A stretch of DNA of 50,642 bases from Acidobacteriota bacterium (GTDB taxonomy: Bacteria > Acidobacteriota > Thermoanaerobaculia > Multivoradales > J023): the NCBI GenBank assembly GCA_029263395.1, contig JAJCXO010000272.1:1-50642 (forward strand), read 5' to 3'. This document shows, piece by piece, positions 1-50,642 of the stretch. The stretch's first letter is position 1. Each line of letters starts with the position of its first letter. The notes under the pieces were generated by a model. That model made no database searches. It saw only the letters and a program-made list of their open reading frames with translations, and was not told the origin of the DNA. The translations under genes and the position numbers were made by a program.

Positions 1-873
1 GAACTCGCCGCCGGAATCACCAATGTTCCCGTAGAGGCCAGGGATCTTTCCTCGAAGGCTTTCCTGCTTCACAAGTCTGTTCGCAGCACAGTATGAAATG
101 CTGTGGCTCCTCGATCCAAGAGCCGAAAGCTTGACGTGAACTAGATCAAAACTAACATCCTTGATCTCAACCGTCTCAACGTAGGAGCTGGAATGCATAT
201 ACTCTTCGAATAGCAGTCCGAGCTCTATAGTCTCATCGTCGTCATAGACTTCAATGACCGGAGCGCCACCTTCCCGTATGAAGTACCAAAGGCAATGTTC
301 AAGTAGGCCTCTCGCGATGCTTTTAACGGTTTTTGGCGCTGCATCCCTATAGCGCTTGGTGAAGTTTGATAGAGTTACGATAGTCCTTCGGGGTTTCCCC
401 GGGGCCTCGCGACGCTCAACCTTCGAGACATCATCTTTGGCGGTGAACGTAAAGCTCCTCTGATGTGGAATCCCATCGTCAGAAATATAGGTGCTTTCGA
501 TGACTACCTTGGAGAAGGCTTTGAGCCAAAGCAGGCGGCCCACTCCACGCCCGCCTCGATCCGCCTTATAGTCGCTATCTAGAGTCTGAAAAGACTCCAG
601 ATTGCTATCGGTAAACCCGATACCATTGTCTGTGATGACGAAGTCTAGAATGTCACTCTTGGGTTCGGGGCCAGGGCGCTCATTCGGCCCTGGATCAAGC
701 GAAATCTGGCCATCCCTTACGATACGAATACTGATTCGGCCGTTGCTCTCTTGACCAGCGTCCTCGATTGAATGGATCGAGTTGGCTACTGCCTCGAACA
801 TCGGGAAGAGTCCCTTCGTGGCCGGCAGTGGTGTATTCCTTAGGCGTCCCGCCAGGTTCGTGGCCAGTGTCAA
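1..873 (-). CDS. GHKL (Hsp90-like) ATPase, partial, C-terminus beyond left edge
   Basis: The reading frame is open from a TTG start to the window edge, giving 291 visible residues. The TTG follows GGAG at a 6-base spacing and an in-frame TAG lies just upstream, so this start is well supported although non-ATG. The Bergerat ATP-binding fold is clear: N-box EAVANSIHSIED (about residues 27-38), DNGIGF (82-87) and the glycine-rich lid GGRGVGR (107-113). A later stretch with CAANR followed by KIPGL resembles the transducer part of stand-alone Hsp90/MORC-like ATPases rather than histidine kinases, and no HisKA domain precedes it. Such proteins are common in bacterial accessory and defence loci; a defence role here is inference from family and from the decayed integron next door. 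A short overlapping frame starting ATG at 952 could supply an alternative N-terminus if a frameshift is present. Confidence 0.75.
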   Translation of the reverse strand, partial: MTLATNLAGRLRNTPLPATKGLFPMFEAVANSIHSIEDAGQESNGRISIRIVRDGQISLDPGPNERPGPEPKSDILDFVITDNGIGFTDSNLESFQTLDSDYKADRGGRGVGRLLWLKAFSKVVIESTYISDDGIPHQRSFTFTAKDDVSKVERREAPGKPRRTIVTLSNFTKRYRDAAPKTVKSIARGLLEHCLWYFIREGGAPVIEVYDDDETIELGLLFEEYMHSSSYVETVEIKDVSFDLVHVKLSALGSRSHSISYCAANRLVKQESLRGKIPGLYGNIGDSGGEF

Positions 874-1028
874 GAGATGCTCCTACGGCTGAGATTCCAT
901 GGATGTTGTCCAGATGGTGAGCTTCCGCAAACGTTAGCGACTCCGTCGCCATTCGGATTGTAGCCCGCGAGCCGTGTAGTCTCTAGACCAAAGCTGGCGG
1001 TGTATCGGTCATTCGCCCAGCGCAGCCG

Positions 1029-1055
1029 GTTATCCGACAGATTCTGTCCGATAAC
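1029..1055. repeat. near-perfect 12-bp inverted repeat with a third copy nearby
   Basis: GTTATCCGACAG and CTGTCCGATAAC are inverted with one mismatch around a 3-bp centre (ATT). The right arm recurs exactly at 1150-1161. They lie in the 345-bp gap between the GHKL gene and the 3' end of the integrase remnant, where no convincing gene was seen. They could be a recombinase or regulator site, or element ends; nothing in the sequence decides. Confidence 0.5.
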
Positions 1056-1218
1056 ACCCGGCCGCGTCCCCTAACTGCTGCTGATAGGGTCCTTCCAGAG
1101 TTCAGCAAGCCGTTCCCCGACGTGAATAACGTCGTCCTACTGAAAACAGCTGTCCGATAACCTTCCCCTCTCCCACTGGCTAGAGCCTCGGTTGTCGAGG
1201 CCCGCAAGAGGGGCTCAG

Positions 1219-2140
1219 CTATTCCTGACTTGCCGAAAGAAGATCGAGCGGACTCTGGACACCTTGCGGACCCTGATTCAAGACGGGGGTATAGATCATC
1301 GTCGTCTTGACATCCGAATGTCCCAGCAACGACTGGATCGTCCGAATGTCGTAGCCCGCTGCCAAGAGATGCGTCGCGAAGGAGTGTCGCAACGTGTGAC
1401 AGCTCGCCTTCTTGGGTATCTTCGACCTCAGCAATGCATTGCGAAACGCGCGTTGAACGCGGCGCTCGTGCAGGTGGTGCCTCCGCCACGCACCACTCCG
1501 GGGATCTCGGCTGGGGCGAGGAGCTGGAAACACATACTGCCATGGCCACTCCCGATCGGCATTTGGATACTTACGAGCCAGCGCGTATGGCAACTCGACG
1601 CCGGCGTAGCCTTCGGCGAGAGCCTTCTCATGCTCCCGATAGACACATTCGAGGTGCTTTTCGAGAGGCGTAACAAGAGAATTCGCGAGCATGGTAACAC
1701 GATCCTTTTCCCCCTTGCCATCGCGAATGACGATCTGACGGTGCTCGAAGTCGACATCTTTGACGCGCAGACGCAGCCCTTCGAGTAGCCTCGAGCCGGT
1801 GGCATAGAGCAAGGAAGAGGTGCTCGACGCCGTTGATCCTGCTGAGGATCGCCTGCACCTCATTGGTGGAAAGGATCACTGGCAGCTTGCGGCGTCGGCG
1901 AGCGCGCACGAGCTCCAGGTCGCCGAGCTCTATGCTGAGAACGTGGCGGTAGAGAAAGAGAATCGCACAGAGTGCCTGGTTTTGGGTGGAGGCGCTGACG
2001 TGGCGGTCCTTGGCGAGATGGGTCAAGAAGGCACTGACTTCGCGCTCGGCAAGGTCGCGAGGGTGGAGCTTGCCATGGAATAGGATGAATCGACGGATCC
2101 TGGCGTGGCCAAGCCCGTCCAGGTGGTGCCAGGCACACAT
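1219..2140 (-). pseudogene. intI: integron integrase (tyrosine recombinase), frameshifted
   Basis: Two frames together spell one IntI-type recombinase. The upstream frame carries RRFILFHGKLHPRDL and AFLTHLA...STQNQAL...LFLYRHVL. The downstream frame carries [22 protein letters not shown], then the IntI-specific insertion ([13 protein letters not shown]...YVFPA), [12 protein letters not shown] and [16 protein letters not shown]. Catalytic residues are all visible: first Arg in TGSRLLE, Lys in GKGEKDR, HxxR in HTLRH, His in LGH and Tyr in MIYT. The frame changes at about position 1815, between the SAM-like N-terminal domain and the catalytic domain. Upstream of about 2095 the N-terminus is further degraded in other frames. 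Integron integrases are normally transcribed away from attI, so attI and any cassettes would lie to the right (above 2200); no confident attI or attC was recognised there. Presumably inactive unless the frameshift is a sequencing error. Confidence 0.85.
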
Positions 2141-2245
2141 CGAGGCACATCGCCACTATCTCTGCGTCGACCTGCACGCAAGATCTCTCTATGCCGTTGG
2201 GACAGCAGGCGCCCACTTTCTAGCCGAGGTAGGTGGCACCTAATC

Positions 2246-2954
2246 TCATGTGTGACCACTTAGTTGCGCGAAGGCAAACCGTCCGCGTTCCGCCACCGAT
2301 GGGGAAGGATCAGAAGCTAGCTGCTCGGCCAGATTTACTGAGTCGGCCCCAACGGACTCTAAGTGTTGGATCAGTAGTTCCCCGGCAACCCGGCGAACCA
2401 TCGGAGACCGATCCACTGCCGCCAAATTTAAGGTTTCCCGAAACGGGCTCGAGACTGATATCGGGCGTTCCCCAAGTATCGGCTCAAATCGCCCCTGGCA
2501 CCACGTTAAGTCTGTCCAAGCCCACTTCCGCCCGGGCGGCGCGCACCTGAGGGACCCAATCATTGAGTCGACGCACTGCTAAGGAGCAGAAAAAGCCGTT
2601 AGGGGCTCCCTCCGATAGAGCGCGTAAAATCCTCTCACGTTTAAAGCCATCACCGCTACACAAGTCCAACCAAGAGACGAAGCTCACTGGCCTTTTCCAG
2701 AACTTCCATCGAGCGAGTGAAGCCGTTTTCTCGATCTCCCAAAGTTCCGTTCGCAGCTTCCTTTCCCAAGCCTCCAGATTGTTCAACGACAACCGCGACG
2801 TCTCGGCAATAAGCGAAGCCATGGCCTCCGCTACTTCGCGCCCAGCAAGTCCGGAATGAAGATACCGATGGACTGCCGCTAAGACATCGTTTTCGTTTTG
2901 CAGTTGATCAGGCATGGGCTGGAGTACCGGTCCAGCGGTGGAGCCCTGAGGCAT
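2246..2954 (-). pseudogene. HEAT-repeat-like hypothetical protein, frameshifted
   Basis: The first frame (156 codons from the ATG at 2954) includes WLDLCSGDGFKRERILRAL and the HEAT-like helix LAVRRLNDWVPQVRAA, then stops at a TGA at about 2483. The next frame continues with PILGERPIS...LAAVDRSPMVRRVAGELL and further helical sequence to 2246. The combined length is one base over a multiple of three, which fits a single 1-base frameshift at about 2480-2490. The WVPQVRAA and SPMVRRVAG segments look like successive HEAT/armadillo helical pairs, a scaffold that usually mediates protein-protein contacts. The gene lies where cassettes would be expected beside the broken integrase, but its orientation matches the integrase, which is unusual for a cassette. 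Function unknown. Confidence 0.55.
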
Positions 2955-3107
2955 CTCTAACTATGGTATTAGTCATATCTTCAAAGTCATTGACCACTGT
3001 GACAATTGCACATGCCTCTCCTGTCAGATCGAAGGTCCGCGGGTCAAAGTAGCCACAGGCAAGCCAAGACGGTTCCGCCCACTCAGGGCGGGAAACCTTG
3101 GGGTCGT

Positions 3108-3290
3108 CTATCCTCGGGGCTCACGCCGCGTCGCCAGGGCTCCTTGGCGCCAGCCCCGAGCTTTACGATTAAGCCCCTCCCGGGCTTCAGCTCGGGCAGC
3201 TACCGCCAAGGCTCCCACCAGGGCCCAGGGGCGATCGAGTGCGTCGAAGTTGCGCCCGACATCTGAGAGGGCCGCTTCGAAAGTGTTCAA
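3108..3290 (-). pseudogene. truncated nucleotidyltransferase (AbiEii/MNT-like) fragment
   Basis: The first 35 residues (MNTFEAALSDVG...LDRPWALVGALAVAARAEAR) resemble the N-terminus of AbiEii-type or minimal nucleotidyltransferases, in which a [AG]LVGG-A-x-ARAEPR segment precedes the catalytic DxD. Here the sequence after ARAEAR turns into arginine/glycine-rich unrelated residues and stops, so the catalytic core is absent. It overlaps the stop of the upstream small gene by 4 bases, the arrangement of the usual two-gene module. Probably a decayed toxin or regulatory nucleotidyltransferase gene. Confidence 0.5.
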
Positions 3291-3472
3291 GGGGGGGGCT
3301 CCAAAGCCTGTCTATGAGGAGCCACTCGCTGGGTTACCCACTCCCCGAGCCGGCGGTCGATCTCTTCTGGCAAAGCCTCCGGATGCTCCCGGATCAAGAG
3401 CTTCCGCTGCATGGCAATCATCGCTTCGCGAAGCTCGATCGCCGCTCGAAATCTCGCCATGACCCGTTCCAT
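3287..3472 (-). CDS. small partner protein of nucleotidyltransferase module
   Basis: A 61-residue charged protein with the core REAMIAMQRKLLIREHPEALPEEIDRRLGEW. Short proteins of the form HP-x-A-x-x-E-I-x-R-R-L-x-x-W are often encoded immediately upstream of AbiEii/MNT-like nucleotidyltransferases, and the downstream reading frame here overlaps the stop codon in just that way. Family members usually continue with a GAEHGD-like tail; here the end (QALEPPP) differs, next to a run of G at about 3292, so the 3' end may be frameshifted. Role in a toxin-antitoxin-like pair is inference; with the partner truncated the module is likely dead. Confidence 0.45.
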   Translation of the reverse strand: MERVMARFRAAIELREAMIAMQRKLLIREHPEALPEEIDRRLGEWVTQRVAPHRQALEPPP

Positions 3473-3559
3473 AGCCTGATTTTACCTCTTATCCGCCGAC
3501 TGATCGGCCAAAAGAATGGCAAGGTTCTCACCGACAATCACCGATCCCCGCGTGCCAAC

Positions 3560-3727
3560 ACTCCGGAACCGGCGAACAAAGCTCCAAACCCCGGTGCCGA
3601 CACCCCGGAACCGGCGAACAAAGCTCCAAACCCCGGTGCCGACACCCCGGAACCAGCGAACAAAGCTCCAAACCCCGGTGCCGACACCCCGGAACCGGCG
3701 AACAAAGCTCCAAACCCCGGTGCCGAC
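3560..3727. repeat. 42-bp tandem repeat, 4 near-identical units
   Basis: Four consecutive units start at 3560, 3602, 3644 and 3686. Each has the order CCGGAACCGGCG, AACAAAGCTCC, AAACCCCGGTGCCGAC. Only a few substitutions separate the units. Several frames stay open through the array because 42 is a multiple of 3 (for example a 14-residue GVGTGVWSFVRRFR repeat on the minus strand), but no ribosome-binding site or homology supports translation. The array lies in a gene-free stretch between the nucleotidyltransferase remnant and the SGNH hydrolase. Confidence 0.9.
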
Positions 3728-3868
3728 GCGTTTGTCGGTCGACAATTGCGTTAGCACGCGGTGTTGGCGCGTTTGTCGGCCGACAATTGCGTTAGCACGC
3801 GGTGTTGGCGCGTTTGTCGGCCGACAATTAGCTTAACACCTGGGTCTTTTCTCCATTGTCGGCCGACA
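3728..3868. repeat. 41/42-bp spaced palindrome array (TTGTCGGCCGACAA)
   Basis: Directly after the 42-bp array, a different unit begins at 3728, 3769 and 3810. Each holds the palindrome TTGTCGGCCGACAA: one imperfect copy at 3732-3745 and perfect copies at 3773-3786 and 3814-3827. A fourth core, TGTCGGCCGACA at 3857-3868, sits in otherwise diverged sequence. Centre-to-centre spacings are 41, 41 and 42 bp, close to four turns of B-DNA, so all palindromes would face the same side of the helix. This is the expected layout of an operator array for a dimeric DNA-binding protein, but no such protein can be assigned. Confidence 0.85.
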
Positions 3869-3874
3869 TGTGGC

Positions 3875-3892
3875 CCCGCACCGCGGTGCGGG
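3875..3892. repeat. perfect 18-bp palindrome
   Basis: CCCGCACCGCGGTGCGGG is its own reverse complement. Its centre is 21 bp (two helical turns) from the centre of the last TGTCGGCCGACA palindrome. As RNA it would form a strong stem but without a loop or U-tract, so a classical terminator reading is weak. Between it and the SGNH hydrolase stop at 4055 there is a further hairpin (GATCCC...GGGATC at about 3918-3940) and no supported gene. Confidence 0.8.
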
Positions 3893-4054
3893 AGCCTTGG
3901 ACGACGGACTTGTGACGTGATCCCCCGGTGTTTGAGGGATCTGCGGGCGGGAATCGACCTCTTCACCGGCTGTTTAGGAGTCGATATTGCGGTCAAGATT
4001 CTTGCTGGCCTCGCGGGCGCCGATCGTCACAGTCAGCCTATGTCTTTGCAGGTT

Positions 4055-5248
4055 TCAGGGGTTTCGGTGAAGCCGCCCCCAATCTGCGCTCTCGAAAGCC
4101 CTATTCTCGATCATCCACCCACCCAGTATACGCGCCCTCAGCTCATTACCCTGGCGCGTGAAATGGTAACCGTCGGTATAGAGACTTTCCTGCGCCGGGA
4201 CGTGGCCCGCAAGATCAAACGCTGGAACTCCAAGCGCAGACGCGACGCCTAAGGTCACCCGGTTCGACTCCGCAATTGCCTCCCTGACCTCCGCCAGAGC
4301 CAATGGAGATTTTCCCTGCCAATTCGGGTGATACGGAAACGTCGTCAACACCACACCAACCTCCTGGGCATCGGCGATTGCAACGAGATTCTCGAGATTG
4401 CGACGAAAATAGACTGGCGGATTCTGTTGCAACAATGCGCCAATCGATGTCTCGTTGAACGGCGCGGTCGGATAGGTACCGGCCATCACTTGGGCATGGA
4501 GCTGTGCGGTGCGATGTGATTCCGGAATCGGGCCAAAAACACGTAACAGTGAGCTGTGAGGAATTGCCCAGCCGAGGCGGATCGCCAAGGTGCGCAGTGC
4601 CGCGGAATGCTCGAACAGCGCCGGCATCGGCGCTAGACCCTGGACGCCGGAGGAGCCCGAGTTATCTCCACGGTAAGCGGTAGGCGGGTCCACGAGGCGG
4701 GCGTGGACGTCGTTGATGGCATGTTGAACGATCAATAAGTCCGGTTCGAGATCGAGAACCCGCAGTTCGAGGTTGATCAACGATTCGAGGGAGCTGTAAC
4801 CTGGCACTCCGGCGTTGATGACCTCCACCTTCGGCCTTCCCGCTGACCTCAGAAAACCCTGCAGTAACGCTGGATACGCCTCCGCCGGATCCTCGACCGA
4901 CGACGAGTAGGTGGTTGACCCTCCGAGGCAGACGATGCGATAGACGCCTTCAGGCTTGGGCGTCATGATTTCGTCACCGCGAAAGCCCAAGGCATTGTGC
5001 CGATTACGACCGCTGCGATAGTTCGCCGTCGTGACGTACCCCAGATGCCGATGGGGTCTTAGCTTGCGGCTCTCTTCCGGACGCTCTCTAATCTGGTCGA
5101 CGGAGGCGTAGGCTTGAAACTGATCCGCGGTCGCTCCGTAGCGCAACCACAGCCGGGCCGAGATCTCGAGCACTGCAAACACCGAGACTGACGCGAAGAC
5201 CAAGAGGCCGAACCGGCCAAAGAAGGTCGGGATTCCAGGCCTCGTCAC
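4055..5248 (-). CDS. SGNH/GDSL-family hydrolase, membrane-anchored
   Basis: A 397-residue protein of the SGNH hydrolase superfamily (esterases, lipases, acetyl-transfer or deacetylation enzymes). An N-terminal hydrophobic segment (about residues 11-29) suggests an inner-membrane anchor or uncleaved signal. Block I is VCLGGSTTYSS with the presumed nucleophile Ser111; the oxyanion Gly and Asn lie in NAGVPGYSS (145-153) and HAINDVH (177-182). The catalytic Asp-His pair is in DGYHFTRQGN (359-368). The order and spacing of all blocks look intact. Substrate unknown; membrane-anchored SGNH proteins commonly act on polysaccharide or cell-envelope acyl groups, but nothing nearby identifies a target. 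It is transcribed leftward toward the repeat block and appears to be a single gene. Confidence 0.8.
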   Translation of the reverse strand: MTRPGIPTFFGRFGLLVFASVSVFAVLEISARLWLRYGATADQFQAYASVDQIRERPEESRKLRPHRHLGYVTTANYRSGRNRHNALGFRGDEIMTPKPEGVYRIVCLGGSTTYSSSVEDPAEAYPALLQGFLRSAGRPKVEVINAGVPGYSSLESLINLELRVLDLEPDLLIVQHAINDVHARLVDPPTAYRGDNSGSSGVQGLAPMPALFEHSAALRTLAIRLGWAIPHSSLLRVFGPIPESHRTAQLHAQVMAGTYPTAPFNETSIGALLQQNPPVYFRRNLENLVAIADAQEVGVVLTTFPYHPNWQGKSPLALAEVREAIAESNRVTLGVASALGVPAFDLAGHVPAQESLYTDGYHFTRQGNELRARILGGWMIENRAFESADWGRLHRNP

Positions 5249-5335
5249 AACGACTCCAAAAGTTAATCTCGAATGTTGCCAAGGACAGCATGAAAACTGT
5301 GAAGACGACTGCGCGGATCCGGCTCGAATGAGTAA

Positions 5336-6016
5336 TTAGAACACATGGTCATCCTCGGGGCTCTGCTCAACGGCCTTCTGATGCTGGGCGCTGTAGCGGC
5401 TTACCAGCAGGGCCCCGTCGCGCACTGTAAAAATTTGGCGGAGCCTGGGAATCGAGATCGCTGCCACTGCTAACACCGCAACTGACATAGCAAGTATCAC
5501 CCAGTCCCAGGCGGCCAGGGAGAAGGCGAGAGTCCGCACTACAACAACAACGACGGCAAACAGCGCCGTCGGAACCAAATCCGCCAAGAGCTCATAGACC
5601 CAGCGCTCATAGACTCGGTATGGCGTGTACCCCGGATCCACCTGCGACCACAGTCGATCCAACTCCCCGGGCCGATCCAACTCTCGGACAGAGAACCCAT
5701 CGGGAAGCGCTGCTTCGGCAGCTTGTCTCAATGCCCCGACCTCAGGCACCGTTAGAGCAGACAGCTGGTGAGGCCCCTGCCGGAACAAGTGCCTCTGAAT
5801 CGAGATGCGGATCTCGTGGATGAGAACACCGAGTACAAATACCAACGGAGCCCCGAGAATAGCGGCCGGTAACGGTGCCTTCTCGAGAGCCGAAACGATG
5901 CCCATGTACGTCGTTGTTTTGCTACTCATCGCGAGCGCAATGCCTGCTGCCACGGCAGAGTAGCCAACGAGGAAATGGAGGAATTCTCGGCTTAGCTTCC
6001 CGGTAACGATCTCCAC
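5336..6016 (-). CDS. multi-pass membrane protein of unknown function
   Basis: A 226-residue protein with hydrophobic segments near residues 12-30, 47-68, 148-165 and 168-188, so probably four transmembrane helices. A soluble loop between the second and third helices contains LDRLWSQVDPGYTPYRVYERWVYELL, rich in aromatic and charged residues. The C-terminus is polar and acidic. No enzymatic motif was recognised. It lies alone between the SGNH hydrolase and the protease operon with gaps of about 90 and 120 bp, and nothing in its sequence links it to either. Confidence 0.55.
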   Translation of the reverse strand: MEIVTGKLSREFLHFLVGYSAVAAGIALAMSSKTTTYMGIVSALEKAPLPAAILGAPLVFVLGVLIHEIRISIQRHLFRQGPHQLSALTVPEVGALRQAAEAALPDGFSVRELDRPGELDRLWSQVDPGYTPYRVYERWVYELLADLVPTALFAVVVVVVRTLAFSLAAWDWVILAMSVAVLAVAAISIPRLRQIFTVRDGALLVSRYSAQHQKAVEQSPEDDHVF

Positions 6017-6135
6017 TTCACGACTCCCTCGCCGAGCACGATCTGTCGTGGAGCTGATGAGCTCGTATTGTCGCAGCTCGCCGCATGTCGAAGACGATGC
6101 CGTGATTTATTCGAATAGCAATGAGTCCGTAAATC

Positions 6136-7644
6136 TCACGACAAGTCTAACACAGCAGCGATTCGCCTCCTTGAGCCTTCCGAGGGACTCGAGGCTCTCC
6201 CTCTGTGACTCTCCAGAGCCAACTGATCATCCACAACATCGAGGGCCCACTGCAGACGGGTTGTCACGTCGGTGGGCAAAGGAAAGGATCGCTTGGTACC
6301 GTTCACGGCAATCGACACCAGGACTGGGGCTCCCCACAGTCCTCGATCGACCCTCAACTCAACCAGGTCGCGATACCGCGTCGACTGAACCGTTGTGGAG
6401 GCCGACAGTGCCTGCGGATCAACATCCTCGACAGAGTCGGTCTCGAGACCCTCGAACCAGCTGATTCGATTGTTCTCCAGCAATATTGCGGTGCGCGCTT
6501 TCGCCCCGTGCATCCACAGCGGCAACCGAGAGTCAATGCTGCTACCGGCTACAACCTCCTCCACCACACCGTCGACGGACGATCCGGCCAAACGTCGGAT
6601 GGCCTGCGCACGTCGCGCCAGGCTCGGATGGATCTCGGCACCTTCCGACACATGCGGCAGTCGCCGTGGCAGCAACGCCAGGCGATGGACCTCGACCAGG
6701 GCTCGGATACAGGTTTCCGCATCGCCGCTCAATTCCAACGCACGCTGGTCCGCATCGGTCTCCCAGCTACGCTTGCGTTTGCCGATCAAGTGGAGTGCCA
6801 CAAGTACTACGAACGGCCATACCAAACTGAATCCAACCCACGGTGCCAACAGCACCGCAAGCAGGATCAGCCCGATCTCCAGCAACTGGAGACGGCGGAT
6901 ACGGAGGCCGGTCAGATATTCGAGATGGCCAATTTCGTGAGCATAAATGGCACCAACTTCCTCTGGTTGGAGGGCCTCCAGCAGCGAACTCGACAACAGG
7001 ACACGAGGCCTCTGAGTGCTCGCAAGGGCGAAGGCGTTGGACCACTGCCCGCCGTGCATCGGCAACAGCCAGAGGCTGGGTTTGGCGATCAGAGACCGGG
7101 CGTCGATCTCCGCCAGCCTCTCACGCAAGGGCCCGAGCGATTCGTCTCTCAGTGGCTCGGCACGCAGCAGGGCGAGCAATATCCGGCTGTGAGAATGACT
7201 TTAGAGCCCCAGGCCTACAGCGACCGCAAGTGCTGCAGGCCAACGCGACGGGCTTGCCGTCTGGATCAACCGGTCGAGTGCGCCGAGAAACCAGGGAGCC
7301 CCGGCGAGCACCACCCAGAAGCCGTTGAAGCCGAGCCACAGTCGTACTGTGAAACTGAGATACGCTGCCAAACTCCAGCGCTCATTGAGGAGTTTCTTGC
7401 GGAGTCGGAAGCCGCCCACCAGGGTGCTGAATATCACGATCAAGACCAACCACGGCAGCTGCCGCCAGGCCAAGACAGCACATCCCAACAAAGCAGCTAG
7501 AATCGGTACCACAAGACTCTGGCGTAAGTGAATCAGGCGCTGCGGTAGGGTGCTGTCGTCTTCTATCGAAAGCATTCGTCGGCCTAATCCCCAGTTGACG
7601 AGTCCAGGGCTCAAAGCCAACAACAATGCGAAGGTCAGATGCAC
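6136..7644 (-). pseudogene. M48-like membrane metallopeptidase gene with in-frame stop
   Basis: From a GTG at 7644 the frame encodes four or so hydrophobic helices (LTFALLLALSPGLVNW onward) and then meets TAA at 7201-7203. The same frame continues directly as SHSHSRILLALLRAEP and a complete M48-type catalytic domain: IYAHEIGHLEYL gives the zinc-binding HExxH, and WETDADQRAL gives the ExxxD third-ligand motif. Membrane helices followed by this domain are what an intact protein of this kind looks like, so the stop seems to split one gene. Alternatives are a sequencing error, readthrough, or two genes with the second starting at TTG 7179; no ribosome-binding site precedes that TTG. The gene starts 5 bases after the upstream membrane-protease stop, so the three genes form an operon. 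Confidence 0.65.
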
Positions 7645-7649
7645 GCCAT

Positions 7650-8351
7650 TCAGGTTGCCTGGCGACGGACCAGCAGATTCGACAGCCAGCCGCCCAGGGC
7701 ATAGGTTGCGAAGGCCCACAGGGTACCGATGAGCACACCCAGCACTGCCCCGAACCACGGTGGACTGGCCTGTTTGGCCAACTCCGGGAACAGACGGAAA
7801 ATATCGTCGCTGCGCAGGATCTCCGCCATCCCCGACCACGGCGGTAGCCAGGTGGTGACGATCGAGCCGATCTCATAGGCGTCCCCGGTGAGCGACATGA
7901 ACGGGGCCAAGGCGAACGGTAGCCAGAAGCCAAAACCGAAGCCGCTGCGACGGCGGGCGGCCCAACGCAGGGCCCACACCCCGGGGAAGACGGTCAGCAG
8001 GAACGGCCCGAAGTCGGTCGCCAGGTAGATGCCATCGTTGCCGCCGGTGTCGAAACCCGAGAGTCGTCCAGCATAGTCGCCCCCAGCTTCGACAAAAGGG
8101 ATGATCTGAGCCAACAGGCCACCGCCATACAGCGGGGCGATCTCCAGTCGACTGACGGTTCCGCCGGTGACAATGCAGGCAAACGCATGGAGCAGCTCGT
8201 GTAACGGTACGTAAATCCACCAGCCGACCAACAAGCCGCCGAACAGCAGGAACAATCCTTTGACCCCGACCTCTAGGCAGCGCTCCATGCCCCCTAGAAC
8301 ATCCCGCACCGGCGCGGCAAAAAAAGCCTTCAGGGCATTAGCCTCAGCCAC
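7650..8351 (-). CDS. putative membrane zinc metalloprotease (M50-like)
   Basis: A 233-residue hydrophobic protein. Residues 31-49 form a membrane helix leading directly into VPLHELLHAFACIVTGG, an HExxH motif (His51, Glu52, His55) at a helix end, as in site-2-protease-like M50 and related integral-membrane zinc peptidases. Further helices follow around residues 115-132, 140-155 and 198-225. A clear LDG-type second motif was not found; a stretch with GFDTGGNDG may lie near the active site. The GTG start overlaps the stop of the lipoprotein gene by 8 bases, and the M48-like gene begins just after this one, so all three are probably co-translated and act at the membrane or periplasm. Substrate unknown. 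Confidence 0.65.
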   Translation of the reverse strand: MAEANALKAFFAAPVRDVLGGMERCLEVGVKGLFLLFGGLLVGWWIYVPLHELLHAFACIVTGGTVSRLEIAPLYGGGLLAQIIPFVEAGGDYAGRLSGFDTGGNDGIYLATDFGPFLLTVFPGVWALRWAARRRSGFGFGFWLPFALAPFMSLTGDAYEIGSIVTTWLPPWSGMAEILRSDDIFRLFPELAKQASPPWFGAVLGVLIGTLWAFATYALGGWLSNLLVRRQAT

Positions 8352-9909
8352 CAGTCGACGCCTCCTCGGTCTCCGAAGACGGTTCGCCGGTCTGATCAGC
8401 AGACGCCTCGTCAGGGTTTACCTCATCCTCCGTCTCGACAAAGGCACCGCCTTGCCAGAGCTTGGGACCGAGGGTCAGGGTTCGACCATCCGGCAAGAGG
8501 AACTGCCCCGAAATCTCGAGCTCCGGCGATCCTTTGACTTTGATTTCGACGTCGTGGCTAGCCACCTGCTGGCGGCCTTCCATGATCGGCAGGTGGAAAC
8601 GCAACATGTTGGGCCGACGAATGTTCCGCACCGGTGCTTCACCGGGTCGCACGCGATAGAGCTCCCAACGGTAAAAATCGCCGGGCTTGACCCGTGCACT
8701 GAACTCTCCGTTGAGGGCAGTGATCTGGATGTAGTTGCTGTCGATCAGCGACAGTTCGGTAATTTCACCGTTGGTGTTGGTGATCGAGAATCGCATCAAC
8801 CAGCCACGCCCGGTGCGACGTTGCAGGCTGACGCCGAACTCCAGCGCGGGCGATGCCGGGTCCGAATCGAGCGCGTTGAACAAGTTCTCCAAGGTCAACG
8901 ACAGTCGTTCTTCGGCGCTCGGCAAACGATAGTAGACTTGGCCGAGATGGTTCGGGAACTGCCACGCTGCTACTAAACGAGTGAGTTCTTCGATGTCGGA
9001 GGTTGCGGCCCGTACGACCCGTATTCCCTCACCGATCTCGAGCTTCCACTTACCAACTCGCGTCGGCTTCTCCGCCATCACCGCATAAACTCGGCGGTTG
9101 ACACCCTCCAAACTGAACCCAGGGCGCAGCTTCAAGGCACGATTCCACAGGATCTCTTGCAGCGAAAGACGGGTGGTTCTCGCTTTGACACCACCGTTAG
9201 TGTTGAGGTGAGTCGCCGTACCCAACCCGACGATTCCGATCTGATAGGCGCCGCCAATCCTCTCCAACTTCTGCAGTTGGATCTCGAGCTCGACAAAATC
9301 CCACGCTTTACCGCTCTCGGCCTCTTGGACTCGCTGGCCGTAAAGAAACGGCACGACGAAGTCGACCGCTTCCACGACCTTCTCGATCTCAGGATGGTCG
9401 ATCCACCGTCTCTGCAGACTCACGGAGAGAAACAACGTTCGATCGAGCTCTTTACGCAAGGCTCTGAGAAACTCGGCAAAATCGGTGAAAGACTCCACCG
9501 GATCGAGGTCAAAATGAATCCCGGTAGGAACACCACCGCGACTCTCGATGTCGAAGCGGAGCTGGCGGGCTGCCTCTGCGACCCGCTCAACCAGATCCTC
9601 CGCGACCAGGCCAGTTGGCCAGCTGCCGTTGATCGCCAACGTGACCGGCATCGACTGCGGCGCGTCCGGCGCCTCGACCCGAACCAAGGGCCCCTCTGGT
9701 GAATCGGGATCAAACTCGGCCACCGTGAGGTAAATCTCGCTGATCCCAGCCTCGGCCAACCGCGCCAAGTCGCTGGTTTCCAACGGCTCTGAGCCCGTGC
9801 CGATCCACAAAGCTGAACTCGGTGACTTTTCCGGCGGGCGCCAGGATTCTGGACATCCGGTCAACCAGAATGCACTCAGAACACAGAGCAAGATGCGAGT
9901 CACATTCAA
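8344..9909 (-). CDS. DUF3142-like lipoprotein (TIM-barrel fold expected)
   Basis: A secreted lipoprotein: with the chosen TTG start the N-terminus is MNVTRILLCVLSAFWLTGC, a short charged n-region, hydrophobic core and LTGC lipobox (Cys19). AGGAAG lies 9 bases upstream of this TTG; a longer frame starts at another TTG (9975) and a GTG at 9903 is also possible. The body has features of DUF3142-like proteins, a barrel-shaped hydrolase-like family: PVTLAINGSWP, GIHFDLDPVES, LFLSVSLQRRW and VDFVVPFLYG, spaced as successive beta-strands. The C-terminal half looks like a beta-sandwich. The acidic tail is rich in Glu, Ser and Thr. It is first in the operon with two membrane metalloproteases, which suggests an envelope quality-control or processing role (inference). 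Confidence 0.65.
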   Translation of the reverse strand: MNVTRILLCVLSAFWLTGCPESWRPPEKSPSSALWIGTGSEPLETSDLARLAEAGISEIYLTVAEFDPDSPEGPLVRVEAPDAPQSMPVTLAINGSWPTGLVAEDLVERVAEAARQLRFDIESRGGVPTGIHFDLDPVESFTDFAEFLRALRKELDRTLFLSVSLQRRWIDHPEIEKVVEAVDFVVPFLYGQRVQEAESGKAWDFVELEIQLQKLERIGGAYQIGIVGLGTATHLNTNGGVKARTTRLSLQEILWNRALKLRPGFSLEGVNRRVYAVMAEKPTRVGKWKLEIGEGIRVVRAATSDIEELTRLVAAWQFPNHLGQVYYRLPSAEERLSLTLENLFNALDSDPASPALEFGVSLQRRTGRGWLMRFSITNTNGEITELSLIDSNYIQITALNGEFSARVKPGDFYRWELYRVRPGEAPVRNIRRPNMLRFHLPIMEGRQQVASHDVEIKVKGSPELEISGQFLLPDGRTLTLGPKLWQGGAFVETEDEVNPDEASADQTGEPSSETEEASTGG

Positions 9910-10106
9910 TGCAGGGATCTTCCTAGAAACTGTACGTTCTTCTCGAAAACAGTCTCCAAAACAGCCTCGAGGCAACCATCCAGAAACCAGTTTCCACCTC
10001 CCAGGGAGCCCCCTGTGGAGCGAGCACGCAGCGAGTATGTATGAGCAAGAACACAGATCCTAACTCTCCGGACGATTGTAACCAATAGGGTTGGCGGACA
10101 TTAGGC

Positions 10107-10157
10107 GTCGAGGCGAGTTACGGAGCGGCGCGCACAGTCCACAGGGGGCGACCGGAC
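10107..10157. repeat. dispersed intergenic repeat, copy A
   Basis: CGAGGCGAGTTACGGAGC and AGTCCACAGGGGGCGACCGG recur with small changes at 42599-42660, 32 kb away, also in a gene-free gap. An 11-bp inverted match (CCCCCTGTGGA) lies at 10009-10019. The 270-bp gap between the histidine kinase stop and the lipoprotein start holds nothing else recognisable. Confidence 0.6.
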
Positions 10158-10179
10158 GACCGGCGTTCATGGATGCGAG

Positions 10180-13100
10180 CTAACTAGAAGATTCAGTGGT
10201 TGATTGTCGAGCCAGGGGAATTGTAATCGTGACCTCCAACCCACCGCTAGGCCGATTCATCGCTTCGATCCCCCCACCATGCTCTTCGACAATCCGCCGG
10301 GTGATCGCCAGTCCCAAACCGGTTCCGGAGTCATAGGTCGAGAAGTAGGGCTCGAAAATGCGCCGTAAGAGATCAGGCTCGACCCCGGGTCCGGAATCGA
10401 TCACTCGAATCCTGGCTTTATGGTCAACCTCAGCCAAGGACAGTTCGACCTCCCCTCGATCCTCGCTGGCACGCAGCGCGTTTTCTAACACATTACGCAC
10501 CGCACGCAGCAACAACTTAGCGTCAAAACGAGTCTCGAGTTGCTCGAGCTCACACACCAGGCGGATCGCGACGCCACTGCGGGCAGCGTCGCGATACCCC
10601 TCGACCAACTCCTCGAGCGCCACCAACAGATCTCCGGGTGCCAGTACCGCTCGTGGAATCCGACTATAAATCGAGAAATCCGACGCTATGTCCGAGAGCT
10701 CCTCGACTTGCTTGAGGATGTTGGTGGTACAGCGCTCGAACACCTCGTCGAACCGCTCGCGGTCGGTACGGTAGACCTGCCGCATGTGATCCGCTGACAG
10801 GCGGATGGGGGTGAGCGGATTCTTGATCTCATGGGCAATGATCCGGGCCATCTCCGCCCAGGCCTCGAGTCGCTGACCGCGCAGCACTTCGGTGGCATCG
10901 TCGACCACCAGCAGGGTCGTGCGATCCTCGGCGCCAGGGATCGGCACCCATGTCAAGGTCCATTCACGGGACTCCCCACCTTCGTCCTGGAGGCCGAGTG
11001 TCGCCTGCTCTGGTTGGTCACCAACCGACGCCAAGAAACCTTGCACCGGCTGCAGTCGGGGATCGTCGGCCAACGATTGATCGATGTTGATACCGATCTC
11101 CGACCCCAACAGGTCGGCGGCAACCCGATTCTGTAGCAAGACGCGACGCTGATGGTCGAGGGACACCACCCCCGAGGTGATGTTGGCGACAATACGCTCA
11201 ACCACCTGTTTCTCGAGGACCAGCTTACGCCGCCCTTCAGCCAAACGCCGGGCCATGTCGTCGATCGCGTCGGCCAACGACTCGAGCTCGTGCTCGTGAG
11301 GGACAACATCCAGATAATCCGCGCCGGAAGCGATGCGACGGGTGCCGTCGATCAGCTCCATGATCGGCTTGGTAAAGCTCCTCGCCAGTCGACTGCCGAC
11401 CGCAAACAACAGCAACACCAGCGCCGAGGTCACCAGGGTTGCGCGCCGCCCGAGAGCCTCGAGCTCACGGGCGACTTCCTCCTCTTGTTCGAGCAGCGGT
11501 ACCGAAAGGAACAAACCATTAGACGCACTGCTGGCACTGCCGACCTCCAACGGAGCATAAAGCTCCAGGTAGCCGACCTCGCCGCGATGCTGGCGGAATC
11601 CCATCTTGTAACCGCTCAGCGCTAGCCGTGAGAAGACCTCTCCGGGGATACGCCGCGGCAGCAGGCCGGACGTAAACAACTCCTGCTGGCTAGAGGCGAA
11701 CACCTCACTGCCCCAATAAAGATTGACGGGGTGCTCGACGACGCTGGCGATCCACTCCATCAGGGAACGGTTGACTTGCGTGTGAAGGTCGAAGCCGAGC
11801 TCCAAGCCGCGCAGATAGTCGAGCAAAAACACCCGGGCTGAGATCAACGCACTCTGCGCGTTGGCCCGCTGCTCATCCCGTTGACGATCCGCGAAGCTCT
11901 GCAGCAGCACCAGGTTGAGGGCTATCAAGGGCAGCAACAACAGCACGGCGTAAACCAATAACATGCGCTTGGAGTAGGACCGTACCGTACGCTCGAAGAG
12001 ATCACGAAACGCTGTCCAGGGCAAGCCGAGAACCAACGCCAGCAGCGCGATGACGGTAATCCAGGCAAGCGATCCCAAGGCATGGATGCCCACTCGTTCG
12101 AGCCCAGCGAGCGGCGTCAACTGAGGCAGGTAAAGGAGCTCGATACCGTCCGCTCCGTCTTGGCGCCAAACCCAGGCACGCCCGTCCGGGATATCGAGTG
12201 CCGTCGGGGCATCAGCTTCCCACAGCGCCAGATCGATCGGAGGCGCTTCCCCCCAGGGGCTCGAAATCGCCCGCCCCGCCTCATCGTAAAGACCATAAAG
12301 CACCCCGCGCGGTAAGCCATCGAGTGCCTTCCGACGGCCACCACCGCGTAGTAGGGCTTCGTCCAACTCGTCGACCTCGGACACTCCCAAGCGAAAACCG
12401 GGACGCGGTACCAGCCAATATCTCGCTAGGCCCCAGCTACGCCCATCCCGAACCAACTCGGCCTCGCCGATAATCAACGACTCGTTCCACTCCGGCCGCG
12501 GCGGCACACTCCAGCGTTCAGGCGGCAAGGTCAGGGCAGGCTCTTCGTTGACCGACAGCCCAAAGGAAAAGATCGAGAGCTGGCCATCGGGAGTCTCGAT
12601 CGCCAACGCCGACAGCGCATCGAGTTGCGACAACGGCGAGTCTTGCCACAGAACAAACGCCAAATCCTGAGCATCGATCGGACCGGCTCCGAGCGGGGTG
12701 ACCAGGTCTCCGAATTGTCCGGCATCAAAATAACTGTAGACCTCGACATTCAGATCGGTCAGCTCGTCGCTGGTCGGCGGTTTGATCTGCGGCAGATACT
12801 CCTGTTCGAGCTCGAATCGGAACACCTCACGATAGGCGATCTCCCAACTGCTACTGCCAGCGAGAGCGGCCAGAACCAACAGCGTGGTCAGTGCCGCTGG
12901 ACGCTCACTGAAGTCGACCCCGGCAATCCATTTGACAATCGCCGCGCCCGCCAGACCCAAGAACGGGACAGCCAACCAGGGGAAGTCACAAACCGCCGCG
13001 CTAGCCAACAACAACACTGTCGCCCACCAGGCGTCGCGATCATCTAAGGCAACACCGCAGCGGGGCGCCACCAGGCCGAGCAGACCCAGTGCGGACAGGC

Positions 13101-14295
13101 ACCAAACCAGGCAAAGCGCAAACGTATCCGTGCTGCCGGAGAAGGCCGACGTCACATCCTCGGGACCGGTCCAGCGCTGATAAGCGTAGGCGGCCAACGT
13201 AAGGACGATCAGTGTGACAGCGCCACGGAACGAACCCCTAACGATATCGAGAGTCGGAGAGCGCGGCCGAATGAGGCCCCAAGTCGCCAGACCAACACTG
13301 ACCGCCAGAGCAACGTTCAACGAGTTCTCGAGGCCGGCGGCGGTCCCCAACGCGGCAACGCCTGCGACTGCCAACATGGGTAACCCGGGAGGCGGTTTAC
13401 GAAGCGGGTCTTGCGGCAACAATCGCGAGCCGGCAGTCCGCACCAGGACCAACGTGAACAACGTCACGCCGACCAACCCGACGCCGACGCGATAAAGCAG
13501 GTTAGCCAACCCCCTAGGCTGACGCTCGACGCCATTCGGGCGGATGATGAAGATCGCTGGCCCCGAATCTGCCATCAGTCGCAAAGTACCTGCTGACGGT
13601 TCGGCATCACGCTCCCCTACCATCCAACGCAGCGCATCGATCCGTGGTAGAACTGAAGTCGCGAACGGCAAACGGTCGGCGGCTAAGCTACGTCCGGCGA
13701 CCAGCCGCCAAGGTCGACGCTCGTCGGACAACGGTGCGACGGCAAAAACCGTCGACTTGGTGAAACCGCGGCGATAGGCAAATCCGGACTCGGGCAGATC
13801 CGACGCAGCCAGCGTATGGAGCAGGCCTTCCCCGGCCCATGCCACTGGTTTTTCACCATCCGGGGCGAACAGCAACAAGGTGACTTCGAACTTACGATCT
13901 TCGACCCAACGCTCGAGTAACTGGAACTCTTCGAGATGTGCTCCACTCTGGGGTGGCGGCTCTTCGAAACGGGACGCACCAACCTTGGCGATCGTCATCA
14001 ACTCATCCCACAGCACGCCAAACCCATGTTGCAGCTCAGCTTCCCAAAGCTCCTGAGGGGGGTCCTCGATACGATGCACCACCATTGACGCCACCAGGGC
14101 AAGCACGGCGAGCGTCAAGGTGACGCTGACGAAAAAACGCTCCTGACGTGGCGGCTGAGCCTTGATCCACAACAGCACGAGGCCAGCAAGCGCAACACTG
14201 GCGGCGACGGTCGGCAACAGCAGCGCTGCCCCGCAGGCGAGCAGGATTGCGGTCTCGAAAGCTGGCCGGACCCGTTCCACTCGAGGTTGATGCAT
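10180..14295 (-). CDS. giant NtrY-like sensor histidine kinase (1371 aa)
   Basis: An unusually long membrane histidine kinase. An N-terminal region of about 750 residues contains several hydrophobic clusters and extracytoplasmic segments, then a transmembrane pair (LLVYAVLLLLPLIALNLVLL and a helix near residue 960). A HAMP-like segment (TKPIMELIDGTRRIASGA), a PAS-like region and the kinase core follow. The dimerisation H-box is ARIIAHEIKNPLTPIRLS with the phosphoacceptor near His1155, the form typical of NtrY. The N-box RNVLENALRAS, G1 DSGPGV and G2 GTGLGLAI are intact. It lies 28 bases downstream of the FHA regulator gene, in the same direction, so the two are likely one operon and signalling pair. 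The partner lacks a receiver domain, so phosphotransfer to it would be unorthodox. Typical family members are 700-800 residues. Confidence 0.85.
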   Translation of the reverse strand: MHQPRVERVRPAFETAILLACGAALLLPTVAASVALAGLVLLWIKAQPPRQERFFVSVTLTLAVLALVASMVVHRIEDPPQELWEAELQHGFGVLWDELMTIAKVGASRFEEPPPQSGAHLEEFQLLERWVEDRKFEVTLLLFAPDGEKPVAWAGEGLLHTLAASDLPESGFAYRRGFTKSTVFAVAPLSDERRPWRLVAGRSLAADRLPFATSVLPRIDALRWMVGERDAEPSAGTLRLMADSGPAIFIIRPNGVERQPRGLANLLYRVGVGLVGVTLFTLVLVRTAGSRLLPQDPLRKPPPGLPMLAVAGVAALGTAAGLENSLNVALAVSVGLATWGLIRPRSPTLDIVRGSFRGAVTLIVLTLAAYAYQRWTGPEDVTSAFSGSTDTFALCLVWCLSALGLLGLVAPRCGVALDDRDAWWATVLLLASAAVCDFPWLAVPFLGLAGAAIVKWIAGVDFSERPAALTTLLVLAALAGSSSWEIAYREVFRFELEQEYLPQIKPPTSDELTDLNVEVYSYFDAGQFGDLVTPLGAGPIDAQDLAFVLWQDSPLSQLDALSALAIETPDGQLSIFSFGLSVNEEPALTLPPERWSVPPRPEWNESLIIGEAELVRDGRSWGLARYWLVPRPGFRLGVSEVDELDEALLRGGGRRKALDGLPRGVLYGLYDEAGRAISSPWGEAPPIDLALWEADAPTALDIPDGRAWVWRQDGADGIELLYLPQLTPLAGLERVGIHALGSLAWITVIALLALVLGLPWTAFRDLFERTVRSYSKRMLLVYAVLLLLPLIALNLVLLQSFADRQRDEQRANAQSALISARVFLLDYLRGLELGFDLHTQVNRSLMEWIASVVEHPVNLYWGSEVFASSQQELFTSGLLPRRIPGEVFSRLALSGYKMGFRQHRGEVGYLELYAPLEVGSASSASNGLFLSVPLLEQEEEVARELEALGRRATLVTSALVLLLFAVGSRLARSFTKPIMELIDGTRRIASGADYLDVVPHEHELESLADAIDDMARRLAEGRRKLVLEKQVVERIVANITSGVVSLDHQRRVLLQNRVAADLLGSEIGINIDQSLADDPRLQPVQGFLASVGDQPEQATLGLQDEGGESREWTLTWVPIPGAEDRTTLLVVDDATEVLRGQRLEAWAEMARIIAHEIKNPLTPIRLSADHMRQVYRTDRERFDEVFERCTTNILKQVEELSDIASDFSIYSRIPRAVLAPGDLLVALEELVEGYRDAARSGVAIRLVCELEQLETRFDAKLLLRAVRNVLENALRASEDRGEVELSLAEVDHKARIRVIDSGPGVEPDLLRRIFEPYFSTYDSGTGLGLAITRRIVEEHGGGIEAMNRPSGGLEVTITIPLARQSTTESSS

Positions 14296-14323
14296 GCAGG
14301 GTTGGCCGACGTCGCGGCGCCGG

Positions 14324-16255
14324 CTAGCCGGCGCCGTCCGACTCGGAAAGCCCTAGGCGGTTGATTTTCATCGCCAAGCCGTTGCGCGATAGACCCAGTT
14401 GGCGGGAAGCTGCCGACTTGTTGCCATTGGTTCGACGTAAGGCTTCGCGGATCGCCGCCCGCTCACAGCCGGCGACGAGTCGGTCGAGATTGAGCTCGGA
14501 GGTGGTCTCCGGCCGCAGCCCCTGGATCTTGCCGAGCCGCACCTCCTCCGGCAACATGGAGTCGTCGATCGGCTGACCCGACGAGCACAGATAGACCAGG
14601 CGGCGGACAATGTTTTCGAGCTCGGGAAGATTGCCGGGGTAATCATACACCGTCAACGCTTCCATCGCTTTGACGGTGATGCCCTGAATCCGCTTTGAGG
14701 TCTGATGGCAACAACGATTGACCGCCGCTTGGATCAGCAACGGTAAATCGGCGCGCCGTTCGCGCAGAGCTGGAACGTCGACGGTGAACTGCGCCAGTCG
14801 ATAGGCTAGGTCAATACGAAGTTTGTCCCGGGCCACCTGGGCTTCCAACGGCGCACGACACGCAGCCACCAAGCGGACATCCACCCGGGTCGACGACAAG
14901 CTTTCGGTGGGCTCGAGCTCACCGGAGCGAATGAAGCGCACCAGACGATCCTGCAGCTCGAGGGGCAGATGTTCGACGTCTTCGAGATACAGCGTACCGC
15001 CGTCTGCCAGCAGCAGCTTGCCTTCGCGGGTCAGCGGGCCGTGTTTGCCCGCAATCTCGGCGCCGAAGAGGCTGGCTTCGATCTGATTGGGTTTGGCACC
15101 AGCGCACGATGCGGTCACGAACGGTCCCTCTCGGCGAGCGCTCGACAAGTGGAGTGAATGGGCCAGCAGTTCCTTAGACACTCCCGGTTCGCCCCGCAAC
15201 AGGACATGAACCGGCGGATCGATCGCGGCTTGCAATTGGGTCAGCGTGCGCCGCATGCTCTTGGACTCGCCGGCGATCAGCCCGGGCGCCAGAGTCAAGC
15301 CCATCTGCTCGCGACGCCCGAACAGAATCGGCTCAAACTGCCCGACGTGGTGCACCAGGCCGAGGATCAACTGATCGCCCAGGGTCCGTAACGCCGCCAA
15401 CGGCGACCATTCGTCGCCCACAAAACGAGGCAGGGCCATGACGAAGAGGTAGGGACGGTCGAGAGCCCGGATTGACCGATAGGCCATCCAGGCGGGCTCG
15501 CCGGTGAGCTCGGCCGGCAGGGCGACCACTTCTGAAGACTCCCCGTCACCCTGATAATCGCTGCCCTGTGGATCGCCACTGTGTTGTTCGCTGACGTGAT
15601 GTTCGCCAACCTGTTGATCACTACGCTGATGTTCGCCGGCTTGGTGTTCGCCGGCCTGGTGATCGCCGGCCTGGTGATCGCCGACCTGACGCAGCATCTC
15701 GTCGCCGGAGCCGAGCCAGCGCTCGTCGGTCGCCACCACGAACTTGATACCACGCGACTCGGTCTCGCCCTGAAACAAGAAGAGCACGCCGCCACCAAAG
15801 TCCCTGAGCAGCCCAATCATCAACGACTCGAGTGTCGTGGCACTCGACGAGTCCGCCAATACCCATTGTGAAATCCGGGCCAGGTGCTCGAGCATGCGCG
15901 GCGGATCGATCACCGGCTCCCCCGTTGGCTCGTCGACAACCACCTGGACATCGTCGGGATTGTCCTCCGCCACCACATCTTCGAGCAGCAAGGCGATCGA
16001 TCCCAGTCGAATCTCATCCAGCACTTGTAATCGTGCTTGGCGCACTCGCTGGCCGTTGACCACAACACCCTTACGGCTGCCGAGATCTTCGATCTCTACT
16101 TCATCTCCAATGGCACGCAGCCGAGCATGCTGACGACCAACGCCAGCATAGGGCAATTGAATGTCGCAGTCTTCACCGCTGCCGATCAACAGTTCACTCC
16201 GATCAACGGCGAAACGCTGCACACCGTTCTGGGCATAAGCAACCAATCGATGCAT
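14324..16255 (-). CDS. FHA-domain regulator with degenerate sigma-54-type AAA+ domain
   Basis: Domain order: FHA (about residues 20-90, with LLIGSGEDCDIQL, GVGRQHARL and LGSRKGVVVNG), a GAF-like segment (120-310), AAA+ (325-560) and a Fis-type helix-turn-helix (595-635, NGNKSAASRQLGLSRNGLAMKI). FHA domains bind phosphothreonine, so the protein may read out kinase activity. The AAA+ domain keeps the fold (YPGNLPELENIVRR near 539-552) but key motifs have drifted. Walker A reads GEPGVSKE, Walker B reads LYLEDV with the Asp-Glu order reversed, and the GAFTGA loop that contacts sigma-54 is missing (AEIAGKHG instead). It probably binds DNA but cannot remodel sigma-54 holoenzyme in the usual way, as in other GAFTGA-less relatives that act with sigma-70 or as repressors. 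A five-residue repeat sits inside the GAF-like region. Confidence 0.8.
   Translation of the reverse strand: MHRLVAYAQNGVQRFAVDRSELLIGSGEDCDIQLPYAGVGRQHARLRAIGDEVEIEDLGSRKGVVVNGQRVRQARLQVLDEIRLGSIALLLEDVVAEDNPDDVQVVVDEPTGEPVIDPPRMLEHLARISQWVLADSSSATTLESLMIGLLRDFGGGVLFLFQGETESRGIKFVVATDERWLGSGDEMLRQVGDHQAGDHQAGEHQAGEHQRSDQQVGEHHVSEQHSGDPQGSDYQGDGESSEVVALPAELTGEPAWMAYRSIRALDRPYLFVMALPRFVGDEWSPLAALRTLGDQLILGLVHHVGQFEPILFGRREQMGLTLAPGLIAGESKSMRRTLTQLQAAIDPPVHVLLRGEPGVSKELLAHSLHLSSARREGPFVTASCAGAKPNQIEASLFGAEIAGKHGPLTREGKLLLADGGTLYLEDVEHLPLELQDRLVRFIRSGELEPTESLSSTRVDVRLVAACRAPLEAQVARDKLRIDLAYRLAQFTVDVPALRERRADLPLLIQAAVNRCCHQTSKRIQGITVKAMEALTVYDYPGNLPELENIVRRLVYLCSSGQPIDDSMLPEEVRLGKIQGLRPETTSELNLDRLVAGCERAAIREALRRTNGNKSAASRQLGLSRNGLAMKINRLGLSESDGAG
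15556..15690. repeat. 15-bp in-frame repeat (DHQAG/EHQAG) inside regulator gene
   Basis: About nine tandem 15-bp units encode a run of variants of (D/E)HQAG at residues 193-237 of the FHA regulator. The four units nearest 15690 are almost identical at DNA level and the rest have diverged, as expected for a repeat growing at one end. It falls in a loop of the GAF-like domain. Confidence 0.8.
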
Positions 16256-16324
16256 GAGCGGGATCCTATCGCAAGCGCTCCCGAAGCTGCCGTATCGAGC
16301 ACGAGGTCTGGTAGTCTCCGCATC

Positions 16325-17353
16325 ATGAACGATCTTTTCTTGAGAACCTGTCGTGGCGAAACGGTCGAACGCTCACCGGTTTGGATGATGCGGCAGGCTG
16401 GACGTTACCTCCCCGAATACCTGAAAGTTCGCGAAAAAGTCGACTTCTTGACCCTCTGTCGCACTCCCGAGTTGGTCGCCGAAGTCACGCTCCAACCGGT
16501 GGACCTGGTGGGTGTCGACGCCGCAATCGTTTTTGCAGACATCCTGTTACCCCTGGAGGCGATGGGTGCCGAGCTGAAGTTCGTAAAAGGCGACGGCCCG
16601 TGTTTCCCACAACCTGTTCGCCGTGCCGAAGACATCACACGATTGATCGTGCCAGATGTCGACGAAACCTTGGGTTACGTTTTCGACGCCTTGCGCTTGG
16701 TGCGTCGCGAGCTCAACGGTCGTGTACCCCTGATCGGCTTCGGCGGCACCCCCTGGACCCTCGCTGCCTACCTGGTCGAGGGTGGGAAGTCCAAGTCTTT
16801 TGCCCACCTGCTGGGCTGGAGTTACCGCGACCCCAAGGGACTGAGACAGCTGTTGGACAAAATTGCCGATGTCTCCATCACCTATCTACAGCGGCAAATC
16901 GCTGCCGGTGCCCAAGCCATCCAGGTCTTCGACACCTGGGCGGGATTGCTCGACCGTCAACGATTCCGTGAGGTTGCCTTGCCGTCGTTGCGCCGTATCC
17001 TCGACAGTCTCCAGAATACGGTACCTTTGATCTACTATGCCAACGGCGGCGGTCACTTGCTCGCCGAGCTGAAAGAACTCCCGGTCAACGTGTTGTCGGT
17101 CGACTGGCGCCTACCCCTCGACGAGGTGCGACAGCTGGTCGGCAACCGTCTGACGCTGCAAGGCAATCTCGATCCCACCGCCTTACTCAGTACCCCAGCG
17201 GATATCCGCCAACGGGTGGCGCGTCTGATCGAACAGGGCCGGGGCGGAGGCCACATCATCAATCTCGGTCACGGTATTTTGCCGATGACACCGGTCGACA
17301 ATGCCCGCGCCTTCATCGACGCGGCGCAAGAACTGTCGGTGACAAACAGCTGA
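16325..17353 (+). CDS. hemE: uroporphyrinogen III decarboxylase
   Basis: A 342-residue cytoplasmic enzyme that converts uroporphyrinogen III to coproporphyrinogen III in heme biosynthesis. Signature motifs are intact: SPVWMMRQAGRYLPEY near the N-terminus (substrate-binding arginines), FADILLPLEAMG (catalytic Asp), FGGTPWTLAAY, and GHGILPMTPVDN near the C-terminus. The frame is open further upstream, but the ATG at 16325 gives the normal N-terminus and length; the upstream part is antisense to the FHA regulator. The gene is divergent from that regulator with only about 70 bp between starts, and convergent with the SpoIIE phosphatase gene, so it is transcribed alone. No other heme gene is in the window. 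Confidence 0.95.
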   Translation: MNDLFLRTCRGETVERSPVWMMRQAGRYLPEYLKVREKVDFLTLCRTPELVAEVTLQPVDLVGVDAAIVFADILLPLEAMGAELKFVKGDGPCFPQPVRRAEDITRLIVPDVDETLGYVFDALRLVRRELNGRVPLIGFGGTPWTLAAYLVEGGKSKSFAHLLGWSYRDPKGLRQLLDKIADVSITYLQRQIAAGAQAIQVFDTWAGLLDRQRFREVALPSLRRILDSLQNTVPLIYYANGGGHLLAELKELPVNVLSVDWRLPLDEVRQLVGNRLTLQGNLDPTALLSTPADIRQRVARLIEQGRGGGHIINLGHGILPMTPVDNARAFIDAAQELSVTNS

Positions 17354-17391
17354 CAGTCTCGCGGGTCACCCCGGATTACCCCAACCTCAGC

Positions 17392-19044
17392 TCAGGCAGC
17401 AGGCAGCCGGCGAATTGCGACCGCGGTCGAATCGTCGTCAAAGCCAGCACCATCGTTGAAGGCCGTCATCTCTTGGCCGATCGCTCGCAACAGATCGATC
17501 GATCGGCCCGAGAGGTTCTTGCTCAGAATCGTCTGTAAACGCTCGGTACCGAACTCCTCGTTCGATTCCGACATCAGCTCGGTCACGCCATCGGTGTAGA
17601 GCAGCAGAGTGCTACCCGGTGGTAGCTCGATCTGTCGACTGGTGTATTGGACGTCCGGCACCAACCCAACGATCGGCCCGGTCGGCATCAACTCTTCCAT
17701 ACCGTCAGAAGTTGCCAAGATACCTGGGTTGTGACCACCGCTGACGTATTCCAGCGTATGATTGGCTGGATCGAGTTCGGCATAAAACAGGGTAGCAAAC
17801 CGATTGGCTGGCGAGATCGCGAGTAAAGCCTGGTTGAGCTGGGAGAACATCACTTCGGGTTGCGGGACAGTTTGGATCAGAGCCCGTAACGAGGCCTGGA
17901 GTGAGGCCATCAACAACGCGGCACCGACCCCTTTGCCGGCGACGTCGGCTATCGCGAGGGCCAGCTTGCCACTCGCCAGTGGGATGAAGTCGTAATAGTC
18001 GCCACCAATTTCGAAACACGGCCGGGTCGCGCCGTAGATGTCATAACCATCGAGTTCTGGGCTCTCGGACGGCAACAGACTGCGCTGGATCTTGGTTCCG
18101 ACAGCCAGTTGCTCCTCCATCCGCCGCTTCTCGATTTGTTCTTCGAGCAGATAGACGTTCTCCAGCTTCACCGCCGCCATGTTGGCGATCAGCCCGACCA
18201 ACCGTAAATCCCGCGCGGAAAACGTCCGTCCCATAATCCGGTGATCGAGGTAGACCAGACCGATCACATCGTGGTTGTTCCAGAGCGGCACGCAGATCAA
18301 CGAACGAACACCCTCGAGCTGGATGCTGACCGCCTCGTCGAAACGTTCGTCCGTCTGTGCGTCCAGGGTCAAGATCGCCTTCTTGTAGTCCACCACTTCA
18401 TCGAGAATGGTGTGACTGAGCCGAACCTCTTCAACACTGGCAAAGCCATGGAACGCTCGGACCTCGAGTTTGGGCTCGTCACGCCTCGATCGCAACAACA
18501 GAGCGGCTCGCTCAGCATTCACCGCCTCGAGAACCAATCGTAGAATGCGCTCGACAAGCTCGGCGAGGGGATAATGAGAGATCAAGGCGGCGGCAGCGGC
18601 GTTCAGCGCCGGCAACAGGCTCGCTTCTTGCTCGCTGGAGACCAACAGTGTCGGCGCTTCCTGATAACGCTCAAACACCAGGTCATCCGTCGACAGCACC
18701 ACCGTGCTGTCGCCACCGAAGCGCCGTGATCCGGCAAAGCCGTGACGCGCTGGTGCAGCCTCGTAATAGCGCAGCTCAATATCCCCGAGCACGATGGTGT
18801 CACCATGCGCGAGAATCTGGCGCCGCTTCAGCATCGAGCCTCCAAGATAAGTCCCGTTGCGGCTGTTCAAATCTTCGAGACAGTGCCTGCCGTCTTCCCA
18901 GGTGATTCGAGCGTGGGTCCGCGACAGCCACGGATCCCGAAAATGGAGGGCATTACCCGGACCACGCCCTATATCGAAATCCTCGGCTCCGAGTTCGATC
19001 TCGTAAGGGGATTTCTCTCCCCGTTCAATGCGCAGAATCGCCAT
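17392..19044 (-). CDS. FHA-GAF-SpoIIE (PP2C) serine phosphatase
   Basis: A 550-residue signalling protein. An N-terminal FHA domain (about residues 20-92: FDIGRGPGNALHF, SRTHARI, NSRNGTYLGG) is followed by a GAF domain (about 150-305) and a PP2C-type phosphatase domain of the SpoIIE/RsbU class (about 325-548). The phosphatase has EIGGDYYDF, LALAIADVAGKGVGAALLMA, GGHNPG and YTDGVTE, and the metal-binding Asp residues are present. Such enzymes dephosphorylate anti-sigma-factor antagonists or FHA/kinase-pathway proteins; here GAF ligand and phosphothreonine binding probably set activity. No anti-sigma factor or antagonist gene is adjacent. It lies 20 bases downstream of rsmD in the same direction, probably in one transcript. 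Confidence 0.9.
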   Translation of the reverse strand: MAILRIERGEKSPYEIELGAEDFDIGRGPGNALHFRDPWLSRTHARITWEDGRHCLEDLNSRNGTYLGGSMLKRRQILAHGDTIVLGDIELRYYEAAPARHGFAGSRRFGGDSTVVLSTDDLVFERYQEAPTLLVSSEQEASLLPALNAAAAALISHYPLAELVERILRLVLEAVNAERAALLLRSRRDEPKLEVRAFHGFASVEEVRLSHTILDEVVDYKKAILTLDAQTDERFDEAVSIQLEGVRSLICVPLWNNHDVIGLVYLDHRIMGRTFSARDLRLVGLIANMAAVKLENVYLLEEQIEKRRMEEQLAVGTKIQRSLLPSESPELDGYDIYGATRPCFEIGGDYYDFIPLASGKLALAIADVAGKGVGAALLMASLQASLRALIQTVPQPEVMFSQLNQALLAISPANRFATLFYAELDPANHTLEYVSGGHNPGILATSDGMEELMPTGPIVGLVPDVQYTSRQIELPPGSTLLLYTDGVTELMSESNEEFGTERLQTILSKNLSGRSIDLLRAIGQEMTAFNDGAGFDDDSTAVAIRRLPAA

Positions 19045-19064
19045 GGCTTGGTTGCTTGTTCGAA

Positions 19065-19661
19065 TCAGCTGAGGCTATCGGGTTGGTAGAAACTGAAGCA
19101 AGCGTCGCCGTACTTGCGGGTGTCGGTTCGGCGCCAGGATGCGTAGGTTTCGGGAAGCTCGACCCGACGGGAGTGCTCAACCGCGAGCTCGCCGGTAGGC
19201 GCCAACCAAGGTGGTAGTGCAGTCAACAAGGCCTCATACTCCTCAAAATCATAGGGGGGATCAGCAAAAATCAAATCGAACGGTGTTTCCCCTATCGTCT
19301 CGGGAGGGTTTCGCGCCAGGTCCTTGGGGAGTCGCCAGCGCCACACCTTCGACGCTGCGGGAGCCAAATCCTCCAGATTGCGACGCAGAGTTCCCAAGAC
19401 CCGCGACGCTTGCTCGACAAAAACAACCTCGCGAGCGCCGCGACTCGCAGCTTCCAGGCCAATCGCCCCCGATCCGGCAAACAGGTCCAAAAAGCGACAG
19501 TCCGGCACGCGATCGCACCAAATCGAAAACAGCGCCTCCCGCGAACGGGATTCGGTTGGACGGACCCCCGGCGCAACAACAAGCCTACGTCCGCGCAAGT
19601 TGCCGCCTTGAATCCGCGGCCCGCGACCTCCAACCGAACGTGCAGGACGAGTGCCGGTCAC
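19065..19661 (-). CDS. rsmD: 16S rRNA (guanine966-N2)-methyltransferase RsmD
   Basis: A 198-residue S-adenosylmethionine-dependent methyltransferase that modifies G966 of 16S rRNA during 30S assembly. RsmD-specific features are clear: GGNLRGRRLVVAPG...RPTESRSREALFSIW at the N-terminus, the SAM loop FLDLFAGSGAIGLEAASRGA, and the catalytic IFADPPYDFEEYEALL. The C-terminus KYGDACFSFY is also typical. The ATG overlaps the stop of the upstream exported-protein gene by 4 bases (ATGA), so translation is likely coupled. Length is within the usual range for the family. Confidence 0.93.
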   Translation of the reverse strand: MTGTRPARSVGGRGPRIQGGNLRGRRLVVAPGVRPTESRSREALFSIWCDRVPDCRFLDLFAGSGAIGLEAASRGAREVVFVEQASRVLGTLRRNLEDLAPAASKVWRWRLPKDLARNPPETIGETPFDLIFADPPYDFEEYEALLTALPPWLAPTGELAVEHSRRVELPETYASWRRTDTRKYGDACFSFYQPDSLS

Positions 19662-20458
19662 CGGCGACCCTGCTCACCTACTGAAGCGAACGCATTGGAC
19701 AGTTCGTCGAGGGACACAAAAATCCGCAACGGTGTGTCGATCCCCTCAAGCTCGACACCACGCCCATCAATGGTTAATGCCACGACTCGATATCGTTTGC
19801 CCTCGGTGGTCACCAGTACATCACCTCGACTCGGTCGGTAGTCGGTCGGAACACGATCGGCGACAGCCAGCGGGCGTGTGAAATCGGCCAAGTCTTCGGC
19901 AACCTGGATCAGTTGCGACACGATCAACGCCGGTATTTCGAGTGGGGTAAATTCCCACTGCTCCGTTGGCTCACCAGGTAGTGCTAGGACAAGCTCGCAG
20001 GCATCCACCCAATCTCCTTGGGGCCCACTGTGGAGAGAGCCGGCTGCCAACGGATCCCCAGAGGCATGTAACCGACGTAACGTTCCGAGGGTCGTTTGCA
20101 GCTCTTCCGGCAACAGTTCGTCGAGCTGCAACTCCTGATCGTCCCACAGCCCCTGCCGCAATCGAACGGTGCCGTTGGCGAATAGCGTCACATCGCGTCG
20201 GCCGAGATGATTGGAACACGTGTACCGGAAGACCTCAGTGCTGCGATCATCCGCCCAAGCCACGCCTGACAACAAGTTCGGCCCGAGCAGGCGGTTTATC
20301 GCAAGATCGCCAACCAGCAGCCCACAGACCACCAAGGCGCCAACCATCACACCGCTGCGAGGCAGTACCCCATGACCAGACGGTACTCCACCGGCAGACT
20401 GTACTCTACAGACAGACTGTACTCCACGGGCAGACGGTACAGCGCAATTCCACATCAC
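19658..20458 (-). CDS. exported protein of unknown function
   Basis: The mature part (after about residue 70) is a soluble protein with EVFRYTCSNHLGRRDVTLFANGTVRLRQ, a beta-rich opening, and a C-terminal segment GDVLVTTEGKRYRVVALTIDGRGVELEG. The whole looks like a small beta-barrel or PilZ-like fold, though that is only an impression. Starting at the ATG near 20347 gives a standard signal peptide ending ...SGVAWA before DDRS. The GTG/ATG at 20458/20455 gives a longer N-terminus made largely of an 18-bp tandem repeat (20377-20448) and is less convincing. It is followed by rsmD with a 4-base overlap. Function unknown. Confidence 0.6.
   Translation of the reverse strand: MMWNCAVPSARGVQSVCRVQSAGGVPSGHGVLPRSGVMVGALVVCGLLVGDLAINRLLGPNLLSGVAWADDRSTEVFRYTCSNHLGRRDVTLFANGTVRLRQGLWDDQELQLDELLPEELQTTLGTLRRLHASGDPLAAGSLHSGPQGDWVDACELVLALPGEPTEQWEFTPLEIPALIVSQLIQVAEDLADFTRPLAVADRVPTDYRPSRGDVLVTTEGKRYRVVALTIDGRGVELEGIDTPLRIFVSLDELSNAFASVGEQGRR
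20377..20448. repeat. 18-bp tandem repeat, 4 units
   Basis: Units begin at 20377, 20395, 20413 and 20431, each starting CAGAC(G/T)GTACTC. The array lies at the 5' end of the exported-protein gene, where it would either encode an Arg/Val/Ser-rich N-terminus or, with the later start, form part of its leader. Confidence 0.8.
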
Positions 20459-20540
20459 GCCCAGAGTCTACACTGCAACGCTTCAAGCTGGCTTAGAGCG
20501 AAGCCGTCGTGACGCTATCGCAGGCGTGGGGACAGCCCGC

Positions 20541-21155
20541 TCAATCATCCCCTGGCGATGAGGCTCCGCTCTCTTCAGCCGCCACAGCGTCCTCTGCCTG
20601 AGCTTGTGCGGGCAGATCATTGGCGTGAAAGATGAAACGGTTGGCGTATTCGAGTCCCGACCAACTCGTCAACAGAACCATCACCGTCAGCACACCCTTG
20701 GCCAGCAAATTGACCTGATCGGTCAAACCCGTGAGCAGGTAGATGAAAACCGCGGCCAACTGAAAGCCGGTGTTCCACTTACTCACCCGGCTCGGCGGAA
20801 ATTTCTTGAGGCCGATCGTTAGCCGGACGATCAGCGCCACGCCGACGATGATGATGTCACGAGTAATCACCAACACCGTCACCCAGATCGGAATCTGCAA
20901 ACCGGTCGGAACTCCAGGCCAGGCCAACAGAACAAAAGCCGAGGTGACGAGCAATTTGTCGGCCGCCGGATCGAGGTAGGCCCCGAGAACGGACTGTTGC
21001 TGGTAGAAACGTGCGATATAGCCATCGAGTAAATCGGTAATGCCAGCCAGGCCAAAAATGGCGAATGCCCAACCAGGGTGTCCTTCGATCACCGCGACGA
21101 TGAACATCGGCACCATCACGATCCGGAGGGCCGACAGTAGGTTCGGCCAAGTCAT
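20541..21155 (-). CDS. pgsA: CDP-diacylglycerol-glycerol-3-phosphate 3-phosphatidyltransferase
   Basis: A 204-residue integral-membrane enzyme that makes phosphatidylglycerol phosphate from CDP-diacylglycerol and glycerol-3-phosphate. The CDP-alcohol phosphotransferase signature D-G-x2-A-R-x8-G-x3-D-x3-D is present as LLDGYIARFYQQQSVLGAYL followed by DPAADKLL. The N-terminus MTWPNLLSALRIVMVP matches the family start, and several hydrophobic helices follow. A polar Glu/Ala-rich tail is added at the C-terminus. Other CDP-alcohol transferases share the signature, but the NLLSALRI opening favours PgsA. Its ATG overlaps the stop of the upstream lipoprotein gene by 4 bases. Confidence 0.88.
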   Translation of the reverse strand: MTWPNLLSALRIVMVPMFIVAVIEGHPGWAFAIFGLAGITDLLDGYIARFYQQQSVLGAYLDPAADKLLVTSAFVLLAWPGVPTGLQIPIWVTVLVITRDIIIVGVALIVRLTIGLKKFPPSRVSKWNTGFQLAAVFIYLLTGLTDQVNLLAKGVLTVMVLLTSWSGLEYANRFIFHANDLPAQAQAEDAVAAEESGASSPGDD

Positions 21156-22489
21156 CCGCCGGAGCCCAACATGTTCAACGTGCGCCGAAAGAGGTCCAGG
21201 GCTTCACGCCCAGCGATCGCCGTCGGTGCGCAAGGCGTATCACCCTTCACCAAGCGACAGTCCGTCGCGAGTTGGCAGATCGAACGCCAGGAGCGATCGA
21301 CGTTCAACACGCTAGCGTCCGGTAGGCACGAAAATGACCGCCGATCCGAGTCGAGTAGACGCACTAACGCTGCCAACACTTCGACTTGGGTCGCCGCGGC
21401 GTCCGGTTCGAATCGGTGTCGGGTCTCGTCAACCTCCATCAGTCCCAGATTGAGCACCTTGAGAATGACATCTCGAGTTGGATGATCCAGGATATCTGCA
21501 GCGATTGGCGGATTGGTCACCTGCGAACGGCGCACTTCGGGCACCAGCCAATAGAGCAATGTGGCGACATCGGCACGATCGAGCTCCGCCTTGCGACTGG
21601 TCTCCTGAACTTCTGCCGGCAGCAACTGAAGGCGCCAAAGAAACTTGGCTTCGTCCAGAAGTTCCCGTGTGCTCGCGTCGTCGGGAAAGTCCCGAATTAA
21701 TGCTTCGAGCTTGTCGAGTCCAACCCGGACGTCGCCAACCTCGAGCTCGAGCTGGCCTTCCCGTTGTAGGTGTTCGAGCGCGCCGGTCTGCTGTCCGAGT
21801 AGCCGGACCGCGGACAGCTCACGCTGCAGATCACCAGTCTCGATCGCCACCCGACGGGTGCCCTCGACCAATTCCCAGGACTCCGCAGCCCAATGCTCGA
21901 GCCATCCGAGATGTTCCTCGGCAACCTCGACGCGCCCGCGATCGAGCTCACTCTCGAGCTCATTGAAGACAATCTGCAAGGCTCGTGGACGCAAGGTGTC
22001 ACTCCGCTTCGCTGCCGAAAGATCGCCTTGCTCAGCGAGGTGACTAAAAGCCTCGAGAGCGATTGGAAGATCGCCGGCACGTTCAGCAGCGCCGCCCAAC
22101 AACCACTGTGCAGCCGTATAGGCGGGCAATTCATCAACCACCGCCCGCAGCACTTCGATCACCTCCGAATCGCGGCGTCCAAGGTACTGCGTTTGAGCCA
22201 GCAAAACCTTGGCCGGATGAAAGCCCGCATTTCCATTTAACAACTGGCGGGCGATCGCTTCGACGACTGGCAGCTCAGCGCCGTGACGCAGATCGTCGTA
22301 GGCGTCATCGATTACTGCTGTCAGTTCGTCGGCCGCTGTCAACGGATAGCCGCTCAGCGGCTGGATGACATAGGGATCTTCCCGAGTAACCGGCCGAGTA
22401 ACCGGAGCCTCGGGCGCCGGACTGGCGCAGGCCGCGAACAAGAGGATAGGGAGGGCGCGGATCAGGCGCCTTCGACATGCAGGGTACAC
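21152..22489 (-). CDS. lipoprotein with TPR-like repeats and possible SLH-like C-terminus
   Basis: A 445-residue lipoprotein: signal sequence RALPILLFAAC with the acylated Cys at residue 21. From about residue 60 to 290 the sequence is alpha-helical with TPR-like spacing (for example AKVLLAQTQYLGRRDSEVIEVL, AAQWLLGGAAERAGDLPIAL, EALIRDFPDDASTRELLDEA). Residues from about 300 on (ATLLYWLVPEVRR, PTRDVILKVLNLGLM, TQVEVLAALVRLL) have the pattern of an SLH-like region, tentative. Two Cys pairs near the C-terminus may form disulfides. Probably a periplasmic assembly or scaffold protein. It starts 17 bases after hfq and is coupled to pgsA. Confidence 0.65.
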   Translation of the reverse strand: MYPACRRRLIRALPILLFAACASPAPEAPVTRPVTREDPYVIQPLSGYPLTAADELTAVIDDAYDDLRHGAELPVVEAIARQLLNGNAGFHPAKVLLAQTQYLGRRDSEVIEVLRAVVDELPAYTAAQWLLGGAAERAGDLPIALEAFSHLAEQGDLSAAKRSDTLRPRALQIVFNELESELDRGRVEVAEEHLGWLEHWAAESWELVEGTRRVAIETGDLQRELSAVRLLGQQTGALEHLQREGQLELEVGDVRVGLDKLEALIRDFPDDASTRELLDEAKFLWRLQLLPAEVQETSRKAELDRADVATLLYWLVPEVRRSQVTNPPIAADILDHPTRDVILKVLNLGLMEVDETRHRFEPDAAATQVEVLAALVRLLDSDRRSFSCLPDASVLNVDRSWRSICQLATDCRLVKGDTPCAPTAIAGREALDLFRRTLNMLGSGG

Positions 22490-22506
22490 TGTGGAATCGG
22501 GCGAGA

Positions 22507-22725
22507 TCAGCCGTTTTGAACGCCCGCCTCGGTAATGGTCGAAATCGCGTGCTTGTAGACCAGGATCTCTTGCGCCCCGGTATCGACAACAACAGCAAAG
22601 CGGTCGAACCGCTTGAGTCGCCCTTGTAACCGCTTCCCGTTGACCAGCTCAAAGGCCATCTGTCGGGCTTCCTTGAGGCTTTGGAAGAGAAATCCATCCT
22701 GAATATTGATGTTATGCCTGCTCAT
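22507..22725 (-). CDS. hfq: RNA chaperone Hfq
   Basis: A 72-residue Hfq, the hexameric Sm-fold RNA chaperone that pairs small RNAs with mRNAs. The Sm1 motif runs through NIQDGFLFQSLKEARQMAF, then the strand GKRLQGRLKRFDRFAVVVD, and the Sm2 strand LVYKHAISTI with the diagnostic Lys-His pair. The ATG at 22725 gives the standard start; the frame is open further upstream but overlaps miaA. It overlaps the miaA stop by 4 bases, the widely conserved miaA-hfq order. The C-terminal tail after Sm2 is short (TEAGVQNG), without the long disordered tail of enterobacterial Hfq. Confidence 0.95.
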   Translation of the reverse strand: MSRHNINIQDGFLFQSLKEARQMAFELVNGKRLQGRLKRFDRFAVVVDTGAQEILVYKHAISTITEAGVQNG

Positions 22726-23654
22726 CGAGCCACTGAACCTCCACTGTTGAGCTGTTCGAACAAATCCGGTAATTCCGCTTCGAGATCGGAAGCTGGAATC
22801 CACCGCACGTCTTTTTCTTTGCGAAACCAGGTCATTTGTCGCTTGGCGTAGCGACGGGTAGCCCGGATCGTATCTTCCATGGCCGCCTGCAAGCTCCAGC
22901 CCCCTTGGACATGCCGAACGATCTGCCGATAACCGATAGCCTGGAAAGCAGGGACCAACGGATCGACTCCTTGATGAAGAATCGCTGCAACCTCGTCGAC
23001 CCAGCCCCGCCTGACCATATCCTCGACCCGGCTCGAAATGCGATCGTATAGGATGGTTCGAGGCACCGTCAAACCGATCTTGATCGCCTTCAGAGGCTCA
23101 GCTCCGAGGGGTCGCTGACGAATCCAGCTAGACAAGGGGCGACCGCTGGAGGATGCAACTTCGAGTGCACGCAAGATCCTCTGTCTGTCTCGGGGAGCTA
23201 GTCGACGAGCGGTATCTGGATCAACTGTGACCAGTTCTTCGTAGAGAGCCGCAATACCTTCGTCAGCACATCGTTCTTCGAGCAATCGCCGGGTATCCGG
23301 ATTGCTGGGGGGTATCGGGCTCAAACCCTCCAATAGAGCCCGCAGATAAAGCCCGCTGCCTCCGACCAGGATGGGAGCACGGTCGCGCTGACGAATCTCG
23401 TCGATCAACGGCCGGGCGCGTCGTACAAACTCTCCAGCAGAATAGACCTCTTCTGGATCAAGGATATCGACAAGATGATGTGGCAGCGTGGCGCGCATCT
23501 CCAGAGATGGTTTGTCGGTACCGATTTCCAGCCCCCGGTAAACCTGCAACGCATCAGCGTTGATGATCTCACCATCAAGCTCCTCGCCAATACGCAAACC
23601 AAGACTCGTCTTGCCGGTTGCCGTAGGCCCCAAAATAGCGATCAAAGGTCTCAT
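22722..23654 (-). CDS. miaA: tRNA dimethylallyltransferase
   Basis: A 310-residue enzyme that transfers a dimethylallyl group to N6 of adenosine 37 in tRNAs reading UNN codons. The P-loop GPTATGKT (residues 9-16), the DALQVYRGLEIGTDKP segment, HHLVDILDPEEVYSAGEF and VGGSGLYLRALLEG are all family signatures. The C-terminal YAKRQMTWFRKEKDVRWI is also conserved. Length is normal. The start lies about 190 bases downstream of the comEC stop; that gap contains a 16-bp tandem repeat and no recognised promoter. It is followed by hfq with a 4-base overlap. Confidence 0.95.
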   Translation of the reverse strand: MRPLIAILGPTATGKTSLGLRIGEELDGEIINADALQVYRGLEIGTDKPSLEMRATLPHHLVDILDPEEVYSAGEFVRRARPLIDEIRQRDRAPILVGGSGLYLRALLEGLSPIPPSNPDTRRLLEERCADEGIAALYEELVTVDPDTARRLAPRDRQRILRALEVASSSGRPLSSWIRQRPLGAEPLKAIKIGLTVPRTILYDRISSRVEDMVRRGWVDEVAAILHQGVDPLVPAFQAIGYRQIVRHVQGGWSLQAAMEDTIRATRRYAKRQMTWFRKEKDVRWIPASDLEAELPDLFEQLNSGGSVAR

Positions 23655-23676
23655 CTAGCTGGCTCACCGCAAATCG

Positions 23677-23714
23677 TCAGGTCGAAGCCATATCAGGTCG
23701 AAGCCACATCAGGT
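23677..23714. repeat. 16-bp tandem repeat between comEC and miaA
   Basis: TCAGGTCGAAGCCATA, TCAGGTCGAAGCCACA and a partial third copy follow one another at a 16-bp period, starting at 23677, 23693 and 23709, just upstream of miaA. The period is not a multiple of 3, and the array is outside any supported gene. Confidence 0.7.
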
Positions 23715-23842
23715 AACCATTAAGCTGCTCCACATCGACAGCCTCATTCTGCGCTACCAACGTTACATTGTCCATGACGGGCTTCGCGTACTCTTTGCAG
23801 GCCACATTCTCACCCAGAGATATTTCGGAGACTTGTAGAGGC

Positions 23843-26149
23843 TCACTTCCCTGAAGATACTCTCGGTTGCCCTGGTAGCTCGATCGCGATTGGACCTTCT
23901 GGTCTGAAACGGAGCCGAATCATGCCTTGCTGGTCGGTGCGCAGCACCGTAGCGCCTACCGTTTGTAGCCGTTCGATAACCGTTGGGTGAGGATGGCCAT
24001 AATGGTTGCCTACACCACAGGAGATGACGGCAAGTCGAGGCGCCACCGCCCGCAACAGCACATCCGATGTCGAGGTTTTACTGCCGTGATGTGCAACCTT
24101 GAGCACATCGAAGCGGCGCCATTCAGCGGCACCGCCGCGTTTGTTTTGTGACAGGTAGTGATCCGTCAGTTGACGCTCGGCCGCCTGCTCAATATCACCG
24201 GTCAGCAACACACGACGTTGATCGACCGCGGCATCTATCACCAGCGAACGACCGTTTCGCCCTCGCCGTGCGCCCGCTGACGGATGCAGGACCCGCAACC
24301 GCCAACGACCAACGGCCTCCACCTCACCTTGCCATAAGACTCGCCACCGACGAATGTTGGCTGCCAACAGTTCGGCCACACACCGACTGTCGAGCCATCC
24401 AGGGCCCATCCAGAGCTCGCTTACCGGCAGATAACGCACGACGTCGACCAAACCAGCGCAGTGGTCCATGTCCGGATGAGTCAACAGAACCGCGTCGAGG
24501 CGCCGAATGCCCATCGCTGCCAAGGCAGGAACCAGGACACGTCCCCCCAAGTCGCCATTTGGCCAACCTCCCCCATCAATCAACACCGCCTGACGACCAT
24601 CCCGTAGCAAGGTCGCATCCCCCTGCCCGACATCGAGCACGATGAGCTCGGGATCAGCACACTTGACGGCGCCAGACTGAGCAAGACACCAGGCCAAAAC
24701 CACAAACCGCACGGCTCTTCTTGGCCACAGTCCCACCGCTACCCCAGCAAGAGCCAACAAGCAGCTCGATGTCGGCGAGACCCCGAAAGGTAACAGCAGA
24801 CTTGCGAAGGGTCCCAAGTCTGCCAGAGCCTGGACTGGAGACGCGGCAAAATCCAAGAGTGCCATCATCCAGTCGCCCGAGCCAATCAACAGTGTGAACG
24901 CCAGGACAACAAACGCTAGCACCAGACAACAAGCCAACCACGGAATCGCCACCAGATTCAACCATGGTGACAGCAGGTGGACCCCGCCGGACAGCGGCGC
25001 AATCCACGGCATGGTCGCCAGCTGTGCCGCCACGGACACGGCCAAGGCCCCTCTGAGTCCACGCGGTACCAGGGACCATCGGAGGTTGAAGGCTGGCAAC
25101 AGGATCAAGATGCCAGCAGACGCCGCAAAGCTGAGTTGAAATCCAAGTTGGCCAAGGATTCTCGGATCGTGGACGGTCCAGACAGCAACGCAGCAGGCCA
25201 AGGCGTTGAGCCCTTGCGGCGGACGCTGGATAGCGAGTGCCGCCAGGGCGACCAGCCCCATCACAGCGGCTCGCGACATTGATGGCCTCGGTCCGACGAC
25301 CAACAGATACATCACAATTCCCAGGATGGCAGGTACCATTCTGAACCGGGCTGGCAGCAAGCGTCCTGAAAACAACAGTAACAACGCCAGAAGACCTACG
25401 TGCAAGCCCGATACAGCCAACAGATGCGCCAAACCGCTATGCTTCAATGCTTGCTGCCAGGCCTTGGGCAACTTTGATCTGTCTCCCAAAAGCAGAGAAC
25501 GCATTAGGGCAGTTCCTGGCGAATCCTGCCGTGCAATCTCGTCGATCGCACCTTCAACCTGATGCCGTAGCCGATCTGCGATCAACATCAGCAACCCCGG
25601 GGAAGACTCCAACTCTAGGAAGCGCTGACTCTTGAGGCGCATCCGCCACGGACCAGGATCAATCGTCGGCTGATTGGCGAAACCGACCGGACGTTTCAAA
25701 TAACCTCGAAGGCGCACGGTCGCCCCGATCGGCGGCGGCGATTTGTCCAACGGCATCGTAACTTGAAGCGCAAAAACATCAGCCGCCACCCGGTGGCGCT
25801 GACGCCACCGCCGAACATCGACTCGAAAGAATGTCTCGTCGCGCTGTGCTACCGGATGGCTGCTGACCACCGCCACAACTTCTACCGGCCGTTGATGATC
25901 CAGTTGAGGTTCCACCACCGGCTGCAACCCTACGGCGAACAAACCGACAGCCACCGCAGCAAGTATTCGGCCGGCTCGATTGGCCAGAGCCAAACTGCAA
26001 GCCAACAGCAACGCGACCCAGGGCAACGGCAGGGAGCTTGCCAGCAAACCAACGCTGGCACCCACCAGCACTCCGGCTGCTGGTTCTACGGCGGGCGCAG
26101 CGCCATATCGTAGCACCGCCCACGGATCGATAGTCTGCTCACAATCCAC
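23843..26149 (-). CDS. comEC: DNA internalisation-related competence protein ComEC/Rec2
   Basis: A 768-residue membrane protein of the ComEC/Rec2 family, the channel that brings one strand of transforming DNA across the inner membrane. The N-terminal region has membrane helices and a DUF4131-type OB-like segment. The competence domain follows with ALMRSLLLGDRSKL, HSGLAHLLAVSGLHVGLLALL and many helices. The C-terminal metallo-beta-lactamase domain is intact: VLDVGQGDATLL, LLTHPDMDHCAGL (HxxxDH metal motif), LLTGDIE and KVAHHGSKTS. The architecture is full length. No other competence gene is in the window. It is downstream of the PAS histidine kinase with a gap of about 100 bp. Confidence 0.92.
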   Translation of the reverse strand: MDCEQTIDPWAVLRYGAAPAVEPAAGVLVGASVGLLASSLPLPWVALLLACSLALANRAGRILAAVAVGLFAVGLQPVVEPQLDHQRPVEVVAVVSSHPVAQRDETFFRVDVRRWRQRHRVAADVFALQVTMPLDKSPPPIGATVRLRGYLKRPVGFANQPTIDPGPWRMRLKSQRFLELESSPGLLMLIADRLRHQVEGAIDEIARQDSPGTALMRSLLLGDRSKLPKAWQQALKHSGLAHLLAVSGLHVGLLALLLLFSGRLLPARFRMVPAILGIVMYLLVVGPRPSMSRAAVMGLVALAALAIQRPPQGLNALACCVAVWTVHDPRILGQLGFQLSFAASAGILILLPAFNLRWSLVPRGLRGALAVSVAAQLATMPWIAPLSGGVHLLSPWLNLVAIPWLACCLVLAFVVLAFTLLIGSGDWMMALLDFAASPVQALADLGPFASLLLPFGVSPTSSCLLALAGVAVGLWPRRAVRFVVLAWCLAQSGAVKCADPELIVLDVGQGDATLLRDGRQAVLIDGGGWPNGDLGGRVLVPALAAMGIRRLDAVLLTHPDMDHCAGLVDVVRYLPVSELWMGPGWLDSRCVAELLAANIRRWRVLWQGEVEAVGRWRLRVLHPSAGARRGRNGRSLVIDAAVDQRRVLLTGDIEQAAERQLTDHYLSQNKRGGAAEWRRFDVLKVAHHGSKTSTSDVLLRAVAPRLAVISCGVGNHYGHPHPTVIERLQTVGATVLRTDQQGMIRLRFRPEGPIAIELPGQPRVSSGK

Positions 26150-26251
26150 ATAGAACTAAAGACGTAAAAACCGTCTCCGATCTTTCGGATTGTGGTCAAT
26201 TAATGTGCTGTAGGCGGCGACATCGCGCCAGCAAGTCTGCTCACGGCCCGG

Positions 26252-27670
26252 TCAGGCATCTGACGCCAAGACAGTGGCGAGATTGCCGAGCCCAGGAAGC
26301 GTCAACCAAAACGTCGAGCCGTGACCAACGCCCTCGGATTCGACCCAGATTTCACCACCATGCACCTCTACGATCCGCTTCACCAACGCTAGACCAATCC
26401 CCGTGCCTTCGATCGACTGATCGAGGCGATTGAACAGGCCGAAAATCTGCTCGTGATAGTGCGAATCGATCCCGACACCATTGTCCCGGACATAACAAGC
26501 GGGCTTGCCCCGGGACTCGCCGACTCCGATTTCGACCTTGGGATCTGTCTGCTCTCCCAAGAATTTAATCGCGTTCTCGAGCAAATTTTGGAACACCTCA
26601 ACCAATCGAGGATGATCGCCAGACACGGTCGGAAGATCATCCATGATTCGCAGCTGAACATGACGTTCGGAAATCCGTCCTGCAACCAGCTCTGCTGCCT
26701 CGACAGCCAGCGATTTGAGCGGAACCTCCGTGGGAGGCAGCGTGACACGGCCAATCCGACTGAGCTCGAGTAATTCGTCGAGTAATCGGCCCATGGTGGC
26801 CGCCGCGCCGTCAATACGCTCGATATCACGCTGCACGCGCTCGCTCCTACCGGAAGCGACATCGCGCTCCAAAAGCCCGACAAAACCACGGATCGTCACC
26901 AAAGGGCTCTTGAGGTCGTGAGATACGGTATAGGTGAATCGTTCGAGTTCGGCATTCTTGGTTTCGAGTTGCTCGACGAAGGCCTCACGCTCTGCCTCGA
27001 CCCGCTTGGTTTCGCTGATATCTCGAATCAAGGTCAGGGTGTGGGGGCGTCCATCGATCTCGATGGCTTCGACCGAAATCGAGCAAGGTACAGATTTCAT
27101 CGTTTCCGGAGAGCCGCCGACTCGAACCTCGAAGCAAGTTTCGAAGTCGTGAACCTTACCGTCACGCTCCAAGGCCGCGCGCACACGCAGCCGATCGTCA
27201 CGGTTCGTCCATAAACCGAGTTCGGCGCTCGTCCTTCCGACCGCCGCTTCACGGTCGATCCCGAAGAAACGGCTGAAACCCTCGTTGACTTCGAGTAGTC
27301 CACTGTCTGCTTTGGAGGTAATCACAATGGCATCAGGGCTCGAGCTGAACACGGTGTAGTACTTGGCTCGTGAAGCCTCGAGAGCCTCTTTAGCCTCGTC
27401 ACGCTCCTTGAAGATCCGCTCCAACACGAAAATCAACAGGAAGGTAATGCCACTCAAAAGCACACCCGGCACTTCCGACAATGGCATCGACCACGAAACA
27501 TGCCACGCGACGCCATCTTCGAACAGATCGATCGTCTGTCGCAGGACCGTCAAGATCATCATCAGCGGTAAGAAGGACAACCGCCAGTCGCGGACCCGAC
27601 GAACCAAAGCAATCGACCAAAAGAAGTTCAGCACCCTGATCGCGATCGACAGGCAGATCAGGATGCTCAT
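26252..27670 (-). CDS. PAS-domain membrane histidine kinase
   Basis: A 472-residue kinase. About 85 N-terminal residues form two or three membrane helices. A PAS domain (about 100-225: KYYTVFSSSPDAIVITS...VNEGFSRFFGIDREAAVGR...GRPHTLTLIRDISETKR) senses a ligand or redox state. The HisKA domain has the phytochrome-like H-box FTYTVSHDLKSPLVTIRGF (His251). The ATPase domain has FQNLLENAIKF, VRDNGVGI and GTGIGLALVKRIVEVHGG. No receiver domain or cognate response regulator is adjacent. The gene overlaps the end of the phospholipase-D-like gene by 4 bases, an arrangement that suggests a shared function or at least shared expression. Confidence 0.9.
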   Translation of the reverse strand: MSILICLSIAIRVLNFFWSIALVRRVRDWRLSFLPLMMILTVLRQTIDLFEDGVAWHVSWSMPLSEVPGVLLSGITFLLIFVLERIFKERDEAKEALEASRAKYYTVFSSSPDAIVITSKADSGLLEVNEGFSRFFGIDREAAVGRTSAELGLWTNRDDRLRVRAALERDGKVHDFETCFEVRVGGSPETMKSVPCSISVEAIEIDGRPHTLTLIRDISETKRVEAEREAFVEQLETKNAELERFTYTVSHDLKSPLVTIRGFVGLLERDVASGRSERVQRDIERIDGAAATMGRLLDELLELSRIGRVTLPPTEVPLKSLAVEAAELVAGRISERHVQLRIMDDLPTVSGDHPRLVEVFQNLLENAIKFLGEQTDPKVEIGVGESRGKPACYVRDNGVGIDSHYHEQIFGLFNRLDQSIEGTGIGLALVKRIVEVHGGEIWVESEGVGHGSTFWLTLPGLGNLATVLASDA

Positions 27671-28377
27671 CTCTCAACCCCTGACTGGCGAGCCGGAGAA
27701 AAGCTGCGCCACAGACGTTCAAACTCACTGAGAAACGAAGGCACTAACCGTCGCTCATCAGTCACGACAATATTTTCCTGGTTGCGCAGCGAGGCACTCC
27801 GGGTCCAGTTGTAACTACCGGTCACCAACAGCAGCCGGTCGAAGATCGCAAACTTGTGATGCATGTGCTCTTTGCTGTTGTCGAGACGCACAGCAACTCC
27901 GTCGGAAGCCATTTCCCAAATATCGGAGCCGCGATCCCAACTCTTCTCGTCATCGGTGATGATGCGCACGGCGAGCCCCCGCCGATGGGCCCTCATAACA
28001 GCACGAGTGATCGAATCGTTTGTGATGGTGAAGACGCAAACGTCGACAGTCGACGATGCCTCGTCGAGCAGCTGGCAAATGTGTCGGGCACAATCTTGGC
28101 GTGGTGCAAAAAATGCCTCGCTACGATCACCAGATTTGGCTGACCGTGGGAGCAACAGCTTGATCACTCCCTCGAGCCAATCGATTGTCTGCTCTTCTGA
28201 TATCGATCCCGGCGCGCTACGAGCGATCTCAAAGGCGCGGTCAGTAATCTGCAGTCGCTGGTCTACAGTCAGATCGAGGTCTTCCAAGACGGCTCTCAGA
28301 GCACGGCGCTCCGAGCGCGACAGGCGCCCGTCCTCTAGGGTTTCAGGTAAGCGCTGCTGAAGCTCATCAAAGTCCAT
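27667..28377 (-). CDS. phospholipase D-like (single HKD) protein
   Basis: A 236-residue protein with one HKD motif, HMHHKFAIFDRLLLVTGSYNW (His173, Lys175, Asp180), as in Nuc-type nucleases that dimerise to complete the active site. Activity could be phosphodiesterase, nuclease or phospholipase; the single-motif form favours a nuclease or a small phosphodiesterase. Residues 1-80 (LEDGRLSRSERRALRAVLEDL...) are helical and EF-hand- or TerB-like. No signal peptide was seen, so it is probably cytoplasmic. It is encoded between a hypothetical protein and the PAS kinase, with a 4-base overlap to the latter. Confidence 0.8.
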   Translation of the reverse strand: MDFDELQQRLPETLEDGRLSRSERRALRAVLEDLDLTVDQRLQITDRAFEIARSAPGSISEEQTIDWLEGVIKLLLPRSAKSGDRSEAFFAPRQDCARHICQLLDEASSTVDVCVFTITNDSITRAVMRAHRRGLAVRIITDDEKSWDRGSDIWEMASDGVAVRLDNSKEHMHHKFAIFDRLLLVTGSYNWTRSASLRNQENIVVTDERRLVPSFLSEFERLWRSFSPARQSGVER

Positions 28378-28390
28378 ACCGACTCCCTCC

Positions 28391-29065
28391 CTAGCCCTCC
28401 GGAGCTAATGCTTCTGGGGCAAACAGAGACAACACCGGCAGGTTGAGACGGCGCCTCAAGATCTCTTCTCGCAAACGCTCAGCGGCTCGTTCAAGCTCAT
28501 CACTAGGCAAACGCTTGGCCAAGGCGCGCCGCGAATCTGACAGTTCGTTCTCGACATCCTGACGATCCTCTGCCATCAACCCAGCCTCGACCGCAGCCAA
28601 GACCTCAGCATCAATTTCCGTCAGCTGGGCTTCGATCGACTCGGCTTCGCCGGTCAGGCTGCGAATTTTGGCAGCTACGCGCTCCCCACCTACCAGGTTC
28701 TTTGGCAAGACTGTTGCCAACCGGTCCAGGCGGCCAGCAAGATCGAGTACCTCAGTGGCTTCTGCCGAGCCGGGAGAAACTAATTCTTGCTGGCGCCGCC
28801 AGGCTGCATCAACTGCCCGTTTGCAATGACGCAGGCTCCAAACCTTGCCTTGTTTCTCGCTCGAACGACGGCGCTCGAAGATCTCTCGGACGACTCGCTC
28901 CACCAGCTCTAGTGGCACGCCAGCATCGTGCCAGGCTCTGGCAATTTGCCAATCCTTCGGCGACAACTGGAGCGGCGAGCCACGCAACTCGAGGAAAACG
29001 TCTTCAATCGCCAAGAAGTACGGGTGGGGCCCCGACTCAGGATCAGCTAGCTCGGTGTCGGTCAT
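28391..29065 (-). CDS. hypothetical helical protein
   Basis: Not recognised as a named family. The 224 residues are mostly alpha-helical. The N-terminal half has LSPKDWQIARAWHDAGVPLELVERVV and KVWSLRHCKRAVDAAWR, which resemble a helix-turn-helix or four-helix module. The C-terminal half is a charged coiled coil (KIRSLTGEAESIEAQLTEIDAEVLAAVEAGL, then EELERAAERLREEILRRR-like sequence). No catalytic motif is evident. Its start overlaps the coaX stop by 23 bases and it is followed 13 bases later by the phospholipase-D-like gene, so it belongs to the same transcript. Confidence 0.6.
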   Translation of the reverse strand: MTDTELADPESGPHPYFLAIEDVFLELRGSPLQLSPKDWQIARAWHDAGVPLELVERVVREIFERRRSSEKQGKVWSLRHCKRAVDAAWRRQQELVSPGSAEATEVLDLAGRLDRLATVLPKNLVGGERVAAKIRSLTGEAESIEAQLTEIDAEVLAAVEAGLMAEDRQDVENELSDSRRALAKRLPSDELERAAERLREEILRRRLNLPVLSLFAPEALAPEG

Positions 29066-29834
29066 AGATCAATTTGAGCCCGACCAGAGTCAACATCGGG
29101 TTGACCTCGCGGATGTACTTGGAACCTTCGGCGATCAATGTTGCTAGACCGCCGGTCGCAACCACACTTTGCAAATCAGTAAACTCTTTGAGTAATCGTG
29201 CGAGAATTCCGTCTACCAGGCCAATATAGCCGTAATAGATTCCCGACTGCATGGCGTTCGACGTGTTGCTGCCTACCAGAGTCGTGGGCTTGCGGACATC
29301 CACTCGATAAAGACGTGAGGCGCGAGAAAACAGAGCCTCCGCTGAAATACCGATCCCTGGAGCGATGACACCACCGATGTACTCCCCGTTTGCGTTGATC
29401 ACATCGAACGTGGTTGCGGTTCCAAAGTCCACCACCACAACCGGCGCGCCATAAAGCTCGAGGGCAGCAACCGAGTTGACAATACGGTCGGCGCCTACCT
29501 CGGCGGGATTGTCGTAACGGATCGGCAAACCGGTCGGAAGCCCAGGTTCGATAAACACAGCAGAGGTATGAAGATAGTCTCGTGCCAGCGTCTCCATTGT
29601 CGAATTGAGGGGCGGTACAACCGACGAAATCATCATGGCGTCGGTCGCAGCTAGATCCAACCCCAGGCGTGCAAAGAGAGGCAACAACAAAGCACCATAT
29701 TCATCGGCGGTTCGCTCACGATCTGTCGACAATCGCAAGTGCTCCACCAACTCATCTCCACGGTAGACACCAAAAACCGTGTTGGTGTTACCGGCATCAA
29801 TCAAGACGATCTGCTCGCTGCCCGCTTCAACCAC
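29043..29834 (-). CDS. coaX: type III pantothenate kinase
   Basis: A 263-residue kinase catalysing the first step of coenzyme A synthesis, pantothenate to 4'-phosphopantothenate. Type III features are clear: the ATP-binding IDAGNTNTVFGVY at the N-terminus, DRERTADEYG, SVVPPLN, RYDNPAEVGADRIVNSVAA and VVVDFGTATTFDVIN, followed by GGVIAPG and VVATGGLA. Length is normal. It overlaps the stop of birA by 8 bases, the common birA-coaX gene order, and precedes the hypothetical gene with an overlap. Confidence 0.95.
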   Translation of the reverse strand: MVEAGSEQIVLIDAGNTNTVFGVYRGDELVEHLRLSTDRERTADEYGALLLPLFARLGLDLAATDAMMISSVVPPLNSTMETLARDYLHTSAVFIEPGLPTGLPIRYDNPAEVGADRIVNSVAALELYGAPVVVVDFGTATTFDVINANGEYIGGVIAPGIGISAEALFSRASRLYRVDVRKPTTLVGSNTSNAMQSGIYYGYIGLVDGILARLLKEFTDLQSVVATGGLATLIAEGSKYIREVNPMLTLVGLKLIYDRHRAS

Positions 29835-30612
29835 TTGGGTTCACCTCTCCCGCTGTTAAGAGTCGCTCTTCGCCTTGGACATCCAAACGCACGAATCCAT
29901 GGCGATCAAAGCCACGGAAAATACCCGTCAGTTCTTCGCCGCCGGACCACCACCGCAAAGTCTCTCCGACTTGATGAACCGACATGGTTCGATACTTGGC
30001 TACAGTGTCTTCAGGCTTGTCGGTACCGCACAATGCCCGGTCGACAGCCGCCACGAGTTGCCCTGCAAATTCGGCTAAAGCAAGAGGTTTTGCCCCCTGC
30101 TCTTCCATCGAGGTCGCTCTTGGCTCAGCGTGATCCCCGGTTTGATTCACACCAAAACTAATCACCGCAACCGCAGAACTCTCGGCTCGGCTCGACACAT
30201 CAATCAGGATACCGCCGAGCTTCCGGTCTTGTACCATGAGATCATTGGGCCACTTTAGCTGACACCGACCCGCTAGCCGCTCGTTGATCGAGTCCGCGAG
30301 GGCACAGGCCACCACCATCGGCAACGTTTGCAGCGCCACCGATCGAGCCGTCTCGTCCAACGGACGGATCATCGTTGCATAAACTCCAGCTCCAGGCGGG
30401 CTCGACCACTGGCGCTCTTCCCGACCCTGACCTGCGCTCTGCTGCCAAGCCAGGAAGTCAGCTGCCGGAGCCACAGCGCCCTCTTCAGAGTATTCCAGGA
30501 CGATACGCCGTGCCAACTGGTGGGTAGATGCTGGGCGATTGAGCACAATCAGCCTTGAGCCGCCGCCAGGCCACGTTTGCCTAACTGCCCGCACATATTC
30601 GGGAAAATTCAT
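29827..30612 (-). CDS. birA: biotin-[acetyl-CoA-carboxylase] ligase
   Basis: A 261-residue biotin protein ligase that activates biotin to biotinyl-AMP and attaches it to a carrier lysine. Motifs: the biotin/ATP loop QSAGQGREERQWSSPPGAGVYATMI and KWPNDLMVQDRKLGGILID. The N-terminus starts directly at the catalytic region (IVLNRPASTHQLARRIV), so it lacks the DNA-binding domain of bifunctional BirA and is unlikely to be a repressor. The C-terminal SH3-like cap is present (LRWWSGGEELTGIFRGFDRHG). It overlaps coaX by 8 bases, and is preceded after 38 bases by the receiver-protein gene. Confidence 0.92.
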   Translation of the reverse strand: MNFPEYVRAVRQTWPGGGSRLIVLNRPASTHQLARRIVLEYSEEGAVAPAADFLAWQQSAGQGREERQWSSPPGAGVYATMIRPLDETARSVALQTLPMVVACALADSINERLAGRCQLKWPNDLMVQDRKLGGILIDVSSRAESSAVAVISFGVNQTGDHAEPRATSMEEQGAKPLALAEFAGQLVAAVDRALCGTDKPEDTVAKYRTMSVHQVGETLRWWSGGEELTGIFRGFDRHGFVRLDVQGEERLLTAGEVNPSG

Positions 30613-30650
30613 GGCGACGACGCCCCCCTTGGAGGCGGCGAAACTGACAT

Positions 30651-32042
30651 CTATTCGACCTGGCTCTCCAACTCGCGAATACGCTCCTTGATGAGCACCT
30701 CGGCCAGATCAGGAATAACTTCCCAAGCGACCTCACGCAAGGCTTTCTCTCCCATGATCTCTGCCACTCGTTTCGCGATCCGTTCGACATCCTCGTCACT
30801 GAGAGACCTCGAGCCGTTTTCCGAAGCGACATCGACTGCCACTGCACTGGCTGCTGCAGTATCGGCCGCTGCAGTATCAGCCGCCCCAGTTTCGACTGCC
30901 GCCGTGTCAACTGCCGCCGTATCAACTGCCTGCAGTTCGGCTGCATCTGCACTCTCGACTTCATCGGACGGTGCGACATGTGATGTATCTGCTGCGGCGT
31001 CGATGTCGAAGACCGTATCAGCCGCCAGCGGTGCGGCAACCGGATCCACGCTTTCCATAACCGCTGAGCTTTCGAGTGCCGGCGCCTCAAGATCATCAAC
31101 CGATGGCGTTTCAATACGTTTCGTGTCTTCAAGACTACCGTCCGGCGCATCAACGTCTGCAGCAGGAGCTGCGTCGATCCCGAATCGGGAATCCACCACC
31201 GACGGCTCGACGACCTCGTCTACCGCTGGCACTTCGCTCGCTCGGGCCTCCGCAACTTCTTCGAGAACATCAGGCGGCACCTTGAAACCATCCGCGCTGG
31301 TCTCGAAAAGGCTGACCGGCGCCTCTGGCTCGGCCACGGTATCGGCCACCACGGTTTCGGTCGCCACGGTTTCGGTCGCAACGGTTTCGGTCGCAACGGT
31401 TTCGGCCGCCGCGGCGGCAACCTCAGCTACCGGCATGACCGTTTCCGGTACGATGCCTTCCATCTCGAACACCGACTCTTCGGCCGCCTCAACCTCCGGA
31501 ACAGACTCTATCGGGTCACCCCACGAACGAGCTGCCGTCGGGCGTGTCTCCACCACCCCGGCGCTCACCGGACTCAGTTCTTCGTCCATCAACGTGGGAG
31601 GTTCGAGCTCGGAAGAACCCGCAGCCTCACCGAAGGTCGACGGCTCGAAGGATGCTTCGGCCACTGCCGGCACAGCCTCCGTTTTGGCGATCAAGGCCTC
31701 GACCTGATTCAGTAAATCCTGAGAGTCGAAGGGTTTCTTCAGATGTCCATCAGCACCAACTGCCGAAGCTTTGTCTTCATCAAATTGCTCAAACGTCCCG
31801 ACCAGCAGCAGAACCGGAATCCCAGGATGATTTTGCTTCGTTTGCCGACATACCTCATAACCATCGGTCTGTGGCATGTGGACATCGGCGATCACTAGAT
31901 CCGGCCCAACCTCCGGAAGCTTCTCGAGCGCCGAGCTACCATCACTGGTCGCTACCACTTCGTAGTCTTCATCCATGAACGTGAGCTCGACGACTTTTTG
32001 GATCGTCACGCTGTCGTCGGCAAGTAAGATTTTCTTGGCCAT
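30651..32042 (-). CDS. receiver protein with long Ala/Val/Glu-rich linker and C-terminal helical module
   Basis: From the ATG at 32042, preceded by GGAGG at 5 bases, the product is 463 residues. Residues 1-120 form a CheY-like receiver: ILLADDSVTIQKVVELTF, phosphoacceptor Asp53 in VIADVHMPQTDGYE, and the conserved Lys103 in KKPF. There is no DNA-binding output. A linker of about 280 residues is rich in Ala, Val, Glu and Thr and contains two 15-bp-based repeats (ATETV and AAVDT types). The last 55 residues (DEDVERIAKRVAEIMGEKALREVAWEVIPDLAEVL) form a compact helical module seen in receiver proteins of related phyla. The likely job is protein-protein signalling or localisation rather than transcription. 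A good promoter lies upstream; birA follows. Confidence 0.8.
   Translation of the reverse strand: MAKKILLADDSVTIQKVVELTFMDEDYEVVATSDGSSALEKLPEVGPDLVIADVHMPQTDGYEVCRQTKQNHPGIPVLLLVGTFEQFDEDKASAVGADGHLKKPFDSQDLLNQVEALIAKTEAVPAVAEASFEPSTFGEAAGSSELEPPTLMDEELSPVSAGVVETRPTAARSWGDPIESVPEVEAAEESVFEMEGIVPETVMPVAEVAAAAAETVATETVATETVATETVVADTVAEPEAPVSLFETSADGFKVPPDVLEEVAEARASEVPAVDEVVEPSVVDSRFGIDAAPAADVDAPDGSLEDTKRIETPSVDDLEAPALESSAVMESVDPVAAPLAADTVFDIDAAADTSHVAPSDEVESADAAELQAVDTAAVDTAAVETGAADTAAADTAAASAVAVDVASENGSRSLSDEDVERIAKRVAEIMGEKALREVAWEVIPDLAEVLIKERIRELESQVE
31345..31410. repeat. 15-bp in-frame repeat (TVATE) in receiver-protein linker
   Basis: Four to five units of GTCGC(C/A)ACGGTTTCG read TVATE on the coding strand. 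A second, less perfect array of AAVDT/AADTA units lies at about 30850-30930 in the same linker. Confidence 0.75.
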
Positions 32043-32194
32043 CGGCCCTCCAACTCTAGCGGCTACATTCCTCAGCAAAGATCCGTAGCGTCTGGGGTTT
32101 GCTGCTACCGTCCGGCGGCGTGATCTGCTTGCGTTCCTCGGGTGTCGAACCAGCCGATCCAACCGTATTGATGATGCACTCTATCGGAGATTTA

Positions 32195-32223
32195 AAAGTA
32201 GCACCCCAGCTCGGTTGAGTCAA
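32195..32223 (-). promoter_or_regulatory. sigma-70-type promoter for the receiver-protein gene
   Basis: On the minus strand TTGACT (-35, 32218-32223) and TACTTT (-10, 32195-32200) are separated by 17 bp. The -35 overlaps the 11-bp palindrome GTTGAGTCAAC, a possible operator. It lies about 150 bases upstream of the ATG at 32042 in the 227-bp gap after icmF; the birA-coaX genes probably share this promoter. Confidence 0.55.
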
Positions 32224-32269
32224 CTCAGCCAAACCAACCAAAACTCTTTATTTCTCAGGATTTAACGAC

Positions 32270-35665
<3,396 letters not shown>

Positions 35666-35742
35666 GTCGATCCTCCGGATCGGGAAGAGATTGCGGGCTG
35701 GGGTGACGATGAAGTCGCCGCAGTCGAGAGTCTATCTGGTTT

Positions 35743-35833
35743 GCAACCGAGGCCCAATCAGCAACCGAGGTCCAATCAGCAACCGAGGCCCAATCAGCAA
35801 GCGAGGCTCATTCACCGAGCAAGGCCAAGTCAG
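35743..35833. repeat. 18-bp tandem repeat between icmF and lpxB
   Basis: Four clean units of GCAACCGAGGCCCAATCA start at 35743, 35761, 35779 and 35797, then decay toward 35833, where the lpxB stop codon lies inside the last degenerate unit. The array fills most of the 164-bp gap. Confidence 0.8.
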
Positions 35834-36966
35834 CAACCTGCGCTCGCCATCATGCGTTCGACTTCCTCTGCGGCTCGACGACTGGCGCCAGACTTCCCCA
35901 GTCGGCCCACAAGCTGCGCCAACGACTCCCGCATCTCGCGGATACGCTCACGATCGGTGAGCAATTCTACAGCCGTCTGACAGATGAGCCCAGGCTCAGC
36001 GCGTTTCTGGATCAACTCGGGAACCACTTCGCGATCCAACAGCAAGTTGACCAAGCTGGCGAAGCGGAAGTCGGCCAGCATCTTGCCAATCATGTAGGTC
36101 AATCCGGTCACCCGGTAGACCACAATTTGTGGCGTGCCGACGAGCCCAACTTCGAGCGATGCAGTTCCCGACGCACACAGCGCAAGATGTGAGTCGGCAA
36201 TTGTTTGGTAACGGTCTTCTGCAGAGATATGGATTTCGACACCGGCGGTCGCCAATCGAGCCACCATGTCGTCGTGGCGGATCGTAGGCGCCCGGATCAA
36301 CGTGAACCGAACCGGTAGTGCCGCGGCCAGAAGCCGGGCAGTGGCCAACAGGATCGGCAACAGGCGATCCACCTCGCTGTTGCGGGAGCCCGGCAACAGA
36401 GCAATTTCGAACGGACCGGAGGCAGGCAGATGTCGTTCCCAGATATGGGGTAGCCGCGGCACCTCATCCACCAACGGATGCCCGACAAAAACCGCATCCA
36501 CTGCGTGCTCGCGATAGAAATCGACCTCGAACGGCAACACCACCAACATCTTGTCGACAACCTGTTCGATCAACTTCACGCGGCCTTGACGCCAAGCCCA
36601 AACCTGGGGGCTGATGTAGTAGACCACTCTGATACCGCGCTGTGCGAGTGCCTTCGCCAGCCGCAGGTTGAAATCAGGGAAGTCGATCAGGACCGCCGTT
36701 TTTGCCTGCCGTCGATCCGCCTCCTGCAAGAGATCGTTGAAGATCTCCTTGGCTCGGGCGTAGATCTTGATCACCTCAGTGATACCCACCACCGAGATCT
36801 CAGAGCTGTGAGCTGAACTTTCCAAGCCCGCCGCCAACAGCTCATCACCACCCAGGCCAAAGGCTTGGACCTCCGGATTCAGCTGGAGTAGCTCGCTCAG
36901 CAAGCGCGCACCGTGTAGGTCCCCGGAAGCCTCCCCAGCTACCATCAACAGATCATTCATACCCAT
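35830..36966 (-). CDS. lpxB: lipid-A-disaccharide synthase
   Basis: A family-19 glycosyltransferase that joins UDP-2,3-diacylglucosamine and lipid X in lipid A synthesis, peripheral to the inner membrane. Signature blocks are intact: LMVAGEASGDLHGARLLSEL, YYISPQVWAWRQGRVK, LPFEVDFYREH...VFVGHPLVDEV, LLPGSRNSEVDRLLP and ASGTASLEVGLVGTPQIVVYR. The chosen ATG (36966) has an AGG about 10 bases upstream; the ATG at 36960 and a GTG at 36990 are alternatives. It is upstream of icmF but separated by the 18-bp repeat, and divergent from the glycosyltransferase pair. Its presence shows an outer membrane with lipid A. Confidence 0.93.
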   Translation of the reverse strand: MGMNDLLMVAGEASGDLHGARLLSELLQLNPEVQAFGLGGDELLAAGLESSAHSSEISVVGITEVIKIYARAKEIFNDLLQEADRRQAKTAVLIDFPDFNLRLAKALAQRGIRVVYYISPQVWAWRQGRVKLIEQVVDKMLVVLPFEVDFYREHAVDAVFVGHPLVDEVPRLPHIWERHLPASGPFEIALLPGSRNSEVDRLLPILLATARLLAAALPVRFTLIRAPTIRHDDMVARLATAGVEIHISAEDRYQTIADSHLALCASGTASLEVGLVGTPQIVVYRVTGLTYMIGKMLADFRFASLVNLLLDREVVPELIQKRAEPGLICQTAVELLTDRERIREMRESLAQLVGRLGKSGASRRAAEEVERMMASAGC

Positions 36967-37170
36967 TTCACGAGCGCCTGGTACGTGCACAGCTCAGTGC
37001 GGCCGAAGAGACATTCTCATGCGAAGCCGAAACTTAACAGACCTGACACGGGATGGATAGCAAACCTGGGGTGACGGACGAACCGCCAAAATTGCCACCA
37101 ACGACCCACAGTGCCCCTTACGTTGGGTATGATCGCTGCGCCCCTAGGTCTCATTTGAAGGAGAGTCGAC

Positions 37171-37992
37171 ATGGACCTGTCCGTGGTCGTTCCTGTGCTC
37201 AACGAGGTCGAGAACATCGAGCCCCTGGTCCATGAGATCCAGGCGGCGCTAGGAGGCATGTTGGTCTACGAGATTCTCTACGTCGATGACGCCTCGACGG
37301 ATGGCACGATCGCCGCCTTGGCCAGGCTAAAGGACCACCTTCCTCAGGGCCGACTCCGAGTTTTGCTGCATCAACGGACGTATGGCCAAAGCACCGCCTT
37401 GCGTAGTGGCGTCAAAGCCGCCCGTGCACCGTGGATCGCAACCCTCGACGGCGATGGCCAGAATGATCCAGCAGATATTCCTAAACTGCTGGCACTTCGA
37501 GACGCTGAGGACGCCCCCCTCAACCTCAATCTGGTTTCGAGCATCCGACGAAAACGCCGCGACTCCTGGATCCGGCGACTATCATCGCGGATTGCCAATG
37601 GGGTGCGTCAGCGCCTGCTGCGCGACCGCACCACCGACACCGGCAGCGGCCTCAAGTTGTTCTCGCGCGACGCCTTTCTCGCGCTCCCCTACTTTGATCA
37701 CATGCACCGGTTCATTCCAGCCTTGATGCTGTGTGGTGGCGAAATGCGAACGGTCGAGGTCAACCATCGGCCGCGCCAGCATGGCAAGTCGAAGTACGGT
37801 GTCGGCAATCGCCTGTGGGTTGGCATCGTCGACATGCTCGGGGTCATGTGGCTGCAACGACGCCATATTACTCCGCGGCTCGAAGAACTGACATCGAAGC
37901 ATGAGCCGCCCATCGATGGCGAGCCGGCGTCTGCCAACGAATTACTGTCCGCAAGCGAGCGCCCGTCCGCAAGCGAGCGCCCGTCCGAATGA
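37171..37992 (+). CDS. family 2 glycosyltransferase (polyprenyl-phosphate sugar transferase type)
   Basis: A 273-residue GT2 of the dolichol-phosphate-mannose-synthase/ArnC-like group without obvious C-terminal membrane helices. Motifs: LSVVVPVLNEVENIEPLV, VDDASTDGTIAALA, ATLDGDGQNDPADI (DxD-like catalytic acids) and the acceptor loop RDRTTDTGSGLKLFSRDAF. The likely reaction is transfer of a sugar from a nucleotide donor to polyprenyl phosphate. GGAG is well placed before the ATG. The C-terminus ends in an 18-bp-based repeat (SASERPSASERPSE), whose last unit contains the ATGA overlap with the next gene. With that ArnT-like gene it forms a donor-making and donor-using pair; the neighbouring lpxB suggests lipid A or another envelope glycan as target (inference). 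Confidence 0.88.
   Translation: MDLSVVVPVLNEVENIEPLVHEIQAALGGMLVYEILYVDDASTDGTIAALARLKDHLPQGRLRVLLHQRTYGQSTALRSGVKAARAPWIATLDGDGQNDPADIPKLLALRDAEDAPLNLNLVSSIRRKRRDSWIRRLSSRIANGVRQRLLRDRTTDTGSGLKLFSRDAFLALPYFDHMHRFIPALMLCGGEMRTVEVNHRPRQHGKSKYGVGNRLWVGIVDMLGVMWLQRRHITPRLEELTSKHEPPIDGEPASANELLSASERPSASERPSE
37948..37992. repeat. 18-bp repeat at the end of the GT2 gene
   Basis: Two perfect copies of TCCGCAAGCGAGCGCCCG at 37948-37965 and 37966-37983 are followed by a third truncated copy, TCCGAATGA, that carries the stop and the downstream start codon. They add SASERP repeats to the protein tail. Confidence 0.75.
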
Positions 37993-39791
37993 AGGCAACT
38001 CTGAACCCTTTCGCCCATCTGAAGCAGCGCTGGCGATTTGTCGCGCCCGACGCTGGACAGCGAGCTGACCTACTTCTGTTGATGACCCTCGGGATCCTGA
38101 TCTTCGGATCCGGCCTTGGCCTCAAAGACCCGTGGCCTGCTGACGAGCCACGATTTGCCCTGGTTGCCAAAGAGATGGTTGAGACCGGAGAGTGGCTCTT
38201 CCCGCATCGGGCTTCCCAACTCTACGATCACAAACCACCGATCTTCATGTGGGCGGTGGCGGTGGTCTACGCCGCAACGGGATCGATTCGGCTCGCCCAT
38301 CAACTGCCATCGCTGTTGGCCAGCCTCGTGACCTTGGCGCTGGTTTACGATCTCGGTCGACGCCTCTGGCATCGACGGGCAGGCTTGGGTGCCGGCTTGG
38401 CTTTATTGCTCATCGCGCAATTTCCGTTGCAGGCAAAAACGGGCCAAATCGACGCCTTGGCAACCATGTGGACAACCCTTGGGCTTTATGGGCTGTGCCG
38501 TCACCTGCTGAAGGGGCCGGACTGGCGCGCCTATGCTCTGGGATGTTTTGCCATGGGCTTGGGGATCATCACCAAAGGTATCGGCTTCCTGCCGTTGCTC
38601 ATGCTCCTACCCTGGGCGGTGATTCGAAGCCTTCGCTGGCCACGTCTACCTGCCTTGCGGGTGGATTGGCGCTGGCTCCTGGGGCCGATCTTCCTGGTCG
38701 GTGCGATCGGCCTGTGGTTAGTGCCGATGTTGGTGCAGGTCGAAACCAGTGATGATCCGGAGCTCGCCGCCTATCGCGATGAGATTCTGATCGGTCAGAC
38801 CGCGGAACGGTACACCAGTCTCAAGGGCCATCAAAAGCCGTTGTGGTACTACCCTGGCCAAGTGATCCCGACACTTTGGCTGCCGTTGGCACTTTTCCTG
38901 CCGTGGCTGGTGCCCGCATGGTGGCGACGGATCCGTCGTGGTGACCCACGCTACCTGTTGCTGCTGTGCTGGATCGGCTTAGTGGTGCTGTTTTTCACCT
39001 TCAGCTCCGGCAAACGAGGCGTCTACATCCTGCCCGCAGCCCCCGCCTTCGCCCTTGCGGTCGGTCCGCTGGCTGCCGGCCTCGAACGATTGCGCGGCAT
39101 CCAGCGTACCGCCTTTGGCCTCTTGGCCTTGATCACCAGTGTCGTTCTGCTCGGTGCGGTGGGCGGCTGGCTTGGTCTCGAGTGGGCCATCAAGCTGGAA
39201 ACTCGCCAAGGTATTCGACCTTGGGGTGTGCTCACCGCCCTCGCTCTGGTGGGTCTCGCTGCCATGGTCAAATGCAAAACCCGAACCGGCGTCAATGGGC
39301 TCGCCGTTCTCTTTTTTGGTCTGTGGCTGCTTTACGGTTGGTGGGTCTACCCGCTGATCAATCCTCAACGCGTCCCCGCAGACCTCATGGCACATGCTAG
39401 CGAGCACATCGGTCCTAAAGCCGAGCTCGGCCTGCTCGGCTGGAAGGAACAACTCGTTCTATTCGCCGACCGACCGATAACCCACTGGGGCTTCGTCGAA
39501 GACCACCTCGCCGAGTTCGAGATGCCCCCCTTGCAGCACACGGCTGCCGCTTGGCTCGACGCTCCCTCGGAGGACCGCTGGCTCCTGCTCTCCGACCGCT
39601 GGCTCGCACCGTGTTTCTCGTCGGAAGCTGGCCTCGACCTCGGTGAACGTCACCGCCGCCGCTGGTTTTTGATCGATCACAATGCCCTCACCGGAGCGTG
39701 CGGACCCGGTACCGAGGGTTGGCCAGTAGAGCCACTTCCGTTCTATCGCACCGATTGGATGGCGACGAACTCGACGGCAGCAGGTCTGTAG
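37989..39791 (+). CDS. family 39 (ArnT/PMT-like) membrane glycosyltransferase
   Basis: A 600-residue membrane protein with about ten hydrophobic helices. The first periplasmic loop has the family-39 acidic motif LKDPWPADEPRFALVAKEM and HRASQLYDHKPPIFMWA, as in ArnT, which moves aminoarabinose from undecaprenyl phosphate to lipid A, and related mannosyltransferases. The C-terminal third is a soluble periplasmic domain. Its ATG overlaps the GT2 stop by 4 bases, a GT2-ArnT-like coupling that supports a polyprenyl-linked sugar donor. Sugar and acceptor cannot be read from the sequence. Confidence 0.88.
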   Translation: MKATLNPFAHLKQRWRFVAPDAGQRADLLLLMTLGILIFGSGLGLKDPWPADEPRFALVAKEMVETGEWLFPHRASQLYDHKPPIFMWAVAVVYAATGSIRLAHQLPSLLASLVTLALVYDLGRRLWHRRAGLGAGLALLLIAQFPLQAKTGQIDALATMWTTLGLYGLCRHLLKGPDWRAYALGCFAMGLGIITKGIGFLPLLMLLPWAVIRSLRWPRLPALRVDWRWLLGPIFLVGAIGLWLVPMLVQVETSDDPELAAYRDEILIGQTAERYTSLKGHQKPLWYYPGQVIPTLWLPLALFLPWLVPAWWRRIRRGDPRYLLLLCWIGLVVLFFTFSSGKRGVYILPAAPAFALAVGPLAAGLERLRGIQRTAFGLLALITSVVLLGAVGGWLGLEWAIKLETRQGIRPWGVLTALALVGLAAMVKCKTRTGVNGLAVLFFGLWLLYGWWVYPLINPQRVPADLMAHASEHIGPKAELGLLGWKEQLVLFADRPITHWGFVEDHLAEFEMPPLQHTAAAWLDAPSEDRWLLLSDRWLAPCFSSEAGLDLGERHRRRWFLIDHNALTGACGPGTEGWPVEPLPFYRTDWMATNSTAAGL

Positions 39792-39796
39792 TTCTA

Positions 39797-39841
39797 GAGC
39801 ACGGCTAGGGAGGGCACGGTTAGGAAGGGCACGGTTAGGGA
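39797..39841. repeat. 15-bp tandem repeat after the GT39 gene
   Basis: Three units (GAGCACGGCTAGGGA, GGGCACGGTTAGGAA, GGGCACGGTTAGGGA) fill most of the 66-bp gap between the convergent GT39 and acyl-CoA dehydrogenase genes. No terminator-like hairpin was seen there. Confidence 0.75.
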
Positions 39842-39857
39842 TCTCGCGTGCAACCCG

Positions 39858-41015
39858 CTACGACCGCAGCAGGTGGCGAGCAATCACCATCCGCTGCATC
39901 TCGCTGGTGCCCTCGTAAATTGTCGTCACCCGCACATCGCGGTAGAGCCGAGCGATCTCATAGTCTTCGCAGAAACCGTTGCCGCCGTGGATTTGTAACG
40001 CTTCCCAACAGGCGCGATTGGCGGCTTCGGAAGCGTAGAGTTTGGCCTGGCAAGCCAACCGACCGGCGGCTGGCGAGTGCTCGGCGACTGCCGCACCATA
40101 GGTGAGAGCACGCGCCGCCTCGAGCTCGGTTGCCATCTGGGCAATCTTGAATTGGATCGCTTGATGTTGGGCAATCGGCACTCCGAACTGGACCCGCTCG
40201 CGGGCATACTCAACCGCCAGCTCCAGCGCTCGACGATGGATCCCTACCGCCTGGGCAGCAATACCGAGCCGCGAATGATCGAGGGTGGCCATGGCGATCC
40301 GAAAGCCGTGCCCTTCCTCGGCCAGTAGATTGCCGGCAGGAATCCGACAATCGGTGAAATAAAGCGGCGCGGTTTTCGACGCTTTGAGCCCCATCTTGTC
40401 TTCCGGTGTACCGACCGAGAAACCGGGCGCGTCCGCCGGCACCACCAGGGCACTGATGCCTTTGTTGCCCGCCGCTGGATCGGTCCGCGCCAGCACGACA
40501 AAAAATTTGCCGTAGCCAGCATTGGTGATCCAGGCCTTCTCGCCGTTGAGCACCCAGCTGTCACCATCGCGGACCGCGGTGCACCGCATCGCGCTCGCAT
40601 CCGATCCAGAGCCCGGCTCGGTCAGTCCGAAACCACCGATGACCTCGCCACGGGCGAGGGCCGGCAACACTCGACGCTTGAGCTCTTCGCTACCGAAACG
40701 GGCGATCGGCCAGCAGCACACCGAGTTGGTGACACTCATCGTCACCGCCGTTGCCGGACAGACCGTGGCGATCTCTTCCATTGCCAGAACATAGGTCAGG
40801 GCGTCGAATCCACCACCGTCATAGGCTTCGTCAACCAGCATACCGAGCAGTCCGAGCTCCCCCATTTCGCCCAGAATCTCAGCTGGAAACTCGTGGTTGC
40901 GGTCACGTTCCGCCGTACCTGGACGAATACGCTCGACGGCAAAGCGCCGCACTTCGTCGCACAACAGCTGCTGCTCCTCGGTGAGGGCAAACGACATCTG
41001 CGTTGGTTCGGTCAT
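39858..41015 (-). CDS. acyl-CoA dehydrogenase (second of tandem pair)
   Basis: A 385-residue FAD-dependent acyl-CoA dehydrogenase introducing the alpha-beta double bond of acyl-CoA. Motifs: FGLTEPGSGSDASAMRCTA (FAD/substrate), KAWITNAGYGKFFVVLART, and the C-terminal LYRDVRVTTIYEGTSEMQRMVIARHLL with the catalytic Glu in YEGTSE. Chain-length preference cannot be assigned, though this form of the active-site loop is shared by short- and branched-chain enzymes. It lies 6 bases downstream of a second, related dehydrogenase, so the two are co-transcribed. Electron transfer flavoprotein genes are not in the window. Confidence 0.9.
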   Translation of the reverse strand: MTEPTQMSFALTEEQQLLCDEVRRFAVERIRPGTAERDRNHEFPAEILGEMGELGLLGMLVDEAYDGGGFDALTYVLAMEEIATVCPATAVTMSVTNSVCCWPIARFGSEELKRRVLPALARGEVIGGFGLTEPGSGSDASAMRCTAVRDGDSWVLNGEKAWITNAGYGKFFVVLARTDPAAGNKGISALVVPADAPGFSVGTPEDKMGLKASKTAPLYFTDCRIPAGNLLAEEGHGFRIAMATLDHSRLGIAAQAVGIHRRALELAVEYARERVQFGVPIAQHQAIQFKIAQMATELEAARALTYGAAVAEHSPAAGRLACQAKLYASEAANRACWEALQIHGGNGFCEDYEIARLYRDVRVTTIYEGTSEMQRMVIARHLLRS

Positions 41016-41021
41016 AACGAG

Positions 41022-42167
41022 CTAGCTCTTGTTGAGAACCCAGTCGGAAATCACCAACTTCTGAATTTCGCTAGTGCCCTCGTAAATCTCCGTGATGCGA
41101 GCATCGCGGAAATAACGCTCGACGTTGTACTCACGGATGTAGCCATACCCACCATGGATCTGCAACGCCTTGTTGGTCACCATCTGCGCCATCTCTGAGG
41201 CGAACAGCTTGGCCTGCGCCGCCTCCAGGGTAAAACGTTTACGATTTTCCTTGGTCCACGCCGCCTTCCAGGTCAGCAGACGGCCGGCGTCGAGCTCAGT
41301 CGACATATCGGCCAGGTAGTGCTGGATCGCCTGGAAGTTAGAGATCGCCGTACCAAACTGCTCACGCTCCTGCGCATACGCTAACGCCTCTTCGAACGCC
41401 CCTTGAGCGATACCAACCGCCTGCGCGGCGATACCGATACGGCCACCATCGAGGGTCGACATCGCAATTTTGAAGCCATCACCCTCCTCGCCGATTCGTT
41501 GGCTTACCGGCACCCGCATGTCCGCAAAAGCTAGTTCGGTGGTGCCCGAGGCGTTGACTCCGAGCTTGTACTCGTGGACCCCATGACTGTAACCCGGCGT
41601 GTCCGCCGATACGATGAAGGCTGTGATGCCCTTATGCCCGAGTTCGAGATCGACAGTGGCAAAAATCAACGCCAGATCAGCGTTGGTGCCGTTGGTTATG
41701 AACACCTTGTTGCCGTTGATCACATAGTCGTCGCCGTCGCGGTGCGCCGAGGTGCGCAAGCTGGCAGCGTCAGAGCCGGCGCCGGGCTCGGTCAATCCGA
41801 AACACCCCAACTTCTCGCCCGATGCCAACGGCTTCAGAAATTTCAGTTTCTGCTCTTCGTTGGCCCATTTGAGCAGCGGGTCACAGACCAGCGAGTTGTT
41901 GACCGACAGGATAACCCCGGTCGAGGCACAAACTCGGCTGATCTCCTCGATCACCAGACAGTACGACAGCGCATCCATACCCGCACCGCCGTATTCCTCC
42001 GGCACCGAGACTCCAGTCAGACCAAGCTCCCCGGCTTGGCGAATCGAATCGACCGGGAACTCGCCCTTGACGTCGATCTCCTTGGCGATGGGACGCACCA
42101 CCTCTTCGGCAAAGCGGCGAACTTCGTCGCGCAGCAGCTTCTGCTCATCGTTCAGCTCGTAATGCAT
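41022..42167 (-). CDS. acyl-CoA dehydrogenase (first of tandem pair)
   Basis: A 381-residue acyl-CoA dehydrogenase, more like short-chain (butyryl-CoA) enzymes. Motifs: GCFGLTEPGAGSDAASLRTSA, KVFITNGTNADLALIFATV, LTWKAAWTKEN and YFRDARITEIYEGTSEIQKLVISDWVL with the catalytic Glu in YEGTSE. It opens the dehydrogenase operon and is preceded by a good promoter. Butyryl-CoA is the product of the IcmF reaction on isobutyryl-CoA, so a linked route is plausible (inference), although the genes are separated by the lpxB and glycosyltransferase genes. Confidence 0.9.
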   Translation of the reverse strand: MHYELNDEQKLLRDEVRRFAEEVVRPIAKEIDVKGEFPVDSIRQAGELGLTGVSVPEEYGGAGMDALSYCLVIEEISRVCASTGVILSVNNSLVCDPLLKWANEEQKLKFLKPLASGEKLGCFGLTEPGAGSDAASLRTSAHRDGDDYVINGNKVFITNGTNADLALIFATVDLELGHKGITAFIVSADTPGYSHGVHEYKLGVNASGTTELAFADMRVPVSQRIGEEGDGFKIAMSTLDGGRIGIAAQAVGIAQGAFEEALAYAQEREQFGTAISNFQAIQHYLADMSTELDAGRLLTWKAAWTKENRKRFTLEAAQAKLFASEMAQMVTNKALQIHGGYGYIREYNVERYFRDARITEIYEGTSEIQKLVISDWVLNKS

Positions 42168-42332
42168 CGGGACTCCTAGATCGCACGGGGCAGCCCGGCG
42201 GAAAGCTCGTCATGGAATGCTGGCGACCTGAGTCTCGGTGATTCTGGTCGAGCTTCAGCAGAACTGAGCCCAACCCTTTTGAGATGAAGCGCGACGGATC
42301 TGTCGCAAAGGGGTACCAGCGAAGGCTCGCAA

Positions 42333-42361
42333 ACTCTAGCAACCGGCCTGAAGGGGGTCAA
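42333..42361 (-). promoter_or_regulatory. sigma-70-type promoter for acyl-CoA dehydrogenase operon
   Basis: On the minus strand TTGACC (42356-42361) and TAGAGT (42333-42338) are spaced by 17 bp, giving an expected 5' leader of about 160 bases. The rest of 42168-42480 holds no supported gene. A PaaR/FadR-like operator could not be identified. Confidence 0.55.
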
Positions 42362-42499
42362 GAATCCCCCCTCGATTCTCAGGCTCGCGATCATGCCCTC
42401 TGACGAACACTTCGTCGACCAGGACCGAGTGGATTTCACCCAGAAACATCCGAATCGCATACCGCCGAATCGGCAAAACTCAGGGTAGGGGTGCCCGGC

Positions 42500-42660
42500 C
42501 GTGCGCCCGAGGTCCCGAAACCGGGCCCCGCACGAGAGGGTGAAACCCCTCTCTCAGTGATGACGTCCCTGGCGGGACGAAGACAAAAGAGGTCACGCCG
42601 AGGCGAGTTACGCAGCCAAGGGGCCGCCTAGGCCACAGCAGTCCACAGGGGGGCGACCGG
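42500..42660. repeat. structured intergenic block with hairpins and dispersed repeat copy B
   Basis: Three short inverted repeats follow each other: GGTCCCG...CGGGCC (one mismatch, about 42511-42526), GAGAGGG...CCCTCTC (42534-42553) and CGTCCC...GGGACG (about 42563-42580). Then CGAGGCGAGTTACGCAGC and AGTCCACAGGGGGGCGACCGG repeat the element at 10107-10157. A leftward reading frame spans the block but has no support as a gene. The block resembles REP-like or MITE-like intergenic elements. Confidence 0.55.
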
Positions 42661-42758
42661 GCTACTGGCACACCTTGGACGGGATCTAGAGGCGGGTTAG
42701 GGACGCCATCAAGTAGCGTGGAATTTATCCCCGCGTGACCTTGGTACTCGAAAGAAGC

Positions 42759-42776
42759 GCGGGACTCGAGTCCCGC
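42759..42776 (-). terminator. possible terminator: perfect 18-bp palindrome
   Basis: GCGGGACTCGAGTCCCGC is its own reverse complement and lies 22 bases beyond the stop of the leftward lipoprotein gene, followed on that strand by a C/T-rich run rather than a clean U-tract. It could act as a terminator or as a protein-binding palindrome. Confidence 0.4.
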
Positions 42777-42797
42777 ACTGTCTAAAGGCACGCTGTC

Positions 42798-43847
42798 TTA
42801 CGGTGCGCTGAATTTCGACTTCCAAGGCACGGTGACGGTCACCGGCTCATCGAGTTCCAGAGTCACGATGGTGCCACCGGGAATCTCGATTTCGTCTCCC
42901 GGCCTGTTCGACGCGGCGGCGGTGCCGATCGCCGCACCGAGGATCGCCCCCAACACGGTACCGCGACCACGATCATCGTCGTCGAGGATCCGTCCGAGGA
43001 TCGCGCCACCGGCTGCGGCGCCGCCGATCACTTTCTTGCTGCGCCGTGACTGGTTGCGTCCGGCATCGTGAAACGATGCATTCACCTCCACCGTCCGTCC
43101 CCAGGGCAGTTGCAGTTCACCAAATTGCAGCCCGAGCTCGGCCTGGCCGCCAACCCGCTTGAGCGGCACCGCTTGGGTCACCTGCCCCACCAACTCGGTG
43201 CCGGCGGGCACCACCATCCGGCCACCTTCGCCGATCAAGTCGTTGGTCAACCGGGTACGAAACGTATCGCCCACCCGGTTGCTGGCGCTCGACACCGTGG
43301 TCAAGAATTCGATATCGAGCAGAGTGTCTGCGGCCAAGCTGACTTCGGTGTAGACCGGCGGCGGGTCGCGTCGAGCTGCCTCGGCTCGCCGGGCCGCCTC
43401 ATGCTCCTCTGCCTGCTTTGCCGCTGCCGTGCGCGCCTCGGCCAGCGCCTGCTGTTCCGCTGCTAGCCGCGAGCGATGGTCATTGAGCGACGCCTCGTGA
43501 CGCGCCACCTCAGCCTCACGCTGCGACAGCCCAGAAGATCGCGACGTTAGATCCGAGTTGAGCCCTTCGAGCTCTTGCTGGCGCTGCTCGAGACTCTCCA
43601 GCCGTTCGGTGATCTCCAATGCATGTTCAGTGATCGCCGCCTCGCGCTGAGCTGCCGCCCGCTCGCGCTCGACCAGATCAGCCTCGCGATCTGCCAGCTG
43701 CTGCATAGCGGCGATCTCTTCTGGCGTGGTTGATGCCTCTGAGCTGCCACAACCGGTTAGCAGCAGTGCAAATCCGAGAAAGACTAGCGGTGTCGCCCAG
43801 GTCTTGAAGTACTGATGGGTGAAGTTCTGTCGGGATGTGTTTCGCAT
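42798..43847 (-). CDS. coiled-coil and glycine-zipper lipoprotein
   Basis: A 349-residue lipoprotein from the ATG at 43847, which has GGAGG upstream. The signal sequence ends LLLTGC (Cys33). Residues about 40-150 form a long charged coiled coil (EAAITEHALEITERLESLEQ and similar). A beta-rich domain follows (TEVSLAADTLLDIEFLTTVSS, VVPAGTELVGQVTQAV). A glycine-zipper segment near residues 270-310 (KVIGGAAAGGAILGRIL, GTVLGAILGAAIGTAA) could insert into the outer membrane. Proteins with this layout are thought to stabilise the envelope. It is transcribed leftward, divergent from a truncated regulator. Confidence 0.75.
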   Translation of the reverse strand: MRNTSRQNFTHQYFKTWATPLVFLGFALLLTGCGSSEASTTPEEIAAMQQLADREADLVERERAAAQREAAITEHALEITERLESLEQRQQELEGLNSDLTSRSSGLSQREAEVARHEASLNDHRSRLAAEQQALAEARTAAAKQAEEHEAARRAEAARRDPPPVYTEVSLAADTLLDIEFLTTVSSASNRVGDTFRTRLTNDLIGEGGRMVVPAGTELVGQVTQAVPLKRVGGQAELGLQFGELQLPWGRTVEVNASFHDAGRNQSRRSKKVIGGAAAGGAILGRILDDDDRGRGTVLGAILGAAIGTAAASNRPGDEIEIPGGTIVTLELDEPVTVTVPWKSKFSAP

Positions 43848-44088
43848 TGTCGTAACCTCCATCAAGGTTATACAGCAAGATGAATGCCAAGGTCCCCGGC
43901 ATGACGAACACCTACGTATCGGGGCGAAATCGATGTTCTACGGGGTGGGACGTCGCCGTCGCGGGACGCCTCGCCCTCACGGCTGGACATTCGAGGCCGT
44001 GCAAGAAACAAGACAGATCGTACTAAGATGCAGGCACTATGCGTCGTCAGCAGAGCGAGACCCAGCGGCGGCTCGCCACCGATACTCG

Positions 44089-44544
44089 ATGGTCGGCTAC
44101 CGCCCGGTCGTGTTGTTGCTCCACCTCCAGCCACCGCTGACACCGAACCTACCGCGTCACGGCCTGATCGGTGACTCGGGGGCGATGATTCGGTTACGCC
44201 AAGAGATCCAACTCGGCGCCCGCCTCACCACATCGGTCTTGCTGCGCGGGGCTTCGGGCACTGGCAAAGAGCTGGTGGCCAGGGCCCTCCACGACGCCAG
44301 CATCCGTCGCGACCGGCCGCTGGTGACGGTCAACATGTCTGCCATCCCGCCGACCCTTGCTGCCGCCGAGCTGTTCGGTGCCCGCAAGGGGGCCTTCACC
44401 GGCGCCGACCGAGCCAAACCCGGCTTCTTCGCCGCCGCTGATGGCGGTACGCTGTTTCTCGACGAAATCGGCGACACCCACGCCGTCGTACGGACGAGTT
44501 GGCGAGCCCACAATCTAAGCATTCCACCCAAGCCGCCCCTCTAA
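44089..44544 (+). pseudogene. truncated sigma-54 activator (AAA+) remnant
   Basis: The conserved part encodes VVLLLHLQ...HGLIGDSGAMIRLRQEIQ, Walker A LLRGASGTGKELVARALHDAS, GARKGAFTGADRAKPGFFAAADGG and Walker B GTLFLDEIGDT, all well preserved including the GAFTGA loop. Right after FLDEIGDT the homology stops and the frame ends with unrelated residues 21 codons later; sensor regions, arginine finger and DNA-binding domain are missing. An N-terminal FHA domain usual for this subgroup is not recognisable. The sharp end of homology suggests a deletion or insertion, not slow decay. It differs from the intact-length regulator at 14324-16255, which has lost GAFTGA. Confidence 0.8.
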
Positions 44545-44577
44545 GTGTCGTGGTGCAAATGACGCCTCCTCCAGCAG

Positions 44578-44919
44578 CTACCTCCCGACCGCCTTGTATC
44601 CCGTCAACTTGGGATCAGCTCTCTCGATCACTTCGACCCCATTCATTGTGGCAACCATCACCAGAAAACCGGCGAGCACAAAGTAGATGAATACCATTCC
44701 AGGTATGGTGGCGCTCGTGTAGCTGAATCCCCAGCGGACCGCAACGCATCCGATCAGGACAGTCATCGCCAACCTGTAGGTCAAGGACCGCACTCTTAGG
44801 AGCGAGTTGCAGCGCAAGCAATTCGCCCCCTGGACCCGAGCCTGCCCCGCAAGGAGTACCTGTTGGTGATCCTTGCCAAATCTAAAGCCACAAACCGGAC
44901 ACCGTAGACTCTCGAACAT
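44578..44919 (-). CDS. small zinc-ribbon membrane protein
   Basis: A 113-residue protein opening with CPVCGFRFGKDHQQVLL...NCLRCNSLLRV: two CxxC pairs separated by about 24 residues, a zinc-ribbon arrangement similar to the CXXC-20-CXXC small proteins. Two hydrophobic helices follow (about 53-65 and 74-92), so the zinc ribbon faces the cytoplasm on a two-helix anchor. Function unknown. It lies between the truncated regulator and a gene-free stretch with the 42-bp array. Confidence 0.6.
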   Translation of the reverse strand: MFESLRCPVCGFRFGKDHQQVLLAGQARVQGANCLRCNSLLRVRSLTYRLAMTVLIGCVAVRWGFSYTSATIPGMVFIYFVLAGFLVMVATMNGVEVIERADPKLTGYKAVGR

Positions 44920-45256
44920 CAGGTCTCCTCCAGAGCCAGAACCGTCGACGGCATCTGTGGCGTTCAGGCCGTCTTACCGAGGTTACGCGCTGTGACCTCG
45001 CGCTATTCGAGCTCAGTCGAGTCTAGGCAACGGCACCGGATCGCCAGACCGTAGCCCCGCACCACGAAACTTTGGGCGACGGACAACTTCATCATAGGTC
45101 GCGATCAATGCGACTGCCGACCGTTGTGATGCAAAGCGACGAGGGCGCACTCGGCCACACATCCAGCCCCACACACCCAGCCCAGGGGTAAATGTCGCGA
45201 TGGGGGGCACACATCCAATGCCGGTTGCATGGCAAAAATCGCGGTCAGCGAAACGC
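44920..45256. other. gene-free region before the 42-bp array
   Basis: No supported gene, RNA or regulatory motif was found here. A leftward frame crosses it (45013-45318) but runs into repeat sequence and has no recognisable domain. Confidence 0.5.
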
Positions 45257-45707
45257 CTTACTCTCTCCCACGGCAAGCTATTTTCACCGTCAAAACGACT
45301 TACTTTCTCCCACGGCAAGCCAGTTTCACCGTCACAACGGCTTACTTTCTTTCACGGTAAGCAATCTTCACCGCCGCAATGGCTTACTTTCTCTCACGGC
45401 AAGCCAGTTTCGCTGCCGCAACGACTTACTTTCTGACACGGTATGACAGTTTCGCTGCCGCAACGGCATACTTTCTCTCACGGCAAGCCAGTTTCACGTC
45501 GCAATGGCTTACTTTCTCTCACGGCAAGCAATCTTCACGTTGCAGCGCCATACTTTCTCTCACGGCGAACCGTTTTCACCGCCGCAAAGATCTACTTTCT
45601 CTCACGGCAAGCAATTTTCATCGCCGCAAAGACCTACTTTCTCTCACGGCAAGCAATTTTCACCGTCGAAACGACTTACTCTCTCTCACGGCAAGCCAGT
45701 TTCACCC
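45257..45707. repeat. 42-bp tandem array, 11 units
   Basis: Units start at 45257, 45299, 45341, 45383, 45425, 45467, 45508, 45549, 45591, 45633 and 45675: a 42-bp period with two consecutive 41-bp steps in the middle. The first 17-30 bases of each unit (CTTACTTTCTCTCACGGC, then AAGC-A-TTTTCAC) are conserved and the last dozen vary. The 1-bp slips shift the frame, and no ribosome-binding site precedes it, so it is not a coding repeat. There are no unique spacers, so it is not CRISPR. It ends about 115 bp upstream of the exported lectin-like gene, whose leader or regulatory region it may be. Confidence 0.9.
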
Positions 45708-45821
45708 ACTCATTCCGCCAGTTGCATCATGATGACTATGGGCGTGCCCCCGGCTCGATCTAGGCGAGGAACTTTCGGTCATTACCGGCGTATGGGAGGG
45801 AGAACCGATGAAAGGAGAGAT

Positions 45822-47036
45822 ATGCGTACCGTCTGTTATCTGACTCTGTTCTGCCTCGCCTCACTGGCCGGCGCTCAGGACATGGTCCCCGTTGCGGGAT
45901 CAAGGGGAGGAAACACGGAGGGAAACGCTGCCGTTCGTTTTGAAGACGATTTTGGAGGCGACCTTACCGGATGGCGACTGGTAGGCGAACCTGCGATCGT
46001 CCTTCGCGACTCCGGAGACCCGGCGCACGGCCGAGTGATGGAGCTTCAGGCCACGGGCAACGTCCATGCCCTGGTCGAGGACTCAGGGAACTGGGGGCCG
46101 GTCCGCGTCGAAGGGGAGATGCTCTTCCCCACCGACGACCACAGTTATCTCGGCTTGATCTACAACTATCAGGCAAGCGCCACACGGGCCGACTTCGGTG
46201 AGGTCTACGTCAAAGGTAACGGCAGCTACCTGCGGGTCAACCCCTGGCGCGACGGCAACGCCTCGCGGCTCCTCTACGAGGAGTACAAGACGCCGCTCAC
46301 CTTGGACGACGCGATCCGTATCGGCGAGTGGAAACGTTTTAAGACCGAGGTTTCCGGCAACGTCTTTCATGTCTATATCGGTGACATGTCCGTGCCCAAG
46401 CTTACCCTCGACCTCTTCGAGCTCGACTCGGGCCTGGTCGGCTTCCAGCCCCGAATCGTCGGCGGACCGGTGTGGATCGACAATATCAAGGTGACCTCGA
46501 TCGAAAGCCTGACCTATGACGGACCCGACCTCCCCGGAACGGTCTACGAGCCGCAGGAGCTCGTCACCGACTGGCAAGTAATCGGACCTTTGGCGGAGCC
46601 GTCCCTCACCATCGAGCGCTCGGACGACGCCGCCGTCTCCACGGTCGACGGATACGCCTGGCGACCGTTCGCTACCGATCGACGAGGTGCCGTTATCAGC
46701 GGACGAGTCACCGAGTACCACGGCCGTCCGGTGGCCTATTTCCGCACCGTGATCCACGCCGAAGACGAGGAGACAGCCGTCCTTCATTTCAGCACCACCG
46801 ACGAGATCGCGCATTGGGTCAACGGCCGATTCCAGGGTTTCATCTACCGCGACGGATACATCTCGAGGGAGAACGATTGGAACGCCTGGTTCGACTTTTG
46901 GAAGAATCCGGAGCATGCCGGTCGGAGCCTACCCATCGAGCTCCGGCCGGGAGCCAACCAACTGATCCTCCGAGTTCGCAACGGAAACTTCGCCAGCGGC
47001 GGGTTTTTTGTTCGCCTAGAACGGACCCCGGAATGA
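45822..47036 (+). CDS. exported lectin-like protein with a C-terminal beta-sandwich
   Basis: A 404-residue secreted protein from the ATG at 45822, preceded by AAAGGAGAG; longer frames upstream run through the tandem array. Signal peptide MRTVCYLTLFCLASLAGAQD. The N-terminal domain (FEDDFGGDLTGWRLVG...YLGLIYNY...GEWKRFKTEVSGNVFHVYIGD...VWIDNIKVTSI) has the order of concanavalin A-like/DUF1080 carbohydrate-binding or hydrolase folds. The C-terminal part (YFRTVIHAEDEETAVLHFSTTDEIAHWVNGRFQG...GANQLILRVRNG) looks like a galactose-binding-like sandwich of glycoside hydrolases. No catalytic residues were assigned, so it may be a carbohydrate-binding protein. It is convergent with the HupE-like gene. 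Confidence 0.75.
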   Translation: MRTVCYLTLFCLASLAGAQDMVPVAGSRGGNTEGNAAVRFEDDFGGDLTGWRLVGEPAIVLRDSGDPAHGRVMELQATGNVHALVEDSGNWGPVRVEGEMLFPTDDHSYLGLIYNYQASATRADFGEVYVKGNGSYLRVNPWRDGNASRLLYEEYKTPLTLDDAIRIGEWKRFKTEVSGNVFHVYIGDMSVPKLTLDLFELDSGLVGFQPRIVGGPVWIDNIKVTSIESLTYDGPDLPGTVYEPQELVTDWQVIGPLAEPSLTIERSDDAAVSTVDGYAWRPFATDRRGAVISGRVTEYHGRPVAYFRTVIHAEDEETAVLHFSTTDEIAHWVNGRFQGFIYRDGYISRENDWNAWFDFWKNPEHAGRSLPIELRPGANQLILRVRNGNFASGGFFVRLERTPE

Positions 47037-47101
47037 GCACCGAAGATCCTCCCGGTCGATTTTCTTGCGCGGCGAAGGTCGATTTTACGAAAGCTCGTAG
47101 T

Positions 47102-48127
47102 TCAGAGTATGCCGGTCAGGCGTTCGAGCAACCAGAACATCGCCAGGCTGCCGATCCCGTAGGCAGGAAGGCGGGCGAGCGCTACGCTCCAGGGTCGGGA
47201 CAGCCATGCGAGGCTCCGGTCGGCCAAGAATGCGGCGGCGAGTACGGCGGCGACGAAGACCAGCTGACCAAGCTCGATGCCGAGATTGAACGAGAAAAGT
47301 GCCGCCGGGATCTCGCGCTCGGGCAGTCCGACCTCCGTGAGAGCGCCGGCAAAGCCGAGGCCGTGTAACAAGCCAAAGAGCGCTGCCATCAACCACGGCG
47401 AGCGCCGTAGGCGAGATTCTTTCTCCCGCGGCCGGGTCAGCTCAACCGCCAGAACAAAAATCGACAGCGCAATCGCCGCCTCCGTCGGTCCCGAGGGCAC
47501 GTGCACCACCCCGAGCGCAGCCAACGCCAGAGTCAAGCTATGGCCGACGGTAAAGGCGGTCACGGTCCCCACCAGGCGGCGACGCCCCTCCACCAGGAGT
47601 ACCAGGCCGAGCACAAAAAGAAGATGGTCGAAGCCTGAGAGAATGTGCTCCACACCGAGCCCACCGTAGAGTCCCGCGACGTCGAGCGCATCGGCGGCAC
47701 GGGGAATCACGATCGACGGCTGATCCGCCGTCAACACGTGGTGGGACGAACCGCCATCGCCGAGTTCGAGGCGCAAGAGGACGTCGGCGCCGCTGCCGGC
47801 GATGCCTTCGACCGCAATCTCTTCACCCACCAGCTCGTCACAGGCAACACGCCAGGTGGTGAGGATGCCGGTGCCCTCAGCCCGAGTCTCCGGCCTGTCG
47901 ATCTCACGACAGCTCGGTGGCAAGAGGGGCCGTAGGCTGCTGCCAAGGACCCGCACTTGCGGCTGTTTGAACTTTACAGCGACGCCATCTTGCTGCACGC
48001 GCAATTCGAGCAGGGACGGAGCGAAGGTATGGGCGGCCAGCGGCGAGACCGCGAAGAGCAAGACCGAAAACAAGACGGAGAGGGATACGATGATCCGCAC
48101 CAACACGATCGAAAAGTAGGCCTTCAT
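47102..48127 (-). CDS. HupE/UreJ-family membrane protein
   Basis: A 341-residue protein with a signal-like N-terminus (FAVSPLAAHTFAPSLLEL), an extracytoplasmic domain of about 130 residues, then six or so helices. The HupE/UreJ_2 signature GGLGVEHILSGFDHLLFVLGLVLL is intact, followed by FTVGHSLTLALAALGV and FGLLHGLGFAGAL. The family includes putative nickel or cobalt permeases, but the His-rich signature here is shared by members of unknown substrate. It overlaps the end of the peptidyl-prolyl isomerase gene by 4 bases. The order DUF3604, isomerase, HupE/UreJ recurs in other bacteria as a cluster, from family knowledge. Confidence 0.82.
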   Translation of the reverse strand: MKAYFSIVLVRIIVSLSVLFSVLLFAVSPLAAHTFAPSLLELRVQQDGVAVKFKQPQVRVLGSSLRPLLPPSCREIDRPETRAEGTGILTTWRVACDELVGEEIAVEGIAGSGADVLLRLELGDGGSSHHVLTADQPSIVIPRAADALDVAGLYGGLGVEHILSGFDHLLFVLGLVLLVEGRRRLVGTVTAFTVGHSLTLALAALGVVHVPSGPTEAAIALSIFVLAVELTRPREKESRLRRSPWLMAALFGLLHGLGFAGALTEVGLPEREIPAALFSFNLGIELGQLVFVAAVLAAAFLADRSLAWLSRPWSVALARLPAYGIGSLAMFWLLERLTGIL

Positions 48128-49170
48128 GACGTCCTCTCGCCAATTGCGATCACCAGGTCTGCGATGGACAGGTCATAACCCTCGCGGAGCTGGCCTAGGC
48201 GCACCGCCAGCCAGCGGTCAGCGGCTTGCTCGCGCAGGGAAGCGTGGATTTTGTCGCTGACTTCTGCCAGTTGTGGGATTGCTCCGGGGCGATATTCATG
48301 GACAAAGACGAGGTGAGCACCATAGCGCGAAGGTACCGGCCCAGCCCATTCACCCACCGGCAGGTCGGCAAGGCTGGCAACGAAGCCCACACCGAGACGA
48401 CGCTCGAGGGCCCGCGTGCCGAGCAGTGGTAGGCGCGGCGGCACGATCCCCGGATCAGCGAGGCGGTCCGCTTCGTCCGGGGAGACACCCTCGCGCTGCA
48501 GCTTGGCGAGCAGCGAGGCGGCATCTTCGGAGGGATGCTCCCGGACCGCCTGACTTTGCAGCACATGGGAGACGCGAAAACGGTCTTCGCGTCGAAAGCG
48601 TTCGCTGTGAGCCCGTAAGTACTCGACGACGGCTTCATCCCCCGGTTCGACGAGCCGTGCGGCGCCGCGGATCAAGCGCCGCGCCGCGTCGATCAGTACG
48701 CGCCGCGTCACGAAGTCACCCTCGTGCAGTCCCAGCTCCACCGCTCGCCGGGCGAGCTCGGCGGATGCTGTTCCCGATGCTGTGCCCGAGCCTGCGTGCG
48801 ACCCGTCCGGCTCGACGAAGGAGGCGATTTGCGCCAGGCGGCGTTGCGGTACCTCGGACCGATGCAGGCCCAGGCTCAACGCGTGGCGGAAGAGGATCTC
48901 CTCGTCGATCAGCTTGTTGATCAGTTCCGTTTTCTCCGCCGCCGTCGGCGGTCGCCGGTGCTCGGCCCGGAAGGTCCGCTCCGCCCCGGCCACCCGTGAG
49001 GCTGGGATCTCGAGTCGGGGCTGAGCGGTAAGCGATGTGGCGTCGGCCGAAGTGGGCTCCCGCCCGAGCGAGGCAACGAAGAGGAGGGTACCGAGGACGG
49101 CAAAGTGCACCACCGGTGAGCGCGCCGCTGGCAGACGGCTGAGACGTCTCAGGATTGAATCGCTGCTCAC
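48124..49170 (-). CDS. parvulin-type peptidyl-prolyl isomerase, membrane-anchored
   Basis: A 348-residue protein with one N-terminal membrane helix (VVHFAVLGTLLFVASLG). A helical chaperone-like region follows (TELINKLIDEEILFRHALSLGLHRSE...), then a parvulin domain (about 195-300: FRVSHVL...LADLPVGEWAGPVPSRYGAHLVFVHEY), as in PpiC/SurA-type folding catalysts that act in the periplasm. An alanine/serine/glycine stretch (GSGTASGTAS) separates the regions. It starts 5 bases after the DUF3604 gene and overlaps the HupE-like gene. It probably folds a partner exported by the same operon, possibly the DUF3604 protein (inference). Confidence 0.82.
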   Translation of the reverse strand: MSSDSILRRLSRLPAARSPVVHFAVLGTLLFVASLGREPTSADATSLTAQPRLEIPASRVAGAERTFRAEHRRPPTAAEKTELINKLIDEEILFRHALSLGLHRSEVPQRRLAQIASFVEPDGSHAGSGTASGTASAELARRAVELGLHEGDFVTRRVLIDAARRLIRGAARLVEPGDEAVVEYLRAHSERFRREDRFRVSHVLQSQAVREHPSEDAASLLAKLQREGVSPDEADRLADPGIVPPRLPLLGTRALERRLGVGFVASLADLPVGEWAGPVPSRYGAHLVFVHEYRPGAIPQLAEVSDKIHASLREQAADRWLAVRLGQLREGYDLSIADLVIAIGERTS

Positions 49171-49174
49171 GACG

Positions 49175-50642
49175 TCAGCCCTCTCCCACTGTGGTTGCCG
49201 GAGTCGAGCTCGGAGGTGTGTACCAGATCGGTGAGGTCCAGGCGCGCTCTTGGATCACCGGCTGGACAATCGGCAAGGTCTGCTCATTGCTGCAGCAAAA
49301 CGCCGCGTCCGCAGCTTTCGCCGGATCCTTTACCTTCAGTACTTCGAGTTTCGACTTGCAATCCTTTCTGAGGGGATTGATGCCGTAGTCCTTCTGACAG
49401 GTGTGCGTGGTGTAGCGACACACCGGGTTCTCGAGCACGCGGACGTAGTAGAAGGCTGGAATCGAGGGATCGAAGTCCCGATCTTGCCAAACTCCACAGA
49501 GCTGGTCATAACCTGCGCCGGTGAGCTGGCATTGGTCATCGACACCGGCCTGGCGGTCGTCCCCGACAACAGTGTGGACCTTCTCGTGGGTTTCGCCGGA
49601 GCTGTCAACCCAGCCTTTGACGATCTGGATCTGCTGCAGCGGAGTGCCAATCGTTTCGTCTTTCGAAGCCGCGGTGACGAAACTCGGCACCCCAGGCTGC
49701 TGCCGTGGCGGGAGATCACCGCCCATCGGTACGCCGCTGCCATATCCCATCGCTACATAGTCGGTTTTGCAAGCATTGTCAGGGAAGTCCCAGCCGCCGA
49801 AGAAGCGCACTTGGATGCGGGTACCGCTGGTGCCGTAAGTCTCGCGATTCCGCAGCGCCGTGAAGATGGAATCGCGCGTATTCTCCTCGGCCCACACCAC
49901 GGAATGACCGCCCGAGCTATTCTGGAGCGTCGCGGTACGGGTGGGCACAGCGTCCTTGATACCCGCATGGCCGCGGAATGTCTCGTTCTCTGGATGCCAA
50001 CCCATCGTGCCGTTGTGGCTGTCGTTCGAGGCGACAATGCCGAGCTTGAACGGATTCACGCCGTATCTCGGATCCTGCTGGAATTTCAGTCCGTCTTTGA
50101 GAATGTTGCGCACCCAGCTTCGCGGGGGATATGGCGCCAAGCTGACGTCCACGTCGTTGCTCACCGCTGAGCCGGCCGCCGCGTCGAGCAACTCGAACGC
50201 ACAATGTTCGTCGGTGGTCTCGACACCCTCACCCAGTCGCGGATCCCAGCGGCATTCGCTACTTCCCTTGGTCTGGTAGATCTCGACCAGGGGCTCCCAT
50301 TTCTGGCGCTTGGCGGCGTATTCCTGTGTCGGTGGATCGAAGAAGGCTGGTGGCACGAGGGTTGTGCCGTCCGGGCTGTAGACGCCACCGCCGAGATTCG
50401 AATTGTGCGGTATCGTGAGCGCCTCGCACGGCGGCTGGCACTGCGCATCGAGACGATCCCAAAGCTTCTCGGGGTCCTGTGGTCCAAGCCACTGCGGCGG
50501 CGTCGTTTTGGGATCCGGGTTGTCTTTTCGCGCCATGTCGATGGCGGTCACCGGCCGTTCAACCACCGTCGCGTTGCGGAAGATCACGTTGCGATGCCAG
50601 GTTGTGCCGAGGGGTACAGAGGTTGCTTCGTAGCCGACGAAC
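49175..50642 (-). CDS. DUF3604-domain exported protein, N-terminus beyond right edge
   Basis: The frame is open to the window end; the visible portion begins FVGYEATSVPLGTTWHRNVIFRN, so the true start lies outside. Family features: ALTIPHNSNLGGG, EPLVEIYQTKGSSEC, FKLGIVASNDSHNG and a metal-type His/Asp pattern of PHP-like hydrolases, then RETYGTSGTRIQVRFFGGWDF. Several cysteines (ECRWD, DEHCAF, DDQCQL, CGVW, CRYTTHTCQKDYG, CCSNE) suggest disulfides and a periplasmic location. DUF3604 proteins are large exported proteins of unknown function, probably metal-dependent phosphoesterase-like. The neighbouring isomerase and HupE-like genes are its usual companions. Confidence 0.82.
   Translation of the reverse strand, partial: FVGYEATSVPLGTTWHRNVIFRNATVVERPVTAIDMARKDNPDPKTTPPQWLGPQDPEKLWDRLDAQCQPPCEALTIPHNSNLGGGVYSPDGTTLVPPAFFDPPTQEYAAKRQKWEPLVEIYQTKGSSECRWDPRLGEGVETTDEHCAFELLDAAAGSAVSNDVDVSLAPYPPRSWVRNILKDGLKFQQDPRYGVNPFKLGIVASNDSHNGTMGWHPENETFRGHAGIKDAVPTRTATLQNSSGGHSVVWAEENTRDSIFTALRNRETYGTSGTRIQVRFFGGWDFPDNACKTDYVAMGYGSGVPMGGDLPPRQQPGVPSFVTAASKDETIGTPLQQIQIVKGWVDSSGETHEKVHTVVGDDRQAGVDDQCQLTGAGYDQLCGVWQDRDFDPSIPAFYYVRVLENPVCRYTTHTCQKDYGINPLRKDCKSKLEVLKVKDPAKAADAAFCCSNEQTLPIVQPVIQERAWTSPIWYTPPSSTPATTVGEG

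Follow-up and report, generated by a model that had tools for sequence, protein, structure and literature searches.

A genus-restricted family of dispersed intergenic palindrome arrays in Acidobacteriota, with constrained 41/42-bp spacing: a putative helically phased nucleoprotein site

The block of tandem repeats near the beginning of the window (by which we mean the whole stretch of 50,642 nucleotides analysed here) is one copy of a family of dispersed, intergenic elements of ~340-450 bp, restricted to one genus. Each element is a lattice of two alternating palindromes; the spacing of the palindromes is constrained, the second of them changes symmetrically between copies, and the elements lie between genes, often convergent ones. 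We would give about even chances to the explanation that they are REP/BIME-class intergenic palindrome arrays acting as DNA, i.e. that they constitute, at gene 3′ ends, a putative helically phased nucleoprotein site, for which we infer a protein, its cooperative binding to one face of the helix and a cellular role. Dispersed bacterial palindromic repeats tend to be interpreted as RNA hairpins or as transposon-derived units. Here, helical spacing is conserved more than sequence. This suggests a protein lattice on double-stranded DNA where genes end, and with it the long-standing question of the function of REP/BIME clusters becomes open to direct tests.

Two tandem arrays meeting at position 3727 were found with TRF, one of 42-bp units (3546-3727, 4.3 copies, 0% indels) and one of 41-bp units (3727-3829, 2.5 copies). 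The palindrome TGTCGNNCGACA, hereafter P1, starts at 3733, 3774, 3815 and 3857, in steps of 41, 41 and 42 bp, and the centre of the fourth P1 (3862.5) is 21 bp away from that of a perfect 18-bp palindrome (3875-3892, centre 3883.5). The initial annotation had these array coordinates and spacings right; the letters that it gave for the palindromes had to be corrected, the first being TTGTCGGTCGACAA, which differs by one base, and the last ending in T, and the element reaches further than the end then given (3892), to about 3955. A search of the whole window for TGTCGGCCGACA with at most one mismatch gave four matches, all inside the element, against 0.24 expected; none of 100 shuffles reached four, and this number of near-exact P1 sites is far beyond chance. 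The features of the window copy are the following:

3540-3955, plus strand (orientation arbitrary): whole element copy, subfamily A; 90% identity to the copy on contig C37 over 3540-3955, matches to 24 partner loci in the compared set, and own-genome blastn matches
3546-3727, unstranded: 42-bp units, a diverged form of the lattice unit (TRF, lattice phase, unit alignment)
3727-3829, unstranded: 41-bp units with P1 palindromes (TRF, repeats)
3733-3744, unstranded: P1 palindrome 1, TGTCGGTCGACA (palindrome search)
3774-3785, unstranded: P1 palindrome 2, TGTCGGCCGACA (palindrome search)
3815-3826, unstranded: P1 palindrome 3, TGTCGGCCGACA (palindrome search)
3857-3868, unstranded: P1 palindrome 4, TGTCGGCCGACA, with diverged flanks and a spacing of 42 bp (palindrome search)
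3875-3892, unstranded: P2 palindrome, perfect over 18 bp, CCCGCACCGCGGTGCGGG (8 of 8 dyad matches, centre 3883.5)
3593, 3635, 3677, 3719, 3760, 3801, 3843, 3885 and 3927 (span 3593-3930), unstranded: P2 half-sites GGTG/GGTC (step series)

The block had been described as two adjoining arrays that share a period and differ in their unit; the shared 41-42-bp period stands, the different unit does not. The GGTG/GGTC half-sites follow one another from 3593 to 3927 in steps of 42, 42, 42, 41, 41, 42, 42 and 42 bp across both arrays, with the P1 palindromes in between (one GGTC at 3737, within a P1, was set aside), and the score with which the 42-bp and the 41-bp units align is reached by 0.3% of 2000 shuffles. 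In the copy on contig C175, pairs of P1 occur at 41/42 and also at 83 (= 41+42) bp, and the GGTG series continues in 41/42 steps. Because the half-site phase passes through both arrays, the units align and the C175 copy keeps the same steps, we conclude that the two units are not independent and that both arrays are one lattice. When the weak dyads of the window copy are taken one by one, they are at background level (9 centres with at least 6 of 8 matches for 7.7 expected); the lattice is visible in the strong P1 and P2 sites and in family averages, and the latter were therefore used.

A blastn search with 3540-3895 against its own genome (10.68 Mb, 291 contigs) gave 34 matches, including a full-length copy with 92% identity on C37, and among these matches no copy was noticed in which a gene splits the element. 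The covariance model, constructed from 24 P1-to-P1 stretches of 53-54 bp (23 from the own genome and one from a genus-mate) and used with E-values up to 0.01 on 150 scored candidates per genome, detects at least 25 loci in the own genome (G000) and at least 9 in the genus-mate (G001). The latter corresponds to the MAG ‘Acidobacteriota bacterium OFTM268’, 1,900 compared bases of its C313 locus being identical to JAJCXQ010000313.1; the numbering of the contigs and the positions on them are also in agreement. Beyond the genus, the exact 14-mer occurs in none of five genomes of the same family and, once each, in 2 of 34 genomes of the same order. Of 395 other genomes in the phylum, 394 lack the paired P1 pattern; the lone exception (G188) has two P1 pairs, at 57 and 35 bp, which look unrelated. 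No description of the element family was found among the open-licence PMC papers listed in our searches. The search for the palindrome elsewhere in the genome, which the initial annotation had proposed, leads to many loci, all intergenic and with a fixed 41/42-bp spacing, and of the two signs that it had named as speaking against selection on helical phase, dispersal of the palindromes over the genome is real and free spacing is not.

Each 41/42-bp unit is composed of P1 (TGTCG-NN-CGACA, nearly constant) and of a second palindrome, P2, located about halfway, the centres of the two being ~20.5-21 bp, or two helical turns, apart. Subfamilies are set by P2 and the linkers, P1 and the spacing being kept: P2 is CACC-GGTG in subfamily A, to which the window copy belongs, GATATYACC-GGTRATATC in B, GATCA-TGATC in C and TGACA-TGTCA in D, a subfamily of the genus-mate, and ATCACC-GGTGAT is another of the subfamily-specific forms. 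The difference between 41 and 42 bp lies mostly at the centre of P2, with one C-type exception in L072 (by eye). P2 changes symmetrically between copies: in an alignment of 24 sequences (A1), 37 cells are changed on both sides where shuffles give 18.8, and covariation scores 0.215 where they give 0.128, with none of 500 shuffles reaching either value. The alignment and the structure were picked by the analyst, and sequences akin to one another, as these are, may surpass shuffles of this sort. The true register beats slides, and shifting by 1-3 columns loses the covariation signal. Counted as pairs with a both-side change there is no excess in A1, since the 7 such pairs, all in P2, compare with 6.5 in shuffles and are reached by 265 of 500.

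That spacing is kept beyond sequence, as had been suspected, finds support across the family. All 37 exact P1 pairs of the own genome are at 41 or 42 bp when 39-44 bp are allowed, and their number is still 37 when the range is widened to 32-57 bp; the same search with the reversed palindrome as a control gave no pair in this genome. Over the 25 loci (279,150 bases), P1 sites with at most one mismatch show, up to 140 bp, only the distances 41 (31 cases), 42 (18), 82-84 (27) and 123-125 (8), the first P1 interval of each locus being selected by the 53-54 bp model through which the loci were found and the later intervals being unselected. Indels smaller than a unit are very rare. Neutral bacterial DNA acquires about one indel per 10-20 substitutions. 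The 11 B copies (9 from the own genome, L169 and L173 excluded, and 2 from the genus-mate), with a mean identity of 0.69, have 733 substitutions relative to their consensus for 12 gap events listed, 6 of them internal and of one base, and 6 at or near the ends of the aligned windows, compensating for the internal ones; when the count is restricted to the 233 inner columns, 432 substitutions remain, and the only indel is a one-base insertion that two copies have at the same column (their end gaps apart). There are 90 substitutions and no indel in three C copies (L170 and the genus-mate copies excluded). Seven A copies (L159 and L162 excluded) show 88 substitutions; a 42-base event and its compensation are both found in L171, and one-base events in this copy and in L174. 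Dyads outside the P1 core also favour a lattice of ~20.8-21 bp in subfamilies B and C, equally high scores being reached by 0.5% of the period/phase grid for B and by 3.4% for C, fractions that are optimistic because the phase test was designed after the periodogram peaks had been seen. In the periodogram, 20.5 bp is clear for A and 40.5 for C; for B there is no clear peak at ~21 bp, the top one, at 13.0, being weak. Selection on spacing is well supported, and the fixed spacing could come partly from common descent of the tandem units. Between 41 and 42 bp, the centre of P2 usually shifts by one base, a displacement that might be too much for a tight P2 dimer.

Comparison of the two species bears on the age of the family. 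Contig C92 of the own genome and C363 of the genus-mate carry an orthologous gene together with the element; there, the element shows 63-80% identity per 100 bp, and a single one-base gap falls within it; further gaps, of 2, 9 and 5 bases, lie at its ends or immediately beyond them, and past the element identity drops to 37-43%. Paralogous B copies within the genome, 75-80% identical over the aligned parts, are approximately as diverged as this pair, which is why we think that the family probably predates the split of the two species. The positions of the elements turn over between the species: one of the nine genus-mate loci has a flanking gene in common with an own locus, the own contig C148 has no element at the side orthologous to genus-mate C802 (one flank aligned), the element of genus-mate C710 is missing beside the orthologue on own C102 (again with one flank aligned), and what genus-mate C169 has in common with two own loci is only another short repeat.

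None of the P1 arrays at the 25 loci overlaps a predicted gene, according to our home-made gene calls. Confident neighbours on both sides could be assigned at 22 of these loci, some of them 1-3 kb off, the window copy and the contig-edge loci L163 and L169 being dropped: 12 gaps are convergent, 9 tandem and 1 divergent, compared to 4, 23 and 15, respectively, for the 42 other gaps of at least 300 bp. Convergent gaps are thus favoured (12/22 versus 4/42, Fisher P=0.00016) and divergent ones avoided (1/22 versus 15/42, Fisher P=0.006); with a looser neighbour threshold, 11 of 23 are convergent and 3 divergent. The 30 neighbour proteins scanned, out of 46, include CinA, PPK2, arginase, penicillin amidase, a PALP enzyme, MeaB, OTC and others, 10 being without family, and no function is common to them.

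Helical phase in double-stranded DNA is favoured because the core is constant, P2 changes symmetrically, length is constrained and each of the 18 copies tried folds well on either strand (12 shuffles each), as expected of a DNA dyad. The element would work as double-stranded DNA, with selection on the helical phase of its dyads; one or two dimeric proteins would occupy successive P1/P2 dyads along a single face of the helix, and the bound dimers would assemble into a nucleoprotein array at gene 3′ ends. Its role may be of the kind proposed for BIME/REP clusters, i.e. supercoiling, insulation or chromosome architecture. As to the nucleoid or partition site proposed initially, a nucleoid or architectural site is possible, and the partition site is an analogy only.

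REP/BIME repeats, in those parts of PMC3733652 and PMC1525189 that deal with them, are intergenic, dispersed, palindromic and clustered, with some families being species-specific; they lie preferentially between convergent or unidirectional genes, and the proposed roles include supercoiling through gyrase, termination and mRNA stability, the gyrase/supercoiling role being proposed for BIMEs between convergent genes. As far as these accounts go, our elements are alike in having short palindromic units, in being dispersed (25 loci) and extragenic (0/25 P1 arrays overlap a predicted gene), and in lying between convergent or unidirectional genes, rarely divergent ones (12 convergent, 9 tandem and 1 divergent of 22); their unit is of 41/42 bp and their array of ~340-450 bp, for a REP/BIME unit size of 20-40 bp. 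They are unlike REP/BIME in their two alternating dyads locked to ~20.8 bp and their strong depletion of indels, and also in that the alignments, by inspection, have no constant unpaired GTAG/CGTC tag at unit ends. At the loci examined, no RAYT association was found. The best reading is that the element is an array of the REP/BIME class.

It is rather unlikely, though by no means far-fetched, that the family is a REP/MITE-like selfish element with no host function, whose single-stranded hairpins are recognised by an IS200-type (Y1) transposase and whose spacing is that of the recognised hairpin unit. Such an element would be dispersed, palindromic, intergenic and lineage-restricted, with positions mostly differing between the two species, as is the case here, and the genome has 18 Y1_Tnp matches, a truncated one being beside the C46 copy. 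However, this is the only one of the five Y1 loci examined, out of the 18 matches, that lies by an element, another having a single weak 25-base match; no copy among the 34 blastn matches was noticed to be split around a gene, the copies are ~69% alike without indels, unlike decaying insertions, and the element ends look fuzzy by inspection. The RAYT/REPtron reading was set aside on the same count, one of the five Y1 loci examined. At L152 (G000:C46:18694-18978), a truncated IS200-like Y1 transposase stands directly beside a subfamily B element.

More improbable is a structured RNA made from the neighbouring genes, in which hairpin 3′ ends would serve as mRNA stabiliser, processing site or bidirectional terminator. 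The convergent placement and the symmetric change of P2 would suit it, as would the strong folding of the window copy (z of -4.8 and -5.7 on the two strands), the somewhat better RNAalifold result for one strand of the B alignment (-56.9 versus -47.6), and the dyad mismatches of subfamily A, where G-T exceeds A-C in one orientation by inspection; this strand preference may leave room for an RNA role. Against it, both strands fold well in the 18 copies, the element has no consistent orientation toward tandem genes (by inspection), and the terminator scan of 2000-4500 gave one site, located outside the element (3532-3518, minus strand), versus 2.7 in shuffles, with no Rfam match at gathering score in the window. 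A tRNA scan found nothing, and a promoter scan gave no promoter-like site, its result being at or below that of shuffles.

A centromere- or partition-like site similar to sopC of the F plasmid (tandem repeats of 43 bp that contain a 16-bp inverted repeat) is very improbable: our family has 25 dispersed copies in one genome, is lineage-restricted and often sits in convergent gaps, and ParA/ParB was found neither among 9 proteins scanned close to the window copy nor among the 30 of 46 neighbours scanned at other copies. It also differs from sopC/parS_F in its two dyad classes and in its palindrome, which is unrelated to the SopB site. The resemblance, within what the relevant part of PMC6238139 describes, is in the period, the tandem layout and the single palindrome per unit, i.e. 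in tandem repeats of about four helical turns with one inverted repeat each. An operator array controlling the adjacent genes, which the initial annotation had suggested, has slightly poorer prospects still, the helical phasing of the dyads notwithstanding, as divergent gaps are avoided (1/22), convergent ones preferred (12/22) and the scanned neighbours (30/46) functionally unrelated. Operators of the ArgR/NrdR type have palindromes spaced by whole helical turns; our elements share this spacing and are unlike them in lying at gene 3′ ends, not at promoters, and in forming far longer arrays. Least credible of all are attC/attI sites belonging to a broken integron integrase, the remnant of which (IntI, 1219-2140, minus strand) lies ~1.4 kb away, a reading set aside because the elements are dispersed, with 25 loci, and a single one of the 30 IntI-profile matches in the genome, that of the window, is over the cut-off, although one heptamer seen by eye (GCTTAAC, near 3831) resembles the motif RYYYAAC. 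The integrase itself (TIGR02249; 1219-2140, minus strand) is split over two overlapping frames and is apparently a pseudogene.

We looked for similar arrays outside the phylum; the idea that helically phased TGTCGNNCGACA arrays at multiples of ~21 bp recur in unrelated bacteria as one class of intergenic nucleoprotein sites has to be regarded as a long shot. The palindrome and a range of 38-45 bp were fixed in the cross-phylum scan and genomes were chosen by matching, which makes the following counts a lead, not a test: among the pairs listed, 31 of 31 pairs of a Planctomycetaceae MAG, on 9 contigs and with 17-47 bp allowed, are at 21 or 42 bp; 8 of 8 pairs are at 41/42 bp in a Tannerellaceae MAG, whose genome has two spacers unrelated to each other; and 9 of 9 P1 pairs in four searched MAGs (Bacteroidales, Treponema, Clostridiaceae) are at 41/42. 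From the Planctomycetaceae and Tannerellaceae arrays, a widespread architectural protein may therefore read the P1 core. Among the matches listed, spacings of 38, 39, 43, 44 and 45 bp are also present in other genomes, many matches look coding by inspection (Burkholderia and others), and some arrays have long open frames; the P1-pair matches in viral contigs are two stretches of a single contig. In Planctomycetaceae Roe453_bin113 (L083, L063, L140, L049), the dispersed 21-bp TGTCGNNCGACA arrays have in common a conserved flank around TGCATTTTGCACGTCC or close variants of it. In Streptomyces (L061, L068, L139), paired TGTCGNNCGACA at 43 bp resembles a conserved operator pair.

Other repeats were met in the course of these searches. 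A short one at 3070-3191 of the window, ~0.5 kb to the left of the element, recurs with several matches of 87-89% at the C46 locus (L152:5163-5584) and is also present on C169 of the genus-mate. A second, unrelated 42-bp array at 45252-45706 of the window has 11 units with spacings of 42 (five times), 41, 41 and 42 (three times) and matches at 6 other places of the genome; it is not clearly palindromic, and an open frame from 45504 passes through its end. A stretch of ~100 bp (L180:4026-4130), which came from the search with the flank of genus-mate C710, has many matches in its own genome and may be a coding repeat.
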